Origin: Actinomycetes bacterium
GTDB taxonomy: Bacteria > Actinomycetota > Acidimicrobiia > Acidimicrobiales > RAAP-2
NCBI GenBank assembly: GCA_021799615.1
Contig: JAJZAC010000003.1
Span: 1-58,030, forward strand
Reading direction: 5' to 3'
DNA: 58,030 nt
This document shows, in pieces, positions 1 to 58,030 of this stretch (its first letter is position 1; the number at the start of each line of letters is the position of its first letter). The position numbers and the translations under genes are program-made. The notes below the pieces were generated by a model that saw only the letters and a list, made by a program, of their open reading frames with translations, made no database searches and was not told where the DNA came from.

Positions 1-1153
1 CGCTCACCCGCTCGATGGCACCGGTGGCCATCGAGTAGGTGTAGGCGTCCATCACCCCGTTGGTGTCGTCAGCGGTCAGTGGCGCCTCGGACTCGAAGGC
101 CACCGTGCTCCCGTCTCCGCTGATCCGCGGACCGCCACCGGCCACCAGCGGCGTGGCGGTGTCGGTGACGCCCGCGGGGAGAGGAGACGGGATCGCCTGG
201 CTGCCGTCCGCGTTGACGCTGACCCGGATCGTGGCACCGGTCACCATGTCGTGCACGAAGGCGTCGGTCACGCCGTTGGTGTCGCCCGCCACCAGGTTGG
301 TGGCGTCCGACTCGAAGGCGACGTAGCGGCCGTCGTTCGAGACGGACGGTCCGTAGGTGCCGGCGCTGGGGCCGTCACCGACGACGCCGGCCGAGCTGAC
401 GCTGGCGATGGTGGTGGTACCCGTCCTCGTGTCGTGGAGGTACACCTGGTTGACCGCGGTGGTCCCTTCGGTGCTGGTGGTACTGATCAGGTTGCTGGCG
501 TCCGACGAGAAGGCGACGAAGTCGCCGTCGGGGGTGATGTCGGGCATCAGGGCGTTGCCGTTGATGGCGCCGCCGCTCGAGGTCACCGAGACCATGGTCG
601 TCTTCCCGGTCACGTTGTCGTGCACGTAGACCTTGTTCGGTCCGCCCCCGGAGCCCGTCGGGCCGCCCAGGTTGGTGGCCGTCGACTGGAAGGCCACGTA
701 GCGGCCGTTGGCGCTCACCGACGGGTAGTCGCTCCCTGAGCCACCCGTGGCGGGAGTCCCGTTGGATGCCACGCTCTGCAGCGCGACCTGCCCGGTCGCC
801 CGGTTGAGCAGGTACACGGCCCGGCTCGATCCGTAGCGGGCGAAGGCCACGTACTGGCCGTCGCGGCTGATCGCCGGGTTCATGTCGTTGCTCGTCGTGA
901 GGTGGGTGGTCGTCCCGGTCAGCTGGTCGGCCAGGTAGACGCCCTGGGTCGCCGAGCTGCGGCCCACGAAGACGACGTAGCGGCCGTTTGCGCTGACCGC
1001 CGACAGCTCCCGGCCACCGTCAGAACCGGAGGCGGAACTGACCCAGACGGTCGCCGCCGTGGCGGTGGTCGACGCGCCCGCCGTCGTCGAGACCGACGCC
1101 AGGAGGCCTCCCACCAGTGATGCTGCGGCAGTTGCCGCCATGACCCCCCGCAT
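1..1153 (-). CDS. Secreted TolB/WD40-like beta-propeller protein, 3' end beyond window
   Basis: The reverse strand reads open from an ATG at 1153 to the left edge, so the C-terminus is missing. The first 30 residues form a signal peptide (MRGVMAATAAASLVGGLLAS, then an Ala/Thr-rich stretch). At least five repeats of about 55-60 residues follow, built on the pattern P-x-(V/I)-S-x-(N/D)-G-(R/Q)-Y-V-(A/V)-F, then a VYLxDxxTGxTT strand. This is typical of TolB/WD40-type (PD40) propellers that sit outside the membrane and bind proteins or sugars. AAGGGAG at 1176-1182 lies 22 bases before this ATG and 10 bases before an in-frame CTG (1163-1165), so the true start may be slightly upstream. The ligand is unknown. 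Confidence 0.8.
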   Translation of the reverse strand, partial: MRGVMAATAAASLVGGLLASVSTTAGASTTATAATVWVSSASGSDGGRELSAVSANGRYVVFVGRSSATQGVYLADQLTGTTTHLTTSNDMNPAISRDGQYVAFARYGSSRAVYLLNRATGQVALQSVASNGTPATGGSGSDYPSVSANGRYVAFQSTATNLGGPTGSGGGPNKVYVHDNVTGKTTMVSVTSSGGAINGNALMPDITPDGDFVAFSSDASNLISTTSTEGTTAVNQVYLHDTRTGTTTIASVSSAGVVGDGPSAGTYGPSVSNDGRYVAFESDATNLVAGDTNGVTDAFVHDMVTGATIRVSVNADGSQAIPSPLPAGVTDTATPLVAGGGPRISGDGSTVAFESEAPLTADDTNGVMDAYTYSMATGAIERVS

Positions 1154-1404
1154 GATCGTACGCAGTCGTATGACGCTCCCTTCGAGGCACACGGGCGGCA
1201 CCTGAGCCCGAGGTCAGGCTCGCCGCCTCGTGATCTCTTCCCCTCCACGGTGGGGCCGACCTGGCGGCGCGCGTCAGGTGCAAAGGTCCCGAACCTTCCG
1301 TCCGCCTCCCCGATCGGGACGATGGACTCTGGCCGGGGGGACCTCCGGCCCCGGGACGCCTGCACCGGCTGGCCCCGGTGCCCTGGGACGTCGGTGCACG
1401 AACC

Positions 1405-1444
1405 TCCAGGCACATCCACACTCGTCCAGGCACATCCACACTCG
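1405..1444. repeat. Two perfect tandem copies of a 20-bp unit
   Basis: The unit TCCAGGCACATCCACACTCG occurs at 1405-1424 and again at 1425-1444 without a change. TCGGTG also stands before and after the pair. Two identical copies suggest a recent slip duplication or a paired protein-binding site. Confidence 0.9.
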
Positions 1445-1539
1445 TCGGTGCCGCCGTGGCCGGGTCGGCGACACGCGCAGCCGAAGCCGCACCGCCGCCG
1501 TGGCCGGGCGGCGTCCCGCTCCGGCCGACGGAGGCTAGA

Positions 1540-1555
1540 TTGACGTTTACGTAAA
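1540..1555 (+). promoter_or_regulatory. Operator-like dyad TTGACG-TTTACGTAAA, probable MerR-family target
   Basis: TTTACGTAAA (1546-1555) is a perfect 10-bp palindrome directly after TTGACG (1540-1545). The whole element can also be read as overlapping half sites TTGACGT and ACGTAAA. TTGACG would serve as a -35 box. MerR proteins typically bind dyads between -35 and -10, and a MerR gene lies in the same operon (3518), so autoregulation is inferred. I did not find a clear -10. Confidence 0.5.
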
Positions 1556-1599
1556 GGAGTTGTCGCCGGCGCCCGGACCCCGGGCCCGGCACGTACCGA

Positions 1600-1632
1600 A
1601 TGCCCATGAACCGCACGCCGCCCGACCGATGA
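1600..1632 (+). CDS. Possible 10-residue leader peptide before the efflux gene
   Basis: ATG at 1600 opens a short ORF reading MPMNRTPPDR. Its TGA (1630-1632) overlaps the ATG of the efflux gene (1629) as ATGA. Such an arrangement could couple or attenuate translation of the transporter. No good ribosome binding site precedes it, and an ORF this short can arise by chance. Confidence 0.25.
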   Translation: MPMNRTPPDR

Positions 1633-3521
1633 ACCACACCGTGCAGGCACCCGGCGACGGCTACAAATGGACCGCGCTGTTCATCTCGACGCTGGGCATG
1701 CTGATGGCGACGATCGACGCCTCGATCGTGCTCATCGCCCTCCCGGACATCTTCCGGGGGGTGGGGATCAACCCGCTCCAGCCGGGCAACAGCTTCTACC
1801 TGTTGTGGATGATCCTCGGGTTCCTGGTGGTGACCAGCGTGCTGGTGGTCTCCCTCGGGCGTCTGGGGGACATCTACGGCAGGGTCCGGATCTACAACCT
1901 GGGCTTCGCCATCTACACGGCGTTCTCGCTCCTGCTCACCGTCACCCCCATGTCGGGGCACGCCGCCGGCATCTGGCTGATCGGGATGCGCGTCGGCCAG
2001 GGGGTGGGTGCCGCCATGCTCATGGCCAATTCGTCCGCCATCCTCACCGATGCCTTCCCTCCCAACCAACGCGGGCTCGCCCTCGGCATCAACCAGGCGG
2101 CCGCGTTCAGCGGCACGTTCATCGGCCTGGTGGTCGGTGGCCTGCTGGCCCCGGTCGACTGGCGGCTGATCTTCTTCGTCTCCGTCCCCATCGGGCTGTT
2201 CGCCACCATCTGGGGCTACCTGAAGCTCCGCGAGCTGGGCCAGCGGCGTGCAGCCACGATCGACTGGCCGGGCAACATCACCTTCGGTCTGGGACTGATC
2301 CTCGTCATGGCGGGGATCACCTACGGGATCGAGCCCTACCACTCGCACCCCATGGGCTGGGAGAACCCGTTGGTCCTGGCCGCCATCGGGGCCGGTCTGG
2401 CCTTCATGGCCGCCTTCTGCGTGGTCGAGACCCGGGTGGCGCAGCCGATGTTCCGGCTCCAGCTGTTCCGGATCCGCGCCTTCACCTCGGGAGTGTTCGC
2501 CAGCTTCCTCGCCGCCCTCAGCCGTGGCGGCCTCATGTTCATGCTCGTCATCTGGCTGCAGGGCATCTGGCTCCCGCTGCACGGCTACGGCTTCGAGCAG
2601 ACCCCCCTGTGGGCGGGCATCGCCATGATCCCGCTGACCGTGGGCATGCTGATCTCGGGGCCGACTGCCGGTATCCTCTCCGACCGCTACGGGGCTCGGC
2701 CGTTCGCTACCGGGGGCATGGTGGCCGCGGCCGGCTGCTTCGCCCTCCTCGAACTGCTGCCCGTCGACTTCCCCTACCCCGCCTTCGCCGTGCTCCTCTT
2801 CTTCACCGGCCTGAGCATGGCCGCCTTCGGCTCACCCAACCGCACGGGCGTGATGAACAGCCTGCCGGCCGAGCACCGGGGTGCCGGATCGGGCATGAAC
2901 ACGACGTTCCAGAACTCGGCCCAGGTGTTCTCGATCGGCATCTTCTTCACCCTGCTCATCGTCGGCCTGTCGGCGACCCTCTCCCGGAACCTGAGCCAGG
3001 GATTGACGGCGCACGGGGTCCCGGCGGCGGTGGCCCAGCGGGCAGCGCACCTGCCCCCCGTCAACACGCTCTTCGCCGCGTTTCTCGGCTACAACCCGAT
3101 CCAGCATCTGGTGGGAGGATCGACGTTCGCCTCCCTCCCCGCCCACCAGCGAGCGGTGCTGGCCGGGCACAGTTTCTTCCCGACGCTCATCTCGGGACCC
3201 TTCCTGTCCGGCCTCCACGCCGCCCTCGACTTCGCCATCGTCGCCAGCCTGCTGGCGGCGGCGGCATCGTGGAGCCGCGGCGGGCGGTACGTCTACACCG
3301 AGACAACCGGGCCACGAGCAGTGGTCCCAGCACCGGTGGTCACGGCACCCGTGGCTCGAGCACCGGTGGTCACGGCACCGGCGCCAGCGGTGCCGGGGCC
3401 TTCACCTGCGGGCGGTGCCGGCGGTGCGAACGGATCGACGGCCGGCACCGAGGCCGATCGGCTGTCCCGGCGCCGGTCGCCCCGCCCACCGGCGGCCACT
3501 AGGGAACGCGGGCGGCGGTGA
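1629..3521 (+). CDS. MFS drug efflux transporter, DHA2 (EmrB/QacA) family, 14 TM
   Basis: This 630-residue membrane protein has the length and hydrophobic pattern of 14-helix proton-driven multidrug antiporters. The motif-A-like loop after TM2 reads LGRLGDIYGR, and the first helix carries MLMATIDASIV (motif D1-like). About 70 residues of Pro/Ala/Val-rich cytoplasmic tail follow the last helix; they include a 21-bp DNA repeat (3329-3349 and 3359-3379). A TTG at 1560 is also in frame but touches AAAGGAG with no spacing, so ATG 1629 was chosen. The stop overlaps the GTG of the MerR gene (GTGA). The substrate is unknown. The linked MerR regulator suggests induction by the exported compound. Confidence 0.85.
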   Translation: MNHTVQAPGDGYKWTALFISTLGMLMATIDASIVLIALPDIFRGVGINPLQPGNSFYLLWMILGFLVVTSVLVVSLGRLGDIYGRVRIYNLGFAIYTAFSLLLTVTPMSGHAAGIWLIGMRVGQGVGAAMLMANSSAILTDAFPPNQRGLALGINQAAAFSGTFIGLVVGGLLAPVDWRLIFFVSVPIGLFATIWGYLKLRELGQRRAATIDWPGNITFGLGLILVMAGITYGIEPYHSHPMGWENPLVLAAIGAGLAFMAAFCVVETRVAQPMFRLQLFRIRAFTSGVFASFLAALSRGGLMFMLVIWLQGIWLPLHGYGFEQTPLWAGIAMIPLTVGMLISGPTAGILSDRYGARPFATGGMVAAAGCFALLELLPVDFPYPAFAVLLFFTGLSMAAFGSPNRTGVMNSLPAEHRGAGSGMNTTFQNSAQVFSIGIFFTLLIVGLSATLSRNLSQGLTAHGVPAAVAQRAAHLPPVNTLFAAFLGYNPIQHLVGGSTFASLPAHQRAVLAGHSFFPTLISGPFLSGLHAALDFAIVASLLAAAASWSRGGRYVYTETTGPRAVVPAPVVTAPVARAPVVTAPAPAVPGPSPAGGAGGANGSTAGTEADRLSRRRSPRPPAATRERGRR

Positions 3522-4114
3522 GCACGGCCCGACGGCCGGACCCGGCGACCGCACCGCTGTTCCGCATCGGCGAGGTGGCCAAGCTCGCCGGCCTCACCAC
3601 CCGCACCCTCCGCTACTGGGATGAGCTCGGCCTGCTCCACCCCAGCGGCCACAGTCCGGGTGGCGAACGCCTCTATGCCGCCGAGGCGGTCAGCCGCGCC
3701 GGGCGGATCCGCGACCTCCAGGAGCTGCTCGGGTTCTCCCTGGCCGAGGCGCGGGTCGTCGTCGAGACCGACGACGTCGACGTGCTGGACCGGGTCAGGA
3801 CCGAATTCGCTGCCGGTACCCCCACACCGGCGCGCCAGCGGGCGCTCCTCGACGAGGCCATCGCCGCCAACGACCAGCTCCTCGCCCGGTTGGACGACAC
3901 CCTGGCACGCATCGAGACGTTCCGCAGCGAGCGGGCGGCGAAAGGCGAGCGTCTGCGGGCCCGCCGGGCCGAGCTGGGCGGTCCGCCGGGCGGGCGGGGC
4001 GCGCCCCGGCGACCGGCCGGAGCCGCCGGGGCGACCCGAGGTGGGGAGGGAGAGAGAGTACCGTCCCGGACGCGGCAGACCCGGGCCACACCGGCGCAGA
4101 GAGGAGCGACATGA
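3518..4114 (+). CDS. MerR-family transcriptional regulator
   Basis: A 198-residue protein. The N-terminal winged helix-turn-helix (residues 15-80) has the MerR signature FRIGEVAKLAGLTTRTLRYW followed by a GLL...ERLY turn. A helical linker follows, with a basic, Gly/Arg-rich tail. No cluster of Cys residues is present, so it is unlikely to be a metal sensor; it more likely senses an organic ligand. It overlaps the transporter stop by 4 bases and overlaps the next start by 4 bases (ATGA), so all are one transcript. It is the natural candidate to bind the dyad at 1540-1555. Confidence 0.88.
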   Translation: MSTARRPDPATAPLFRIGEVAKLAGLTTRTLRYWDELGLLHPSGHSPGGERLYAAEAVSRAGRIRDLQELLGFSLAEARVVVETDDVDVLDRVRTEFAAGTPTPARQRALLDEAIAANDQLLARLDDTLARIETFRSERAAKGERLRARRAELGGPPGGRGAPRRPAGAAGATRGGEGERVPSRTRQTRATPAQRGAT

Positions 4115-4860
4115 CCGTGAACGACGCCATGCGAGCAGAGACGGTCTCCATCACGGGGGCCGGCGGAGACGAGATCGAGGCGTACCTGGCCCAACCTCTC
4201 GACCGGGGGCCGGTGGGCGGGGTGGTGGTCATCCACCACATGCCCGGGTACGACGAACCGACCAAGGAGATCACCCGCAGGTTCGCGGCGATGGGCTACC
4301 TGGCGGTCATGCCCAACCTCTACTGGCGCGAGGCGCCGGGCGCCAGCCCCGACGACGCGGCCGCCACCGCGCGGCGGCAGGGGGGCGTGCCCGACGAACG
4401 GCTGGTGGGTGACGTGGGTGGTGCCGCCGCCCACCTGCGCTCGCTGGCCACGTCCAACGGCAAGGTGGCCACCATCGGCTACTGCTCGGGCGGCCGCCAG
4501 TCGTTCCTGGCAGCCTGCAGCCTGCCCCTCGACGCCGCCGTCGACTGCTACGGGGCGTTCGTGCTCAACGCTCCGCCGGAAGGATCGCCGCTCAGTGTCG
4601 GGCCGCTCGGCCACCTCGCCCCCGACCTCCGCTGCCCGCTCCTCGGGCTGTTCGGGGCCGAGGACCAGTTCCCGTCGCCCGACGAGGTGGCCGCCCTCGA
4701 CGCGCTGCTCACCGAGCACGCCAAGCCACACGAATTCCACACCTACGAGGGAGCCGGGCACGCGTTCTTCGCCACCGATCGGACCAGTTACCGCCCCGAG
4801 GCGGCCACCGACGGCTGGGAGCGCATCCGGCAGTTCTTCGGCACCCACCTGGCCGGCTGA
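4111..4860 (+). CDS. Dienelactone hydrolase family protein
   Basis: A 249-residue alpha/beta hydrolase of the dienelactone hydrolase type. The nucleophile elbow is GYCSGG (about residue 130), with Cys in place of Ser as in classical carboxymethylenebutenolidase. The acid is probably in GAEDQF and the His in GAGHAFF. This is the normal length for the family. It likely acts in the cytoplasm on a lactone or ester. Its location behind an efflux pump and MerR gene suggests detoxification of the same compound class rather than chlorocatechol breakdown, but the substrate cannot be read from the sequence. Confidence 0.85.
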   Translation: MTVNDAMRAETVSITGAGGDEIEAYLAQPLDRGPVGGVVVIHHMPGYDEPTKEITRRFAAMGYLAVMPNLYWREAPGASPDDAAATARRQGGVPDERLVGDVGGAAAHLRSLATSNGKVATIGYCSGGRQSFLAACSLPLDAAVDCYGAFVLNAPPEGSPLSVGPLGHLAPDLRCPLLGLFGAEDQFPSPDEVAALDALLTEHAKPHEFHTYEGAGHAFFATDRTSYRPEAATDGWERIRQFFGTHLAG

Positions 4861-4880
4861 CCGGCCGAGAGGAGCGACCC

Positions 4881-5153
4881 ATGTGCACCTACCAGACGAC
4901 CATGCTCGAGGTCCGGGGCAGCGGCAAAGGTCCCGGCGGCTGGTTCCCGGTGACCGACGCCACCGTCTACTTCGACCACCCGGTCCACGCGCCCGGTGCC
5001 CACACCCTCAACCTCGACCTGGTGAACCCGGAGCGCGGACCGGGCTCCCGGGTGGCTCTCGAGCTCGACCCCGCGTCGGCGCGGGCACTGGCCCACGCCA
5101 TTCTCGAGACCCTCGACGCCGTGCCCGCCGCGCTGGTGTCCGGTCCCGCGTGA
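4881..5153 (+). CDS. Small conserved protein, DUF6295-like
   Basis: This 90-residue protein begins MCTYQTTMLEVRGSGKGPGG and carries FPVTDATVYFDHPVHAPGAHTLN, a pattern I recognise from the uncharacterised DUF6295 family in actinobacteria. GAGAGGAGCG precedes the ATG at good spacing. It follows the dienelactone hydrolase by 20 bases and is probably the last gene of the efflux operon. No catalytic motif is evident. The conserved Cys-2 and the Asp/His pairs could bind metal, but that is a guess. Confidence 0.7.
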   Translation: MCTYQTTMLEVRGSGKGPGGWFPVTDATVYFDHPVHAPGAHTLNLDLVNPERGPGSRVALELDPASARALAHAILETLDAVPAALVSGPA

Positions 5154-5160
5154 GGAGACG

Positions 5161-5178
5161 GCGGGCGGCGGTGCCCGC
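5161..5178. terminator. Hairpin between convergent genes
   Basis: GCGGGC (5161-5166) pairs with GCCCGC (5173-5178) across a 6-base loop, between the convergent DUF6295-like and tetR stops. It has no T-run, as is common in high-GC actinobacteria, so terminator function is inferred. Confidence 0.35.
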
Positions 5179-5193
5179 CGGAGGCGGGACGGG

Positions 5194-5823
5194 TCACCGC
5201 AGCGGCAACGGTCCGATGGCCGCTTCGAACACGGCGGCGACGTCGTCACCGTAGGGGGCGGCCGCCTCCGGGCCGAGCTGTGCCAGGGACATGAGGAGCG
5301 AGAGCACGATGGCCACCGTCCCGTTGGCGATCACCGTGGCGTCGATGTCGCGACGCGCCGTCCCGGCCAGCTGCTCGGCCCGCAGCCGTTCGGCGCACAC
5401 CTTGCGCAGTTCGGCGAGCGAGGGGATCTCGAGGACCCGGGTGGTGACTTCGGGCTCCAGGCCGGCCAGGATCCGCCGGGCCAGCGGGTGGCCGTCGAGC
5501 ACGCCGAGCACGGCGAACAGCATCGCCTTCGGCCACTCGCGGGTGTCGGGCACGATCTTGGCCGCCGCCGCACCCTCGGCCATGAGCGCGGCGGCGTCCT
5601 CGTCCACCGCCGCCAGGAACAGGCGCTCCTTGTTGGGGAAGTACGCATACGCGACCGTGCCGCCGACCGAGGCGTCTCGTGCGATGTCGGCCACCGAGGT
5701 CGCCCGGAAGCCGTCCCGGCCGAACCGGCCGATGGCAGCGTCCAGAATGGCCTGGCGGGTCTGGGCCCCCTTGGACCGCTGTACCGGCCCGGCCCCGGTC
5801 GGAGGATCTGCACGGCGGGACAT
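5194..5823 (-). CDS. TetR-family transcriptional regulator
   Basis: A 209-residue repressor. The N-terminal helix-turn-helix (residues 20-70) reads TRQAILDAAIGRFGRDGF ... SVADIARDASV ... YFPNKERLF, the classic TetR_N pattern. The C-terminal ligand-binding half is all-helical. It is divergent from the metal-dependent hydrolase / monooxygenase / SDR operon and is likely its repressor, with the palindrome at 5854-5868 as operator. The ligand may be a fatty or aromatic compound handled by that operon. Confidence 0.88.
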   Translation of the reverse strand: MSRRADPPTGAGPVQRSKGAQTRQAILDAAIGRFGRDGFRATSVADIARDASVGGTVAYAYFPNKERLFLAAVDEDAAALMAEGAAAAKIVPDTREWPKAMLFAVLGVLDGHPLARRILAGLEPEVTTRVLEIPSLAELRKVCAERLRAEQLAGTARRDIDATVIANGTVAIVLSLLMSLAQLGPEAAAPYGDDVAAVFEAAIGPLPLR

Positions 5824-5852
5824 CAGACGTCGATGCTAGCAGAAGTGAGGGA

Positions 5853-5881
5853 TTGAGGAAATTACTCAGATCATCTACAGT
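5853..5881 (+). promoter_or_regulatory. Promoter with TetR operator for the hydrolase/monooxygenase operon
   Basis: TTGAGG (5853-5858), 17 bases, then TACAGT (5876-5881) form a good sigma-70-type promoter reading right. Overlapping the -35 and spacer is a 15-bp dyad, TGAGGAAATTACTCA (5854-5868), which matches its own reverse complement at all but two pairs around the central base. Its place between tetR and the operon fits direct repression. Confidence 0.6.
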
Positions 5882-5925
5882 GGCGTCGTTCCTGCTCCGC
5901 CCCTCCCGAGAGAGGACCGACTTCG

Positions 5926-6792
5926 ATGCCCGACGCCGCACCCGTGACCCGCACCGTCCCCACCCGGCGCATCTCGTTCGACGAGCTCGACCAGGTTCCC
6001 CGCTCCTTCGCCCGCTCCGAGAACGTCATCCTGTGCCATCTCACGGCGATGATGTCGGCGATGTTCCCCGACGGCGAGGACTTCTTCGTCCGTTCGGTGC
6101 GCCACTACCGTGACCAGATCACCGATCCCGAGCTCAAGCGCCAGGTGACCGGTTTCATCGGCCAGGAGTCGGTCCACGGCCGGGAGCACCGCGCCTTCAA
6201 CCGGCGCCTGGCCGAGCTCGGCTACCCGACCCACCGCATGGAGCGGCTGACCAGGCGGAGCCTGGCACTCCGCGAGCGGGTGGTGCCGCCCATCGGCAAC
6301 CTCGCCCTCACCGCCGCCCTCGAGCACTTCACGGCCACGCTGGCCGAGCTGGTGTTGTCGAACGAGGCCTCCCGGGCGGAGTTCGGTCATCCGGCCGTGC
6401 TCGACCTGTTCCTCTGGCACGCGTTGGAGGAGTCCGAGCACAAGGCCGTGGCCTTCGACGTCTACCGTGCGGTGGGCGGGAGCGAGCGAACCCGGATCTG
6501 GACCATGCAGGTGCTGCGGTTCGGCTTCGTCGTGTGGACGTCGCTGGCCGTCGCCCTCTCCCTCGCCGGCGACCGCGCCACCTACCGGCGGGGGAACCTG
6601 CGCCGCTGCTGGCGGGAGCTCCGGCGCTCCCCCCTCGTCCAGCGGGACGTGTGGCTGACCCTGCGCGACTACTGCCGCCGGGACTTCCACCCGGACGACC
6701 ACGACAACCGGGAACTGCTCGACCAGTGGCGGGAGACGCTCTTCGGCGACCACGGCACCCTGGTGGGCAAGCTCGCCACCCCGGCCGCGTGA
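5926..6792 (+). CDS. Predicted metal-dependent hydrolase (PF10118-like)
   Basis: A 288-residue protein that is largely helical and rich in His and Glu: FIGQESVHGREHRAFN (about residue 85), ALEHFTATLAE (about 130) and HALEESEHKAVAFDVY (about 170). These E/H clusters are the family's putative di-metal site, resembling ferritin-like di-iron proteins. GAGAGGACCG precedes the ATG. The next start overlaps its stop (GTGA). Members often sit beside flavin monooxygenases and SDR enzymes in actinobacterial lipid or steroid catabolism. The exact reaction is not established. Confidence 0.8.
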   Translation: MPDAAPVTRTVPTRRISFDELDQVPRSFARSENVILCHLTAMMSAMFPDGEDFFVRSVRHYRDQITDPELKRQVTGFIGQESVHGREHRAFNRRLAELGYPTHRMERLTRRSLALRERVVPPIGNLALTAALEHFTATLAELVLSNEASRAEFGHPAVLDLFLWHALEESEHKAVAFDVYRAVGGSERTRIWTMQVLRFGFVVWTSLAVALSLAGDRATYRRGNLRRCWRELRRSPLVQRDVWLTLRDYCRRDFHPDDHDNRELLDQWRETLFGDHGTLVGKLATPAA

Positions 6793-8318
6793 ACGCGGGA
6801 GAACACCGGCCGGTCGAGCCGCCCGAGCACCTCGACGTCCTCATCGTGGGCGCCGGGCTGTCCGGGGTGGGGGCGGCGCACGCCGTGGCCACACGCTGCC
6901 CGTGGGCCACGTTCGCCGTCTTCGAGGCCCGTGACGCCATCGGCGGGACATGGGACCTGTTCCGCTACCCGGGCATCCGCTCGGACTCGGACATGTACAC
7001 GCTCGGGTACTCGTTCCGGCCGTGGGACGGCGAGAAGTCGATCGCGGACGGCGCCTCGATCCTCCGCTACATCCGCGCCACGGCAGCGGCCGACGGCACC
7101 GACACCCGGGTCCGCTTCCACCACCGGGTGGTCGCCGCCGCCTGGTCCAGCGACGAGGCCCGGTGGTGGGTGACCGCGGAGCGGACCGACACCGGCGAGA
7201 CGATCGAGCTCACCTGCGGGTTCCTCTTCTCGTGCACCGGGTACTACCGCTATGACCATGGCTACCTGCCCGACTTCTCCGGCATGGACCGGTTCGCCGG
7301 CACCATCGTCCACCCCCAGGCGTGGCCGGAGGACCTCGACGTCACCGGAGCCCGGATCGTCGTGATCGGCAGCGGTGCCACCGCCGTCACCCTGGTCCCG
7401 GCTCTGGCCGAGCGGGGAGCACAGGTGACCATGCTCCAGCGCTCCCCCACCTACGTCCTCGCCCTGCCTGGCCGGGACCCCGTCGCCCACCTGCTGGCGC
7501 GCCTGCTGCCGGCGCGGGTGTCCGGACCGGCCATCCGGTGGATGAAAGCGCTGACCACCCAGGCGTTCTACGAGGCCAGCCGCCGGTGGCCCGGAGCCGT
7601 GAAGCGCATGCTCCGGCGCCAGCTCGAACGCCAGTTGCCGGCCGGTTACGACGTCGACACCCACTTCACCCCCCGTTACGACCCGTGGGACCAGCGCGTC
7701 TGCGTCGTCCCCGACGGCGACCTGTTCGCCGCCCTGGCCGACGGGTCGGCCACCGTGGTCACCGATCGGATCGACACCTTCACCGGGACGGGCATCCGGC
7801 TGACCTCGGGTGACGAGCTCGGGGCCGACGTCGTCGTCACCGCCAGCGGGCTCGAGCTCCTCTTCCTCGGGGGCATCGAGCTGTCGGTGGACGGGAGCGC
7901 CGTCGACATCGCGTCCACGCTCACCTACAAGGGCATGATGCTCGAGGGCGTCCCCAACCTGGCCGTGGCCATCGGGTACACCAACGCCTCGTGGACCCTC
8001 AAGTGTGACCTGATCTGCGACCTGGTGTGCCGGGTCCTCGACCACCTGCACGCCACGGGCATGTCCCAGGTCACTCCGGTGAACCCGGATCCCGGCGCGG
8101 AGACCAGGCCCCTGCTGGCGCTGTCGTCGGGCTACGTGGAGCGCGCTGTCGACCGCATGCCGAAGCAGGGGTCCGCCGACCCGTGGCGGGTCTCCCAGAG
8201 CTACCTGCGCGACTATCGGGCCATGAAGCTGAGCAGCGTCCTCGATCCGGCACTCGTGTACTCCCGCCCGCCGGCGACCGCCGAGGCCGGCCCGCCGGCG
8301 GCTGCGACGGGGGCCTGA
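6789..8318 (+). CDS. Baeyer-Villiger-type flavin monooxygenase (MymA/EthA-like)
   Basis: A 509-residue class B flavoprotein monooxygenase using FAD and NADPH. An FAD-binding GAGLSG lies near residue 20, the fingerprint FxGxxxHxxxWP reads FAGTIVHPQAWP (about 165), and the second Rossmann site is GSGATA (about 190). The segment RYPGIRSDSDMYTLGY is typical of the EthA/MymA group. The GTG start overlaps the upstream stop by 4 bases, although the frame is open further upstream. It probably inserts oxygen next to a carbonyl of a lipid-like substrate, working with the adjacent SDR. A comparable monooxygenase-SDR pair occurs in the mycobacterial mymA operon. Confidence 0.88.
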   Translation: MNAGEHRPVEPPEHLDVLIVGAGLSGVGAAHAVATRCPWATFAVFEARDAIGGTWDLFRYPGIRSDSDMYTLGYSFRPWDGEKSIADGASILRYIRATAAADGTDTRVRFHHRVVAAAWSSDEARWWVTAERTDTGETIELTCGFLFSCTGYYRYDHGYLPDFSGMDRFAGTIVHPQAWPEDLDVTGARIVVIGSGATAVTLVPALAERGAQVTMLQRSPTYVLALPGRDPVAHLLARLLPARVSGPAIRWMKALTTQAFYEASRRWPGAVKRMLRRQLERQLPAGYDVDTHFTPRYDPWDQRVCVVPDGDLFAALADGSATVVTDRIDTFTGTGIRLTSGDELGADVVVTASGLELLFLGGIELSVDGSAVDIASTLTYKGMMLEGVPNLAVAIGYTNASWTLKCDLICDLVCRVLDHLHATGMSQVTPVNPDPGAETRPLLALSSGYVERAVDRMPKQGSADPWRVSQSYLRDYRAMKLSSVLDPALVYSRPPATAEAGPPAAATGA

Positions 8319-8322
8319 TCCG

Positions 8323-9165
<843 letters not shown>

Positions 9166-9206
9166 ACGAACGGGGCACCCACCAGCCACGCCGCCCGCCG
9201 GCGACC

Positions 9207-9212
9207 TACACT
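9207..9212 (+). promoter_or_regulatory. -10 box for the YccA-like gene
   Basis: TACACT fits the TANNNT consensus. A leader of about 30 bases with GAGGAGG follows before ATG 9248, so this mRNA would have an ordinary Shine-Dalgarno leader. Confidence 0.45.
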
Positions 9213-9247
9213 GCGCCCGTCCAGCGGGCAGCGACGAGGAGGCGGCA

Positions 9248-10099
9248 ATGGCGCGGGTACGGACTCGGGCATCCAAGGGTTCGGCGGGGATGGCTCGGGG
9301 GTTCGCCCGCCTGGAGCGCGAATTCGGGACGCCGCAGCCCGGTCCCGCCGCCGCCGTCCCACCCGGCTGGACCTTCTTCCAGGGCAACTGGTGGCAGTGG
9401 TCCGGCTCCCAGTGGGCCTACGTGCCGGCCGGGCCACCCCAGACGCGGCCGGCCGTCAGCGACGCCCGGCCGTTCATCGCCACCGAGGTCTACAACAAGG
9501 TCGGCGTGCTGTCGGGCATCGCACTGGTCAGCGGGGCTCTGGCCGCACTGCTCCACCTGCCGTTGGGCGGCGCGATGGTGCTCGTCCTGGCCGCGTTCGT
9601 CGTGGGGCTGGTCGGCATCTTCACCCCGCGGCAGGCGGCGGTGCTCGCCCCGATCTACGCCGTCCTCGAAGGGGCCGCCCTCGGCTCCCTGTCGCGCGCC
9701 ATCGAGACCCAGAGCCACGGCGTGGTCGCGCTGTCGATCGTCGCCACCGGGGCCATCTTCCTCGGCACTCTCGTCGCCTACCGGACGGGCCTGGTGCGGG
9801 TGGGGCGCACGTTCGTCATCGCCACCGTGGTGGCCGGGTGGGGGCTGCTCGCCGTGATGCTCGGCGTCATGGCCGGGCTCGCGGTTCCCGGCCTCGGCGC
9901 GGACGCCACCCGCGTCATCGTCTTCGGCGTCCTCTACCTGCTCGTCGGCACCATGGACCTCTTCGTCGACTTCGAGATGGTCGCCCGGGCAGAACGCGCC
10001 GGGGTGTCGGCCGAGGGCGAGTGGTACGCGGCGTTTCTGATCATGTTCGCCCTCGTCATGGTCTACCTGGCACTCCTGCGGATCCTCGGCCGGCGGTGA
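9248..10099 (+). CDS. Bax inhibitor-1/YccA family integral membrane protein
   Basis: A 283-residue protein. The first 75 residues are soluble and Trp/Gly-rich (GWTFFQGNWWQWSGSQWAYV). Seven hydrophobic helices follow from about residue 85 to the end. The hallmark of the family is the helix bearing DLFVDFEMV near residue 240. This corresponds to the actinobacterial YccA branch of the BI-1 superfamily, thought to form pH-sensitive calcium leak channels or regulate membrane proteases. Its own promoter and GAGGAGG Shine-Dalgarno indicate a separate unit. Confidence 0.85.
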   Translation: MARVRTRASKGSAGMARGFARLEREFGTPQPGPAAAVPPGWTFFQGNWWQWSGSQWAYVPAGPPQTRPAVSDARPFIATEVYNKVGVLSGIALVSGALAALLHLPLGGAMVLVLAAFVVGLVGIFTPRQAAVLAPIYAVLEGAALGSLSRAIETQSHGVVALSIVATGAIFLGTLVAYRTGLVRVGRTFVIATVVAGWGLLAVMLGVMAGLAVPGLGADATRVIVFGVLYLLVGTMDLFVDFEMVARAERAGVSAEGEWYAAFLIMFALVMVYLALLRILGRR

Positions 10100-10152
10100 C
10101 CGCCGCGGGCCACCTCCGGGTGACGCGCTCCGGGGGACGCGGGCACCGGTCG

Positions 10153-10482
10153 CTACCCGCGCACCACCGAGAGCACCGCGTCCCGCGCGTCACCCGCCGC
10201 ACCCAGGTGGACGGTGACGTGCATGGTGTCGAGCATCTGGCGCATGCCACCGCCCATGTGGTTCGCGACGACGGTGTCGACCTGGTGCTCGCGCAGGAAC
10301 CCGGCCACCCTGGCGTGGTGCCGGGCGTCGCTCCCGGCGTCGTGCAGGGAGTCCCACCCCACGTCGTGCTCCTCCCAACCGACGATGTGCTCACCCTCGA
10401 CCGTCACCAGCGCCACACGCGCCGCCCTGCCCCACCGGGGATCCACAGCTCCACCGCCGGCCACGGGAACGCACACGATCAT
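10153..10482 (-). CDS. Dinitrogenase iron-molybdenum cofactor family protein (NifX/NafY-like)
   Basis: A 109-residue single-domain protein of the PF02579 fold: start MIVCVPVAGGG, a middle HARVAGFLREHQVDTVVANHMGGGM, and an end LGAAGDARDAVLSV. Family members bind Fe-S or Fe-Mo clusters. Stand-alone versions occur widely without nitrogen fixation, and no nif gene is here, so the role is unknown. GGAAGGA lies 8 bases upstream of the ATG at 10482. A longer reading from 10512 lacks such a site. Confidence 0.75.
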   Translation of the reverse strand: MIVCVPVAGGGAVDPRWGRAARVALVTVEGEHIVGWEEHDVGWDSLHDAGSDARHHARVAGFLREHQVDTVVANHMGGGMRQMLDTMHVTVHLGAAGDARDAVLSVVRG

Positions 10483-10587
10483 GGCTTCGGTCCTTCCGCT
10501 TCGTCGACGCATTGTCGGCCCTGCGACGACGGTACCCCCGTGCGGCCACCCAACGCATCCGGCAACGACCGCCGGTCGAGGCCGCGG

Positions 10588-11210
10588 TCAGAGGGCCTGG
10601 CTCCGTCGACGGGTGAAGACGATGGGCAGGATGATCAACGCGATAGCGGATGCCCACATCAGGGCGAGGGCCAGCCACGCGAGCCAGTCCCGGGTCCACC
10701 AGGGGAACGCGCCGCCCACGGCGATGCGGCTCTGGGCATCGGGGCCGGTGCGTGCCGCGATCCGGTAGGTGCCGGGCACGGTCCATCGAATGTGGCGACG
10801 CCCGAGCCTCCCGTCGGACCGGTCATGTAGGTCGGACCGTCGACCGGATCGGCGGTGACGGCGCTCCCGCCAGGACCCGTCACCTCGACGGTGAAAGGGT
10901 GGAGCTGGCCATGGCAGTCCGGATCATCGAGGCAGGCGGTGCCCTCCGAGTACACGTGGTACGTGCCCGGATGGTCGATGCGGTGCGTGACGGCGCCGGG
11001 TACGTCGGCACGGGCGAAACCCGGGGCCTGGTTGCTCACGGCCTGGGCGGCACCGAGTTGTACGCCCAGAGCTACCCCGAGACCGCCGACGAACACCAGG
11101 GCTGCGACCACATACCGGGAGCGGTGCGGTCCGGTCGGTCGTTGCCTCGGACCTTCGACCTCGCTCCGGGGGTGCCGGATTGCCAGTTCGGACCACCTGC
11201 CTTTCCTCAT
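10588..11210 (-). pseudogene. Membrane-anchored protein interrupted by a frameshift
   Basis: The N-terminal frame (from ATG 11210) gives a basic start, one TM helix (YVVAALVFVGGLGVALGV) and an extracytoplasmic region with two Cys (TACLDDPDC) and beta-rich repeats. The frame then derails near 10780-10810. In the neighbouring frame the protein resumes with WTVPGTYRIAARTG and ends with a second TM helix (WLALALMWASAIALIILPIV) and a basic tail at 10588. Restoring one base joins the two halves into one protein of about 207 residues. This is either a true inactivation or an assembly error. Function is unknown. Confidence 0.65.
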
Positions 11211-11380
11211 GAGACCACGCAGATCGGGGCCCGGGAAGGGTCGGCGGTCCCGTGACGACGCCGGGTCCGGCCCTGGACGAGTGATTCCACGGCATCGTTG
11301 CTCGCCAGCGGTCCGGCCCGGACACCGGGGGCGCCGCGGTCCCCACCTGCGACCCCGCCCGGCCGTAGCCTCGTGTTCCG

Positions 11381-12031
11381 ATGGGCACGCCCGCACCGAC
11401 ACGCCCCGAGCCCCGATGGCCGGCCATGATCGCCCTGGCGGTCGCCGTCGTCTTCTACGTCGTACTACCCGACACCCTGACGGCCGGGCCGCGATGGCTG
11501 GTGCCCGCCCTCGAGGCGGCCCTGGCGATCCCGTTGCTCATCGGGCACCGCCTGGGCCGCATCGGCGAGCGCCCGGGGTGGCGTCTGCTCGCCGTGGCCG
11601 TCATCGCGCTGGTCAACCTGGCCAACGTGATCTCGGTGGGACTGCTCGTGTCCCACATCCTCGGCAGCGCCCCGACCAAGGGCAAGCAGCTCTTGTACTC
11701 GGCGGTGGCCATCTGGATCACGAACGTGATCGTCTTCGGCCTGTGGTTCTGGGAGCTCGACCGGGGGGGCCCGGCGGCACGGGGCACGCCGGCCGAGCGC
11801 CACCCGGACTTCCAGTTCCCGCAGATGCTCGCCCCCGAGCTGTCGCCGCCGGCGTGGCACCCCACGATGGGGGACTACCTCTACCTCGGCTTCACCAACG
11901 CCACCGCGTTCAGCCCCACCGACGCCATGCCCGTGACGGTCACGGCGAAGTCGCTGATGACCATCGAGGCCCTCGTCTCACTGGTGACGGTGGTCGTCAT
12001 CGCCGGCCGCGCCATCAACATCATCTCCTGA
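11381..12031 (+). CDS. Integral membrane protein, DUF1345-like
   Basis: A 216-residue protein with about five TM helices (residues 15-30, 40-57, 70-95, 105-125 and 190-212). A conserved loop YLYLGFTNATAFSPTDAMPV precedes the last helices. The pattern resembles DUF1345-type membrane proteins; some relatives are annotated as ion-channel-like. TAGCCT lies 9 bases before the ATG, consistent with a leaderless mRNA. No function can be given. Confidence 0.7.
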   Translation: MGTPAPTRPEPRWPAMIALAVAVVFYVVLPDTLTAGPRWLVPALEAALAIPLLIGHRLGRIGERPGWRLLAVAVIALVNLANVISVGLLVSHILGSAPTKGKQLLYSAVAIWITNVIVFGLWFWELDRGGPAARGTPAERHPDFQFPQMLAPELSPPAWHPTMGDYLYLGFTNATAFSPTDAMPVTVTAKSLMTIEALVSLVTVVVIAGRAINIIS

Positions 12032-12161
12032 GGTCCACCGGCGGGCTCTGGCACGATGGACCGGTGCACGGACCGGTAGCAGCCACCGGCGGCGGCGGCG
12101 GGCGGCGACCGCACGCGGACCGGCAGTTCCCGGGCGACCGGGCCGGACGTGTCGGTCCCTG

Positions 12162-13022
12162 ATGCCCGCCGCGCTCGTCGTGGGTCACGGCCGGGTGGGC
12201 GCCATCCTCGCCGGGCTGTTGGCCGCAGCCGGCTGGCAGGTCACCGGCATCCGTCGGCACCCGGACGGTCGCCACGTGCCCGGTGTCACCGTCCACGCCG
12301 GCGACGTGACCCGGCCATCGCGCTGGCCGGCGATCCCCGACCACCTGGATGCCGTCTTCTACCTGGTGGGTGGTGGCCACGGCGGCGAAGCGGCCCACCG
12401 GGCCGCCTACGTGGACGGTCTGGTCGCCACCCTCGACGAGCTGGTGCGCCGCAGCGTCGGGCTTGGTCGCCTGCTCCTGGCGTCGAGCACGGCCGTCTAC
12501 GGCCAGCGCGACGGTTCCTGGGTGGACGAGGGCTCGCCCACCGACCCCCCCGACGTCCGAGGCGCCATCCTCCTCGAGGCGGAGGGCGTCGCCCGCGGGG
12601 GGCCGGCTCCCGCCGTCTCGGTCCGGCTGGGCGGCATCTACGGACCCACTCCCGGCCGGCTGGTGGAGCAGGTCCGCCGCGGCCAGGCCACGGTGGGGAC
12701 GGCGTCGGCCGAGCACACCAACAGGATCCACGTCGCCGACGCGGCCCGGGCGCTGGCCCACCTGGCCTCCGGCACCGGCCCGGCGCCGTGCTACCTCGCC
12801 GTCGACGACCGGCCCGCCCCCCGGGCCGAGGTGCTGCGGTGGCTGGCGACGACGCTGGGCGCGCCACCGCCGCCGGTGGACCCCGGCCGGCCGCCGCCCC
12901 GGTCGGACAAACGGTGCGCCAATGCCCGCCTGCGGGCCAGCGGTTTCCGCGTCGCCTACCCGTCGTTCGCCGAGGGCTACCGCGCCGTGCTGGGTCTGTC
13001 CGGCACCGCGCCCGGGGGATGA
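12162..13022 (+). CDS. NAD(P)-binding nucleoside-sugar epimerase/dehydratase-like protein
   Basis: A 286-residue protein starting with a Rossmann motif, VVGHGRVGAILAGLL, of the extended SDR type. SSTAVYG (about residue 110) supplies the Ser and Tyr, but the expected YxxxK Lys is not seen; the region reads VYGQRDGSW. RLGGIYGP (about 155) is typical of the YeeZ/NAD-epimerase group. The start overlaps a short upstream ORF (TGATG), and the stop overlaps an in-frame ATG of the next gene. The substrate is unknown. Loss of the YxxxK motif suggests an atypical or binding role, as in YeeZ-like proteins. Confidence 0.75.
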   Translation: MPAALVVGHGRVGAILAGLLAAAGWQVTGIRRHPDGRHVPGVTVHAGDVTRPSRWPAIPDHLDAVFYLVGGGHGGEAAHRAAYVDGLVATLDELVRRSVGLGRLLLASSTAVYGQRDGSWVDEGSPTDPPDVRGAILLEAEGVARGGPAPAVSVRLGGIYGPTPGRLVEQVRRGQATVGTASAEHTNRIHVADAARALAHLASGTGPAPCYLAVDDRPAPRAEVLRWLATTLGAPPPPVDPGRPPPRSDKRCANARLRASGFRVAYPSFAEGYRAVLGLSGTAPGG

Positions 13023-13084
13023 CCGGCGGAGCGCACGGCGGCCGCCGTGTTGCCAGGCGGCGGACCGGCTCCTACGGTGGGGCC

Positions 13085-14491
13085 GTGGGCAGGCCACCGA
13101 TCCTCTCGTTCCTCGGTGCGGCAGGGACCGTGACCGGGAGCCGGTTCCTGGTGGAGACAGACGGCGCCCGCGTGCTCGTCGACTGCGGGCTGTTCCAGGG
13201 CCTGCGGGAGCTCCGCCAGCGCAACTGGGGGCCGTTCCCCGTCGACCCCGCGTCGATCGACGCCGTCGTCCTCACCCACGCCCACGTCGACCACTGCGGC
13301 TACCTGCCGGCGCTGGCTCGCGACGGATTCTCCGGGCCGGTGGTGTGCACACCGGCGACCGCCGAGCTGGCGTCGATCGTCCTTCGCGATGCCGCCCACC
13401 TCCAAGAGGAGGAGGCCGGCTACGCCAACGCCCGGGGCTTCTCCAAACACCAGCCGGCGTTGCCGCTCTATACCCGGGACGACGCCGAACACGCCCTGGA
13501 CCTGTTCCGGCCGGTGCCCTTCGGGACGACCACCGACGTGGCACCGGGGATCCGGGCCGAGCTCCAGCCGGCCGGCCACATCATCGGCTCTGCCTGCGCC
13601 CTGGTGACCGTCGACGGCGCCGCGCCCCGCCGGATCTTCTTCAGCGGCGACGTGGGGCGCCCGTCCCACCCGATCCTGGTGCCGCCGGCCACGCCCCCGG
13701 CCGCCGACGTCGTCGTCGTCGAGTCCACCTACGGCGACCGCACCCACGAACCCGAGGATGTCGCCCTCGACCGGATGGCCGCCGCCATCGAGCGCAGCGC
13801 CCGCCAGGGGGGCTCCGTCGTGATCCCGTCGTTCGCCGTCGACCGGACCGAGGTGCTGCTGGTGGCACTGGGGAAGCTGGTTCGGGAAGGCCGGATCCCC
13901 CGCCTCCCCGTCTATGCCGACAGCCCCATGGCACTCGCCGTGCTCGACGTGTACCGGCGGGCGCTCGCCGAGCACGACCCGGACGTCCGTCCGCTGGCCG
14001 GCGACGACGACCCCTTCGACGCCGCCGGCGAGCTCCACGAGCTGCACACGCCCGAGGAATCGCGGTCGCTGAACGACCTCGGCTTCCCGTCGATCATCGT
14101 GTCCGCGTCGGGCATGGCCACGGGCGGTCGCGTGCTGCACCACCTGGCCCGGTGCCTCCCCGACCCGCGCTCGACCGTGATCCTCCCGGGGTACCAGGCC
14201 GACGGGACCCGCGGTCGCCAGCTGGCCGACGGCGCCCATACCGTGAAGATGCTCGGCCGCTACGTACCGGTCCGGGCCCGTGTCGTCGAGCTGGGAGCGT
14301 TCTCCGTCCACGCCGACGCCGCCGAGCTGGAGGCGTGGCTCCGCCCGGTGCCGGCGCCGGAGACCGCCTACGTGGTCCATGGCGAGCCCCGGGCCTCGCA
14401 GGCGCTCGCCGGCCGGCTGGGCGACGCCCTCGGCTGGAACGCGGTGGTCCCGACCCAGGGGGAGCGGGTGCGGGTGGACCGGGGAGCATGA
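13085..14491 (+). CDS. Metallo-beta-lactamase fold exonuclease (beta-CASP RNase family)
   Basis: A 468-residue protein of the YSH1/RNase J-like beta-CASP group. It has SFLGAAGTVTGS near the start, motif 2 THAHVDHCG (about residue 62), motif 3 AGHIIGSA (about 163), motif 4 FFSGDVG (about 182), and beta-CASP and C-terminal motifs including SVHADA and VVHGEP. It is predicted to be a zinc-dependent RNA nuclease. TACGGT at 13073-13078 followed by 6 bases and GTG supports a leaderless start at 13085. The alternative ATG at 13019, overlapping the upstream stop, would add 22 residues of poor quality. Confidence 0.85.
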   Translation: MGRPPILSFLGAAGTVTGSRFLVETDGARVLVDCGLFQGLRELRQRNWGPFPVDPASIDAVVLTHAHVDHCGYLPALARDGFSGPVVCTPATAELASIVLRDAAHLQEEEAGYANARGFSKHQPALPLYTRDDAEHALDLFRPVPFGTTTDVAPGIRAELQPAGHIIGSACALVTVDGAAPRRIFFSGDVGRPSHPILVPPATPPAADVVVVESTYGDRTHEPEDVALDRMAAAIERSARQGGSVVIPSFAVDRTEVLLVALGKLVREGRIPRLPVYADSPMALAVLDVYRRALAEHDPDVRPLAGDDDPFDAAGELHELHTPEESRSLNDLGFPSIIVSASGMATGGRVLHHLARCLPDPRSTVILPGYQADGTRGRQLADGAHTVKMLGRYVPVRARVVELGAFSVHADAAELEAWLRPVPAPETAYVVHGEPRASQALAGRLGDALGWNAVVPTQGERVRVDRGA

Positions 14492-15168
14492 CCGACGTCA
14501 CCGCCCGCTCCGGCCGGCCGGCGCGCGCCGAACGACCGGGGGACGACGCCGCCGCACGGCCGGCCCTCGCCGTGGGCGTCATGGGGTCGGCCAGCGGGGA
14601 GATCGACCCCGGTGTGGCCGAGCTGGCTCGGGTGCTCGGCGGCGCCATCGCCAGGGCGGGGTGCACCCTCGTCACCGGCGCCTGCCCGGGGCTCCCCCAA
14701 CAGGCCGTGCTGGGCGCGTCGACCGAGGGGGGTCTGGTGCTCGGCATCTCCCCGGCACTGTCGGAGCAGGAGCACGTGGACCGCTACGGCTCGCCCACCG
14801 AGGGCTTCGACGCCCTCATCTACACGGGATCGGGTCTGATGGGCCGCGAAGTGGTGAACATCCGCTCGTCGGACATCGTGGTCATCGTCGGCGGGCACTC
14901 GGGCACGCTCGGCGAGTTCGCCATCGCCTACGACGAGGGCCGCCTCATCGGCGTGCTCGGCGGCACGGGCGGCGTGGCCGACCTGGTCGACGACCTGGTG
15001 CCCCGGCTGGCCAAGGAGACGGGTGCGAAGGTCCTGTTCGACGACGACCCCGTCCGGCTCGTCGACCGCCTGGTCGACTACTACCGCACGGTCCACTTCC
15101 GCCGGCCCCACTCCCTCTACGGCGGGGCCGACCACGAGGCCGGCGTGGTGCCCCCCACCCCGGCCTGA
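14488..15168 (+). CDS. LOG/TIGR00725-like SLOG-fold protein
   Basis: A 226-residue protein with about 30 disordered residues, then a Rossmann-like SLOG fold. It has VGVMGSASG (about residue 31), TGACPGLPQ (about 65), and the phosphate-binding motif GGHSGTLGEFAIAY (about 140), matching the GGxxGTxxE signature of lysine-decarboxylase-like/LOG proteins. LOG enzymes release cytokinin-type bases from nucleotides; the TIGR00725 branch is uncharacterised. It overlaps the RNase-like gene by 4 bases (ATGA), so the products are made together, which hints at nucleotide or RNA-fragment salvage. Confidence 0.8.
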   Translation: MTDVTARSGRPARAERPGDDAAARPALAVGVMGSASGEIDPGVAELARVLGGAIARAGCTLVTGACPGLPQQAVLGASTEGGLVLGISPALSEQEHVDRYGSPTEGFDALIYTGSGLMGREVVNIRSSDIVVIVGGHSGTLGEFAIAYDEGRLIGVLGGTGGVADLVDDLVPRLAKETGAKVLFDDDPVRLVDRLVDYYRTVHFRRPHSLYGGADHEAGVVPPTPA

Positions 15169-15265
15169 TCCCGCCCCGCCCCGGCCCACCAACCCGACCG
15201 CGCGCCACACGGCACCAGGCGTACACTTCGCGCCGGGGCACCTCCGGAGCGAAGCGAGGTGGACG

Positions 15266-15838
15266 ATGGACCGCACGTCGGGGAACGTCGGACTGGGGAG
15301 TGCCGGGCGGCTGCGGGCCGCGGCGGTCGCACTCTGCGCGGTCGCCGCGCTGGGAGCTGCCGCGTGCAGCTCGTCGGCGACCAGCCAGAACGCCCCAGCC
15401 GGCTCGGCGTCGCCGACCACCGCCGCCAGTGCGACGTCGGGGGGGACGGTGGACACCGCCACCACCAGCCTCGGCCGGGTCCTGGTGGACGCCAGCGGGC
15501 ACACGCTCTACCTGCTCACCGCCGACTCGGCGACGTCGAGCGTGTGCACCGGCAGCTGTGCCGGCGTCTGGCCGCCGCTCACCGTCACGGGCAGTCCGAC
15601 GGCGGGCCCGGGGGTGGACGGGTCGAAGCTCGCCACCATCACCCTGGCCGGAGGGACGAAGCAGGTGACGTACGCCGGCCATCCCCTGTACACCTACGCC
15701 GGCGACGCCGCCGCCGGGGACGTGGGGGGCCAGGGCATCCACTCGTTCGGCGGCACGTGGGAGGCGCTCACACCCTCGGGTGCCCCGGTGACGGCGGCGT
15801 CCTCACCCACCACCACGGCGGCGTCCTCCGGCTACTGA
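15266..15838 (+). CDS. Lipoprotein with secreted repeats (COG4315/Lipoprotein_15)
   Basis: A 190-residue lipoprotein: basic start, hydrophobic stretch and lipobox LGAAAC (Cys near residue 34), then a Ser/Thr/Ala-rich linker. Two repeats follow, GRVLVDASGHTLYLLTAD...CTGSCAGVWPPL and KQVTYAGHPLYTYAGDAA, the pattern of the COG4315 family. Such proteins are extracytoplasmic and of unknown function; two conserved Cys may form a disulphide. TACACT near 15221 is a likely -10. Confidence 0.85.
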   Translation: MDRTSGNVGLGSAGRLRAAAVALCAVAALGAAACSSSATSQNAPAGSASPTTAASATSGGTVDTATTSLGRVLVDASGHTLYLLTADSATSSVCTGSCAGVWPPLTVTGSPTAGPGVDGSKLATITLAGGTKQVTYAGHPLYTYAGDAAAGDVGGQGIHSFGGTWEALTPSGAPVTAASSPTTTAASSGY

Positions 15839-15913
15839 TCCGGGGGTCCGGCCCCACGGCGCCGTCGCCCGACGGGGCTGTAGGACGACCGGCTGTGTGT
15901 CGATACTCCCTAC

Positions 15914-17404
15914 GTGCAGTTCAACGTGCCGGCCACCCGCCACGACCTGGCCCGCGAGGCAGTCGCCACCGGCTTCGCCAGCCAGCTGGTCTGCATCCCC
16001 GTCCTCGTCTCCGTCCTCCTCCAGCATGACCGGCCCGTCCGGTGGTGGGAGCTGGGAGCCGGTGCCGGCCTCGCCGTGACCAGCTTGGCCATCCTGGTCG
16101 CGGTGATCGCCACCCGGCCGGCGTCCGACTACTCCTCGATCAGCCCCGAGCTCAGCGTCGCGCTCACCATGATGCCGCTGGTCGGCCTGTGCTTCGTCCA
16201 GCTCGCCTCGCCGCACCCCGACCTCTACGTGCCGGTCGTCGTCATCGGCGCGCTCTACCTGGCGCTCATCGGCGACCGGGGCATGCGCACCACCGGCGCC
16301 GTGATCGGCGTCGCCCTGGTGGCCGGCTGCGCGTGGGCCAGCCACGACCGCGGGGCCGCCTTCGCCACGACGGTCCTGGTCGGTGGAGGTGCCGTGGTCG
16401 CCGTCGCCTGGATGGCCTCCCACGCCACGCGGTCCATCATCATGTCCCTCGGCTCGGACGAGGACCGGGCCCGCCTGTCGAGCGCGCTGGCCGGCGCCGA
16501 GTCGTTCGCCGGTGGGCTCGAGGCCGCCCTGCCGCTGGTGCCGGGTGTGCTCGCCACCGACCGGGTCGTCGTGGTCGGCCGTGACGCCACCCAGGACTCG
16601 ACCCGGTGCATGGCCTGGTGGGAGCACACCGGCGGGGTCGAGACGCTGGTCCTCGACCCCCCGGTGGACGAGCACGCGCCCGAGCTGACGGATCCCCGGT
16701 TGGCACCGGCCCTCGATGCCGGCGAGGTGGTCGTCGACGGGGACCGGTGCATCGTGCCCATCGGCTACGACGGCAACCTCGCCCTGGCCCTCGTCCTCGA
16801 CCACCACGCCGTGCCGGGGGAGAGCCCGGCCGCCGTCCGGGCGGCCGCCGACGTACTGGCCACCTCGTTCCTCCGCCACAGCGCCCGGGTGGCGTTCGTC
16901 GCCGGGCTGCGCCACGAGAGCAGGACCGACGCGCTCACCGGGCTGGCCAACCGCCGCACGTTGACCGAGCGCCTCGCCCTCGAGCTGGCCCGTGCCGGCC
17001 GGTCGGGCCGCCCTCTGGCGCTGGCCATGGTCGATCTCGACCACTTCAAGTCCTCCAACGACGCCCACGGCCACGTGGCCGGCGACACCGTGCTCCGCAC
17101 CGTCGCCGCCGTCCTCGCGTCGCACGTGCGGGCCCAGGACCTGGCCGCCCGCTACGGCGGGGAGGAGTTCTGCCTCCTCCTCCCCGAGACGGGTGAACGG
17201 GGGGCGACGGCCGTCCTCGAGAGCCTGCGCGCCGCCGTGGCCGCCACCACCGAGGGTGCCGTGACCTTCTCGGCCGGTGTGGCGGTGTGGGACCGGCTGG
17301 AAGAGGGCCGGGACCTCGTCGCACGGGCCGACGCCGCCCTCTACCGGGCCAAGCAGGAGGGCCGGGACCGGGTGGCCGTGCACGAGGCCGCACCCGGGCA
17401 CTAG
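15914..17404 (+). CDS. Membrane diguanylate cyclase (GGDEF)
   Basis: A 496-residue protein with about six TM helices in the first 180 residues, a GAF-like region (about 200-330), and a GGDEF domain (about 335-490). The active site reads RYGGEEF, a functional variant. The RxxD inhibitory site (RAQD) lies five residues upstream, so product feedback by cyclic-di-GMP is expected. The Mg-binding segment is MVDLDHFKSSND. No EAL domain follows. GATACT six bases before GTG suggests a leaderless start. The signal sensed is unknown. Confidence 0.87.
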   Translation: MQFNVPATRHDLAREAVATGFASQLVCIPVLVSVLLQHDRPVRWWELGAGAGLAVTSLAILVAVIATRPASDYSSISPELSVALTMMPLVGLCFVQLASPHPDLYVPVVVIGALYLALIGDRGMRTTGAVIGVALVAGCAWASHDRGAAFATTVLVGGGAVVAVAWMASHATRSIIMSLGSDEDRARLSSALAGAESFAGGLEAALPLVPGVLATDRVVVVGRDATQDSTRCMAWWEHTGGVETLVLDPPVDEHAPELTDPRLAPALDAGEVVVDGDRCIVPIGYDGNLALALVLDHHAVPGESPAAVRAAADVLATSFLRHSARVAFVAGLRHESRTDALTGLANRRTLTERLALELARAGRSGRPLALAMVDLDHFKSSNDAHGHVAGDTVLRTVAAVLASHVRAQDLAARYGGEEFCLLLPETGERGATAVLESLRAAVAATTEGAVTFSAGVAVWDRLEEGRDLVARADAALYRAKQEGRDRVAVHEAAPGH

Positions 17405-17413
17405 CCGTCGGGG

Positions 17414-18202
17414 TCAGGCCGCTCCGGCGCCGTCGCGCGCCCAGCGGGCCAGGAGCTGGCGGTAGCGGCGGTCCCAGTCGGCGAAGGTCGCCCGCAGCGC
17501 GGCCCCCGGCCACCCGCCGGGCAGAAGTGGCCCCGGCAACAACGGGTCGGACTGCAGGTGTCGCAGCACGGCGGCGGCGAGCACGAACCCCTGGGCCAGC
17601 GTGTCGAGCCCGGGAGGCGCCGCCTGCAGCTGCCGGTCGAGTGCCGTCGCCCTGGCCGCCCATCCGCCGAGGTCCCACAGGCGTCGGGCCAGGTCCGACG
17701 AGTCAGCCGGGCGGGCGGCGAGCACCTCGACGTGACCGGACGGGACCGACTCCAGGTCGAGCGGGAGGTTGTCGGGGCGGAGCCACACGCCGTCGCGCAG
17801 CTCGGCCAGCCGGGCATGGGCCAGCGCGGCCCGCCGGCCGGCCCGCTCGGGGGCCGGACTGCCGGCGGCCACCACCACCACCAGGTGCCACGCCCCCGAC
17901 CACGGTCCGGACGTTCCCGCCAGCGAGACCTGCTGGCGCCGGCCCCGGGCGTCGAGGTGCCCGGCCAGCCGGTACCGGCCGTCGCCGGCCGTGGTCACCT
18001 CCCCGGCCGCCGCCATGCGGCTCAGGGCGACCCGGGCCCGGTTGCCGCTGATGCCGAACAGGCCGGCCAACCGGACCAGGTGGGACACGGGCAGCTCGGG
18101 CGGATCGGCACCGAGGAGCGTGCTGGCCAGCACGGAACGGGCGGTGAAGGGACGGGCCCCGGCCGGCGGTGTGTTATTACGTTCTTGCGTTATCTGATCC
18201 AT
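17414..18202 (-). CDS. PaaX-family transcriptional regulator
   Basis: A 262-residue protein from ATG 18202. The N-terminal winged helix reads ARSVLASTLLG ... LVRLAGLFGISGNRARVALSRMAAAGEV, typical of PaaX (GntR-like fold), and the C-terminal PaaX domain follows. PaaX represses phenylacetate genes in E. coli and senses phenylacetyl-CoA; paralogues control other acyl-CoA pathways. It is divergent from the fatty acid desaturase, with a shared 13-bp palindrome overlapping its own start codon, so it probably controls both. GGAG lies 11 bases upstream of the ATG. Confidence 0.82.
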   Translation of the reverse strand: MDQITQERNNTPPAGARPFTARSVLASTLLGADPPELPVSHLVRLAGLFGISGNRARVALSRMAAAGEVTTAGDGRYRLAGHLDARGRRQQVSLAGTSGPWSGAWHLVVVVAAGSPAPERAGRRAALAHARLAELRDGVWLRPDNLPLDLESVPSGHVEVLAARPADSSDLARRLWDLGGWAARATALDRQLQAAPPGLDTLAQGFVLAAAVLRHLQSDPLLPGPLLPGGWPGAALRATFADWDRRYRQLLARWARDGAGAA

Positions 18203-18213
18203 ATTAGTAATAT
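18201..18213. promoter_or_regulatory. Palindromic operator with -10 between paaX-like and desaturase genes
   Basis: ATATTAGTAATAT is a perfect 13-bp palindrome in very GC-rich DNA. On the + strand its right arm TAATAT (18208-18213) is a strong -10, six bases before the GTG at 18220. On the other strand it overlaps the paaX-like start (18202). A bound regulator would block both genes. Confidence 0.65.
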
Positions 18214-18219
18214 CTCCGT

Positions 18220-19176
18220 GTGGCCGACACCATGGTGCCCGATGTGGCCCTCCGACCCGAGGTACTGCCGACGGAGCGTCTCCTCCCGAACGGCATGTGC
18301 CGTCCCGAACTGCGGACCGAACTGCGCCGGATCGCCGGGCGTCGCAACGCCTGGACGGTGGCATGGCTGTGGCTGTGGGTCGCCGCCACGGTGGCCGTGG
18401 TGGCCCGTTTCCCCCGACCGTGGGTCGTCGCCGTCGCTTTCCTCCTCATGGGCCCGGTGCACGCCCGCCTGGCCATCCTCATGCACGAGGCCGCACACCG
18501 GCTCCTGTTCGTCCACCGGCGGGTGAACGACCTGGTGGGGCAGTGGCTGGTGGCCGCACCCGCCTTCGTGCCCATCGGTATCTACCGCCGGGGCCACGTC
18601 GCCCACCACCGGGCCGAGTTCGGTCCCGACGATCCCGACATCGCCTACTACGGGGGGTACCCGGCCACCCGGCGCGCCCTGGTCCGCCGACTGACCCGCG
18701 ACGCGGTGGGGATCTCCGGGTGGAAGAACTTCTCGCCCCTCCTGCGTGCCGCCACCAGGACCGGTGCCCGGCGGATCGCCCTGCCCATCCTCGGGGTGCA
18801 GGCCGCGCTGTGGGCCGTCACCTGGGTCGCCACCGGCGACTGGTGGATCTACCCGGTGCTGTGGTGGCTGCCGTGGATGACGCAGTGGCGCGTCCTCAAC
18901 CGGCTTCGCTCCCTCGCCGAGCACGGCGGCATGGCCGCCTCCGCCGACCGGCGGGCCACCACCCACGACGTCCGTCAGTCCTGGATCGCCAGGTTCTGGT
19001 TCGTCCCGTACCACGCCGGCTGGCACCTCGCCCACCACGTCGACATGGGCATCCCGTGGCGCAACCTCCCCCGGTACCACGAGGAGCTCCGCCGGGCCGG
19101 CTACGTCACCCCGGCCCTGACCCACCCGAGCTACCGCTCGCTGTGGCGGGCGCTGTCCTCGATCCCGGCCGGCTGA
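18220..19176 (+). CDS. Membrane fatty acid desaturase
   Basis: A 318-residue di-iron membrane desaturase/hydroxylase. Three histidine boxes are visible: HEAAH (89-93), HVAHH (126-130) and HLAHH (about 268-272). Hydrophobic helices lie at about 47-62, 68-80, 105-120 and 185-215. RLRSLAEHGG before the third box is typical of this group. It introduces a double bond or hydroxyl into an acyl chain or other lipid. TAATAT followed by 6 bases and GTG fits leaderless translation; ATG 18232 is an alternative. The divergent PaaX-like gene is the likely regulator. Confidence 0.85.
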   Translation: MADTMVPDVALRPEVLPTERLLPNGMCRPELRTELRRIAGRRNAWTVAWLWLWVAATVAVVARFPRPWVVAVAFLLMGPVHARLAILMHEAAHRLLFVHRRVNDLVGQWLVAAPAFVPIGIYRRGHVAHHRAEFGPDDPDIAYYGGYPATRRALVRRLTRDAVGISGWKNFSPLLRAATRTGARRIALPILGVQAALWAVTWVATGDWWIYPVLWWLPWMTQWRVLNRLRSLAEHGGMAASADRRATTHDVRQSWIARFWFVPYHAGWHLAHHVDMGIPWRNLPRYHEELRRAGYVTPALTHPSYRSLWRALSSIPAG

Positions 19177-19178
19177 CC

Positions 19179-19193
19179 GGCGGTGGCCCCGCC
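19179..19193. terminator. Short hairpin between convergent desaturase and pgi
   Basis: GGCGG (19179-19183) pairs with CCGCC (19189-19193) across five bases, in the 28-base gap between convergent genes. The stem is short and has no T-run. Confidence 0.25.
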
Positions 19194-19204
19194 CTCCGGG
19201 TCCG

Positions 19205-20857
19205 TCAGTCGGGCAGACCCCGTGCGGCCCGGACCCGGGTGACCAGGTCGGCCGTCGAGGCGTCGGCGGCGGCGAGGTCGGGGGTCCCGGCGCCGGTGAG
19301 CGCCGGGGCCAGTTGGCCGGCCATGACCTTGCCCAGCTCGACGCCCCACTGGTCGAACGAGTCGATCCCCCACACCGTCCCCTCGGTGAACACCGTGTGC
19401 TCGTAGAGCGCCACCAGCTGGCCCAGGACCGACGGGGTGAGCTCGGGCGCCAGGATGGTCGAGCTGGGGCGGTTGCCCGGCATCACCTTGTGGGGAACCA
19501 GGTCGGGCGGAGTGCCCTCGGCCGCCACCTCCTCCGCCGTGCGACCGAAGGCCAGCACCGAGCTCTGGGCCAGGCAGTTGGCCACCAGGAGCTGCTGTTG
19601 GGTCCCGTGCTCGATCGTGCCCCGGGCGAAGACGATGAAGTCGGCAGGGACGACGCGGGTCCCCTGGTGGAGCAGCTGGTAGAAGGCGTGCTGTCCGTTC
19701 GTTCCCGGCTCGCCCCAGAAGATCTCGCCGGTGGCCATGCCGACCGGCGTGCCGTCGCGGCGAACGGACTTGCCGTTCGACTCCATCGTGAGCTGCTGGA
19801 GGTAGGCGGGAAACCTGGCCAACCGCTGGCTGTAGGGCAGCACGGCGTGGGTCTCGGCACCGAGCACGTCGGCGCAGTAGACGTTCAGCATCCCCTGGAT
19901 GACGGGGAGGTTCGCCTCGAGCGGGGCCGAGACGAAGTGCTCGTCGATGGACCGGAACCCGGCCAGCATGTCGCGGAAGGCCTCGGGGCCGATCGCCACC
20001 ATGAGCGAGAACCCGATGGCCGAGTCGTAGGAGTAGCGGCCCCCCACCCAGTCCCAGAAGCCCAGCATCGCGCCGGGGTCGATCCCGAAGCGCTCCACCG
20101 CCTCGCGGTTGGTGGAGACGGCCACGAAGTGCCGGGCGACGGCCCCGGGGACGTCGCCCACCCCGGCCAGGACCCAGGCGCGTGCCGCCTCGGCGTTGGT
20201 CAGGGTCTCGAGGGTGGTGAAGGTCTTCGAGCTGACGACGAACAGCGTCGTGGCCGGATCGAGGTCGGCCGTCTTCGCCGCCAGGTCCACCGGGTCGACG
20301 TTGGACACGAAGCGGCAGGTGATCGTCGGGTCACCTGCGTCGGCCAGGGCCTCCGTGGCCATGGCCGGCCCCAGGTCGGAACCACCGATGCCGATGTTCA
20401 CGACGGCACGGATGGGCTTGCCGGTGGCGCCACGCCACGACCCGGACCGGATCCGGTCCGCCAGGGCACCCATCCGGTCGAGGACCTCGTGGACGTCGGC
20501 CACCACGTCCTGCCCGTCGACCACCAGGTGCGCCGTCGCCGGCATCCGCAGGGCGACGTGGAGGACGGCCCGGTCCTCGGTGGTGTTGAGGTGCTCGCCG
20601 GCGAACATGGCGTCGCGTCGCTCCTCGACCCCGGCCCGTCGGGCGACGGCGAGAAGCAGGCTGATCGTCTCGTCGGTCACCCGGTGCTTGGAGAAGTCGA
20701 GGTGGAGGTCGCCGGCCGATGCGCTGAGACGGGCGGCCCGCCCCGGATCACCGGCGAACAGCGTCCGCAGGTGCATGTCGCCGACGGTGGCCGCATGCTC
20801 GAGCAGGGCCCGCCACTCGTCGGTCGCGGTGATGTCGAGCGTCGCGTCGTCGGTCAT
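19205..20857 (-). CDS. pgi: Glucose-6-phosphate isomerase
   Basis: A 550-residue enzyme interconverting glucose-6-phosphate and fructose-6-phosphate in glycolysis and gluconeogenesis. It shows [11 protein letters not shown] (about residue 155), the phosphate-binding [11 protein letters not shown] (about 215), signature 2-like MESNGKSV (about 365), [19 protein letters not shown] (about 390), and the C-terminal [14 protein letters not shown]. The length is normal. ATG 20857 was chosen because it starts the conserved N-terminus and has AGGAG three bases upstream; the frame is open 14 codons further. Confidence 0.95.
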
Positions 20858-21322
20858 GCGCTCCTGCCGTTCCCGCCGGCCACCCGGCGCCGTCCGCACC
20901 GTAGCGTCCGGCCCTGCGCAGCGTCACGCGCCCCCGACGCCGCCCGGAAGACGAGGGGTCCGTCCGACCACGCGGCCACCCGGCCGGGCGGCCACCCCGG
21001 GCGCCAAGAGATCGCCGAACGTTCACCGGGACATGACCGTGTGCTCGCGGTCCGTTCACCGGCGTTCCGTACCCTGCCGCGTGATGGCAACCGCTCCACC
21101 GGTCACCGGACGCCGAGGCCCCACCGATGCAGGTGCGGCACCGTCCGGCCACCCGCGGTGCGGCGGCGGCCGTCCCGGGGCGACGCCCCGGCTGCCTCTC
21201 ACGGCACCTCCCCGGCACGCACCGGACGGCGCGTACCGGGCGGACGCGGGCCGCGGTCCGGCGGGTGGCGACCACGCCGCCGCCCGGCCGCGGCGCCCGC
21301 ACCGGAGCACCAGGGTCGGGCG
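20858..21322. other. Regulatory region between pgi and the atypical response regulator
   Basis: About 465 bases without a certain gene. It holds four 11-bp PHO-box repeats (21021-21060), a -10 (21070-21075), a possible leaderless ORF (21084-21326), and a 7-bp stem with a 3-base loop (21175-21181 with 21185-21191) that could attenuate transcription. I see nothing clear between 20870 and 21015. Confidence 0.6.
21021..21075 (+). promoter_or_regulatory. PHO box and -10 driving the atypical response regulator
   Basis: Seven-base cores GTTCACC, CATGACC, GCTCGCG and GTTCACC begin at 21021, 21032, 21043 and 21054, exactly 11 bases apart. The last core ends 9 bases before TACCCT (21070-21075). This matches PHO boxes bound by Streptomyces PhoP (11-base direct repeats of GTTCACC-like cores), with the activator in place of a -35. 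Confidence 0.75.
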
Positions 21323-21326
21323 GTGA
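21084..21326 (+). CDS. Candidate small leaderless ORF ahead of the response regulator
   Basis: ATG 21084 lies 8 bases after the PHO-driven -10, the same spacing as at pstB. The 80-codon frame runs to a TGA that overlaps the GTG of the response regulator as GTGA. The product would be rich in Pro, Arg, Gly and Ala with no recognisable domain. Third-position GC is roughly 80%, lower than in neighbouring genes, which argues against ordinary coding. It may be a coupling leader ORF or simply untranslated leader. Confidence 0.3.
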   Translation: MATAPPVTGRRGPTDAGAAPSGHPRCGGGRPGATPRLPLTAPPRHAPDGAYRADAGRGPAGGDHAAARPRRPHRSTRVGR

Positions 21327-22075
21327 CCGTGGCGCTCCGCGACGTCGACCGGTCCGGCCGCCGCCCGGCGGCCGTCGCCCCGGCGGACGTGCTCGTCATC
21401 GGCGGTGAGCCGTCCGCCCGGCAGGCCGTCGTCACCGGCCTGACCGCCGAGGGCTTCGTGGTGGCGGCGGCGGCCGACGGCGCCGAAGGGCTGCGTCTGC
21501 TCGACGGCCACCGGCCGGCGGTCGTCCTGCTCGACCTGGTCCTGCCCGACCAGTCCGGCCTGTCCGTCTTCCGGCGCATCGGCGCCCGTGCCGCGGTGCC
21601 GGTGGTCACGGTGGCCGACGCCGGCAACGAACTGGACGCCGTCCTCTCGCTGGAGGCGGGGGCGGCGGACCACGTCACCCGGCCGATCGGGAACCGGGAG
21701 CTGTCCGCCCGGCTCCGGGCCGTGCTGCGGCGGTCCCCGCATCCCCCACACCCGCTGTCCCAGGCGGCGCCGGCCGGCCCCATCGAGGCGGGCCCCCTGG
21801 TTCTCGACCCGCAGCGGCGCCTGGCGACGGTCCGCGGCCGCCAGCTGGACCTGGCACGCAAGGAGTTCGACCTGCTGGCCCTGCTGGCCGCCGAGCACGA
21901 CCGGGTGGTGACACGCACCCGCTGCCTCGAGCAGTTGTGGCCCGAGCGCAGCCACGGCGAGAGCCGCACGCTCGACACCCACATCAAGCGGCTGCGGGCC
22001 AAGGTCGAGGAGGACCCGGCCCATCCGGCCCACCTCCTCACCGTCCGGGGCGTCGGGTACCGCTTCCGGCCCTAG
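21323..22075 (+). CDS. OmpR/PhoB-type response regulator with degenerate receiver
   Basis: A 250-residue protein: receiver (about 15-135) and winged-helix Trans_reg_C domain (about 150-248). Aligned with its neighbour at 22213, the acidic pocket VVEDE has become VIGGE, the conserved Ser/Thr (MVSA) is Ala (TVAD), and the conserved Lys (TKP) is Arg (TRP). The Asp of LLDLVLPD remains. Such a receiver is unlikely to be phosphorylated normally. The DNA-binding half is intact (LARKEFDLLALL ... DTHIKRLRAKVE ... TVRGVGYRF). GTG 21323 or 21329 is the start; no Shine-Dalgarno is evident, so translational coupling is possible. A PHO box lies upstream. Confidence 0.85.
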   Translation: MTVALRDVDRSGRRPAAVAPADVLVIGGEPSARQAVVTGLTAEGFVVAAAADGAEGLRLLDGHRPAVVLLDLVLPDQSGLSVFRRIGARAAVPVVTVADAGNELDAVLSLEAGAADHVTRPIGNRELSARLRAVLRRSPHPPHPLSQAAPAGPIEAGPLVLDPQRRLATVRGRQLDLARKEFDLLALLAAEHDRVVTRTRCLEQLWPERSHGESRTLDTHIKRLRAKVEEDPAHPAHLLTVRGVGYRFRP

Positions 22076-22125
22076 GAGCGAACCCGGAGGACCGCCCCCC
22101 GTCGCCGGCACGACTCGCGGGCGCG

Positions 22126-22191
22126 GTTCACGAAAGGATCACCCGCGTGTCGCCTGGCGGTCGCGGGCCGTTCACCTTGCCTCCCTACCAT
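22126..22191 (+). promoter_or_regulatory. PHO box and -10 driving the PhoP-like regulator
   Basis: Cores GTTCACG, GATCACC, TGTCGCC, GGTCGCG and GTTCACC begin at 22126, 22137, 22148, 22159 and 22170, each 11 bases apart. The last core ends 9 bases before TACCAT (22186-22191). The regulator gene is therefore probably autoregulated under phosphate control. Confidence 0.78.
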
Positions 22192-22212
22192 CGAGCCGGG
22201 AGGTTCCGAGAC

Positions 22213-22953
22213 ATGGCGTCCGAAGACGAGCGCATCCGCGTCCTGGTCGTCGAGGACGAGGCCTCGTACCGCGAGGCCCTGGCGTCGGGACTGACCCGGG
22301 AGGGGTTCGCCGTCGAGCTGGCCGCCGACGGGAGGGAGGGGCTGGCCCGCTTCGCCGAGCACCCGCCGGACATCGTCCTTTTGGACCTGCTCCTGCCGGG
22401 CCTGCCGGGGACCGAGGTGTGCCGGCGCATGCGCCAGCTGGCTCCCGTGCCCGTGGTGATGGTGTCCGCCGTCGACTCCGAGCTCGACGTGGTCCTGGGG
22501 CTGGAGCTGGGAGCCACCGACTACGTGACCAAGCCGTACCGGATGCGGGAGCTGGTGGCCCGGATCCAGGCCGTGCTCCGCCGGGTCGCCCCCCCGGCTG
22601 ACGGGGCGCCGCCGGGAGGTTCCGGACCGGACCTCCTCGCCTTCGCGTCGGTGACCGTCGACGTGGCCCGCCGCGAGGTCACGGTGGCCGGGACGCCCGT
22701 CCACCTGTCACGGCGGGAGTTCGACCTGCTGGTCGTGCTGCTGTCGCCGGCCGGCCAGGTGCGGACCCGTGACGAGCTGATCGAGCGGCTGTGGCCCGAC
22801 CGGGACCTGGCCGACAGCCGGACCCTCGACACCCACATCCACCGCCTGCGTTCCAAGCTCGAGGCCGACCCCGACGCGTCCCGGGCCATCGTCACCGTGC
22901 GGGGGGTCGGGTTCCGGCTCGACCCCGGCCCGTCCCGACCGGCATCGGGGTGA
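22213..22953 (+). CDS. PhoP/RegX3-type response regulator
   Basis: A 246-residue OmpR-family regulator with a canonical receiver: VVEDE pocket (residues 11-15), phospho-acceptor in LLDLLLPG (about 58), MVSA (about 85) and TKPY (about 107). The Trans_reg_C domain holds LSRREFDLLVVLL and DTHIHRLRSKLE ... TVRGVGFRL. Its PHO-box promoter and the facing pst operon identify it as the likely phosphate-response activator (PhoP/RegX3 type). No cognate histidine kinase is next to it. GGGAGG lies about 9 bases before the ATG. It converges on pstA with 12 bases between. Confidence 0.9.
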   Translation: MASEDERIRVLVVEDEASYREALASGLTREGFAVELAADGREGLARFAEHPPDIVLLDLLLPGLPGTEVCRRMRQLAPVPVVMVSAVDSELDVVLGLELGATDYVTKPYRMRELVARIQAVLRRVAPPADGAPPGGSGPDLLAFASVTVDVARREVTVAGTPVHLSRREFDLLVVLLSPAGQVRTRDELIERLWPDRDLADSRTLDTHIHRLRSKLEADPDASRAIVTVRGVGFRLDPGPSRPASG

Positions 22954-22965
22954 GCGGCGCCCGTC

Positions 22966-23892
22966 TCAGCGGCCGGAGCTGTTCTCGGTGTGGCGCTGCG
23001 TCCTCGCCACCACGATGCGGCTCAGCACGATGAGGACCACCACCATCACGATGAGGATGAGCGCCGCCTCGGCCGCCAGCCGGTGTGCCGACGCCGACGG
23101 CAGGTTGTAGAAGGTCCACACCGGGTAGGTGAGGAAGGGCACGTTGGCGTGGGTCAGCTGGGTGGTCGGGAACCTGTCCGACCAGCTGGCCGTGTAGAGG
23201 AGCGGCGCCGTCTCGCCCAGGGCGATGGCCACGGCCACGATCAGGCCGGTGGCGATGCCGGGGAGCGCCGGGCGCAGCACGACCCGCCGGAGGGCGTAGC
23301 TCGTCGGCATGCCGAGCGCCTCGGATCCGTCGCGGTAGGCGGTCGGCACGTTGCGCAGGGCCACCTCCGTCGTCTTCACGATGTAGGGGACGCACAGCAC
23401 CGACAGGACGATCCACGCCGCCAGGAGGGAGAACCCCCAGTGGAAGTGGTAGACGAGCGCCACGTACCCCACGTAGCCGAGGACGATGGAAGGGACACCG
23501 GCCAGCACCTCGGAGGCGCCCCGCACGATCGAACCCTGCCGGGCTCCCGAGAATTCGGCCAGGTAGACGCCGCCGGCGACACCGACGCCGCCGGCGATGA
23601 CGACGACGCCGGCCACGATCAGGGTCGTACCGACGATGGCGTTGGCCAACCCGCCACCATTCGCGCTGGTCGTGGTGGTGGTGAGCACGCTCCACCGCCA
23701 CCCGGCCACGCCCTTGCGCACGACCCCGGCCAGCACCCACGCGACGGGGATGCCCACCGACGCCGTCATCAGCCCGGCGATCCCCCACAGCAGCCTGTTC
23801 ACCAGCCGCCGCCGGGCCATGCGGCCGGCGGCCACCAGGCCGGAGCCCGCCCGCCCGGCAGGCAGGCCGATCGGCACCGACGCGTCCGACAT
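22966..23892 (-). CDS. pstA: Phosphate ABC transporter permease PstA
   Basis: A 308-residue inner-membrane permease with six TM helices (first at about 35-55). The EAA loop reads YRDGSEALGMPTSYALRRVVLRPALPGI (about 200-227), where it contacts PstB. It pairs with PstC to form the channel for inorganic phosphate. Its ATG overlaps the pstC stop (TGATG), so the two are translationally coupled. It is the last gene of the operon. Confidence 0.93.
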   Translation of the reverse strand: MSDASVPIGLPAGRAGSGLVAAGRMARRRLVNRLLWGIAGLMTASVGIPVAWVLAGVVRKGVAGWRWSVLTTTTTSANGGGLANAIVGTTLIVAGVVVIAGGVGVAGGVYLAEFSGARQGSIVRGASEVLAGVPSIVLGYVGYVALVYHFHWGFSLLAAWIVLSVLCVPYIVKTTEVALRNVPTAYRDGSEALGMPTSYALRRVVLRPALPGIATGLIVAVAIALGETAPLLYTASWSDRFPTTQLTHANVPFLTYPVWTFYNLPSASAHRLAAEAALILIVMVVVLIVLSRIVVARTQRHTENSSGR

Positions 23893-24971
23893 CAGATGCC
23901 CCGCCCCACAGGCAGCGCCGTCCCCGTCGACGAGCGCCGGACGAGGAAGCGGGCGATGACGTTGGCCCCGAGGCTGATGACCATGAGAAGCAGGCCCGCC
24001 TCGGCCAGGGTGCCGAGGGCGAACCCGGTGGCGTCGGAGAGCGCGTAGTCGAGCTGGGACACGATCGTCGCCGCGATGGTCGTCATGGTGGCGTACAGGT
24101 TGGCCGGGTTGGCGCCGAGGACGGCACCGCTCACCATGGCCACCGCCATCGTCTCGCCGAGCGCCCGGCCCAGGCCCAGGATGCACGCGCCCACGAAGCC
24201 GCTCCGGATCCACCGCAGGTCGACCGCCCGGACGACCTCGGCGTCGGTCATGCCGAGGGCGAAGGCACCCTCGCGGGTGCCCCGGGGGACCTGACGGAGC
24301 AGGTCCCGGGTGGTGGCGGCCACGATGGGCAGCACCATGATCCCGAGCACCACTCCGGAGGCCAGCAGGCCCTCTCCCGAGCCGACCGGCCCCTTCAGGA
24401 ACCGGAACGGCGGTACGTCGGGCACGTGGGAGGCGATGAACGGTGAGACGTGGTGCACGAGGAACGGTCCGAGGGTGAGCGCGCCCCACAGGCCGAAGAC
24501 GACCGAGGGGATGCCGGCCAGCATCTCGAGGAACATGCCCACGGCCGACGACAGGCGCCGGGGCAGCTTGTCCACCACCACGAGGGCGGTGCCCAGGGCG
24601 ACGGGCACGGCGATGATCATGGCGATGGCGGACGACTCGAGGGTGCCGGTGATGAGCGGAAGGGCGCCGTAGCTGGCTCCCGCCGGCATCTGCACCCCGT
24701 GCGAGACGACCGTCGGGCTGTAGGAGTTCCCCGGGTTCCACGTGCTCGAGGTGAAGAAGTGCAGCCCGTTCACCGGGATGACCGGTAGGGCCTCGATGGC
24801 GAGGACGACGACGACCGCCACCAGGGCCAGCCCGGGGAGGACGGCGGCGATGCGCGTGGTCCACCGCACCAGGGACTCGCTGTCCCGCCGCCCGGTGGGC
24901 CGGCGCGCACCATCCCCCGGCGGTCCCGCCGGGGGATGGGCCACGCTGGTGCTGCTGCGCTCGTCGCTCAC
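23892..24971 (-). CDS. pstC: Phosphate ABC transporter permease PstC
   Basis: A 359-residue permease with a soluble N-terminus of about 40 residues and six or more TM helices. [11 protein letters not shown] (about 75) and the EAA-type loop [26 protein letters not shown] (about 240) are characteristic of PstC. It partners with PstA in the membrane. It starts 34 bases after pstS and overlaps pstA by one base. Confidence 0.93.
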
Positions 24972-25005
24972 GGTGCGCCGGTGTCGGTCGGAGGCGTTCG
25001 ACGCC

Positions 25006-26217
25006 CTACTTGACCGACTCGAGCTGGGCCTGGGACTGGCTGACCACCTGCACCGGGAGGGGCTGGAAGTTGACCGCGTCCAGGAAGCTCGAGGCGTTGC
25101 CGCCGGCCGGGTTGATGGCCCACGACAGGAACGCCTGGATGGCCTGCGCCGTCGACGCGCTGGACTGGGAGCTGTTCACGATGGCGTACTCGTAGTTGAT
25201 GATCGGGTAGCCCTGGGGGTTGGCCGTGCCGAAGATCATCGAGATGGCACCGTTGGCCGGCGTCGAGCCGGCGAAGCTCTGCGCCTCGGCCTGGATGGTC
25301 GACGGGGTGGGCAGCAGGTAGTTGCCGGATCCGTTCTTCACCATGGCCTCACCGAGACCAGCCTGCTGGGTGTTGGAGAGGAAGCTGATGCCGATGTAGG
25401 CGATGCAGCCCGGGGTCTTCCCACACTCGCTCACCATGCCGCCGTTGCCGTTGGCGCCGATGGCGCCGGGCACCGGCGGCCAGCTGATGGAGGTACCGAA
25501 GTTGCTGGCACCCCAGTCCGCCGGGTCCGACTTCGACAGGTACTGGGAGAACAGGAAGGTGTCACCACTGCCGTCGGAGCGGTGGAGCGGCACGACGGCG
25601 GTGGCCGGCAGCGTGACGCCCGGGTTGAGGGCGGCGATCTGCGGGTCGTTCCACTTCGTGATCTTCCCCTGGTACATCCGTGCCAGGACCGTCCCGTCGA
25701 GCTTCAGGTGGGTCGAGCTCGGGACGCCCGGCAGGTTGTAGTTGACCTGCTGTGCCGAGATGGCCAGCGGGATGTTGAGGAGGCCGGGCGTCTTCGCCAG
25801 GTCGGCCGGCGACAGGTAGGCGTCGGACGCGCCGATCGAGACGGTGCCGGCCGCCGCCTGCGAGATGCCCGCGCCCGAGCCGGTGCCGGCGGTCTGGATG
25901 GTGATGTTGCCGTGCAGGCCGGTGTAGGCCGGGCTCCACTTCTGGAACAGCGGGTACAGCAGGGTGGAGCCGGTCTCGGTCAGGGCCACCGTCGACGTCG
26001 GCGGTGCGATGATCGTCGGTGCGGCCGGCGCTGCCGTCGTCGACGGCGCCTTGGACGCGGCGGTCGTCGAGGACGAGCTCGAGCCCGAGGAGCAGGCGGC
26101 GAGCAGCAGGCCGGCAGCGGCCGTCGCGGCCGCCACGGCCATCGGTCGGGCGAACCGGCGCCGTGCCGGGTACGTGGTCGTGACTGCGGCCGGATCCTGC
26201 GGGGTGGTGGCGTCCAT
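25006..26217 (-). CDS. pstS: Phosphate-binding lipoprotein PstS
   Basis: A 403-residue lipoprotein: signal peptide and lipobox LLLAAC (Cys near 42), then a Ser/Thr/Ala linker. The type 2 periplasmic-binding fold shows [39 protein letters not shown] and [16 protein letters not shown], which form the phosphate site of PstS proteins. It delivers phosphate to PstC/PstA. AAAGGAG lies 11 bases upstream of the ATG. It is the second gene after pstB, separated by a region with repeats and a strong hairpin that may raise pstS mRNA level independently. Confidence 0.94.
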
Positions 26218-26269
26218 GGTGGACGGTGCTCCTTTCGGTAGGGGATGCGGTGAGATCAGGGGGCGCCGG

Positions 26270-26289
26270 GGCGCGCCGGTCGGCGCGCC
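26270..26289. repeat. GGCGCGCC stem-loop between pstB and pstS
   Basis: GGCGCGCC (26270-26277) and GGCGCGCC (26282-26289) are separated by four bases. Each copy is its own reverse complement, so the pair forms an 8-bp GC hairpin. In this intercistronic position it could stabilise the downstream pstS message or cause partial termination after pstB. Confidence 0.5.
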
Positions 26290-26330
26290 GTTGCGGTGGG
26301 TGTTCCGATCGATGCCGTTGCGGTGGGTGT
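26287..26330. repeat. Two direct copies of a 17-bp unit between pstB and pstS
   Basis: GCCGTTGCGGTGGGTGT occurs at 26287-26303 and 26314-26330, 27 bases apart and without a mismatch. This may be a duplication or paired binding sites. Confidence 0.8.
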
Positions 26331-26342
26331 CCGCCCGGAGGC

Positions 26343-27221
26343 TCAGCCGAACCGCCCGGTCACGTACCTGCGGGTGGCGTCGGAGACCGGCTGCTCGAAG
26401 ACCTGGGCGGTCTCTCCCGACTCGGCCAGGCGCCCGTCGAAGAAGAACGCGGTCCGGTCGGACAACCTCCGTGCCTGGGCCAGGTTGTGGGTCACGACGA
26501 CGATGGTGATGGCGGGCGCGAGGGTGGAGAGGAGGTGCTCGACCGCCTCGGTCGACACCGGATCGAGGGACGACGTCGGCTCGTCGAGGAGGAGGACGTC
26601 CGGCTCGACGGCGAGGGCGCGGGCCAGGCACAGCAGTTGCTGCTGGCCACCCGAGAGCCGGAACGGCGACGTCCCGAGCCGATCGGCGACCGCGTCCCAC
26701 AGGCCCACCTCGCGCAGCCGGGACTCGGTGATCTCCCGCAACTTGCTGCGCGGTGCCAGCCGGTGCGCCTTCACCCCGGCCACGACGTTCTCGTGGATCG
26801 ACAGCGGAAACGGGTTCGGCCGTTGGAACAGCATGCCGACACGCCGGCGCACGACGAGCGGGTCAGCCGACGGCGCGTAGAGGTCGTCGCCGAAGAGGGT
26901 GAGCGTCCCGGTGCGGTGGAAGCCCGGCACCCGGTCGTTCATGCGGTTCAGGGAACGGAGGAAGGTCGTCTTGCCACAGCCGGTCGGACCGACGAGGGCG
27001 GTGATCGAGCCGGTGGGGAACTCGAGATCGACATCCGACAGGACCGCGGTCCCGCCGAAGGAGAGGCTGACACCGTGGGCGGCCAGTGCCGGCGGTGCCG
27101 GCGGTGCCGCGGCGGGCTGCGGTCCGGTGCAGGCTCGCACGGCGGGTGCGCCGGCATGACGGCCCCGCGCCAGGCCGGGAACCGTGCCCGGATCGATGCG
27201 CTCGTTGATCGTCTTCACCAT
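26343..27221 (-). CDS. pstB: Phosphate ABC transporter ATP-binding protein PstB
   Basis: A 292-residue ATPase powering phosphate import. It has Walker A GPTGCGKTT (about 77-85), the PstB-typical LRSLNRMNDRVPGF, the Q-loop in FQRPNPFP, signature RLSGGQQQLL (about 190) and Walker B VLLLDEPTSSLD (about 213). An extra N-terminal stretch of about 45 residues (Ala/Pro-rich) precedes the ABC domain. It is the first gene of the operon, which is unusual; pstS normally leads. TACCAT lies 8 bases before the ATG, so the mRNA is probably leaderless. Confidence 0.93.
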   Translation of the reverse strand: MVKTINERIDPGTVPGLARGRHAGAPAVRACTGPQPAAAPPAPPALAAHGVSLSFGGTAVLSDVDLEFPTGSITALVGPTGCGKTTFLRSLNRMNDRVPGFHRTGTLTLFGDDLYAPSADPLVVRRRVGMLFQRPNPFPLSIHENVVAGVKAHRLAPRSKLREITESRLREVGLWDAVADRLGTSPFRLSGGQQQLLCLARALAVEPDVLLLDEPTSSLDPVSTEAVEHLLSTLAPAITIVVVTHNLAQARRLSDRTAFFFDGRLAESGETAQVFEQPVSDATRRYVTGRFG

Positions 27222-27229
27222 CGAGGGGC

Positions 27230-27284
27230 ATGGTACGGAGCGGGGGTGAACGCCCGGTCATCACCTCGTGTCCGGAAGGTGAAC
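27230..27284 (-). promoter_or_regulatory. PHO box and -10 of the pst operon
   Basis: Read on the minus strand, cores GTTCACC (27284), GGACACG (27273), GATGACC (27262) and GTTCACC (27251) step by 11 bases. The last core ends 9 bases before TACCAT (27235-27230). The geometry is identical to the two regulator promoters in this window. Confidence 0.8.
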
Positions 27285-27410
27285 GGCGGCCAAACTGTTG
27301 CTAAACCGTCGTGAACAGGGACGATGCCCGCTCGGCCGTTTCCCGGGGTGGCGACGGCGTCGCGCCCGGCGCAGCCCGCGACCTGGTGCCGGAATACCTG
27401 CCGGCCCGGG

Positions 27411-27428
27411 TTGTTGTACGAGCAACAA
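27411..27428. promoter_or_regulatory. Inverted repeat at the lon start
   Basis: TTGTTG (27411-27416) and CAACAA (27423-27428) form a dyad of 6-bp arms around TACGAG, touching the first lon ATG (27428). The site is markedly less GC-rich than its surroundings. It may be an operator for a stress regulator. It does not match the HspR HAIR consensus that I know. Confidence 0.4.
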
Positions 27429-29797
27429 TGTCGACACCCCACGGAGATCCGATGCACGACGAGCGCACACCGACCCTGCCCCTGCTCCCCCTCACCTCGG
27501 GGGTGGTCCTGCCGGGCATGGTCTTCACCCTGGCTCTCGAGACCGACGAGGCCCGGGGTGCCCTGGAGGCGGCTGCCTCCTCCGAGGGACGGTTCGTCAT
27601 CGTCCCCAAGGTCGACGGCCGGTTCGCCACCGTCGGCGTGATCGCCGAGGTGGTGGAGCACGGTGACATCCCCGGCGGGCTCCAGGCGGCAGTGGTGCGG
27701 GGCCTCGAACGGGCCGTGCTCGGCGGCGCCGTGCCCGGGACCGGGCGCGGGCTGTGGGTGGAGGTCGAACCGGTCGTCGAGGAGGCAGCCGGTGAGCGGG
27801 CCGAGGAGCTGGCCCGCGAGTACCGGGCCGTGCTCGAGAACATCCTGGAGTCGCGTGGTGCGGGACGACTGGCGGCTCGCCTGCGGGACCTGGCCGACCC
27901 CGGGCGGGTGGCCGACGTCGCCGGCTACTCCCCCGATCTCACCGACACCCAGAAGGTCGAGATCCTCGAGTGCCTCGACGTCACCGCCCGGTTGGAGCTG
28001 GTGCTGGGCTGGGCCCGCGAGGTCCTGGCCGACCTCACCCTGCGCGAGCGGATCCGGTCCGACGTGGAGGAGGGGATGGAGCGCACGCAGCGCGAGTTCC
28101 TGCTCCGGCGGCAACTCGACGCCATCCGCAAGGAGCTGGGGGAGCTCGACGGCGAGGACCAGGGCGACGACATCACCGGGCGGCTGGCCGGTCGCGACCT
28201 GCCCGAGCCGGTCCGCACCGCCGTGGAGCGCGAACTGGCCAAGTTGGAGCGCACCAGCGAGCAGAACCCCGAGCACGGGTGGATCCGCACCTGGCTCGAG
28301 ACGGTGGCCGACCTGCCCTGGGGCGTCACGTCCGAGGACCGTCTGGACGTGGCCGAGGCCGCGTCCATCCTCGACCAGGACCACGACGGCCTGGAGGACG
28401 TGAAGGAGCGGATCGTCGAGCACCTGGCCGTCCGGGCGCTCCGCGCCCGCCGCGGTCTGGCGCCCGTCCAGGGGCGGGGCGCCGGGGCGATCCTGGCACT
28501 CGTCGGACCTCCGGGCGTCGGCAAGACCTCCCTCGGCGAGTCCGTCGCCCGGGCACTGGGGCGGTCGTTCGTCCGCGTCTCGCTCGGCGGGGTGCGGGAC
28601 GAGGCGGAGATCCGCGGACATCGCCGGACCTACGTGGGCGCCCAGCCCGGGCGGCTGGTGCGCGCCCTCCGCGAGGCGGGGACCATGAACCCGGTGATCC
28701 TCCTGGACGAGGTCGACAAGCTGGGCAGCGACTTCCGCGGCGACCCGGCCGCCGCCCTGCTCGAGGTGCTCGACCCGGCCCAGAACCACACGTTCCGCGA
28801 CCACTACCTCGAGGTCGAGCTCGACCTGTCCGACGTCCTCTTCCTGGCCACCGCCAACGTGCTCGAGACGGTCCCCGGGCCGCTGCTCGACCGGATGGAG
28901 GTCATCCGCATCGACGGCTACACCGAGACCGAGAAGGTGGCCATCGCGCGCCACCACCTACTGGCCCGCCAGGCGGCCCGCGCCGGGCTCGTCGACGGCG
29001 AGCTCGAGGTGACCGACGACGCCCTGGCGGCCATCGTCGCCGATCACACCCGCGAGGCGGGCGTGCGCGCCCTCGAGCGCGAGCTCGGGCGCCTGACCCG
29101 CAAGGTGGCCACCCGGATCGCCTCCGGCGCCGAGACGGCGCCGGTGACGGTCGGTGCCGACGACGTCACCCCATGGCTGGGCCGCCCCCGGTTCTTCTTC
29201 GAGGCGGGCGACCGCACGGCCGTCCCCGGCGTCGCCACCGGTCTCGCCGTGACCGGCAGCGGCGGTGACGTCCTGTTCGTGGAGGCGACCGTGCTGGACG
29301 GACCGGGCGGGCTCACCCTCACCGGACAGCTGGGCGACGTCATGAAGGAGTCGGCAGAGATCGCCCTGTCCTACGTCCGCTCCCATGCCGAGGCGCTGGG
29401 CGTGGACGCCGGCGTCCTGGCCGGGTCCCACGTCCACCTGCACGTGCCGGCCGGGGCCGTCCCGAAGGACGGCCCCTCAGCCGGGGTGACCATGGCCAGC
29501 GCGCTGGTCTCGCTCCTCACCGGGCGCCACGTGCGGCCGTCGGTGGGCATGACCGGCGAGGTCACCCTCCAGGGACGGGTCCTGCCCATCGGCGGGTTGA
29601 AGCAGAAGGTGCTGGCCGCCCACCGGGCCGGGCTGACCGAGGTCGTGCTGCCGGCCCGGAACGGCCCCGACCTGGAGGACGTGCCCGAGGCGGTGCGCGA
29701 GGCCATGACCTTCCACCTGGCCACCGACGTCACCGAGGTCCTGGCCGCCGCGCTGGCGCCGGCAGAGCCGGCCGGCGCCGTCGCCGTCGCCGCCTGA
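27428..29797 (+). CDS. lon: ATP-dependent endopeptidase Lon
   Basis: A 789-residue AAA+ protease degrading misfolded and regulatory proteins in the cytoplasm. It has the N-terminal LON domain (LPLLPLTSGVVLPGM), Walker A GPPGVGKT (about 362), Walker B ILLDEVDK (about 424), and a C-terminal protease domain with the catalytic Ser in KDGPSAGVTM (about 685) and Lys in GGLKQKVLAAHRAG (about 727). The length is normal. ATG 27452 (MHDERTPTLPLLPL) is an alternative start eight codons later. The gene stands alone. Confidence 0.95.
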   Translation: MSTPHGDPMHDERTPTLPLLPLTSGVVLPGMVFTLALETDEARGALEAAASSEGRFVIVPKVDGRFATVGVIAEVVEHGDIPGGLQAAVVRGLERAVLGGAVPGTGRGLWVEVEPVVEEAAGERAEELAREYRAVLENILESRGAGRLAARLRDLADPGRVADVAGYSPDLTDTQKVEILECLDVTARLELVLGWAREVLADLTLRERIRSDVEEGMERTQREFLLRRQLDAIRKELGELDGEDQGDDITGRLAGRDLPEPVRTAVERELAKLERTSEQNPEHGWIRTWLETVADLPWGVTSEDRLDVAEAASILDQDHDGLEDVKERIVEHLAVRALRARRGLAPVQGRGAGAILALVGPPGVGKTSLGESVARALGRSFVRVSLGGVRDEAEIRGHRRTYVGAQPGRLVRALREAGTMNPVILLDEVDKLGSDFRGDPAAALLEVLDPAQNHTFRDHYLEVELDLSDVLFLATANVLETVPGPLLDRMEVIRIDGYTETEKVAIARHHLLARQAARAGLVDGELEVTDDALAAIVADHTREAGVRALERELGRLTRKVATRIASGAETAPVTVGADDVTPWLGRPRFFFEAGDRTAVPGVATGLAVTGSGGDVLFVEATVLDGPGGLTLTGQLGDVMKESAEIALSYVRSHAEALGVDAGVLAGSHVHLHVPAGAVPKDGPSAGVTMASALVSLLTGRHVRPSVGMTGEVTLQGRVLPIGGLKQKVLAAHRAGLTEVVLPARNGPDLEDVPEAVREAMTFHLATDVTEVLAAALAPAEPAGAVAVAA

Positions 29798-29815
29798 GAC
29801 CCCGGGCGGGGGCCG

Positions 29816-29846
29816 GGACCGCGGCGGGGCCCGGACCGCGGCGGGG
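29816..29846. repeat. Two direct copies of a 14-bp GC-rich unit after lon
   Basis: GGACCGCGGCGGGG occurs at 29816-29829 and 29833-29846, between the convergent lon and hydrolase stops. It may take part in termination through GC-rich structure. Confidence 0.6.
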
Positions 29847-29864
29847 TCGGGGTTGGGGCCGTCC

Positions 29865-30797
29865 TCAGCCGGCCCCGGCCTCCAGCTCCTGCTCGATCAG
29901 GCCGGCCAGCTCCACGGGGCGGTCCCCCTGCACACTGTGGCCCGCCCCGTCGACCACCACGACCCGGGCGTCGGGGCGCCGGCGGACCACCTCGTCCACG
30001 TCGGCCTGGTCGACGACGGGGGACCGCCCTCCCCGCACCAGCAGCAGGGGGGCGGTCGATGTCCCGAGCGCCTCCCAGAGCTCGTCGAACGCCACCGGCT
30101 CGGCGTGGGCCCCGCTTGCCCCGTCGGGCCGGCCCAGCTGGTGGCGCCACGTCCACCGACCGTCGGGACGGCGCACCGCGTTGTGCAGCACCCCCCGCCG
30201 CAGCGAGGCCACCGAGCGGGTGGGGTTGAAGGCGATCGTGCGCTCGAGGATCTCGTCGAAGGTGGCGAAGCTCTCGGGCCCCGCCAGGAAGGCGACGATG
30301 TCGCCCGTCTTCTCGCCGCGGGCCCCCGGGGTGATGTCGACCAGCACCAGCCGCCGGACCAGTTCGGGGCGGTCCCGCGCCAGGGCCAGGGCCGTGATAC
30401 CACCGAGGGACATCCCCACCACGAGACGCGCGGCAGGGGCGAGCGCGTCCATGGCCGCACCCACGTCGGCAGCCAGCGCGGCGGGGTCGAGCACGCCCCG
30501 GTGGGGCCACCCGGAGTGGCCGTGGCCGGGAAGGTCGACGGCCACCAGCGGCCGGCGCAACGCCAGCGCGACGGTGTCCCACGTGTGGGCGTTCTGCCCG
30601 CCCCCGTGGAGCAGGACCACCTCCGCCGGGGCCGTCCCCCAGACCAACGCGCTCACCGAGCGGCCGGGTGCCACCGGAACGTCGCGACGGGCGACGGCCG
30701 GCGGCCCCTCCCACGCCAGCCCGGCTTCGGCCGCGTTCTCGGCGAACAGGCCGAACTCGTCGTAGGTGTCGGGACCGCCGACGCCGGACGCGTCCAT
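29865..30797 (-). CDS. Alpha/beta fold hydrolase
   Basis: A 310-residue serine hydrolase. Its oxyanion region is VVLLHGGGQNAHTWD (about 62), the nucleophile elbow GMSLGG (about 133), and the His in DGAGHSVQGD (about 285); DLPGHGHS is also typical. This matches esterase, lactonase or epoxide-hydrolase type enzymes, and substrate cannot be assigned. It is divergent from the acetyl-CoA hydrolase/transferase gene with 66 bases between. Confidence 0.85.
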   Translation of the reverse strand: MDASGVGGPDTYDEFGLFAENAAEAGLAWEGPPAVARRDVPVAPGRSVSALVWGTAPAEVVLLHGGGQNAHTWDTVALALRRPLVAVDLPGHGHSGWPHRGVLDPAALAADVGAAMDALAPAARLVVGMSLGGITALALARDRPELVRRLVLVDITPGARGEKTGDIVAFLAGPESFATFDEILERTIAFNPTRSVASLRRGVLHNAVRRPDGRWTWRHQLGRPDGASGAHAEPVAFDELWEALGTSTAPLLLVRGGRSPVVDQADVDEVVRRRPDARVVVVDGAGHSVQGDRPVELAGLIEQELEAGAG

Positions 30798-30863
30798 GAC
30801 CCATGGTGCCACGGGCGGACAACGGTCTGGCACACCCCCGCTCCACCAGGCATGATCGTCGGG

Positions 30864-32165
30864 ATGGCACCCCGCACCTGCACCCCCGACGAAGCCGTCG
30901 CGCTGCTCCGCGCCGAGGACACCCTCGGCCTCGGGCTGGGTCCGGCCAACCCCGACACCCTCCTCACCGCGCTGGGCCGGCGCGCCGACTGGACGTCCCT
31001 CACCGTGGGCGGGGCCCTGCTCCTCGGCTACTACGACATCTTCGCCCGACCCACCACCCACTACCGGTGCGGCTTCTTCGGTCCGGCCGAGCGGATCCTG
31101 CTGGCTGGGGGTGCCGACGTGGAGCTGGTGCCCGGGGGCTTCCGCCAGTTCGCCCCCATCCTCGCCCGCTTCGCTCCCCGGGTCATGGCCGTCCAGGGCG
31201 CCCCGGGGGGGAGTGGCGAGGTCAACCTGTCGCTCCACGTCGGGGCGACCCGCGACGAGCTCCTGGCTGCCGGCCGCGATCCCGATCGCCTGCTCGTGGT
31301 GGAGCTGAACCCGAACCTCCCCCGGACCGCCGGCCTCGAGCCGCAGTACCCCAACACCCTCCCGCTCGACGTGGTCGACGTGGTGGTGGAGGCGGACGGC
31401 GTGCCCTACGCGCTGGCCGAGTCGGCCCCGGACGAGATCGACATGGCCATCGCCGAGCTGGCCGCCTCGTTCGTGACCGACGGCGCCACGCTGCAGACCG
31501 GCATCGGCGCCGTGCCCAGCATGGTGGCGACCCGGCTGGCCGAACGACCCGGCGGCCACTACGGCGTCCACAGCGAGATGTTCACCGACGGCCTGATGCA
31601 CCTGCACCAGGCGGGCAAGGTGGACAACACCACGAAGGGCGTCTTCGACGGGCGTTCGGTCACCACCTTCGCCCTCGGCTCCCCCGAGCTCTACGCCTGG
31701 CTCGACGGCAACGACGACGTGGCCTTCCTCCCGGTCGACGTGGTCAACGACCCGACCGTGATCGGCCGCAACCGCTCGCTGGTCTCGATCAACGGCGCCC
31801 TGTCCCTCGACCTCTACGGCCAGGTGGTGGCGGACAACATCGACGGCAGGCAGGTGTCGGGCGTGGGCGGTCACGAGGACTTCGTGGCCGGCACCGAGCT
31901 GCGCCTGGACGACCACTCCCTCATCTGCCTCCGGTCCACCGTCACCGTCGGCGGCCAGCTCCGCTCGCGGATCGTGCCCGTCCTCCCCGAGGGTTCCATC
32001 GTGTCCACCCCCCGTCACCACCTCGGGGTGGTCGTCACCGAGCACGGCGCGGTCGACGTGATGGGGTTGACGGTGCGTGAGCGCGCCCGGGCCCTGGCCG
32101 GGATCGCCCATCCGGACTTCCGGGACGAGCTCCTCGCCGCCGCCGAGACCCTGGGGCGCCGATGA
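30864..32165 (+). CDS. Acetyl-CoA hydrolase/CoA-transferase family protein
   Basis: A 433-residue enzyme of the 4-hydroxybutyrate CoA-transferase/acetyl-CoA hydrolase group. The catalytic Glu lies in GVHSEMFTDG (about residue 236). TLQTGIGAVPSMVA (about 210) and the CoA-binding GVGGHEDFVAG are conserved. It moves CoA between short-chain acids or hydrolyses acyl-CoA. Start chosen at ATG 30864; ATG 30852 is in frame four codons upstream. It precedes the nuclease-like gene by 13 bases. Confidence 0.85.
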   Translation: MAPRTCTPDEAVALLRAEDTLGLGLGPANPDTLLTALGRRADWTSLTVGGALLLGYYDIFARPTTHYRCGFFGPAERILLAGGADVELVPGGFRQFAPILARFAPRVMAVQGAPGGSGEVNLSLHVGATRDELLAAGRDPDRLLVVELNPNLPRTAGLEPQYPNTLPLDVVDVVVEADGVPYALAESAPDEIDMAIAELAASFVTDGATLQTGIGAVPSMVATRLAERPGGHYGVHSEMFTDGLMHLHQAGKVDNTTKGVFDGRSVTTFALGSPELYAWLDGNDDVAFLPVDVVNDPTVIGRNRSLVSINGALSLDLYGQVVADNIDGRQVSGVGGHEDFVAGTELRLDDHSLICLRSTVTVGGQLRSRIVPVLPEGSIVSTPRHHLGVVVTEHGAVDVMGLTVRERARALAGIAHPDFRDELLAAAETLGRR

Positions 32166-32178
32166 GGGCAGCCCGGGC

Positions 32179-33048
32179 ATGACGGGAACCGTCGAGCGGG
32201 GTCTCGGCCTCGCCGTCGCCACCTACAACATCCACGCCGGCGTGGACGGCTGGGGTCGGCCGTTCGACGTCGTCGACCGGTGCCGCCAGCTCGACGCCGA
32301 CGTCCTCGTCCTCCAGGAGTGCTGGGCACCCGACGACGGCGAGGGGATCGCCGAGCGGGTGGCCGGAGCGCTCGGCTACGAGGTGGCGGGTCTGGCGGCG
32401 TTGGCCCGGGGGCGGCTGGCCGTCCCCGACCCGGCTCCCGGCGCCGGCTGGGGACCGGTGCGGTGGGGGCGCGACCGGGGGCGGCTGGCGGAGACGCTCC
32501 GGCTGGACGACGGGGGGAGGCGAGGGGGGAGGCGAGGCCGCCGGACCGCCGTCCGGGGCCGCTGGCAGCTGGCCGTCCTGAGCCGGCTCCCGGCATCCCG
32601 GTCCCGCATCCATCCGTTGCCCCGTGCGGCCAACGACCCGGCGGCACGGGCCGTGGTCACCGTCGAGATCGCCGTGGGCGGTCGGGCGGTGACCGTCTCG
32701 GGCGTCCACCTCGCCCACCTGCGCCATCGCTCGATCCGCCAGCTCCGCGACATCCACCACCACCTGGCGCCGGACCGGGACGGTGGGGCCGTGCTGTGCG
32801 GCGACATGAACCTGTGGGGGCCAGCGGTGCAGGCGCTCCTGCCCGGGTGGCGACGGGCCGCGTCCGGTCCGACGTGGCCGGCGTGGCGACCACGCCACCA
32901 GATCGACCACATCCTGGTGGCCGGGGACGTCGGCCCCGTGGATGGAGGTCCCGTGCCGCTGCCCGGGTCGGACCACCTGCCCCTGCGAGCGGACCTCCGG
33001 CTGGCACCCGCCCCCGGGCAGCCTGCCCCCACGCCGCCGGGCCGGTAG
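32179..33048 (+). CDS. Endonuclease/exonuclease/phosphatase family protein
   Basis: A 289-residue EEP-fold protein: ATYNIHAG (about 12), the metal-binding Glu in VLVLQECW (about 40), VSGVHLAHLRHRSIRQL (about 175), CGDMNLWG (about 212) and the final GSDHLPLRADL. The active-site set N-E-D-N-D-H is present. It is a Mg-dependent phosphodiesterase acting on nucleic acid, phospholipid or inositol phosphate; the target is unknown. A central Arg/Gly-rich insert (about 100-125) may be disordered. Confidence 0.83.
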   Translation: MTGTVERGLGLAVATYNIHAGVDGWGRPFDVVDRCRQLDADVLVLQECWAPDDGEGIAERVAGALGYEVAGLAALARGRLAVPDPAPGAGWGPVRWGRDRGRLAETLRLDDGGRRGGRRGRRTAVRGRWQLAVLSRLPASRSRIHPLPRAANDPAARAVVTVEIAVGGRAVTVSGVHLAHLRHRSIRQLRDIHHHLAPDRDGGAVLCGDMNLWGPAVQALLPGWRRAASGPTWPAWRPRHQIDHILVAGDVGPVDGGPVPLPGSDHLPLRADLRLAPAPGQPAPTPPGR

Positions 33049-33093
33049 CGTGAGCCGAGCCGCCGGGCCGGCAGGCGGGGAAGGGGAGATGCC

Positions 33094-33885
33094 ATGACCG
33101 GAGCCCTCGACGGGTTCGCCGCCGAGCGCCGTACCTTCGACGGCGCCACCCGCACCGTGTGGCGGGCGGGCACGGGCCCAGCCGTGATCGTGATGAGCGA
33201 GGTGCCGGGGATCACCCCCCGGGTGGCCGGCTTCGCCCGCGCCGTCACCGGTCTGGGCTGCACCACGGTCGTGCCCCACCTCTTCGGCACCGACGGGAGG
33301 GCGCCGTCGGGCCGGGCGATCGCCGGCACCTTGGTCGAGGCGTGCATCTCCCGGGAGTTCACCCTGCTGGCCCGGGGGCGCTCGAGCCCGGTGACCCGGT
33401 GGCTCACCGCCCTGGCGCGCGACGAGCACCGGCGATGCGGGGGGCCCGGTGTGGGTGCCGTCGGGATGTGCCTCACCGGGGGCTTCGCCCTGGCCATGAT
33501 GGTCGACGACGCCGTGGTGGCACCCGTGCTCAGCCAGCCGTCGCTGCCGCTGCCCCTCGGCCCCGCCCGCCGGCGCGACCTGGGGATCTCGGGCGCCGAC
33601 CTCGACCGGGTCCGCACTCGCACCGAGGAGGGCGTCTGTGTGCTCGGACTACGGTTCACCGGCGACCGGGCCAGCCCGGCCGAGCGCTTCGAGCGCCTGC
33701 GGGACGAACTGGGCGACGGCTTCCTGGCCGTGGAGCTCGACTCCTCAGCCGGCAATCCCTACGGCCACCGCCGCGGTGCCCACTCCGTCCTGACCGAGGA
33801 CCTGGACGACCGGCCCGGAACGCCGACACGGCAGGCGCTCGACACCGTCCTCGCATTCCTGAGGGAGCGCCTGGTCACGACCTAG
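33094..33885 (+). CDS. Dienelactone hydrolase family protein (second copy)
   Basis: A 263-residue alpha/beta hydrolase with nucleophile elbow GMCLTGG (Cys, about 128), strand VIVMSEVPGITP near the start, and a C-terminal HSVLTED that may give the His. The central loop LPLGPARRRDLGIS differs from the copy at 4111; the two are not close. GGGAAGGGGAG precedes the ATG, and TAGCGT at about 33046 may be its -10. Substrate unknown. Confidence 0.8.
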   Translation: MTGALDGFAAERRTFDGATRTVWRAGTGPAVIVMSEVPGITPRVAGFARAVTGLGCTTVVPHLFGTDGRAPSGRAIAGTLVEACISREFTLLARGRSSPVTRWLTALARDEHRRCGGPGVGAVGMCLTGGFALAMMVDDAVVAPVLSQPSLPLPLGPARRRDLGISGADLDRVRTRTEEGVCVLGLRFTGDRASPAERFERLRDELGDGFLAVELDSSAGNPYGHRRGAHSVLTEDLDDRPGTPTRQALDTVLAFLRERLVTT

Positions 33886-33921
33886 ACGTCGGGCCACCCA
33901 GCCGGTCCCGGCCCCGGACTG

Positions 33922-34557
33922 TCAGCTGTGGGGACTGAACGACGCGAGGAACGAGTTGGCCGTCGCCGCGTCGGCGGTGGCGGCGTCGACCACGTAGACG
34001 GCGTTCCCCTTGCTCACGGCCAGGACTGCGGCGGTGAAGCCGGGCGTCGTCCCCGATCCCGCGACCTGCGACACGGCCTCGAGGCCGGTGGCACCACCCA
34101 CCGACACCCGCTTCGGGTTCGACACCGAGGCGGTCGAGGACTTCAGGCACGTCACGGCCGCCGCCGCATCGGGGAACAGCGCGACCAGCACGGCGTAGGT
34201 CGGGATGGACGGCTGCTGACCCGACGCCAGGACGTTCGGGGTCTTGCTCACCGCGTACGTGTGGACCGACGTGGTGTGGGAGCACGAGGTCGACGACGAG
34301 GCGGGCAGCGTCCCGGGCACCGGCCCCGAGGGGAAGTCCACGGTGAAGTGCCCGCCGGCGGGCCCCAGCACGCCGTGGGCCGGCAGGGTCGTCGGCGCCC
34401 CGGTGGTGGCGGTCGCTCCGCGGACCGGCCCGGTGGTCGGCGAGCTGCTCGTGGCGCTCGAGCTGCAGGCGGCCAGCGCGGGCACACCGGCGAGCACGAC
34501 GGCGGCCGAGACCAGGCGGGCGCGCCGGCTCGGGCTGTGGGGGTCGAGGGGGGACAC
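33922..34557 (-). CDS. Lipoprotein of unknown function
   Basis: A 211-residue secreted protein: basic N-terminus, hydrophobic core and lipobox VPALAAC (Cys near 31), then a Ser/Thr-rich linker. The rest (GGHFTVDFPSGPVPGTLP onward) resembles small actinobacterial lipoproteins that bind lipids or cell-wall parts, but no family is certain. It starts at GTG with GAAGGAG seven bases before, and TAGTCT (34617-34612) is a likely -10. Confidence 0.75.
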   Translation of the reverse strand: MSPLDPHSPSRRARLVSAAVVLAGVPALAACSSSATSSSPTTGPVRGATATTGAPTTLPAHGVLGPAGGHFTVDFPSGPVPGTLPASSSTSCSHTTSVHTYAVSKTPNVLASGQQPSIPTYAVLVALFPDAAAAVTCLKSSTASVSNPKRVSVGGATGLEAVSQVAGSGTTPGFTAAVLAVSKGNAVYVVDAATADAATANSFLASFSPHS

Positions 34558-34614
34558 GGAGGGGCTCCTTCGCCGGGTCGGAACGCCTACGGCCGCTCCG
34601 GGTGCGCCACGAGA

Positions 34615-35631
34615 CTACCGGGCGCCAGGGAGGAGCACCGCACGGGCCCGGACGGCGCCGGCCTTCAGCCGTTCGAGAGCGTCGACTGCCTGGTCCAGCG
34701 GGAAGCGTTCGACACGGGCCCGGACCTTGCCCGCGGCAGCCAGCGCCAGGACCTCGCGCATCTGCTGGCGTGATCCGATGACCGAGCCGACGAGGCGCTG
34801 CTCGGTCTCGAACGAGAGGTGGCCGACGCGGGCATGGACGCCCAGCACCACCGTCCCGCCGGGACGCACGGACGCCATGGCCTGGTGGAGCATCTCGTCG
34901 GACGGAGCGAACACCACGGCCGTGTCCACGCCGCCGGCGGAGGTGAGGGCGCCGACCGGATCGCGGGCGGCGTCCACCGGGTGTGCACCGAGCTCGTCAG
35001 CCAGCGCCAGGTGCTCGGCCGATCGGGCCACCGCGTAGACCTCGGCGCCCGTCAGCCCGGCGAACTGGAGGACCATGTGGCCCACGCCGCCGACGCCGAA
35101 GAGGGCCAGTGTCGAGCCCGGTCCGGGGGACGCCTTGCTGACCGCGTTGTAGGCGGTGATCCCCGGGCAGAACAGCGGGGCGGCCTCGGCGTCGTCGAGG
35201 CCGTCGGGCACCAGGTGGGCGTGGGCGGCCGTGGCCAGCATGCGCTCGGCGTACCCGCCGTGGACGGTCTCGCCGGTGATCTGCTTGGACCGGCACAGCT
35301 GGTCCCGGCCGGTGAGGCAGTACTCGCAGTGCCCGCAGGTCGACCACAGGGGCTGGACACCGACCCGGTCGCCCAGGTGGAGCCAGTCGACCCCGTCACC
35401 GAGCTCGATGACGCGCCCCACGACCTCGTGGCCGGGGACGATGGGCGTGAAGGCGGGAACACCGTAGGAGATCCAGTCGCCCTCGATCATGTGGAGGTTG
35501 GAGCGGCACACGCCGCATGCCGTCACCTCGATGACGAGCTGCCCGGGCGCGGGGTGGGGATCGGGTAGCTCGCCCATCCGGACGGGGCCGCTCTCGATCG
35601 GCCCGGGGGTGTCCAGCAGCAGCGCACGCAC
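34615..35631 (-). CDS. Zinc-dependent alcohol dehydrogenase
   Basis: A 338-residue medium-chain dehydrogenase. The catalytic zinc site is CGVCRSNLH (Cys about 37) and GHEVVGRV (His about 68). The structural zinc site is CGHCEYCLTGRDQLC (about 97-111), with four Cys intact. The NAD(P) loop is GVGGVGHMVLQFA (about 175). It is close to actinobacterial AdhA-type enzymes that oxidise primary alcohols. It has no evident operon partner. Confidence 0.88.
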   Translation of the reverse strand: MRALLLDTPGPIESGPVRMGELPDPHPAPGQLVIEVTACGVCRSNLHMIEGDWISYGVPAFTPIVPGHEVVGRVIELGDGVDWLHLGDRVGVQPLWSTCGHCEYCLTGRDQLCRSKQITGETVHGGYAERMLATAAHAHLVPDGLDDAEAAPLFCPGITAYNAVSKASPGPGSTLALFGVGGVGHMVLQFAGLTGAEVYAVARSAEHLALADELGAHPVDAARDPVGALTSAGGVDTAVVFAPSDEMLHQAMASVRPGGTVVLGVHARVGHLSFETEQRLVGSVIGSRQQMREVLALAAAGKVRARVERFPLDQAVDALERLKAGAVRARAVLLPGAR

Positions 35632-35718
35632 GACTCCTCCTCTCGCCCCGGCGGGATGCGCCCGCGGTGACCTGGCCGACCGTAGCGGGTGGAGACGGGC
35701 TCCGCCGGTGCGGGCCGC

Positions 35719-37092
35719 TCACACCTTGGCCATGTTGGCGAACCGGGTGTGGTGGTTGAGGAACGCGAGCCGCACCACCCCGGTGGGCCCGTTGCGGTGC
35801 TTCGACACGATGATCTCCGCGGCGCCGGCGTCGCCCGACTCGGTGTTGTAGACCTCGTCGCGGTAGATGAACATGACGACGTCGGCGTCCTGCTCGATCG
35901 ACCCCGACTCGCGCAGGTCGGCCAGCACCGGGCGCTTGTCCTGGCGCGCCTCGAGGCCGCGGGACAGCTGCGAGAGGGCCACGACCGGCACCTCGAGCTC
36001 GCGGGCGAGGATCTTCAGGCCACGGCTGATCTCCGACACCTCGACCTGCCGGTTCTCCGCGCCGTGGCGGCCCGTCATCAGCTGGAGGTAGTCCACCACC
36101 ACCAGCCCCAGCCCCTCACGGCTCTTCAGCCGGCGGGCCCGGGCCCGGATGTCCATGACCGTCAGGTTCGGATTGTCGTCGATGAAGATGGGCGCCTCGC
36201 TCATGCGGCTGATGGCGTTGGAGATCTTCGGCCAGTCCGTCTCGAGCAGCTTGCCCGTCCGCATGCGGGTGGCGTCCACCTGCGCCTCGGAACTGAGCAT
36301 GCGCTGGCTCAGCTCCATGTGGTTCATCTCCAGGGAGAACAGCAGGACGGGCTTGCGGAGGTGAATGCCGGCGTGGGCGACCATCCCCAGGGCGAAGCTG
36401 GTCTTGCCCATGGCCGGGCGGGCACCCACCACCACCAGGTTGGAGGGTTGGAGACCGGCCAGCAGGCGGTCGAGGTCGTGGTACCCGGTGGCCAGGCCGG
36501 TGATGTCGTCGTTCTGCTCGAAGAGGACTTCGAGGCGGTCGAGGGTGAGGCCGAGCACGTCCTTCAGCAACGACACCGAGTCGACGACCCGGCGCTGGGC
36601 CACGTCGAAGACCATGCTCTCGGCCCGGTCGAGCACGTCGGCCACGTCCTCGGGAACGCTGTAGCCCAGGTCGGCGATCTCGCCGGCCACCCCGATCAGG
36701 CGCCGCAGCAGGGCGTGCTCCTCGACGATGCGGGCGTAGTACTCGGCATTGCCGATGGAGGGGGTGTTGGCCTGGAGGGCGATGAAGACCGACTGGTCCC
36801 CGATCGACTCGAGCAGGCCGCGACGGCGGAGCTCCTCGGTGACGGTAACGGCATCCGCCGGCTCCCCCTGGGCGAACAGCGAGGTGATGGCGGTGAAGAT
36901 GTGGGCGTGGGTCTGCTTGTAGAAGTCGTCGGCCTGGCACACCTCGATGGCGGTGGCGATGGCGTCGCGCGACAGGAGCATGGCACCCAGCAGCGACTCC
37001 TCCGCCTCGAGGTTGTGGGGCGGGACTCGGGCGCCTGACGCCGGCCCGGCGTGCAGGCGCCGGGGCGCGTCGTCGTCGAATGCCTGAACCAT
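35719..37092 (-). CDS. dnaB: Replicative DNA helicase DnaB
   Basis: A 457-residue hexameric helicase that unwinds DNA at the replication fork. The N-terminal primase-binding domain begins with PPHNLEAEESLLGAMLLS. The RecA-like domain has Walker A GARPAMGKTSFALG (about 220), Walker B VVVDYLQLM (about 325) and ALSQLSRGLE. There is no intein insert, unlike in some mycobacteria. A hairpin (37109-37114 with 37118-37123) lies in the leader. It is separated from rplI by about 200 bases. Confidence 0.96.
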   Translation of the reverse strand: MVQAFDDDAPRRLHAGPASGARVPPHNLEAEESLLGAMLLSRDAIATAIEVCQADDFYKQTHAHIFTAITSLFAQGEPADAVTVTEELRRRGLLESIGDQSVFIALQANTPSIGNAEYYARIVEEHALLRRLIGVAGEIADLGYSVPEDVADVLDRAESMVFDVAQRRVVDSVSLLKDVLGLTLDRLEVLFEQNDDITGLATGYHDLDRLLAGLQPSNLVVVGARPAMGKTSFALGMVAHAGIHLRKPVLLFSLEMNHMELSQRMLSSEAQVDATRMRTGKLLETDWPKISNAISRMSEAPIFIDDNPNLTVMDIRARARRLKSREGLGLVVVDYLQLMTGRHGAENRQVEVSEISRGLKILARELEVPVVALSQLSRGLEARQDKRPVLADLRESGSIEQDADVVMFIYRDEVYNTESGDAGAAEIIVSKHRNGPTGVVRLAFLNHHTRFANMAKV

Positions 37093-37268
37093 GATGCCCT
37101 AACCCTGGCCCATCGGAGATGGGGAAAGATAGGGCAGCAACCTGTGGTTATCCCTGCGGAAATTGCTGCTCAGGGCTGTGGAAACACGGGGGACAGGGGA
37201 CACGTGCCTGTGGGTGGGCCCAGCCATGCCCGCATGATGCCGGTCGGGTGTGACCGTGCTCCGGCCGG

Positions 37269-37285
37269 TGCCGGACGACCCGGCA
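37269..37285 (-). terminator. Hairpin after rplI
   Basis: TGCCGG (37269-37274) pairs with CCGGCA (37280-37285) across ACGAC, 11 bases beyond the rplI stop. No T-run follows. It may end the rpsF-ssb-rpsR-rplI transcript. Confidence 0.35.
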
Positions 37286-37295
37286 GTGACCGCGA

Positions 37296-37745
37296 TCAGC
37301 CGGCGGCGACGACGGCGATGGACAGGTCGAAGACGACGTCGGGATGGAGCTCCACCCGCACGGCGTGGTCCCCGACCACCTTGATCGGCTCGTCCAGCAC
37401 CAGGCGGTGACGGTCGACGACGGCGCCGGTGGCCGCCTCGACCTCGCGCACGATGTCGGCGGCCGACACCGAGCCGAAGAGCTTGCCGGCCGCACCGGCC
37501 CGGGCCGAGATGGTGATGGTGGTGCCGACCAACGCACGCGCCACCGTCTCCGCCGACTCCCGGTCGCGGGCGTCGCGCAGGTCGCGCGAGCGGCGCATGG
37601 CCGCCGCCTGGGCTTCGATCCCGGAGCCGGCGACGAGCGCCTTGCCCGCCGGGAACAGGTGGTTGCGGGCGAAGCCACCGGCGACGTCGACGATGTCGCC
37701 CCGCTTGCCCACGCCGTCGATGTCCGAACGGAGGAGGACCTTCAT
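37296..37745 (-). CDS. rplI: 50S ribosomal protein L9
   Basis: A 149-residue L9 protein. The N-terminal rRNA-binding domain reads MKVLLRSDIDGVGKRGDIVDVAGGFARNHLFP. A long connecting helix (residues 40-75) and the C-terminal domain follow. Length and domains are normal. It starts one base after the rpsR stop and is the last gene of the rpsF operon. Confidence 0.96.
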   Translation of the reverse strand: MKVLLRSDIDGVGKRGDIVDVAGGFARNHLFPAGKALVAGSGIEAQAAAMRRSRDLRDARDRESAETVARALVGTTITISARAGAAGKLFGSVSAADIVREVEAATGAVVDRHRLVLDEPIKVVGDHAVRVELHPDVVFDLSIAVVAAG

Positions 37746-37746
37746 C

Positions 37747-38247
37747 TCACGCCTCCCCGTCGCCGGTGGCGGCAGGTGCCTCGGTCGCCGCTGCGACCGG
37801 TGCGCCGGTGGAGGCCCCGGCCGGTGACGCTGCGCTCCTCGGTGCGCCGCCCCCCGGCTGCGACGGTCGATCCGGACGGTCCGACGAGCGGCCCTCGTCC
37901 TCCGAGCGGCGGCGCCCGCCCTGCCCGAATCCGCCGTCGCGACCACCACGGCCACGGCCGCCGGGACGCTCGGTGGTGGTCCGCTGGGTGTACGGCAGCA
38001 GCATGAGCTCGCGCGCCGTCTTGATGGCGAGCGCCACGTCACGCTGGTGCTGGGCACAGTTGCCCGACACCCGTCGAGCCCGGATCTTGCCCCGGTCGCT
38101 CATGTACTTGCGGAGCAGACCGACGTCCTTGTAGTCGACCCACTCGATCCGGTCCTTGCAGATCGCGCACGGCTTCTTCTTGATCCTCCGGCCCGCGTCC
38201 TTCGGGGCCCGGCGGCTGGTGGTGCCCCGGTCGTTGCTGCGTGCCAT
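37747..38247 (-). CDS. rpsR: 30S ribosomal protein S18 with long C-terminal tail
   Basis: A 166-residue protein in which residues 1-90 are an S18 core. It carries CAIC (about 27-30) and CAQH (about 64-67), the Cys/His set of the zinc-binding (C+) form. After LLPYTQRTT about 75 residues of Arg/Gly- then Ala/Pro/Ser-rich low-complexity sequence follow, roughly doubling the usual length of about 75-90 residues. The ATG overlaps the ssb stop (TGATG). S18 pairs with S6 (rpsF, same operon) on the 30S platform. Confidence 0.93.
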
Positions 38248-38702
38248 CAGAACGGCTCCTCGCTGTATCCGTACCCGCCGCCACCGGACTGCCCGGCCGT
38301 CGGCGGTGCGCCGCGCCCGCCACCCTCGGCGGGACCACGACGCTCGTTCTTCGTCACCTGGGCCGTGGCCCAGCGGATGCTGGGGCCGATCTCGTCGGCC
38401 ACCACCTCGATCTTCGACCGCTTGTCACCCTCGGGCGTCTCCCAGCTGCGCTGCTCCAGGCGCCCGGTCACGATGACTCGGGCTCCCCGGCTCAGGCTCT
38501 CGGCGGCGTTCTCGGCCATCTCCCGCCAGCAGACGACGTCGAAGAAGGAGGTCGCCTCCTCCCACTCCTGGGTCTGGCGGTTCTGCCACCGGCGGTTGAC
38601 GGCCAGCCCGAAGCTGGTCGTGGCCTGACCCGTGTTCGTGAAGCGGAGCTCCGGGTCACGGGTGACGTTGCCAACCAGGGTCACGGTGTTGCCGTTGGAC
38701 AT
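38247..38702 (-). CDS. ssb: Single-stranded DNA-binding protein
   Basis: A 151-residue SSB: OB fold at residues 1-110 ([33 protein letters not shown]), then a Gly-rich linker and the tip SEEPF, which recruits partner proteins. It protects single-stranded DNA in replication and repair. The operon order rpsF-ssb-rpsR-rplI is the common bacterial one. Confidence 0.95.
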
Positions 38703-38707
38703 GGCGT

Positions 38708-39043
38708 TCAGCCCTCCTCGGCGGCGGCGGACACGGCGGCACGCCGGCCGGCCACGTGGTCGGGGACGCGGATGACCTTGTGGCGGATCACCTCGTCGGC
38801 CAGGACGAACACCCGCTGCATGTCTGCCACCGCGTCCGGCTCCGCCGTCAGCTCGATGACCACGTAGTAGCCCTCGCGCTTCTTCGCCACCTCGTAGGCG
38901 AAGGCCCGCTTGCCCCAGCGCTGCACCTGGCCGACCACCCCGCCCTTGGCCCGCAGGGCGTCGAGTCCCCGCTCGAGGGCGGCGTTGACCGCGGCGTCGT
39001 CGGCCGCGGTATCGAAGATCACCATCGTCTCGTAGGGCCGCAC
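38708..39043 (-). CDS. rpsF: 30S ribosomal protein S6
   Basis: A 111-residue S6: MRPYETMVIFDTAADD at the N-terminus, with the conserved KRAFAYEVAKKREGYYVVIEL in the middle. It binds S18 and helps assemble the 30S platform. It starts at GTG with AGGAGGT nine bases upstream, a strong ribosome site. Its leader of about 100 bases carries a stable hairpin. Confidence 0.96.
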   Translation of the reverse strand: MRPYETMVIFDTAADDAAVNAALERGLDALRAKGGVVGQVQRWGKRAFAYEVAKKREGYYVVIELTAEPDAVADMQRVFVLADEVIRHKVIRVPDHVAGRRAAVSAAAEEG

Positions 39044-39064
39044 GTGCGGCTCACCTCCTCCGGA

Positions 39065-39085
39065 TCGGGCGCGAGCAGCGCCCGA
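39065..39085 (-). promoter_or_regulatory. rpsF leader hairpin
   Basis: TCGGGCGC (39065-39072) pairs with GCGCCCGA (39078-39085), an 8-bp stem with a 5-base loop, just upstream of the rpsF ribosome binding site. A -10 TAGAGT (39153-39148) gives a leader of about 100 bases. Some bacteria carry an S6:S18-binding autoregulatory RNA here. I could not verify the defining CCG bulge, so the role is only suggested. Confidence 0.35.
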
Positions 39086-39209
39086 GCCCCCGTGGGGGCA
39101 GGGTCTGTGCCGTCGCAGCCTCGGGCATGCCTCGGTGCGACCGGGACACTCTAGCCGCGCCGGCCGGCCCCGGTGGTCCCGGGGCCCGGGCCGGTGGGCG
39201 GCCGCACCG

Positions 39210-40028
39210 TCAGTGGTAGGTCTCGCTGTCGTCGGGGAAGGACCCGGCCCGGACGTCCGCCGCGAACCGGGACAGCGCGGCGACGGCCTCGTCTCCCAGG
39301 TCGGCGTACCGGCGGACGAACCGTGGCGGGGTCCGGTCGCCCAGGCCCAGGACGTCGTGGAACACCAGCACCTGCCCGTCGCAGCCGGGCCCGGCGCCGA
39401 TGCCGATCACCGGGACGTCCACCGTCTCGGTCACCCGGTCGCCGAGCGGGCCGGGGACGCCCTCGACCACCAGGGCGAAGCACCCGGCGGACACGATGGC
39501 CTTGGCGTCGGCCACCAACCCCTCGGCCGCCCCGTGGGACGTTCCCTGCACCCGGTAACCGCCCATGGCGTGGACGGACTGGGGCGTCAGCCCCAGGTGG
39601 CCCATGACCGGGATCTCCGCCGACACCAGCGCCTCGATCATCGGGACCCGGACCCGACCGCCCTCGAGCTTCACGGCCTGGGCACCGGCCCGGACCAACC
39701 GGGCGGCGTTGCGCACCGTGTCGGCCGCGTCGAGGTGGTAGCTCAGCCAGGGCAGGTCGGCCACCACCAGGGCGCCGGGGCGGGCACGGGCCACGGCCGC
39801 CGTGTGGTGGACCATGTCGTCCACCGTCACCTGGAGCGTGTCCTCGTAGCCGAGCACGTTGTTGGCCACCGAGTCGCCGACCAGGATGACGTCCACGCCG
39901 GCGGCGTCGGCGACCCGTGCGCCGGGTGCGTCGTAGGCGGTGACCATCACGATCGGCTCGGCGCCGCTGCGACGTTTGCGGGCGGCCAGCGACGGCACGG
40001 TCACCGGGACGGGACGGGTCTCGGGCAT
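39210..40028 (-). CDS. panB: 3-methyl-2-oxobutanoate hydroxymethyltransferase
   Basis: A 272-residue enzyme making ketopantoate from 2-oxoisovalerate with methylene-tetrahydrofolate, the first step toward pantothenate and CoA. It has MVTAYDAPGARVADAAGVDVILVGDS (about 25-50), the active-site Glu in VKLEGG (about 120), GHLGLTPQ (about 142) and GIGAGPGCDGQVLVFHD (about 205). AGGAGGTCCACC lies directly before the ATG. Its promoter has a -10 followed by a perfect 20-bp palindrome. Confidence 0.95.
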   Translation of the reverse strand: MPETRPVPVTVPSLAARKRRSGAEPIVMVTAYDAPGARVADAAGVDVILVGDSVANNVLGYEDTLQVTVDDMVHHTAAVARARPGALVVADLPWLSYHLDAADTVRNAARLVRAGAQAVKLEGGRVRVPMIEALVSAEIPVMGHLGLTPQSVHAMGGYRVQGTSHGAAEGLVADAKAIVSAGCFALVVEGVPGPLGDRVTETVDVPVIGIGAGPGCDGQVLVFHDVLGLGDRTPPRFVRRYADLGDEAVAALSRFAADVRAGSFPDDSETYH

Positions 40029-40094
40029 GGTGGACCTCCTGTTCGGCCGTCCAGCGCACGACGGCTGCCGGCGGCACCTGCGGGCGGGGCGCCC

Positions 40095-40126
40095 GGGAGC
40101 ACGTACGTGCTCCCTCGGAGATGGTA
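40095..40126 (-). promoter_or_regulatory. panB promoter with perfect 20-bp palindrome
   Basis: On the minus strand TACCAT (40126-40121) is followed after six bases by GGGAGCACGTACGTGCTCCC (40095-40114), a perfect 20-bp palindrome beginning near the expected transcription start. It can act as an operator for a dimeric repressor or as a stable hairpin at the mRNA 5' end. Confidence 0.65.
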
Positions 40127-40252
40127 CCGCCGCACCCCCGCCGGGGGAAGGGTGGGCGGCGGCCAGGCGCCGGTGGCAGACTCGGGCAACCGCGCCGGGA
40201 TCGCCGGGGGGACGCGGCGACGTGGGGAAGCGACCCGCCGAGGGGGGATGTC

Positions 40253-40795
40253 ATGGAGCTCCGAGGGATCAACCACCTGGCACTCGTGTGCAGCGACATG
40301 GCCCGCACCGTCGACTTCTACTCCGGGGTGCTCGGCATGCCCCTGGTGAAGACCATCGAGCTGCCGGCCGGGCTGGGCCAGCACTTCTTCTTCGACTGCG
40401 GCGGCGGCGACTGCCTGGCCTTCTTCTGGTTCCCCGACGCGCCACCCCCGGCGCCGGGGGTGGCGGCGCCGGCCGCCCGGCCCGATCGGGGCAGCCTGGT
40501 GAGCGCCATCGGGTCGATGAACCACGTCGCCTTCGCCGTCGATCCCGACCGCCTGGAGGAGTACCGCGAACGGCTGGTGGCCGCCGGCGTCTCCTGCACC
40601 GAGGTGGCGAACCACGACGACAGCGAGCTCGGGATCGCCGAACGGGTGCACCCGGGCGTGTTCATCCGCTCGGTCTACTTCCAGGATCCCGACGGGATCC
40701 TGCTCGAGCTGGCCTGCTGGACCCGCCCGCTCGGCTCCGGCGACGTCCACCACCTCCCGGCCACCGCCGCCGGCGCCGCCGGCGCCCGGAGCTGA
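40253..40795 (+). CDS. VOC-family (glyoxalase/bleomycin resistance) protein
   Basis: A 180-residue vicinal-oxygen-chelate protein: first half INHLALVCSDMARTVDFYSGVLGMPLV, second half MNHVAFAVD ... FIRSVYFQDPDGILLELACW. Metal ligands are probably His-8, His near 88 and Glu in LLELACW, so it is a likely dioxygenase, isomerase or lyase. AGGGGGGATGTC precedes the ATG. It is the first of four tightly linked genes (to 43436). Confidence 0.82.
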   Translation: MELRGINHLALVCSDMARTVDFYSGVLGMPLVKTIELPAGLGQHFFFDCGGGDCLAFFWFPDAPPPAPGVAAPAARPDRGSLVSAIGSMNHVAFAVDPDRLEEYRERLVAAGVSCTEVANHDDSELGIAERVHPGVFIRSVYFQDPDGILLELACWTRPLGSGDVHHLPATAAGAAGARS

Positions 40796-40801
40796 CGGAC
40801 C

Positions 40802-41413
40802 GTGCCCCGCCTGCGCCAGGTCACGAAGGCGGAGGTGACGTCGCCGGTGGTGGCCGGTGCGTACGAATTCGTGTTCGGCGACCGGGACCCGGTGGCCGAA
40901 CCCGGCACCGACACCGGGACCCGGGGGGACTGGTGGACGGTGTTCGCGCTGGTGCCCGACGTCCTGGAGCATGCGGTGGCCGGCTTCGCCCTCTACGGCC
41001 ATCCCCGGCGCCGGCTGCCCCCCGACCTTCGCGAGCTGGCCCAGGCACGGGCGGGATGGGCCGCGGGGAGCAGTTTCGTCTTCTCCCAGCACTGCGCGTC
41101 GCTGCGGGCTCTGGGGACGAGCGAGGAGAAGATCGCCGCCATCCCCGGCTGGGCGGCCGCCGCCGAGTTCGAGGAGCGGGAGCGGCTGGTCCTGGCCTAC
41201 GCCGACTGCCTGGTCCTCGACCGCGGGCGGGTGCCCGACCGGTTGTTCGACGCCCTCCGGGCCGAGCTGGGCGACGAGCAGGTCCTCGAGCTCACCTACA
41301 TCACGGCGCTCTATCTGCAGCACGCCGTGATGGCCAGGGCGCTGCGCCTGGAGCTGGACGACCGGCCGGAGCCGGTGGCCGAGGTGGGCAGGTGGGACGA
41401 GGGCCCGCGGTGA
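40802..41413 (+). CDS. Carboxymuconolactone decarboxylase/AhpD-like protein
   Basis: A 203-residue helical protein with the AhpD-like core: YGHPRRRLPPDLRELAQARAGWAAGSSFVFSQHCASLRALG (about 60-100), then LVLAYADCLV (about 135). The usual CxxC redox pair is SQHC here, so only the second Cys remains; peroxidase activity is doubtful. It starts at GTG six bases after the VOC gene and overlaps the next by GTGA. Confidence 0.8.
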   Translation: MPRLRQVTKAEVTSPVVAGAYEFVFGDRDPVAEPGTDTGTRGDWWTVFALVPDVLEHAVAGFALYGHPRRRLPPDLRELAQARAGWAAGSSFVFSQHCASLRALGTSEEKIAAIPGWAAAAEFEERERLVLAYADCLVLDRGRVPDRLFDALRAELGDEQVLELTYITALYLQHAVMARALRLELDDRPEPVAEVGRWDEGPR

Positions 41414-42507
41414 CGGCCGGCGGACCGGCCGTCCTGGCCGGGCCCGGTGACGTGACGGCGTCCTGGTGCACGGACGTCCTCGCCCGGTCGGGTGCCCTGG
41501 CGCCCGGCGCCCGGGTCGCCGCCGTCACGTCCGAGCCGATCGGCACGGGGCAGATGGCGGAGACCGTCCGGCTCCACCTGGCCGTCGATCCCGCTGGCGC
41601 CGGCCCCGCCACCGTGGTGGCGAAGTTCGCTTCCACCGACGCCACCAGCAGGTCGACCGGGGTCGCCCTCGACGCCTACCGGATCGAGGTCGGCATCTAC
41701 CGGGACGTGGCGGGCCGGTTGGCCGGTCGGGTGCCGCGATGCCACTTCGCCGCCGGGGGCGAGGGCGAGGGCTGGTTCACCGTCGTCCTCGACGAGGTGG
41801 TCGGCGCCAGCCAGGGCGAGCAGCTCGAGGGCTGCGACGCGACCCGTGCCGCCGGCGCGCTGGCCGAGCTGGCCGGTGTCCACGCATCGACCTGGGAGTC
41901 GCGGTCCCTGGGCGCCCTGCCGTGGCTGGCCCGGTGGGGTCCCGACTCGGCACGGACCACCGCCCAGCTGGTGGCACCCCTCTATCCCGGGTTCCTCGAG
42001 CGTTACGGCGATCGCCTCCAGCCCGAGCACCGGGACCTCGGTCGGCGGTTCGTGGCCCGGCTGGAGGCCTGGCTGGGCGGTCGGACCGGCGGGCATGCCG
42101 TCACCCACGGCGACTTCCGCCTCGACAACCTCCTCTTCGCCGGGGACGACCCCCGGCCGTGGGTCGTCGACTGGCAGACCGCCCTGTGGGCCCCGGCCGT
42201 CGGCGACGTGGCCTACTTCGTGGGCGGGAGCCTCACCACCGAGGTGCGCCGCGCCGCCGAGTCCGACCTGGTCGGCGGGTACCGGGCGGCGCTCGAGGCG
42301 GGCGGTGTCGCCGGCGGCGGCGGTCCCGGCTTCGACGACGACTACCGCCGGGCGGCCTTCGGCGGCATGTTCATGGCCATCGGGGCGTCGATGCTGGTCA
42401 AGCGCACCGAACGAGGGGACACCATGTTCACGACGAACTTCACCCGACACGCCCAGCACGTCCTCGATCTCGACGCCGAGGCCGCCCTGCCGGGTGGCGC
42501 CCGGTGA
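41410..42507 (+). CDS. Aminoglycoside-phosphotransferase-like (APH/ChoK fold) protein
   Basis: A 365-residue kinase-fold protein. It shows the ATP-binding Lys in TVVAKFAS (about 75), the catalytic HGDFRLDNLLF (about 235-245) and the metal-binding VVDWQTALW (about 256). This family phosphorylates small alcohols or antibiotics; the branch near CMD and VOC genes is often annotated in actinobacterial catabolism. GTG overlaps the previous stop and its own stop overlaps the next GTG, so translation is coupled throughout. The substrate is unknown. Confidence 0.82.
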   Translation: MTAGGPAVLAGPGDVTASWCTDVLARSGALAPGARVAAVTSEPIGTGQMAETVRLHLAVDPAGAGPATVVAKFASTDATSRSTGVALDAYRIEVGIYRDVAGRLAGRVPRCHFAAGGEGEGWFTVVLDEVVGASQGEQLEGCDATRAAGALAELAGVHASTWESRSLGALPWLARWGPDSARTTAQLVAPLYPGFLERYGDRLQPEHRDLGRRFVARLEAWLGGRTGGHAVTHGDFRLDNLLFAGDDPRPWVVDWQTALWAPAVGDVAYFVGGSLTTEVRRAAESDLVGGYRAALEAGGVAGGGGPGFDDDYRRAAFGGMFMAIGASMLVKRTERGDTMFTTNFTRHAQHVLDLDAEAALPGGAR

Positions 42508-43436
42508 GCGGCGCCCCTCCGTACGCGGTGGACGGGGCGGACGAGGGTCCGCACCAGCCGGGACCGGAGGCGCTGTGGAACGAGTCGTGGTACCTGGACC
42601 TGGTGGGCGAGGACGGGCTCGCCGCCTACGCCCGCATCGGGCGGTACCCGAACCTGGGGGTGACATGGTGGACGGCGGCGTTCGCCATCCCCGGGCGACG
42701 CGTGTTGCGGTCGGTGGCACTGGACCTGCCGCTGGTCCAGCCCCCGGCGGCAGTGGTGCGGGGCACGGTGGCCGACGTGGTCTGCACGACCGTCGAGCCG
42801 CTCGCCGCGGTCCGCCTGTCGGGCACCTGCGCCGCCAGGGAGCTGGCCGACACCGCGGCGGTCGTGGACGCGCCCGGCGGCGGGGTCCCGGTCTCCTTCG
42901 ACCTCACGTGGCGCACCGACGGCGCGCCCTACGGGTACGGCATCACCACCCGCTACGAGATCCCGTGCCTCGTCGCCGGGGAGGTGACCGTGGCCGGCAC
43001 GCCGCTGTCCGTGCGGGGCCACGGCCAGCGGGACCACTCGTGGGGGGTACGGGACTGGTGGGCCTTCGGCTGGTGCTGGGCCGCCGGCCGCCTCGAGGAC
43101 GGGACCCGGGTCCACGTCGCCGACATCCGCATCCCCGGGCACCCGGTCGCCTTCGGCTACGTGCAGCAGCCCGACGGGACGGTCGCGCCCGTCACCACCC
43201 TCGCCGTCGAGGACGTGACCGGCGCCGGACCGTACCCGGCAGGGGTGAGGGCGGTCATCGGACCGGCCGGACCCGACGTCACCATCACCGCCGAGACCTA
43301 CGGTCCCCTGGTCCTCGACGCACCCGACGGCCGGCGCAGCTGGTTCCCGCGGGCGGTGGCCCGCTTCGAGACGGCCGACGGTCGCCGCGGGTCCGGGTGG
43401 GTCGAATGGAACCTGCCCGGCGCCGCCGGCGCCTGA
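42504..43436 (+). CDS. Uncharacterised AttH/DUF7064-like protein
   Basis: A 310-residue protein with two lipocalin-like beta-rich halves. [25 protein letters not shown] is at the start, and the distinctive [15 protein letters not shown] at about 172-186 carries conserved His, Arg and Trp. I associate this with AttH-like/DUF7064-type proteins linked to isoprenoid or lipid metabolism, but the function is unknown. It is the last gene of the four-gene cassette. Confidence 0.65.
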
Positions 43437-43455
43437 TCGGAGCGGCGGCGAGCGG

Positions 43456-43893
43456 TCAGCGCGTGCCGCGGCCGGCAGCCCGGGCGGCCGCGGGCAGGGC
43501 TGCGCTCGAGGGGTCCATGCGAACCAGGTGGTTCCAGGAGCACTCCGGGCACACCTCGACCACGTAGGAGACGACCGGGTCCTTGCGCCGCCGGAGACGT
43601 TCGAGCTCCCGCTGCGACGTGACGCACCTCCCCCCGGCCGGGAGGCGGGCGCCGAACACGAACGTCACCTCGACCAGCGCCCCCGCCGAGCAGATCGGGC
43701 ATTCCTCACCACCGGCGACGCCGACGTGACGTGCCGCCCGCACCAGCTCCGGATGGGCGTCGCACACGTCGAGGCGCGACAGGCGTCCCCGGCGGTACTC
43801 GGCCACCACCGCGTTGCGGGCCAGCCGGTACTCGACGCTGCCGCCGGCCGGCGAGGTCATCAGCCCCTGGCCGGCAACCGGACGCATCCCCAT
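43456..43893 (-). CDS. DUF5318 family zinc-ribbon-like protein
   Basis: A 145-residue protein with [38 protein letters not shown] (about 78-81) and [12 protein letters not shown] (about 122-133). The two CPxC pairs suggest a zinc ribbon. This is an actinobacterial family with unknown function, normally found near pcnA-murJ-trx in mycobacteria, as here. TACCCT eight bases before ATG 43893 supports a leaderless start; ATG 43860 (MTSPAGG) is an alternative. Confidence 0.78.
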
Positions 43894-43993
43894 GGAACAC
43901 GAGGGTACCGCCCGGCCCGGGCCGCCGGGCGCCCGGTGGCGCCGGCCGGTGGCGGTGGCGACCGGTGGCGCCCCGGTGCCGGTGCTGTTGCTC

Positions 43994-44016
43994 GATATAT
44001 CGGCGGGATATATCAT
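43994..44016 (+). promoter_or_regulatory. Twin GATATATC operator and -10 before padR
   Basis: GATATATC, itself an 8-bp palindrome, occurs at 43994-44001 and 44007-44014, 13 bases apart, in otherwise GC-rich DNA; the first sits within CGATATATCG. TATCAT (44011-44016) overlaps the second copy and lies 7 bases before ATG 44024. Autorepression by the PadR protein is inferred. Confidence 0.65.
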
Positions 44017-44023
44017 GGTCGTG

Positions 44024-44701
44024 ATGAACGGTTTGGACCTGGCCATCCTCGGCCTCCTCCACGAGCAGGAGCTCCACGGCTACGAGATCCGGCGGCGCCT
44101 GCGGGACGACCTCGGACTGTTCGCCAACATCTCCTTCGGCTCCCTCTACCCGGCCCTGTCCCGGCTCGAGCGGGCGGGACTGGTCGTCACCGCCACGGAC
44201 GAGGTGCGTGCCGGGCGTGCCGCCATCCCGCTGACCGGCTCGCTGGGCGGGGAACGGGCCGTCCTGCGGGCTCGACGGACGTCGGGGGGGCGCGCTCCCG
44301 CGTCGCGGCGGTCGCGCAAGGTGTACCGGATCACCGAGGCCGGCCGGGCCCAGTTCGCCCGGCTCCTCGAGGACCCGGCCCAGGCCGCCACGGACGACGA
44401 CCACGGCTTCGGGCTCCGTCTGGCCTTCGCCCGCCACCTCTCCCCCGGCGCCCGGCTCGGGCTCCTCGAGCGGCGACGGGCCCAGCTGGCCGAGCGCCTG
44501 GCCGCGGAGACGGCGCGCGCCGGCGGCACCGGGCTCGACGCCTACACCCGCTCGCTGGCCCAGCACGCCTCCGAGGCGACCGAGCGGGACATCTCCTGGC
44601 TGGACCACCTGATCGAGGTCGAGCGGCTCGGCCTCGGGGACACGACCGCCTCGCACACACCAGCGCCGGATCCGGCGACAACGAAGGGAAGCAACCCATG
44701 A
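44024..44701 (+). CDS. PadR-family transcriptional regulator
   Basis: A 225-residue regulator. The N-terminal winged helix reads [26 protein letters not shown] ... [17 protein letters not shown] (residues 1-60). An insert of about 45 residues (Gly/Arg-rich) splits the wing before [13 protein letters not shown], and a C-terminal helical dimerisation domain follows. The TATCAT at 7 bases supports a leaderless start at 44024; ATG 44015 and GTG 44021 are in frame. It overlaps ino1 by 4 bases, the same pairing as in mycobacteria, so it probably controls inositol synthesis and itself. Confidence 0.88.
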
Positions 44702-45795
44702 GCAAGATCCGAGTGGCCATCGCCGGCGTGGGCAACTGCGCCAGCTCCCTGATCCAGGGGGTCGAGTACTACCACGACGCGGATCCGAACGATACGGTCC
44801 CCGGGCTGATGCACGTGGTGCTCGGCGACTACCATGTCGCCGACCTGGAGTTCGTGGCCGCGTTCGACGCCGATGCCACCAAGGTCGGCACCGACCTGGG
44901 CAAGGCCATCTTCGCCGGCCAGAACAACACCGTCCGGTTCGCCACCGTCGGCGACCTCGGGGTCACCGTCCAGCGGGGTCCCACCCTCGACGGTTTCGGC
45001 ACCTACTACCGCCAGGTCGTCGAGGAGTCGCCCGCCGAGCCCGTCGACGTGGCCGACGCCCTCCGCCAGGCCCGGGCCGACGTGCTGGTGAGCTACCTGC
45101 CCGTCGGCTCCGAGGAGGCGCAGCGCCACTACGCGACGGCCGCCCTCGAGGCGGGGGTCGCCTTCGTGAACGCCATCCCCGTCTTCATCGCCTCCGATCC
45201 CGAGTGGGCTCGCCGGTTCACCGAGGCGGGCGTGCCCATCGTCGGCGACGACATCAAGAGCCAGGTCGGCTCGACGATCGTCCACCGGATCCTCACCCGG
45301 CTCTTCGAGGACCGGGGTCTGGCGCTCGACCACACCTACCAGCTGAACGTCGGCGGGAACATGGACTTCAAGAACATGCTCGAGCGGGCGCGGTTGGAGT
45401 CGAAGAAGATCTCGAAGACCCAGGCGGTGACCAGCCAGATCGAGCACGCCACCCTGGCCGACGACGACGTCCACATCGGGCCGTCGGACCACGTGCCGTG
45501 GCTGGCCGACCGGAAGTGGGCCTACATCCGCATGGAGGGCCGGAACTTCGGTGACGTACCCCTCAACCTCGAGCTCAAGCTGGAGGTGTGGGACTCGCCG
45601 AACTCGGCGGGTGTGATCATCGACGCCGTCCGGTGCGCCAAGCTGGCCCTGGACCGCGGCATCGGCGGCCCGCTCCTGGGCCCGAGCGCCTACTTCATGA
45701 AGTCGCCGCCGGTCCAGTACCACGACGACGTCGCCCACGAGATGGTGGAGGCCTTCGCCGGCGGCGATCCGGGCCCCACCTGGCCGGCGGGCTGA
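44698..45795 (+). CDS. ino1: Inositol-3-phosphate synthase
   Basis: A 365-residue NAD-dependent enzyme that converts glucose-6-phosphate to inositol-phosphate. Inositol is needed for phosphatidylinositol and mycothiol in actinobacteria. It has [17 protein letters not shown] at the N-terminus (Rossmann GxGxxxSS variant), NAIPVFIA (about 157), [15 protein letters not shown] (about 183) and [12 protein letters not shown] (about 217). The length matches actinobacterial Ino1. Its substrate comes from the sugar phosphate pool that pgi (19205) also uses. Confidence 0.95.
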
Positions 45796-45822
45796 GCCGG
45801 GGGCCGGTCCGGCCTCCCGGAG

Positions 45823-47259
45823 TCAGTCGGCCTGCCCGGACTGACCCGCCCGCCCGGACTGACCGGCCCGCTCCGCCGAGCCCGCCTGCCCGGACCACCA
45901 GGCCTCCAACCGCCTGCGGGCCTCGGCCTCGCCGAGGGGACCCTCCTCCATGCGGAGGTCGAGCAGGAACGCCAGCGCCCGGCCCACGTCGCGACCGGGC
46001 CCGACCCCCAGCACCTCCATCACCCGGGTGCCGTCGAGGTCCGGCCGGATGGCGTCGAGCTCCTCCTGGGCCCGCAGCTCGGCGATGCGGGCCTCCAGCT
46101 CGTCCATCCGGCGTGCCAGGGCCCGGGCCTTGGCCGCGTTCCGGGTGGTGCAGTCGCACCGGGTCAACTCGTTCAGGCGGTCGAGCAGCGGACCGGCGTC
46201 CCGCACATAGCGGCGCACGGCCCGGTCCGTCCACCCCAGCCGGTAGGTGTGGAAGCGCAGGTGGAGGTTGACCAGCTCGGCGACCACCTCGATGTCGGCG
46301 TTGGGGTAGCGCAGGGCGGTCATCCGCTCCCTGGTCATCCGGGCGCCCACCACCTCGTGGTGGTGGAACGACACCCCGCCGCGGTCGAACGACCGGGTCC
46401 GGGGCTTGCCCACGTCGTGGAAGAGCGCGGCCAGCCGCAGCAGGCGATCGGGACTGGTCTTGTCCACCACGGCCAAGGTGTGGGCCAGGACGTCCTTGTG
46501 TCGGTGGATCGGGTCCTGCTCCAACGCGAGGGCCGGCAGCTCGGGGAGGAACTCGCCGGCCAGGCCCGTCCGGACCACGAACCACAGGGCGACCGACGGG
46601 CGGGGGACCATCAGGATCTTGTCCAGCTCGTCCCGGATCCGTTCGGGCGAGACGATGGCCAGGCGGGCGTGCCCGGCCTCCACCGCCGCCACCAGGGCCG
46701 GATCGGGCTCGAGCTCCAGTCGGGCCACGAAGCGGGCCGCCCGCAGCATCCGCAGGGGGTCGTCGCCGAACGATTCCGCCGGGTCGAGCGGCGTCCGCAG
46801 CCGGTGCGCTGCCAGGTCGTCCAGTCCGCCGTACGGGTCGATCAGCTCGAGATCGGGCAGGCGGAGGGCCATGGCGTTGACGGTGAAGTCCCGCCTGGCG
46901 AGGTCGTCCTCCACCCGGTCACCGAAGCGGACGGCCGGCTTGCGCGAGTCCGGCTGGTACGCCTCGGCCCGGTGGGTGGTGATCTCGAGCCGCCGCCCGG
47001 CGTGCAGGCACCCGATGGTGCCGAACCGCTTGCCCTGTGTCCACACCGCGTCGGCCCAGCCGGAGACGATCGCCTCGATCCGGTCGGGCCGGGCGTCGGT
47101 GGTGAAGTCGAGGTCGCCCTCGTCGGCGCCGGAGGTCGCCCCGACGATGGCGTCACGCACCGACCCGCCCACCAGGTAGAGGGCATGGCCGGCGTCGGCG
47201 AATCTCGTCGCCAGGTCGGTCGACGCCTCGACGAGCGACTCCAATCGCGCGGGCAGCAC
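45823..47259 (-). CDS. pcnA: CCA tRNA nucleotidyltransferase
   Basis: A 478-residue class II nucleotidyltransferase that adds or repairs the tRNA 3' CCA. LYLVGGSVRDAIVG (about 28-41) and DLDFTTDARPD (about 52) form the catalytic motif, RRDFTVNAMALRL (about 120) the second, and an HD domain (LFHDVGKP, about 275) with phosphohydrolase character follows. The C-terminus has a short Ser/Gln/Gly/Arg repeat. GTG 47259 lies 7 bases after TACCCT (47272-47267), indicating leaderless translation. Confidence 0.93.
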   Translation of the reverse strand: MLPARLESLVEASTDLATRFADAGHALYLVGGSVRDAIVGATSGADEGDLDFTTDARPDRIEAIVSGWADAVWTQGKRFGTIGCLHAGRRLEITTHRAEAYQPDSRKPAVRFGDRVEDDLARRDFTVNAMALRLPDLELIDPYGGLDDLAAHRLRTPLDPAESFGDDPLRMLRAARFVARLELEPDPALVAAVEAGHARLAIVSPERIRDELDKILMVPRPSVALWFVVRTGLAGEFLPELPALALEQDPIHRHKDVLAHTLAVVDKTSPDRLLRLAALFHDVGKPRTRSFDRGGVSFHHHEVVGARMTRERMTALRYPNADIEVVAELVNLHLRFHTYRLGWTDRAVRRYVRDAGPLLDRLNELTRCDCTTRNAAKARALARRMDELEARIAELRAQEELDAIRPDLDGTRVMEVLGVGPGRDVGRALAFLLDLRMEEGPLGEAEARRRLEAWWSGQAGSAERAGQSGRAGQSGQAD

Positions 47260-47300
47260 GCCGCTGAGGGTAGTGCGCCTGACGTAGGCTGCCCGTCGAG

Positions 47301-49517
47301 GTGGACCGGGAACGAGGCGATGCACGCCCGACGCGCAGCGGCTCCGGCGAGGGGCCCGGCTGCGGGGACGGGCCGGCCCCGGCACCCGGGGTGGCGACCT
47401 CCCGGGGTCCGGCGCGCCACCGGCGCGGCGCGTTGGCCCGCACCCTCCGCCTGGTCGTCGTCGCCGGGATCGCCGCGCTTCCTCTTGCCGCGCCGGTGCC
47501 TGGGGCCGCGGCCCCGGCGGCGCCCCCGGCCCACGACCCGCTCGTCCTGACGTCCCAGTCGACCTGGATCGGACCCGGCCAGACGTTCGACGTCCAGCTG
47601 GCCACCGGCACCGGCGCCCCGCCGGTGGCCGACCGGGGACTCGCCGTCGCCGTCTACCCGTGCCTCCACACCCGCTCGGACTTCGACGAGACGGTGACCG
47701 CCACGTCCCTCCCCGGGAGCCCCGAGGCCGAGACGTCGGCGCCGCTCCGGTGGACCAGCCTGCCGGTGACGGGGACGCAGGGGGCCGACCTGCGCGTCGC
47801 CGTCACCGTCGACGGCCCCTCGGTCGGGACCGCACCGCCGCCGCCGGGCACCTCGTTCGCCGCCGGGCTCAGCTGCCACGTGGCCGACGGCGGCGTCTTC
47901 CCCGTGCGCATCTCCCTCGTGGACCTCCGGTCCGGGTCCGACGTCGGCGGCTTCGTCACCCATCTCGTCTACCTGTCCTCCCCGGGGAGCCAGCCGCTCC
48001 GCACGGCGGTCGTGCTCCCGGTCGCCACCACCGTGACCGCGGCACCGACGGTGACCGGGCCCCGGGCCATCGAGCCGTCCGCCGCCCTCGGTCGGGTGCC
48101 GTCCGCCGCCCTCGACGGTCTCGAGACCTCGGTGGCCGACGTGACCGCGTCGAGCGTGCCGCTCACCCTGGACGTGTCTCCCCAGACGGTCCAGGCGCTC
48201 GCCGGGTCGGGACGCCAGCGCGCCGTCACCACCCTGGCCCAGCTCTCGTCCGACCCGAACGTCGAGATGCCGGCGCCCGGCTACGTCCCCGTCGACGCCG
48301 CCTCGCTCGTGCGGGCCGGCGTCGGCTCGGAGCTCACGGTCCAGGTCCAGCAGGGCACGCAGGTGCTGCGCTCGGCCGGGTTCCACGTCGCCCAGCCGGG
48401 TCCGGGGAGCGCCGCCACCTGGATCGGTTCGGGGACCATGGACACGCCCGCCCTCGATGCCCTGGCCGCCCTCGGGTATCGGACGATCGTGGTGCCCGAG
48501 GGCGACCTGCGCCCGGCCACCAGCGCCGGGGGGGGCTCCACGTCACCGCCGGTCACGGTGGGAACCGGGCACGGGACGGTCACCCTCCTCGGCGCCTCCG
48601 CCGACCTCACCCAGCGCTTCACCGGGCGCGACCCGGTTCTCGCCGCCCACCAGCTCCTGGCGGAGCTGACCCAGATCTACCTGGAGGCGCCCAACCTGGT
48701 CCGGTCACGATCGGTCGTGGCCATGCCGCCGGTGGGGTGGGCACCGGAGCCGGCGTTCGTCCAGACCCTGCTGGCCGGTCTGCTGCACAATCCGGCGGTC
48801 GCCGCCGTCACGGTCACGGGTGCCGAGCGCGCGGTACCGGCGGTGCCCGGGAGCGTCACCGGCGGGCAGCCCCCGCCCGTCCCCGGCCCGGCCATCGCCG
48901 CCGCCCGCTCCCGGCTCGACAGCTTCGCCGCCGCCGTCCCGGCGACCGCCGCCGCTCCCGACGGCAAGCCGCTGGTGGCCCAGCTCCGGCAGCTGCGCCT
49001 GGCCGGCGAAGCGGCCGCGCTCCGGCCCGGAGAACAGAGCGCCGTCCTGCGCGCCGCCGACCGGGCGCTCACCGCCCAGATCGACCAGATGGGTGTGGCG
49101 CTCGGCCAGTCGATCACCCTCACGGCACGCAAGGGAAGGATCCCCGTCACCCTGGTGAACGACGCCGGCTACCCGGTGACGGGGACGCTCAGCCTCACCA
49201 GCGACAAGCTCCTCTTCTCGTCGGGGACCACCCGGCTGTCCCTCCGGGGGGTCACCCTCAACCGGGCAAACAACGTCGTCTACGTCTCGGTGGAGGCCCG
49301 TGCCTCGGGCGAGTTCCGGGTGGGCGTCGTCTTCACCGCGCCCGCCGGCAGGCTGACGCTGGCCAGCGGGACCGTCGTCGTCCGCAGTACAGCCACGTCG
49401 TACGTCGGGATCGTGCTCTCGCTGGGAGCCATCGCCGTGCTCCTCGGGTGGTGGTTCCGCACCGCCCGGCGGTCCCGCGGCGGCGACGGGGACCCCGAAC
49501 CGTCCCCGGCGCCATGA
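47301..49517 (+). CDS. Secreted/membrane-anchored DUF6049-like protein upstream of murJ
   Basis: A 738-residue protein: basic N-terminus, signal-like helix (LVVVAGIAALPLAAPVPGAA, about 51-70), a large extracytoplasmic region of beta-rich domains, and a C-terminal TM anchor (YVGIVLSLGAIAVLLGWWF) with a short basic tail. Its position directly before murJ and 3' of divergent pcnA matches the mycobacterial Rv3909 position, whose family is DUF6049. A role with MurJ in cell-wall precursor handling is inferred. TAGGCT lies 10 bases before GTG 47301. It overlaps murJ by 4 bases. Confidence 0.78.
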   Translation: MDRERGDARPTRSGSGEGPGCGDGPAPAPGVATSRGPARHRRGALARTLRLVVVAGIAALPLAAPVPGAAAPAAPPAHDPLVLTSQSTWIGPGQTFDVQLATGTGAPPVADRGLAVAVYPCLHTRSDFDETVTATSLPGSPEAETSAPLRWTSLPVTGTQGADLRVAVTVDGPSVGTAPPPPGTSFAAGLSCHVADGGVFPVRISLVDLRSGSDVGGFVTHLVYLSSPGSQPLRTAVVLPVATTVTAAPTVTGPRAIEPSAALGRVPSAALDGLETSVADVTASSVPLTLDVSPQTVQALAGSGRQRAVTTLAQLSSDPNVEMPAPGYVPVDAASLVRAGVGSELTVQVQQGTQVLRSAGFHVAQPGPGSAATWIGSGTMDTPALDALAALGYRTIVVPEGDLRPATSAGGGSTSPPVTVGTGHGTVTLLGASADLTQRFTGRDPVLAAHQLLAELTQIYLEAPNLVRSRSVVAMPPVGWAPEPAFVQTLLAGLLHNPAVAAVTVTGAERAVPAVPGSVTGGQPPPVPGPAIAAARSRLDSFAAAVPATAAAPDGKPLVAQLRQLRLAGEAAALRPGEQSAVLRAADRALTAQIDQMGVALGQSITLTARKGRIPVTLVNDAGYPVTGTLSLTSDKLLFSSGTTRLSLRGVTLNRANNVVYVSVEARASGEFRVGVVFTAPAGRLTLASGTVVVRSTATSYVGIVLSLGAIAVLLGWWFRTARRSRGGDGDPEPSPAP

Positions 49518-51331
49518 GCGGCCGCGGGCCGGTCCCGGAGGGCCCACCCGACCCCGACGACCGGGACCCCGGCATCGAGCACGGCAGCCTGACCGGGGCG
49601 ACCGTCGGGATGGCCGTCGGCACGGCCGCGTCCCGGGCCACCGGCGTGCTCCGGGTCTTCGCCCTCACCACCGCCCTCGGCGGGACCTCCTTCGCCGACG
49701 CGTACAACCTGGCCAACACCACGCCGAACATCGTCACCGACATCGTGGTCGGCGGCGTGCTGGCCGCCACCTTCGTCCCCGTCTTCGTGGACCGGCTGGC
49801 CACCAGGCGGGCCGCGGAGGCGTGGCGGGCCATCTCCGCGGTGACGACGGCCACCGTCATGCTGCTGGTCGTCGCCACCGTCGCCTTCTGGTTCGCCGCT
49901 CCGGCCATCATCTCGCTCTACACGGTGGCCAACCACGCCCCCGACGTCCGCCAGCAGCAGGCCATGGCCGTCACCCTGCTGCGGTGGTTCGTACCCCAAC
50001 TCACGTGCTACGGCCTCATCGCCCTGTTCAGCGCGCTCCTGAACGCCCGCCGCCGCTTCGCCGCCCCCATGTTCGTGGCCATCGCCAACAACCTGGTGGT
50101 CATCGTCGTCCTCCTGTGGTTCCACGCGATCCTGCCCCACCCGACCCTGTCGTCGGTGGCCGCCCACCACTCGGCGCTGGTCGTCCTCGCCTTCGGCACC
50201 ACCCTCGGCGTCGTCGCCCAGACCGCCCTGCTGGCACCCTCGCTGCGCCGGGCACGGCTGCACGTCCACTTCCGGTTCGAGCCGGGTCACGAAGCCATGC
50301 GGACGATCGTCCGCCTGGCCGGCTGGACCTTCGGGATCGTGGCCGCCAACCAGGTCGCGCTGGTCGTCATCCTGGCGCTGGCCGACGGGATCCCCGCCCC
50401 CGGATCGGTGTCCGCCTATTCGTACGCGTACACGTTCTTCCAGCTCCCCTTCGGCGTGGTGGCCGTGTCGGTGATGAGCGCCGTCACCCCGGTCCTGGCC
50501 GAACGATGGGCGGTCGGCGACGTGCACGGCTTCCGGCGCCGGATGGCCCAGGGACTCCGCTCCATGCTGGCCATCATCATCCCCTCGGCCGTCGGCATGC
50601 TCGTCCTCGCCCATCCCCTCATCCAGCTGGTGCTGGCGCACGGCGCCGAGTCCCACGCCGCCGCCGCCACCGTGGCGTCGACGCTGGCCATGTTCAGCCT
50701 GGGGCTGCCGGGCTTCTGCGTCTTCCTCTACGCGGTCCGGGTGCTCCAGGCCATGCAGGACACGCGCACGGCGTTCCTGCTCTACGCGGTGGAGAACGGG
50801 GTGAACGTCGTCACCGGGCTGGCTCTGGTCGGCCCGCTCGGGGTACGGGGCCTGGCCCTGTCCCTGTCCCTCGCCTACGTGGTCGCCGGCCTCGCGTCGT
50901 TCGCCGTACTGGCCGCCCGGTTGCACGGGATCGGTGCCGACACCCTGCGCGGGCCGCTACGGCGGGTGACGGTGGCCACGGTGGCCATGGCGATCGTCGC
51001 CCTCGTCGTGGTCAACCTCTCGGCGCAGTCGACCACCGTCGCCCTGGCGCTGCGGGTCGGATCGGCCATCGGCGCCGGCTCGCTCACCTACGTCGGGGTG
51101 GCGGCGCTGCTCGGCGCGCGCGCCGAGCACCGGCGCCACCGGAACCGGTCGGGCTCCCCGCCACCCGCGCCGCACGTCCCGTCCGGCGGCGCGGCGCTCA
51201 CGCGTGTCGAGCCGTTCCGTGACAGACTCGACACCGGCCGACCCGGCCCGTCGGTCCGTGTCCTCCGCCCCCCGGGGGAGGTCCCCGATGCCCGTCCCCC
51301 GGACCGGGGTGACGTCGAGACCGAGGAGTGA
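49514..51331 (+). CDS. murJ: Lipid II flippase MurJ (MviN family)
   Basis: A 605-residue membrane protein with 14 predicted TM helices (about residues 25-520) of the MOP superfamily. It has SRATGVLRVFALTTALGGTSFADAYNLANTTPN near the N-terminus and PGFCVFLYAVRVLQAMQDTRTAF (about 395). It moves lipid II across the membrane for peptidoglycan synthesis. A charged cytoplasmic tail of about 75 residues follows, but no pseudokinase domain as in mycobacterial Rv3910. ATGA overlap with the upstream gene couples their expression. Confidence 0.92.
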   Translation: MSGRGPVPEGPPDPDDRDPGIEHGSLTGATVGMAVGTAASRATGVLRVFALTTALGGTSFADAYNLANTTPNIVTDIVVGGVLAATFVPVFVDRLATRRAAEAWRAISAVTTATVMLLVVATVAFWFAAPAIISLYTVANHAPDVRQQQAMAVTLLRWFVPQLTCYGLIALFSALLNARRRFAAPMFVAIANNLVVIVVLLWFHAILPHPTLSSVAAHHSALVVLAFGTTLGVVAQTALLAPSLRRARLHVHFRFEPGHEAMRTIVRLAGWTFGIVAANQVALVVILALADGIPAPGSVSAYSYAYTFFQLPFGVVAVSVMSAVTPVLAERWAVGDVHGFRRRMAQGLRSMLAIIIPSAVGMLVLAHPLIQLVLAHGAESHAAAATVASTLAMFSLGLPGFCVFLYAVRVLQAMQDTRTAFLLYAVENGVNVVTGLALVGPLGVRGLALSLSLAYVVAGLASFAVLAARLHGIGADTLRGPLRRVTVATVAMAIVALVVVNLSAQSTTVALALRVGSAIGAGSLTYVGVAALLGARAEHRRHRNRSGSPPPAPHVPSGGAALTRVEPFRDRLDTGRPGPSVRVLRPPGEVPDARPPDRGDVETEE

Positions 51332-51335
51332 GCCC

Positions 51336-52178
51336 ATGTCCCCGATCCGGGTGGTCACCGACAGCGCCGCCGACCTGACCGCCGACCTGGCCGAGGCCAA
51401 CGACATCGTCGTCGTCCCCCTCTCCATCCGCTTCGGGGAGGAGGAGTTCGTCGACGGCTCGACCCTGTCGACCGACGAGTTCTGGAAGCGCTGCGCCGAG
51501 CAACGGGACCTCCCCGAGACGTCGGCACCATCCCCCGGTGCGTTCAGCGCCGCCTTCACCGAGGCGGCCGACGCCGGATGCGACGGGGTCGTCTGCATCA
51601 CCCTCTCGGGCGGGGTGTCCGCCACCTACCAGTCGGCCCGCACCGCCGCCGAGTCGGTGGCCGACCGGATCCCCGTCGAGGTCATCGACACGCGCTCGCT
51701 CACCATGGGCCAGGGGCTCATCGTCCTCGAGGCCGCCGAGCTGGCCGCCGGGGGTGCCGGGCTCGACGAGGTGGCGGCGGCCGTGCGGGCGCTCATCCCC
51801 CGGACCACGGTGCTCGGCGTGGTGGGTACCCTCGAGCACCTGGAACGGGGCGGGCGCATCGGGGGAGCCAAGGCACTACTGGGCTCCCTCCTGTCGATCA
51901 AGCCGGTCATCCAGGTGCGCGACGGCGTGGTCGAGGAGGAGTCCAAGCAGCGCACCCGGGCCCGTTCCCTGCGCTACCTGGCCGACAAGGTCCGTGCCAG
52001 CGGCCACCTCAGCCGGCTGGCCGTGTGCGACGGTGCCGCCGAGGACATCGACGAGTTCCTGCGCCTCATCGCCGGCGTGGAGGTCGACCATCCGCTGGTG
52101 GTGGTGGACCTCGGTCCCGTGGTCGGCACCCACGCCGGTCCGGGCACGATCGGGGTGTGCATGGTGACGGCGGCCTGA
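51336..52178 (+). CDS. DegV family fatty-acid-binding protein
   Basis: A 280-residue DegV-fold protein: VVTDSAADLTADLAEA (about 5), TSAPSPGAFSAAF (about 63), ITLSGGVSATYQSAR (about 88) and GTLEHLERGGRIGGAKALLGSLLSIKP (about 164), the lipid-binding core. These proteins hand fatty acids to acyl-phosphate kinases (FakB-like). GAGGAG precedes the ATG by about 10 bases. It begins just after murJ. Confidence 0.9.
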   Translation: MSPIRVVTDSAADLTADLAEANDIVVVPLSIRFGEEEFVDGSTLSTDEFWKRCAEQRDLPETSAPSPGAFSAAFTEAADAGCDGVVCITLSGGVSATYQSARTAAESVADRIPVEVIDTRSLTMGQGLIVLEAAELAAGGAGLDEVAAAVRALIPRTTVLGVVGTLEHLERGGRIGGAKALLGSLLSIKPVIQVRDGVVEEESKQRTRARSLRYLADKVRASGHLSRLAVCDGAAEDIDEFLRLIAGVEVDHPLVVVDLGPVVGTHAGPGTIGVCMVTAA

Positions 52179-52220
52179 CCGACCGGAAGCTGCGGGAGCC
52201 CGGCGGGCTATCCTGCGACC

Positions 52221-52550
52221 ATGGACAACGTTCCCCCTCCGACCGCTGACGGCGACTGGCCGGCGCGGGCAGCAGACCTGGTGGACGCGGTCGTCGCCGT
52301 GATCCGGGACAAGGCCGTGCGCCCGGTGGCCCTGGTGGCCCGGGCCCTGGTCTTCGGCATCATCGTGCTGGTGTCCTCGCTGCTCATGGCCGTGGTGATC
52401 TCGATCGCCCTGGTCCGGATCCTGACCGTCTACGCCTTCTCCGGCAGGGTGTGGCTCGCCGACCTGGTGGTGGGCGCCGTCTTCGTGTTCCTGGGGCTCC
52501 TGGCCTGGTCCAAGCGCCGGGGTCCGGCCAGCGGAGCGACGGTCCGATGA
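52221..52550 (+). CDS. Small two-helix membrane protein upstream of trxB
   Basis: A 109-residue protein: acidic N-terminus, a likely amphipathic helix (ADLVDAVVAVIRDKAVRP), and two TM helices (about 44-70 and 80-97) with a basic end. No family is recognised with certainty. TATCCT six bases before the ATG marks a leaderless start. It overlaps trxB by 4 bases (ATGA), so it may anchor or assist the thioredoxin system. Confidence 0.72.
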   Translation: MDNVPPPTADGDWPARAADLVDAVVAVIRDKAVRPVALVARALVFGIIVLVSSLLMAVVISIALVRILTVYAFSGRVWLADLVVGAVFVFLGLLAWSKRRGPASGATVR

Positions 52551-53497
52551 CCGAGCGCCGGCAGGTCGTCATCGTCGGGTCCGGCCCTGCCGGGCTCACC
52601 GCCGCCATCTACGCGGCTCGCGCCCAACTGTCGCCGCTCGTCATCGAAGGCGAGCCGTCCTCCACCAGTGACCAGCCCGGCGGGCAGCTCATGCTCACCA
52701 CCGAGATCGAGAACTTCCCCGGCTTCGTGGACGGGATCATGGGCCCGGAACTGATGGCGTCGTTCCGGGCCCAGGCGGCCCGCTTCGGGGCCGAGTACCT
52801 GACCGCCAAGGTGACCCGGGTGGACTTCGGCGAGCGGCCGTTCCGGCTGTGGGTGGGGGACGGCGACGAGCCCACCTATCTGGCCGATGCCGTCATCGTG
52901 GCCACCGGGGCCCGCTCGCTGATGCTCGGGCTGCCCGAGGAGTCCCGCCTGCTGGGCCACGGCGTGTCGACCTGCGCCACCTGTGACGGATTCTTCTTCC
53001 GAGATCAGGACATCATGGTGGTCGGTGGCGGGGACTCGGCGCTGGAGGAGGCGCTGTTCCTCACCCGCTTCGGGCGGACCGTCACCATCGTGCACCGGCG
53101 TCACCAGTTGCGGGCCTCCAAGGTCATGCAGGAGCGGGCGTTCGCCAACGAGAAGATCGCCTTCCGCTGGAACTCGGTGGTGACCGCCATCGAGGGCGAC
53201 ACCAAGGTGGAGTCGGTCCGCCTGCGGGACACGGTGACGGGTGCGGAGGACAGCGTGCCGGTCGGCGGCCTGTTCGTCGCCATCGGCCACGAACCGAACA
53301 CCACCGTCTTCGCCGGCCAGCTCGAGCTGGAGGACAACGGCTACGTCCGGACCTTCGCTGGCACCCGGACCAGCGTCGAGGGGGTGTTCGCCTGCGGCGA
53401 CGTGCAGGACGACGAGTACCGGCAGGCCATCACCGCCGCCGGCTCGGGGTGCATGGCGGCCATCGACGTGGAACGGTGGCTCGAGTCGAAGGACTGA
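52547..53497 (+). CDS. trxB: Thioredoxin reductase
   Basis: A 316-residue FAD/NADPH enzyme that reduces thioredoxin. It has the FAD site GSGPAGLTAAIYAARA (about 11), redox centre CATCDGFFFRD (about 143), NADPH site GGGDSALEEALFLTRF (about 165) and the C-terminal GVFACGDVQDDEYRQAITAAGSG. The CATC active site is intact. It heads a trxB-trxA unit, as in other actinobacteria. Confidence 0.96.
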   Translation: MTERRQVVIVGSGPAGLTAAIYAARAQLSPLVIEGEPSSTSDQPGGQLMLTTEIENFPGFVDGIMGPELMASFRAQAARFGAEYLTAKVTRVDFGERPFRLWVGDGDEPTYLADAVIVATGARSLMLGLPEESRLLGHGVSTCATCDGFFFRDQDIMVVGGGDSALEEALFLTRFGRTVTIVHRRHQLRASKVMQERAFANEKIAFRWNSVVTAIEGDTKVESVRLRDTVTGAEDSVPVGGLFVAIGHEPNTTVFAGQLELEDNGYVRTFAGTRTSVEGVFACGDVQDDEYRQAITAAGSGCMAAIDVERWLESKD

Positions 53498-53595
53498 TCC
53501 GGGGGAGCGGGAATGGCCGGGGCCGCCGAGCGGTTCCACTAGCGTGCGCCACGGACAGCGCAGACGACCGTGCCGGTGTCGGCGAGGAGGACCCA

Positions 53596-53922
53596 GTGAG
53601 CCAGACGATCACCACCCTGAGCGACGCTAGCTTTGACGAGCATGTCAAGGGATCGGACGTTCCCGTTCTCGTGGACTTCTGGGCGGAATGGTGCGGTCCA
53701 TGCAAGATGATCGCCCCCCTGCTCGAGGAGATCGCCGCCGAGCACGAGGGCCGGGTCAGCATCGCGAAGCTCAACATCGACGACAACCTCGATGTGACCA
53801 GGCGATTCGACGTCATGAGCATCCCGACCCTCATCCTCTTCAAGGAGGGCGAGCCGGTGGCACGGATCGTCGGCGCCAAGCCCAAGGGCGCCCTCCTCCA
53901 GGAGATCACGCCGCATCTCTGA
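53596..53922 (+). CDS. trxA: Thioredoxin
   Basis: A 108-residue thioredoxin with active site WCGPCK (about 32-37) and the conserved cis-Pro in SIPTLILFK (about 77). It is reduced by TrxB and in turn reduces cytoplasmic disulphides. GTG 53596 has GAGGAGG at good spacing; a longer reading from 53449 lacks any support. TAGCGT near 53541 is a possible -10, so trxA can be expressed alone. Confidence 0.96.
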   Translation: MSQTITTLSDASFDEHVKGSDVPVLVDFWAEWCGPCKMIAPLLEEIAAEHEGRVSIAKLNIDDNLDVTRRFDVMSIPTLILFKEGEPVARIVGAKPKGALLQEITPHL

Positions 53923-53959
53923 CCCGGCGCCGGGGGATTCCGGCCCGGGGGGGGCAGCG

Positions 53960-54949
53960 GTGACCCGCCCCGGTTTCGCCCCCCTCGTCCAGGGAGACAC
54001 CGGACCCGCCGTCGCCGACGTCCAGGAGCGGTTGGCCACCCTCGGCCTCACCTGGGCTCCGGACATCCCGGGCGTCTTCGGCACGGGCACGAGAGCCGCG
54101 CTCGAGGCGTTCCAGCACCGGCGCGGGCTGCGGGTGGACGGTGTGTGCGGTCGCCAGACGTGGTCGGCCCTGGTGGAAGCCGGGCGCCAGCTGGGCGATC
54201 GCCTCCTCTACCGCCGGTCGCCCATGCTGCGGGGCGACGACGTGGCCGAGCTCCAGCAACGGTTGAGCGCCCTCGGGTTCGACGCCGGCCGGGTCGACGG
54301 CATCTTCGGCGACCGGACATCGGCGGCGCTCGGCGAGTTCCAGCGGAATGCCGGACTGCCGGTCGACGGAATCGCCGGCTCGTCGACGGTCGAGGAGCTG
54401 TTCCGGCTGGGCTCCCGCCATACCGACCCGGAACTGGTGGCAGCCGTGCGGGACCGCGAGGAGCTGCGCCACGCCCCCCGGACGCTGTCGGGGCTCCGCG
54501 TGTCGGTGGGGGAGGAGGGGGGCCTGGACGTCGCCACCAGCGCCCTGCGGCGGGCCCTCGTGCGGCGTTCCGCCCTGGTCACGACCCACCACCACCCTGA
54601 CGGTTCCGTGCTGGCCGCCGAAGCCAACGCCGTGGGCGCCGACGTCTTCGTGGGCGTCCGGCTGGACGGGGCGGTCTCGGCCTGCGGCACGTCCTACTAC
54701 GCCGGCTTCCGCTACCAGTCACCGGGGGGGCGCCGGCTGGCCGAGCTCGTCGCCGCCGCGGTCGCCGGCGCGCTGGGCATCGCCGACCACGGCGCCACCG
54801 GCATGTCGCTCCCGGTCCTGCGGGAGACGCGCATGCCCGCCGTCATCTGTGACGTGGGGCCGGCCACCGTCCTCGTACCGGCGATCGTCCCCTTCGCCGA
54901 CGCCGTCGTCGCCGCGATGGCCGAATGGGTGTCCACGCCCTGGGACTGA
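53960..54949 (+). CDS. CwlM-like protein: two peptidoglycan-binding domains and a degenerate amidase
   Basis: A 329-residue protein without a signal peptide. Two PG_binding_1 repeats (about 8-70 and 85-150: VADVQERLATLGL ... GVFGTGTRAALEAFQHRRGLRVDGVCG; VAELQQRLSALGF ... GIFGDRTSAALGEFQ) precede an amidase_3-like fold (about 165-325). The zinc His of the usual LDPGHGG motif is missing (RVSVGEEGG), the second His is Arg (VGVRLDG), and the catalytic Glu is Asp (ICDVGP). It is probably a non-catalytic regulator. In mycobacteria CwlM occupies the same place after trxA and activates MurA and interacts with MurJ. Confidence 0.83.
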   Translation: MTRPGFAPLVQGDTGPAVADVQERLATLGLTWAPDIPGVFGTGTRAALEAFQHRRGLRVDGVCGRQTWSALVEAGRQLGDRLLYRRSPMLRGDDVAELQQRLSALGFDAGRVDGIFGDRTSAALGEFQRNAGLPVDGIAGSSTVEELFRLGSRHTDPELVAAVRDREELRHAPRTLSGLRVSVGEEGGLDVATSALRRALVRRSALVTTHHHPDGSVLAAEANAVGADVFVGVRLDGAVSACGTSYYAGFRYQSPGGRRLAELVAAAVAGALGIADHGATGMSLPVLRETRMPAVICDVGPATVLVPAIVPFADAVVAAMAEWVSTPWD

Positions 54950-55012
54950 CCGTCTCCGCCGGCACCGGCGCCGGCAGGGCGCAAACCCTCACGGTCGACC
55001 TGAGGCGCATCC

Positions 55013-55049
55013 CTTCGTCCACACCCTGTGCATGAGGTTGTGGACGAAG
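55013..55049. repeat. Large inverted repeat with DnaA-box-like arms
   Basis: CTTCGTCCACACCCT (55013-55027) pairs with a right arm at 55035-55049 over 15 positions with one mismatch, leaving a 7-base loop. Each arm contains TCGTCCACA or its complement, one base from the TTGTCCACA DnaA box of high-GC actinobacteria. It lies in the 232-base gap between convergent cwlM-like and parB genes, whose right half (55050-55130) is less GC-rich. It may be a terminator, a DnaA-binding site, or both. Confidence 0.55.
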
Positions 55050-55181
55050 CTCTACTAACGGTTGAGATCTTTCCATCGCAATTCGTGATACGTCCTGCTC
55101 ACGGCGGCTTTTTCTGCACATTGCCACCGCTGGTCGCACCACGCGTCCATCACCTCGGGCTGGGCGCCTTCCTCACAGGCG

Positions 55182-56129
55182 TCAGCCGCCGGCGCCGCCC
55201 ACCATGCACTGGTAGATCCGCTCGAGGTCCTCGAGGGTGGCGAATTCCACCACCACCTTCCCCCGTTTTCCCGAGACGTCGACACTGACGCGGGTGTTCA
55301 GGTGGTCGGACAGCAACGCTTCGAGCTCGAGGATCCCGGGCGGCGGAAGCCGGCGAGGTGGTGCCGTGAGCCGCTCGGACGGCGCCGGGCCGGCGTCCGG
55401 GACCTGGTCGGCGGCGTCCACGGCTGGCGTCGCCGAGGTGGTGACGTCGTCTGAATCGGGCTGGCCCCGGCGCCGGACCTCCTCCTCCACCAAGCGCACC
55501 GTCAGACCCTCGGCGGCCGCCCGCTTCGCCAGTTCCTCCTGGAAGGCACGGTCCGGAGACCCCAGCAACGCCCGGGCGTGGCCGGCACTGATCTGGCCGT
55601 CGGCCAACAGCCGCTGCACACCGGACGGGAGTTGGAGCAGGCGGAGCGTGTTCGTCACCGTGACCCGGCTCTTGCCCACCCGAGTGGCGACAACGTCGTG
55701 GGTGTAGCCGAACTCCTCGATGAGCTGCTGGTAGGCCGCCGCCTCCTCCAGCACGTTGAGATCCTGGCGATGGAGGTTCTCCACCAAGGCATGCTCCAGG
55801 CTGCGCACGTCGTCGACATCCTGGACCAAGACGGGGATCGTCTGCAGCCCAGCCCGACGGGCCGCTCGCCACCGACGCTCGCCGGCGATGAGCTCGAACT
55901 CCTCGCCGTCGCCCAGCTCCCGCACCAGGACCGGCTGGAGCACCCCCAGCTCCCGGATCGAGGCGGCAAGCGAGGACATGGTCTCCTCGTCGAAGTACGA
56001 GCGGGGCTGCTGGGGATTGGGGCGGATGCTCCCGATGGGGACCTCTCGCAGCGCTGTTCCCCGGTCCCCCGACACCTCGGTGGGGATGAGTGCCCCCAAT
56101 CCCTTGCCCAAGCCGCTACGACGCGCCAC
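55182..56129 (-). CDS. parB: Chromosome partitioning protein ParB
   Basis: A 315-residue CTPase clamp that loads at parS. N-terminal RRSGLGKGLGALIP is the ParA-contacting start. The CTP-binding motif GERRWRAARRAG (about 83), ENLHRQDLN (about 113) and the helix-turn-helix VVATRVGKSRVTVTNTLRLL (about 142) follow, then an acidic/Ala-rich linker and C-terminal dimerisation domain (GGSRILE-like region; ends VGGAGG). It overlaps parA by 14 bases. Two parS-like sites lie 1 kb upstream. Confidence 0.95.
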   Translation of the reverse strand: MARRSGLGKGLGALIPTEVSGDRGTALREVPIGSIRPNPQQPRSYFDEETMSSLAASIRELGVLQPVLVRELGDGEEFELIAGERRWRAARRAGLQTIPVLVQDVDDVRSLEHALVENLHRQDLNVLEEAAAYQQLIEEFGYTHDVVATRVGKSRVTVTNTLRLLQLPSGVQRLLADGQISAGHARALLGSPDRAFQEELAKRAAAEGLTVRLVEEEVRRRGQPDSDDVTTSATPAVDAADQVPDAGPAPSERLTAPPRRLPPPGILELEALLSDHLNTRVSVDVSGKRGKVVVEFATLEDLERIYQCMVGGAGG

Positions 56130-56934
56130 CGCTGACCTCCTTTGCCAATTCTCGGTACGCGATGGCCCCTCGCGACGTCGGATCGAACGTGGTGATCGGC
56201 TGCCCGAACGACGGGGCCTCCGACAGGCGCACCGTGCGCGGGATCACCGTCCGGCACACCTTCGTCCCGAAGTGCGCACGCACGTCAGACGCCACCTGGT
56301 CGGCCAGCTTGGTCCGCGCGTCGTACATCGTCAGCACGATGGTCGACACGTCGAGGCCGGCGTTCAGGTTCGACGCCACCAGATGCACGTTCCGGAGGAG
56401 CTGGCTCAGTCCTTCCAGGGCGTAATACTCACATTGGATGGGAACGAGCACCTCGTGGGCCGCGGCCAAGCCATTGACCGTGATCAGTCCCAGTGACGGT
56501 GGGCAGTCGATGAGGACGAAGTCAAAATCGCCGATGACCGCGTCGATGGCCCGCTTCAGCTTGAGCTCTCGACTGAACGCCGGTACCAATTCGATCTCCG
56601 CCCCTGCCAGGTCGATGGTCGCCGGTGCCACGAACAGGTTCTTGATACTGGTGGGCTCGACGCAGTCCTCCAGCGTGGCATCCCGCATGATCACGTCGTA
56701 CATCGACAGTTCGAAGTTGCGGGCATCGATCCCCAGTCCGGTGGTGGCATTGCCCTGGGGATCGAGGTCGATGACCAACACGCGGTAGCCCAGCTCGGCC
56801 AACGCAGCACCCAGGTTCACCGAGGTGGTCGTCTTGCCCACGCCACCCTTCTGATTGGCCACGGCCAGCACCCTCGGCAGCGGTCGTCGAGCCGACACCA
56901 GGCTCGTGTCGGGGGCGGTGACGGTCTCTGACAT
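56116..56934 (-). CDS. parA: Chromosome partitioning ATPase ParA
   Basis: A 272-residue Walker-type ATPase that moves ParB-bound origins. It has VLAVANQKGGVGKTTTSVNL (deviant Walker A, about 22-41), the signature LDPQGNATTGLG (about 60), DFVLIDCPPSLG (about 130) and QCEYYALEGLSQL (about 160). ATG 56934, with GGAG nine bases upstream, begins the conserved region; the frame is open to ATG 57048, which would add 38 residues. Confidence 0.95.
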   Translation of the reverse strand: MSETVTAPDTSLVSARRPLPRVLAVANQKGGVGKTTTSVNLGAALAELGYRVLVIDLDPQGNATTGLGIDARNFELSMYDVIMRDATLEDCVEPTSIKNLFVAPATIDLAGAEIELVPAFSRELKLKRAIDAVIGDFDFVLIDCPPSLGLITVNGLAAAHEVLVPIQCEYYALEGLSQLLRNVHLVASNLNAGLDVSTIVLTMYDARTKLADQVASDVRAHFGTKVCRTVIPRTVRLSEAPSFGQPITTFDPTSRGAIAYRELAKEVSGGAS

Positions 56935-57119
56935 CACAATGGGCTCCGGTTCGGAGGTCGGCACGGCACTCCTGGGGGCGAGGGGAGGGACGACAGCACT
57001 GCTCTTCTGACCAGGTGCGTTGCCGCGCCGTCGCCCATGCACACGCACGTCGTCCTCCAGTCGGCAGGGGGTGCGCCCATCCTCGCCGGGACGGAGCGCC
57101 CGGTCAAGTCTTTCTCCCC

Positions 57120-57135
57120 TGTTTCACGTGGAACA
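57120..57135. other. parS-like site 1
   Basis: TGTTTCACGTGGAACA differs from the bacterial consensus TGTTTCACGTGAAACA at one position. It lies between parA and rsmG, where parS is expected. Confidence 0.85.
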
Positions 57136-57178
57136 TCGGGGCCGCCGCCCAGCAGCCGCCTGGAACCCGGTAGCCGGG

Positions 57179-57194
57179 TGTTCCACGTGAAACA
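57179..57194. other. parS-like site 2
   Basis: TGTTCCACGTGAAACA differs from the consensus at one position, and is the reverse complement of site 1. The two are 59 bases apart, immediately downstream of rsmG. Confidence 0.88.
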
Positions 57195-57201
57195 CCGTCG
57201 A

Positions 57202-57882
57202 TCAGAACCTGGGCCGCTTGGCCGGCCGCCCCACACCTCGCGGTTCGCTGGACGCGCTGGGGCGCACCTTCCACAGCACCTGGAGCGTGACCGAGGCGCC
57301 GCAGCGGATGAGCGGGCCCCGATCCAAACCCAGCTGCATCACACCGTCCCTTGGCCATCGGGCATCCGGGTCGGCGTCGGGAGGCTCAGCCACGACCAGC
57401 GAGCCTCCGACCTCGAGGAACGGTGCGCCGCACTCGGCCGTCACCGCGGGGGCGCCGAACGAGCGAGCCGTCATGACAGGAAACCGTTCTCGGAGATCAG
57501 GATCGTGGCCGAGTTCCTCGGCACGTCCCTGCCGAACCTCGACTCGCGCATCCCACCCGAGCTGGTCGACCTCTGCCTGCAGAAACGCTGCTCGACGGGA
57601 TGACGCATCAAGCAGTGTTGCCCGCGCACCGGGCCATCGCTCCAGCAGTACCATTCCGGGGAGCCCGCCTCCGGAACCGAGGTCCAGGAACGCCGTGGAC
57701 GCACCGCCGCGATCATGCTCCACCGCTGCCGCCATCCCCAGCGCGTGACGGAGATGGTCGGTCGGCTCCGCTCCCCCCACCAACCCCTGTGCGACCGCCC
57801 GACGCAACCACGGCACCAGCCGAAGGCTCGTGCTCGGATCCAGGTCGGGGAGGTCGAGCTCGACAATCCGGTCCCGGGTCAT
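57202..57882 (-). CDS. rsmG: 16S rRNA (guanine-527-N7)-methyltransferase
   Basis: A 226-residue SAM-dependent methyltransferase, also called GidB, modifying G527 of 16S rRNA; loss gives low-level streptomycin resistance in many bacteria. DLGSGGGLPGMVL (about 66-78) is the SAM loop, LLDASSRRAAFL (about 92) the second, and VMTARSFGAPAVTAECG (about 135) is also conserved. Position between jag and parA is the standard origin-proximal arrangement. Confidence 0.94.
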   Translation of the reverse strand: MTRDRIVELDLPDLDPSTSLRLVPWLRRAVAQGLVGGAEPTDHLRHALGMAAAVEHDRGGASTAFLDLGSGGGLPGMVLLERWPGARATLLDASSRRAAFLQAEVDQLGWDARVEVRQGRAEELGHDPDLRERFPVMTARSFGAPAVTAECGAPFLEVGGSLVVAEPPDADPDARWPRDGVMQLGLDRGPLIRCGASVTLQVLWKVRPSASSEPRGVGRPAKRPRF

Positions 57883-57944
57883 GACGACCGCACCGGCTCG
57901 GGATCGGGCCCCGGCTCCGGATCGGGCCCCGGATCGGGGTCCAT
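57879..57944 (-). CDS. Candidate 21-codon Asp/Pro-rich ORF before rsmG
   Basis: ATG 57944 opens MDPDPGPDPEPGPDPEPVRSS, whose TGA overlaps the rsmG ATG (ATGA). The DNA is a short tandem repeat of a GATCC-GGGGCCC pattern. No ribosome site is seen. It could couple rsmG translation to upstream jag, or be a simple repeat by chance. Confidence 0.25.
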   Translation of the reverse strand: MDPDPGPDPEPGPDPEPVRSS

Positions 57945-57958
57945 GGTGACGTCCGGGG

Positions 57959-58030
57959 TCAGTCGGACGGTTGGATCACGATGTAGCGGCGAGGATCCTC
58001 GCCTTCGGAACGGGTCTGCACGCCGTCGAT
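57959..58030 (-). CDS. C-terminal end of Jag/KhpB (R3H-domain RNA-binding protein), partial
   Basis: Only the last 23 codons are inside the window: IDGVQTRSEGEDPRRYIVIQ, then PSD and a stop at 57959. SEGEDPRRYIVI is the typical end of the R3H domain of Jag (SpoIIIJ-associated protein). Its place just upstream of rsmG supports this. The rest lies beyond the right edge. Confidence 0.8.
   Translation of the reverse strand: MDGVQTRSEGEDPRRYIVIQPSD

Follow-up and report, generated by a model that had tools for sequence, protein, structure and literature searches.

A palindrome upstream of panB as the probable template of a 5' hairpin in a leader with a single pan-type RNA hairpin in Acidimicrobiales

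We analysed a stretch of 58,030 nucleotides (the window), which has a GC content of 73% and carries panB, the gene for ketopantoate hydroxymethyltransferase, on its minus strand. The gene divergent from panB encodes a glyoxalase-family protein. The panB-rpsF-ssb neighbourhood (38247-40028) recurs, with rpsF found at 60 and ssb at 49 of 87 partly redundant loci. The leader and start of rpsF (39032-39087, minus strand) gave a guanidine-III riboswitch match of 20.4 bits (cut-off 36, E 0.012), most likely due to chance, and a hairpin-forming stretch before rpsF that recurs in relatives, as judged by eye, could be a ribosomal-protein leader. The following features were identified at panB:

39210-40028, minus strand: panB, ketopantoate hydroxymethyltransferase (PF02548, E 1.5e-105)
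40035-40040, minus strand: Shine-Dalgarno sequence (SD) AGGAGG, 6 nt downstream of the pan hairpin
40047-40074, minus strand: single hairpin of the pan type, CCG CCGGC A GCC-loop-GCGCUGG A CGG, containing two bulged A (model R1, 45.9 bits, E 1.1e-8; covariation; topology as in RF01749)
40082-40094, minus strand: predicted second hairpin H2, GGGCG-CCC-CGCCC
40095-40114, minus strand: palindrome, as putative 5'-terminal RNA hairpin H1, GGGAGCAC-GUAC-GUGCUCCC
40121-40126, minus strand: -10-like element TACCAT
40144-40149, minus strand: TTCCCC in the place of a -35 element, with a 17-nt spacer to TACCAT

The window sequence confirmed, with exact letters and coordinates, what the original prediction had described, namely a perfect 20-bp palindrome six bases after TACCAT. 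In minus-strand order, TACCAT (ATGGTA at 40121-40126) is followed by six bases (40115-40120) and then by the palindrome GGGAGCACGTACGTGCTCCC (40095-40114), which lies 66 nt from the panB start (40028, minus strand). When the 224-bp intergenic stretch was shuffled 5000 times with dinucleotides preserved, a comparable palindrome appeared in 10 shuffles. Across the window we counted three perfect palindromes of at least 20 bp (shuffle mean 0.43; three were reached in 0 out of 40 shuffles). The other two, at 40440-40465 (26 bp) and 51108-51129 (22 bp), both overlap long ORFs; the 26-bp palindrome, within an ORF neighbouring the panB region, exceeds the panB palindrome in length. The panB palindrome is thus unusual for its location, but it is not the only one of the window.

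A consensus scan called no sigma-70-like site upstream of panB. By alignment, TTCCCC-N17-TACCAT of the window corresponded to TTTCCC-N17-TACGAT in the same-genus genome G001, and in relatives TANNNT elements immediately preceded the leader hairpins. From these sequences we infer that panB transcription would start at the palindrome. The palindrome had been placed at the panB +1 and called ideal for a repressor; the placement at about +1 held up, while the repressor operator did not.

As originally proposed, a dimeric repressor bound to the palindrome at +1 would block panB transcription. Its perfect symmetry, its location, its rarity among the intergenic shuffles and the retention of GAGCA-N6-TGCTC in the same-genus genome speak for such an operator. 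Against it, the palindrome occurs once in its own genome within three mismatches, which also answers the suggestion to look for it elsewhere, and G001 gave zero matches at the same threshold. Within the family, 22 out of 150 genomes had matches (up to 3 mismatches), all but the window's own at 2-3 mismatches, and a reversed control was commoner, matching 35 of the 150 genomes by our own count. Arm sequence and loop length also differ among relatives. The sequence was therefore conserved neither before orthologous panB genes, as had been asked of related genomes, nor in a regulon, and a palindrome regulon was rejected given the single genomic occurrence and the commoner reversed control. We consider the operator unlikely, though one private to the window's genome or genus is still conceivable. 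Control of the divergent glyoxalase-family gene was also rejected, as that neighbour occurred at 4 out of 87 partly redundant loci, every one of them in the two same-genus genomes.

The pan-type hairpin lies between the palindrome and the SD. Its 5' side consists of 3 bp, 5 bp, a bulged A and an upper stem, and its 3' side of 5 bp, a bulged A and 3 bp. The pattern CCGCCGGCAGCC-loop-GCGCTGGACGG, or a near variant, was found upstream in 18 out of 30 fetched panB loci, and model R1 was built from 17 of those 18 sequences, with L015 omitted as a duplicate. Among 17 panB upstream regions fetched regardless of the motif, 10 had the pattern, which was also seen in three further regions fetched as R1 matches. 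One locus of the same order without a pattern match (L290) could be read by eye as TCG CCTGG A GCC ... GGC CCGGG A CGA, with other pairs.

In the window's genome, the next-best R1 match scored 22.8 bits, against 45.9 bits for the pan hairpin. R1 matched 191 out of 397 genomes of the order (taken as Acidimicrobiales) at E<=1e-4, and 38 out of 296 genomes of the phylum at E<=0.01. In the family, the hairpin was present in 23 out of 172 genomes and 5 out of 21 genera. Among the matches listed in an exact-pattern scan, many of the named records that showed the core pattern carried the name Acidimicrobiales or Acidimicrobiaceae. The family and phylum searches yielded 59 loci; panB adjoined the hairpin in 29 of them and not in the other 30. 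All 29 panB-adjoining loci had E<=6.8e-6, and only one of the 30 others (L077) scored as well. Outside the order, L077 is the one strong match of R1 (37.4 bits) with no panB nearby. The hairpin preceded panB in 89 out of 109 further loci, including two in which the gene is truncated or broken (L175 and L196), and in all 30 loci of weaker hits. Among the remainder of the 109, L114 ends before panB could be recognised and was counted neither way, and the 19 not before panB came from among the matches listed by the exact-pattern scan, with titles naming other bacteria and one archaeon.

Six genomes of the order had two matches; the second was inspected in five, the exception being G623. It corresponded to a further panB in G647, G658 and G775 (in the last, the first codons at the contig end). 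The second matches of G673 and G554 were without panB and look like chance; the idea that pan hairpins of the order also precede other genes was thus rejected. The two panB contigs of G647 (loci L302 and L307) possibly reflect a mixed assembly; each carries a pan hairpin of its own, and one of these hairpins is in the long-leader form. Locus L174 appears to be the identical contig to L302.

We then compared the hairpins for compensatory changes. In 38 hairpins hand-picked for variety (L262, L265, L268, L270, L273-L275, L284-L286 and L290 were omitted), 94.3% of the cells pair, and 10 cells were changed on both sides, against a shuffle mean of 1.9 (10 reached in 0 out of 500 shuffles). The double changes fell in four pairs, a number reached by 13 out of 500 shuffles. 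When no hand-picking was applied, 188 out of 205 panB loci gave a candidate, and the arms formed 23 distinct sets. In these, 97.8% of cells paired and 9 were changed on both sides (mean 1.6; 9 reached in 0 out of 500 shuffles); the double changes fell in three pairs (three reached by 50 out of 500). The pairing percentages lean in favour of the hairpin, since models or patterns of the hairpin itself served to collect the loci, and the constancy of the bulged A is partly due to selection, since the collecting patterns demanded both. To judge from these alignments, the pan hairpin shows compensatory changes and behaves as an RNA.

The leader set was drawn from 206 loci, of which 139 had a relaxed-pattern hairpin before panB; 113 were left after we dropped duplicates and those with less than 120 nt upstream. 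The pan stem was the computed optimum in 107 of these 113 leaders; in the window's genome, an alternative fold in which the SD region is paired was computed to be 3.2 kcal/mol more stable. In the 108 leaders with a recognised SD, the SD began 0-10 nt after the pan hairpin (median 3). A TANNNT element ended 6-10 nt before the pan hairpin in 74 of the 113 distinct leaders, so that pan itself would start at about +1 there. The distance was 36-93 nt in 23 leaders of the window's family, and the 16 other leaders, including L174, had TANNNT elsewhere or absent.

The alignment of the H1/H2 region was too divergent, and fold statistics were used instead, on 24 long leaders (the 23 family loci and L174). 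Each leader's TANNNT was taken as its -10; L063 had two candidates and the choice was made by eye. In 23 of the 24 leaders, a hairpin began at the predicted 5' end, against 6.8 expected from shuffles, and 19 leaders had a second hairpin beside it, against 6.3 expected. A hand-chosen subset of 12 leaders gave nine against 3.3 expected (P 6e-4). The stretch between TANNNT and pan also folded better than shuffles (mean z -1.14, with -2.77 for the window's own leader and -0.13 for an upstream control; P 9e-4). The P values of the hairpin counts are generous, given that their criterion was set after the folds were seen and that the leaders are related. Across genera, the arms in the place of H1 vary (GCACA/UGUGC, AGUAC/GUGCU, AGUGC/GUACU, ACCGGG/CCCGGU), as do the loops, while the same-genus genome, one of two that represent the window's genus, has largely kept the arms of H1 and H2, with changed loops. 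The hairpins of relatives have a bulge, shorter arms or other loops, and the perfect symmetry of H1 looks like a private state.

The palindrome could instead have no function of its own, having arisen by chance in GC-rich DNA, with the pan hairpin as the sole working element of the leader. That three such palindromes occur in the window, two of them overlapping long ORFs, and that the 74 leaders of the order with pan at about +1 do without H1 and H2 would agree with this. The excess of 5'-terminal hairpins in the long leaders and the retention of the arms in the same-genus genome speak against it, and we regard it as quite improbable. Finally, H1 as a diverged second pan copy, making the leader a tandem array like most known pan RNAs (PMC2864571, in its available text), recalls the GGCAG at the beginning of H1 in several relatives, which by eye resembles part of the pan stem, but was rejected as highly improbable, with R1 at E<=10 recovering the pan hairpin at each of the 23 family loci and H1 at no locus, and H1 being devoid of the topology with two bulged A.

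We also examined the relation of the hairpin to the known pan motif, RF01749, which the available text of Weinberg et al. 2010 (PMC2864571) proposes as a likely protein-binding RNA. RF01749 did not match the window, nor did it exceed its cut-off in any of 20 searched genomes of the order (one match, at E 6.5), and Rfam families across the region gave chance-level matches only. In a control scan of two panB loci, RF01749 matched Listeria at 64.3 bits, with the same 3-5-A topology, and had no match in Pusillibacter. The reverse search, with model R2, missed the Listeria pan, so that topology, gene context and bridging forms are the grounds for the kinship. At E<=0.01, RF01749 matched 4 out of 246 genomes of the phylum, one over the cut-off, and another scan at E<=0.1 found only that one.

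Bridging forms were found in other Actinomycetota, one over the RF01749 cut-off (L308) and three below it (L309-L311). L308 precedes panB, as does the hairpin of L312, from another order of the class. In L309 and L311, panB lies further downstream, beyond an ORF, which in L309 encodes a DUF2520/Rossmann protein; in L310, panB was not found. The order in L309 is pan, terminator, DUF2520/Rossmann gene and panB. No terminator between pan and the next gene was found by scan in L308 or Listeria. We compared eight hairpins, delimited by eye (the window's own, L312, L308, L309, L310, L311 and two from Listeria), and all 10 counted pairs were standard in all eight. Identity with the window's pairs was 10, 9, 7, 6, 6, 5, 3 and 2 out of 10, respectively, and the pairs changed on both sides numbered 0, 1, 3, 3, 4, 3, 6 and 7. 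By this comparison, the window's hairpin appears to be a previously unrecognised single form of the known pan motif, missed by the Rfam model. Our literature search, with subscription journals largely outside its coverage, found, among the papers listed, none on pan RNA in Acidimicrobiales or on a pan ligand or protein. RF01749 or the pan RNA motif is mentioned in the available parts of PMC5670726, PMC4342826 and PMC4634765, and the available part of PMC11487621 contained no RNA motif.

The palindrome is not conserved and a varying hairpin recurs at its place; it is therefore best read as H1 of the panB leader. We propose, with a probability of about 0.68, that the palindrome is the template of the 5' hairpin of panB mRNA, in a leader composed of H1, H2, pan and SD that would be subject to pan-bound translational control, with H1 and H2 in a protective or spacing role. 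Sequence comparison shows how this leader is laid out, and that the pan hairpin covaries and lies against the SD. The 5' UTR would run from the promoter through H1, H2, the single pan-type hairpin with two bulged A and the SD to panB. When pantothenate or CoA is plentiful, the pan hairpin would be bound, probably by a protein, and the occupied hairpin would hinder the ribosome at the adjacent SD. No terminator was found by scan in the window's panB leader, so that pan occupancy would most simply act on ribosome binding. H1 and H2, which would be an addition seen in the window's family, may protect the 5' end and/or set the spacing or add contacts. The putative parts of this scheme are the control of translation, the ligand or protein involved and the function of the palindrome itself.

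More broadly, we suggest tentatively, at somewhat less than even odds, that the pan hairpin is one old RNA site with two kinds of output in Actinomycetota. In some lineages it would be linked to a terminator; in Acidimicrobiales it would act as a 5'-terminal, SD-adjacent translational operator for panB, to which one family would have added two front hairpins, the first being the palindrome, as a control or stability module. The single pan form through much of the order suggests control of vitamin B5 synthesis there at the RNA level, and a minimal single-hairpin pan between start site and SD may be close to the smallest natural setting for finding its binder.

Some strong stem-loops at the 5' end of an mRNA stabilise transcripts, as in the ompA leader of E. 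coli. H1 would likewise be a strong hairpin at the predicted 5' end, but unlike the ompA-type stem-loops it precedes a pan RNA, and a stabilising role for it is putative. RF01749 and the window's pan hairpin both have a stem that is broken by two bulged A, one per strand, and divided into the same segments of 3 and 5 bp, and both are found upstream of pantothenate synthesis genes (here panB). They differ in that the window's type is single, whereas the known pan is mostly tandem (the Rfam model, of 92 positions, has the tandem form). The window's type is also GC-rich, lies against the SD and scores below the RF01749 gathering cut-off; in 74 of the 113 leaders it begins at about +1. In the window, unlike the RF01749 type, it is preceded by two other hairpins.
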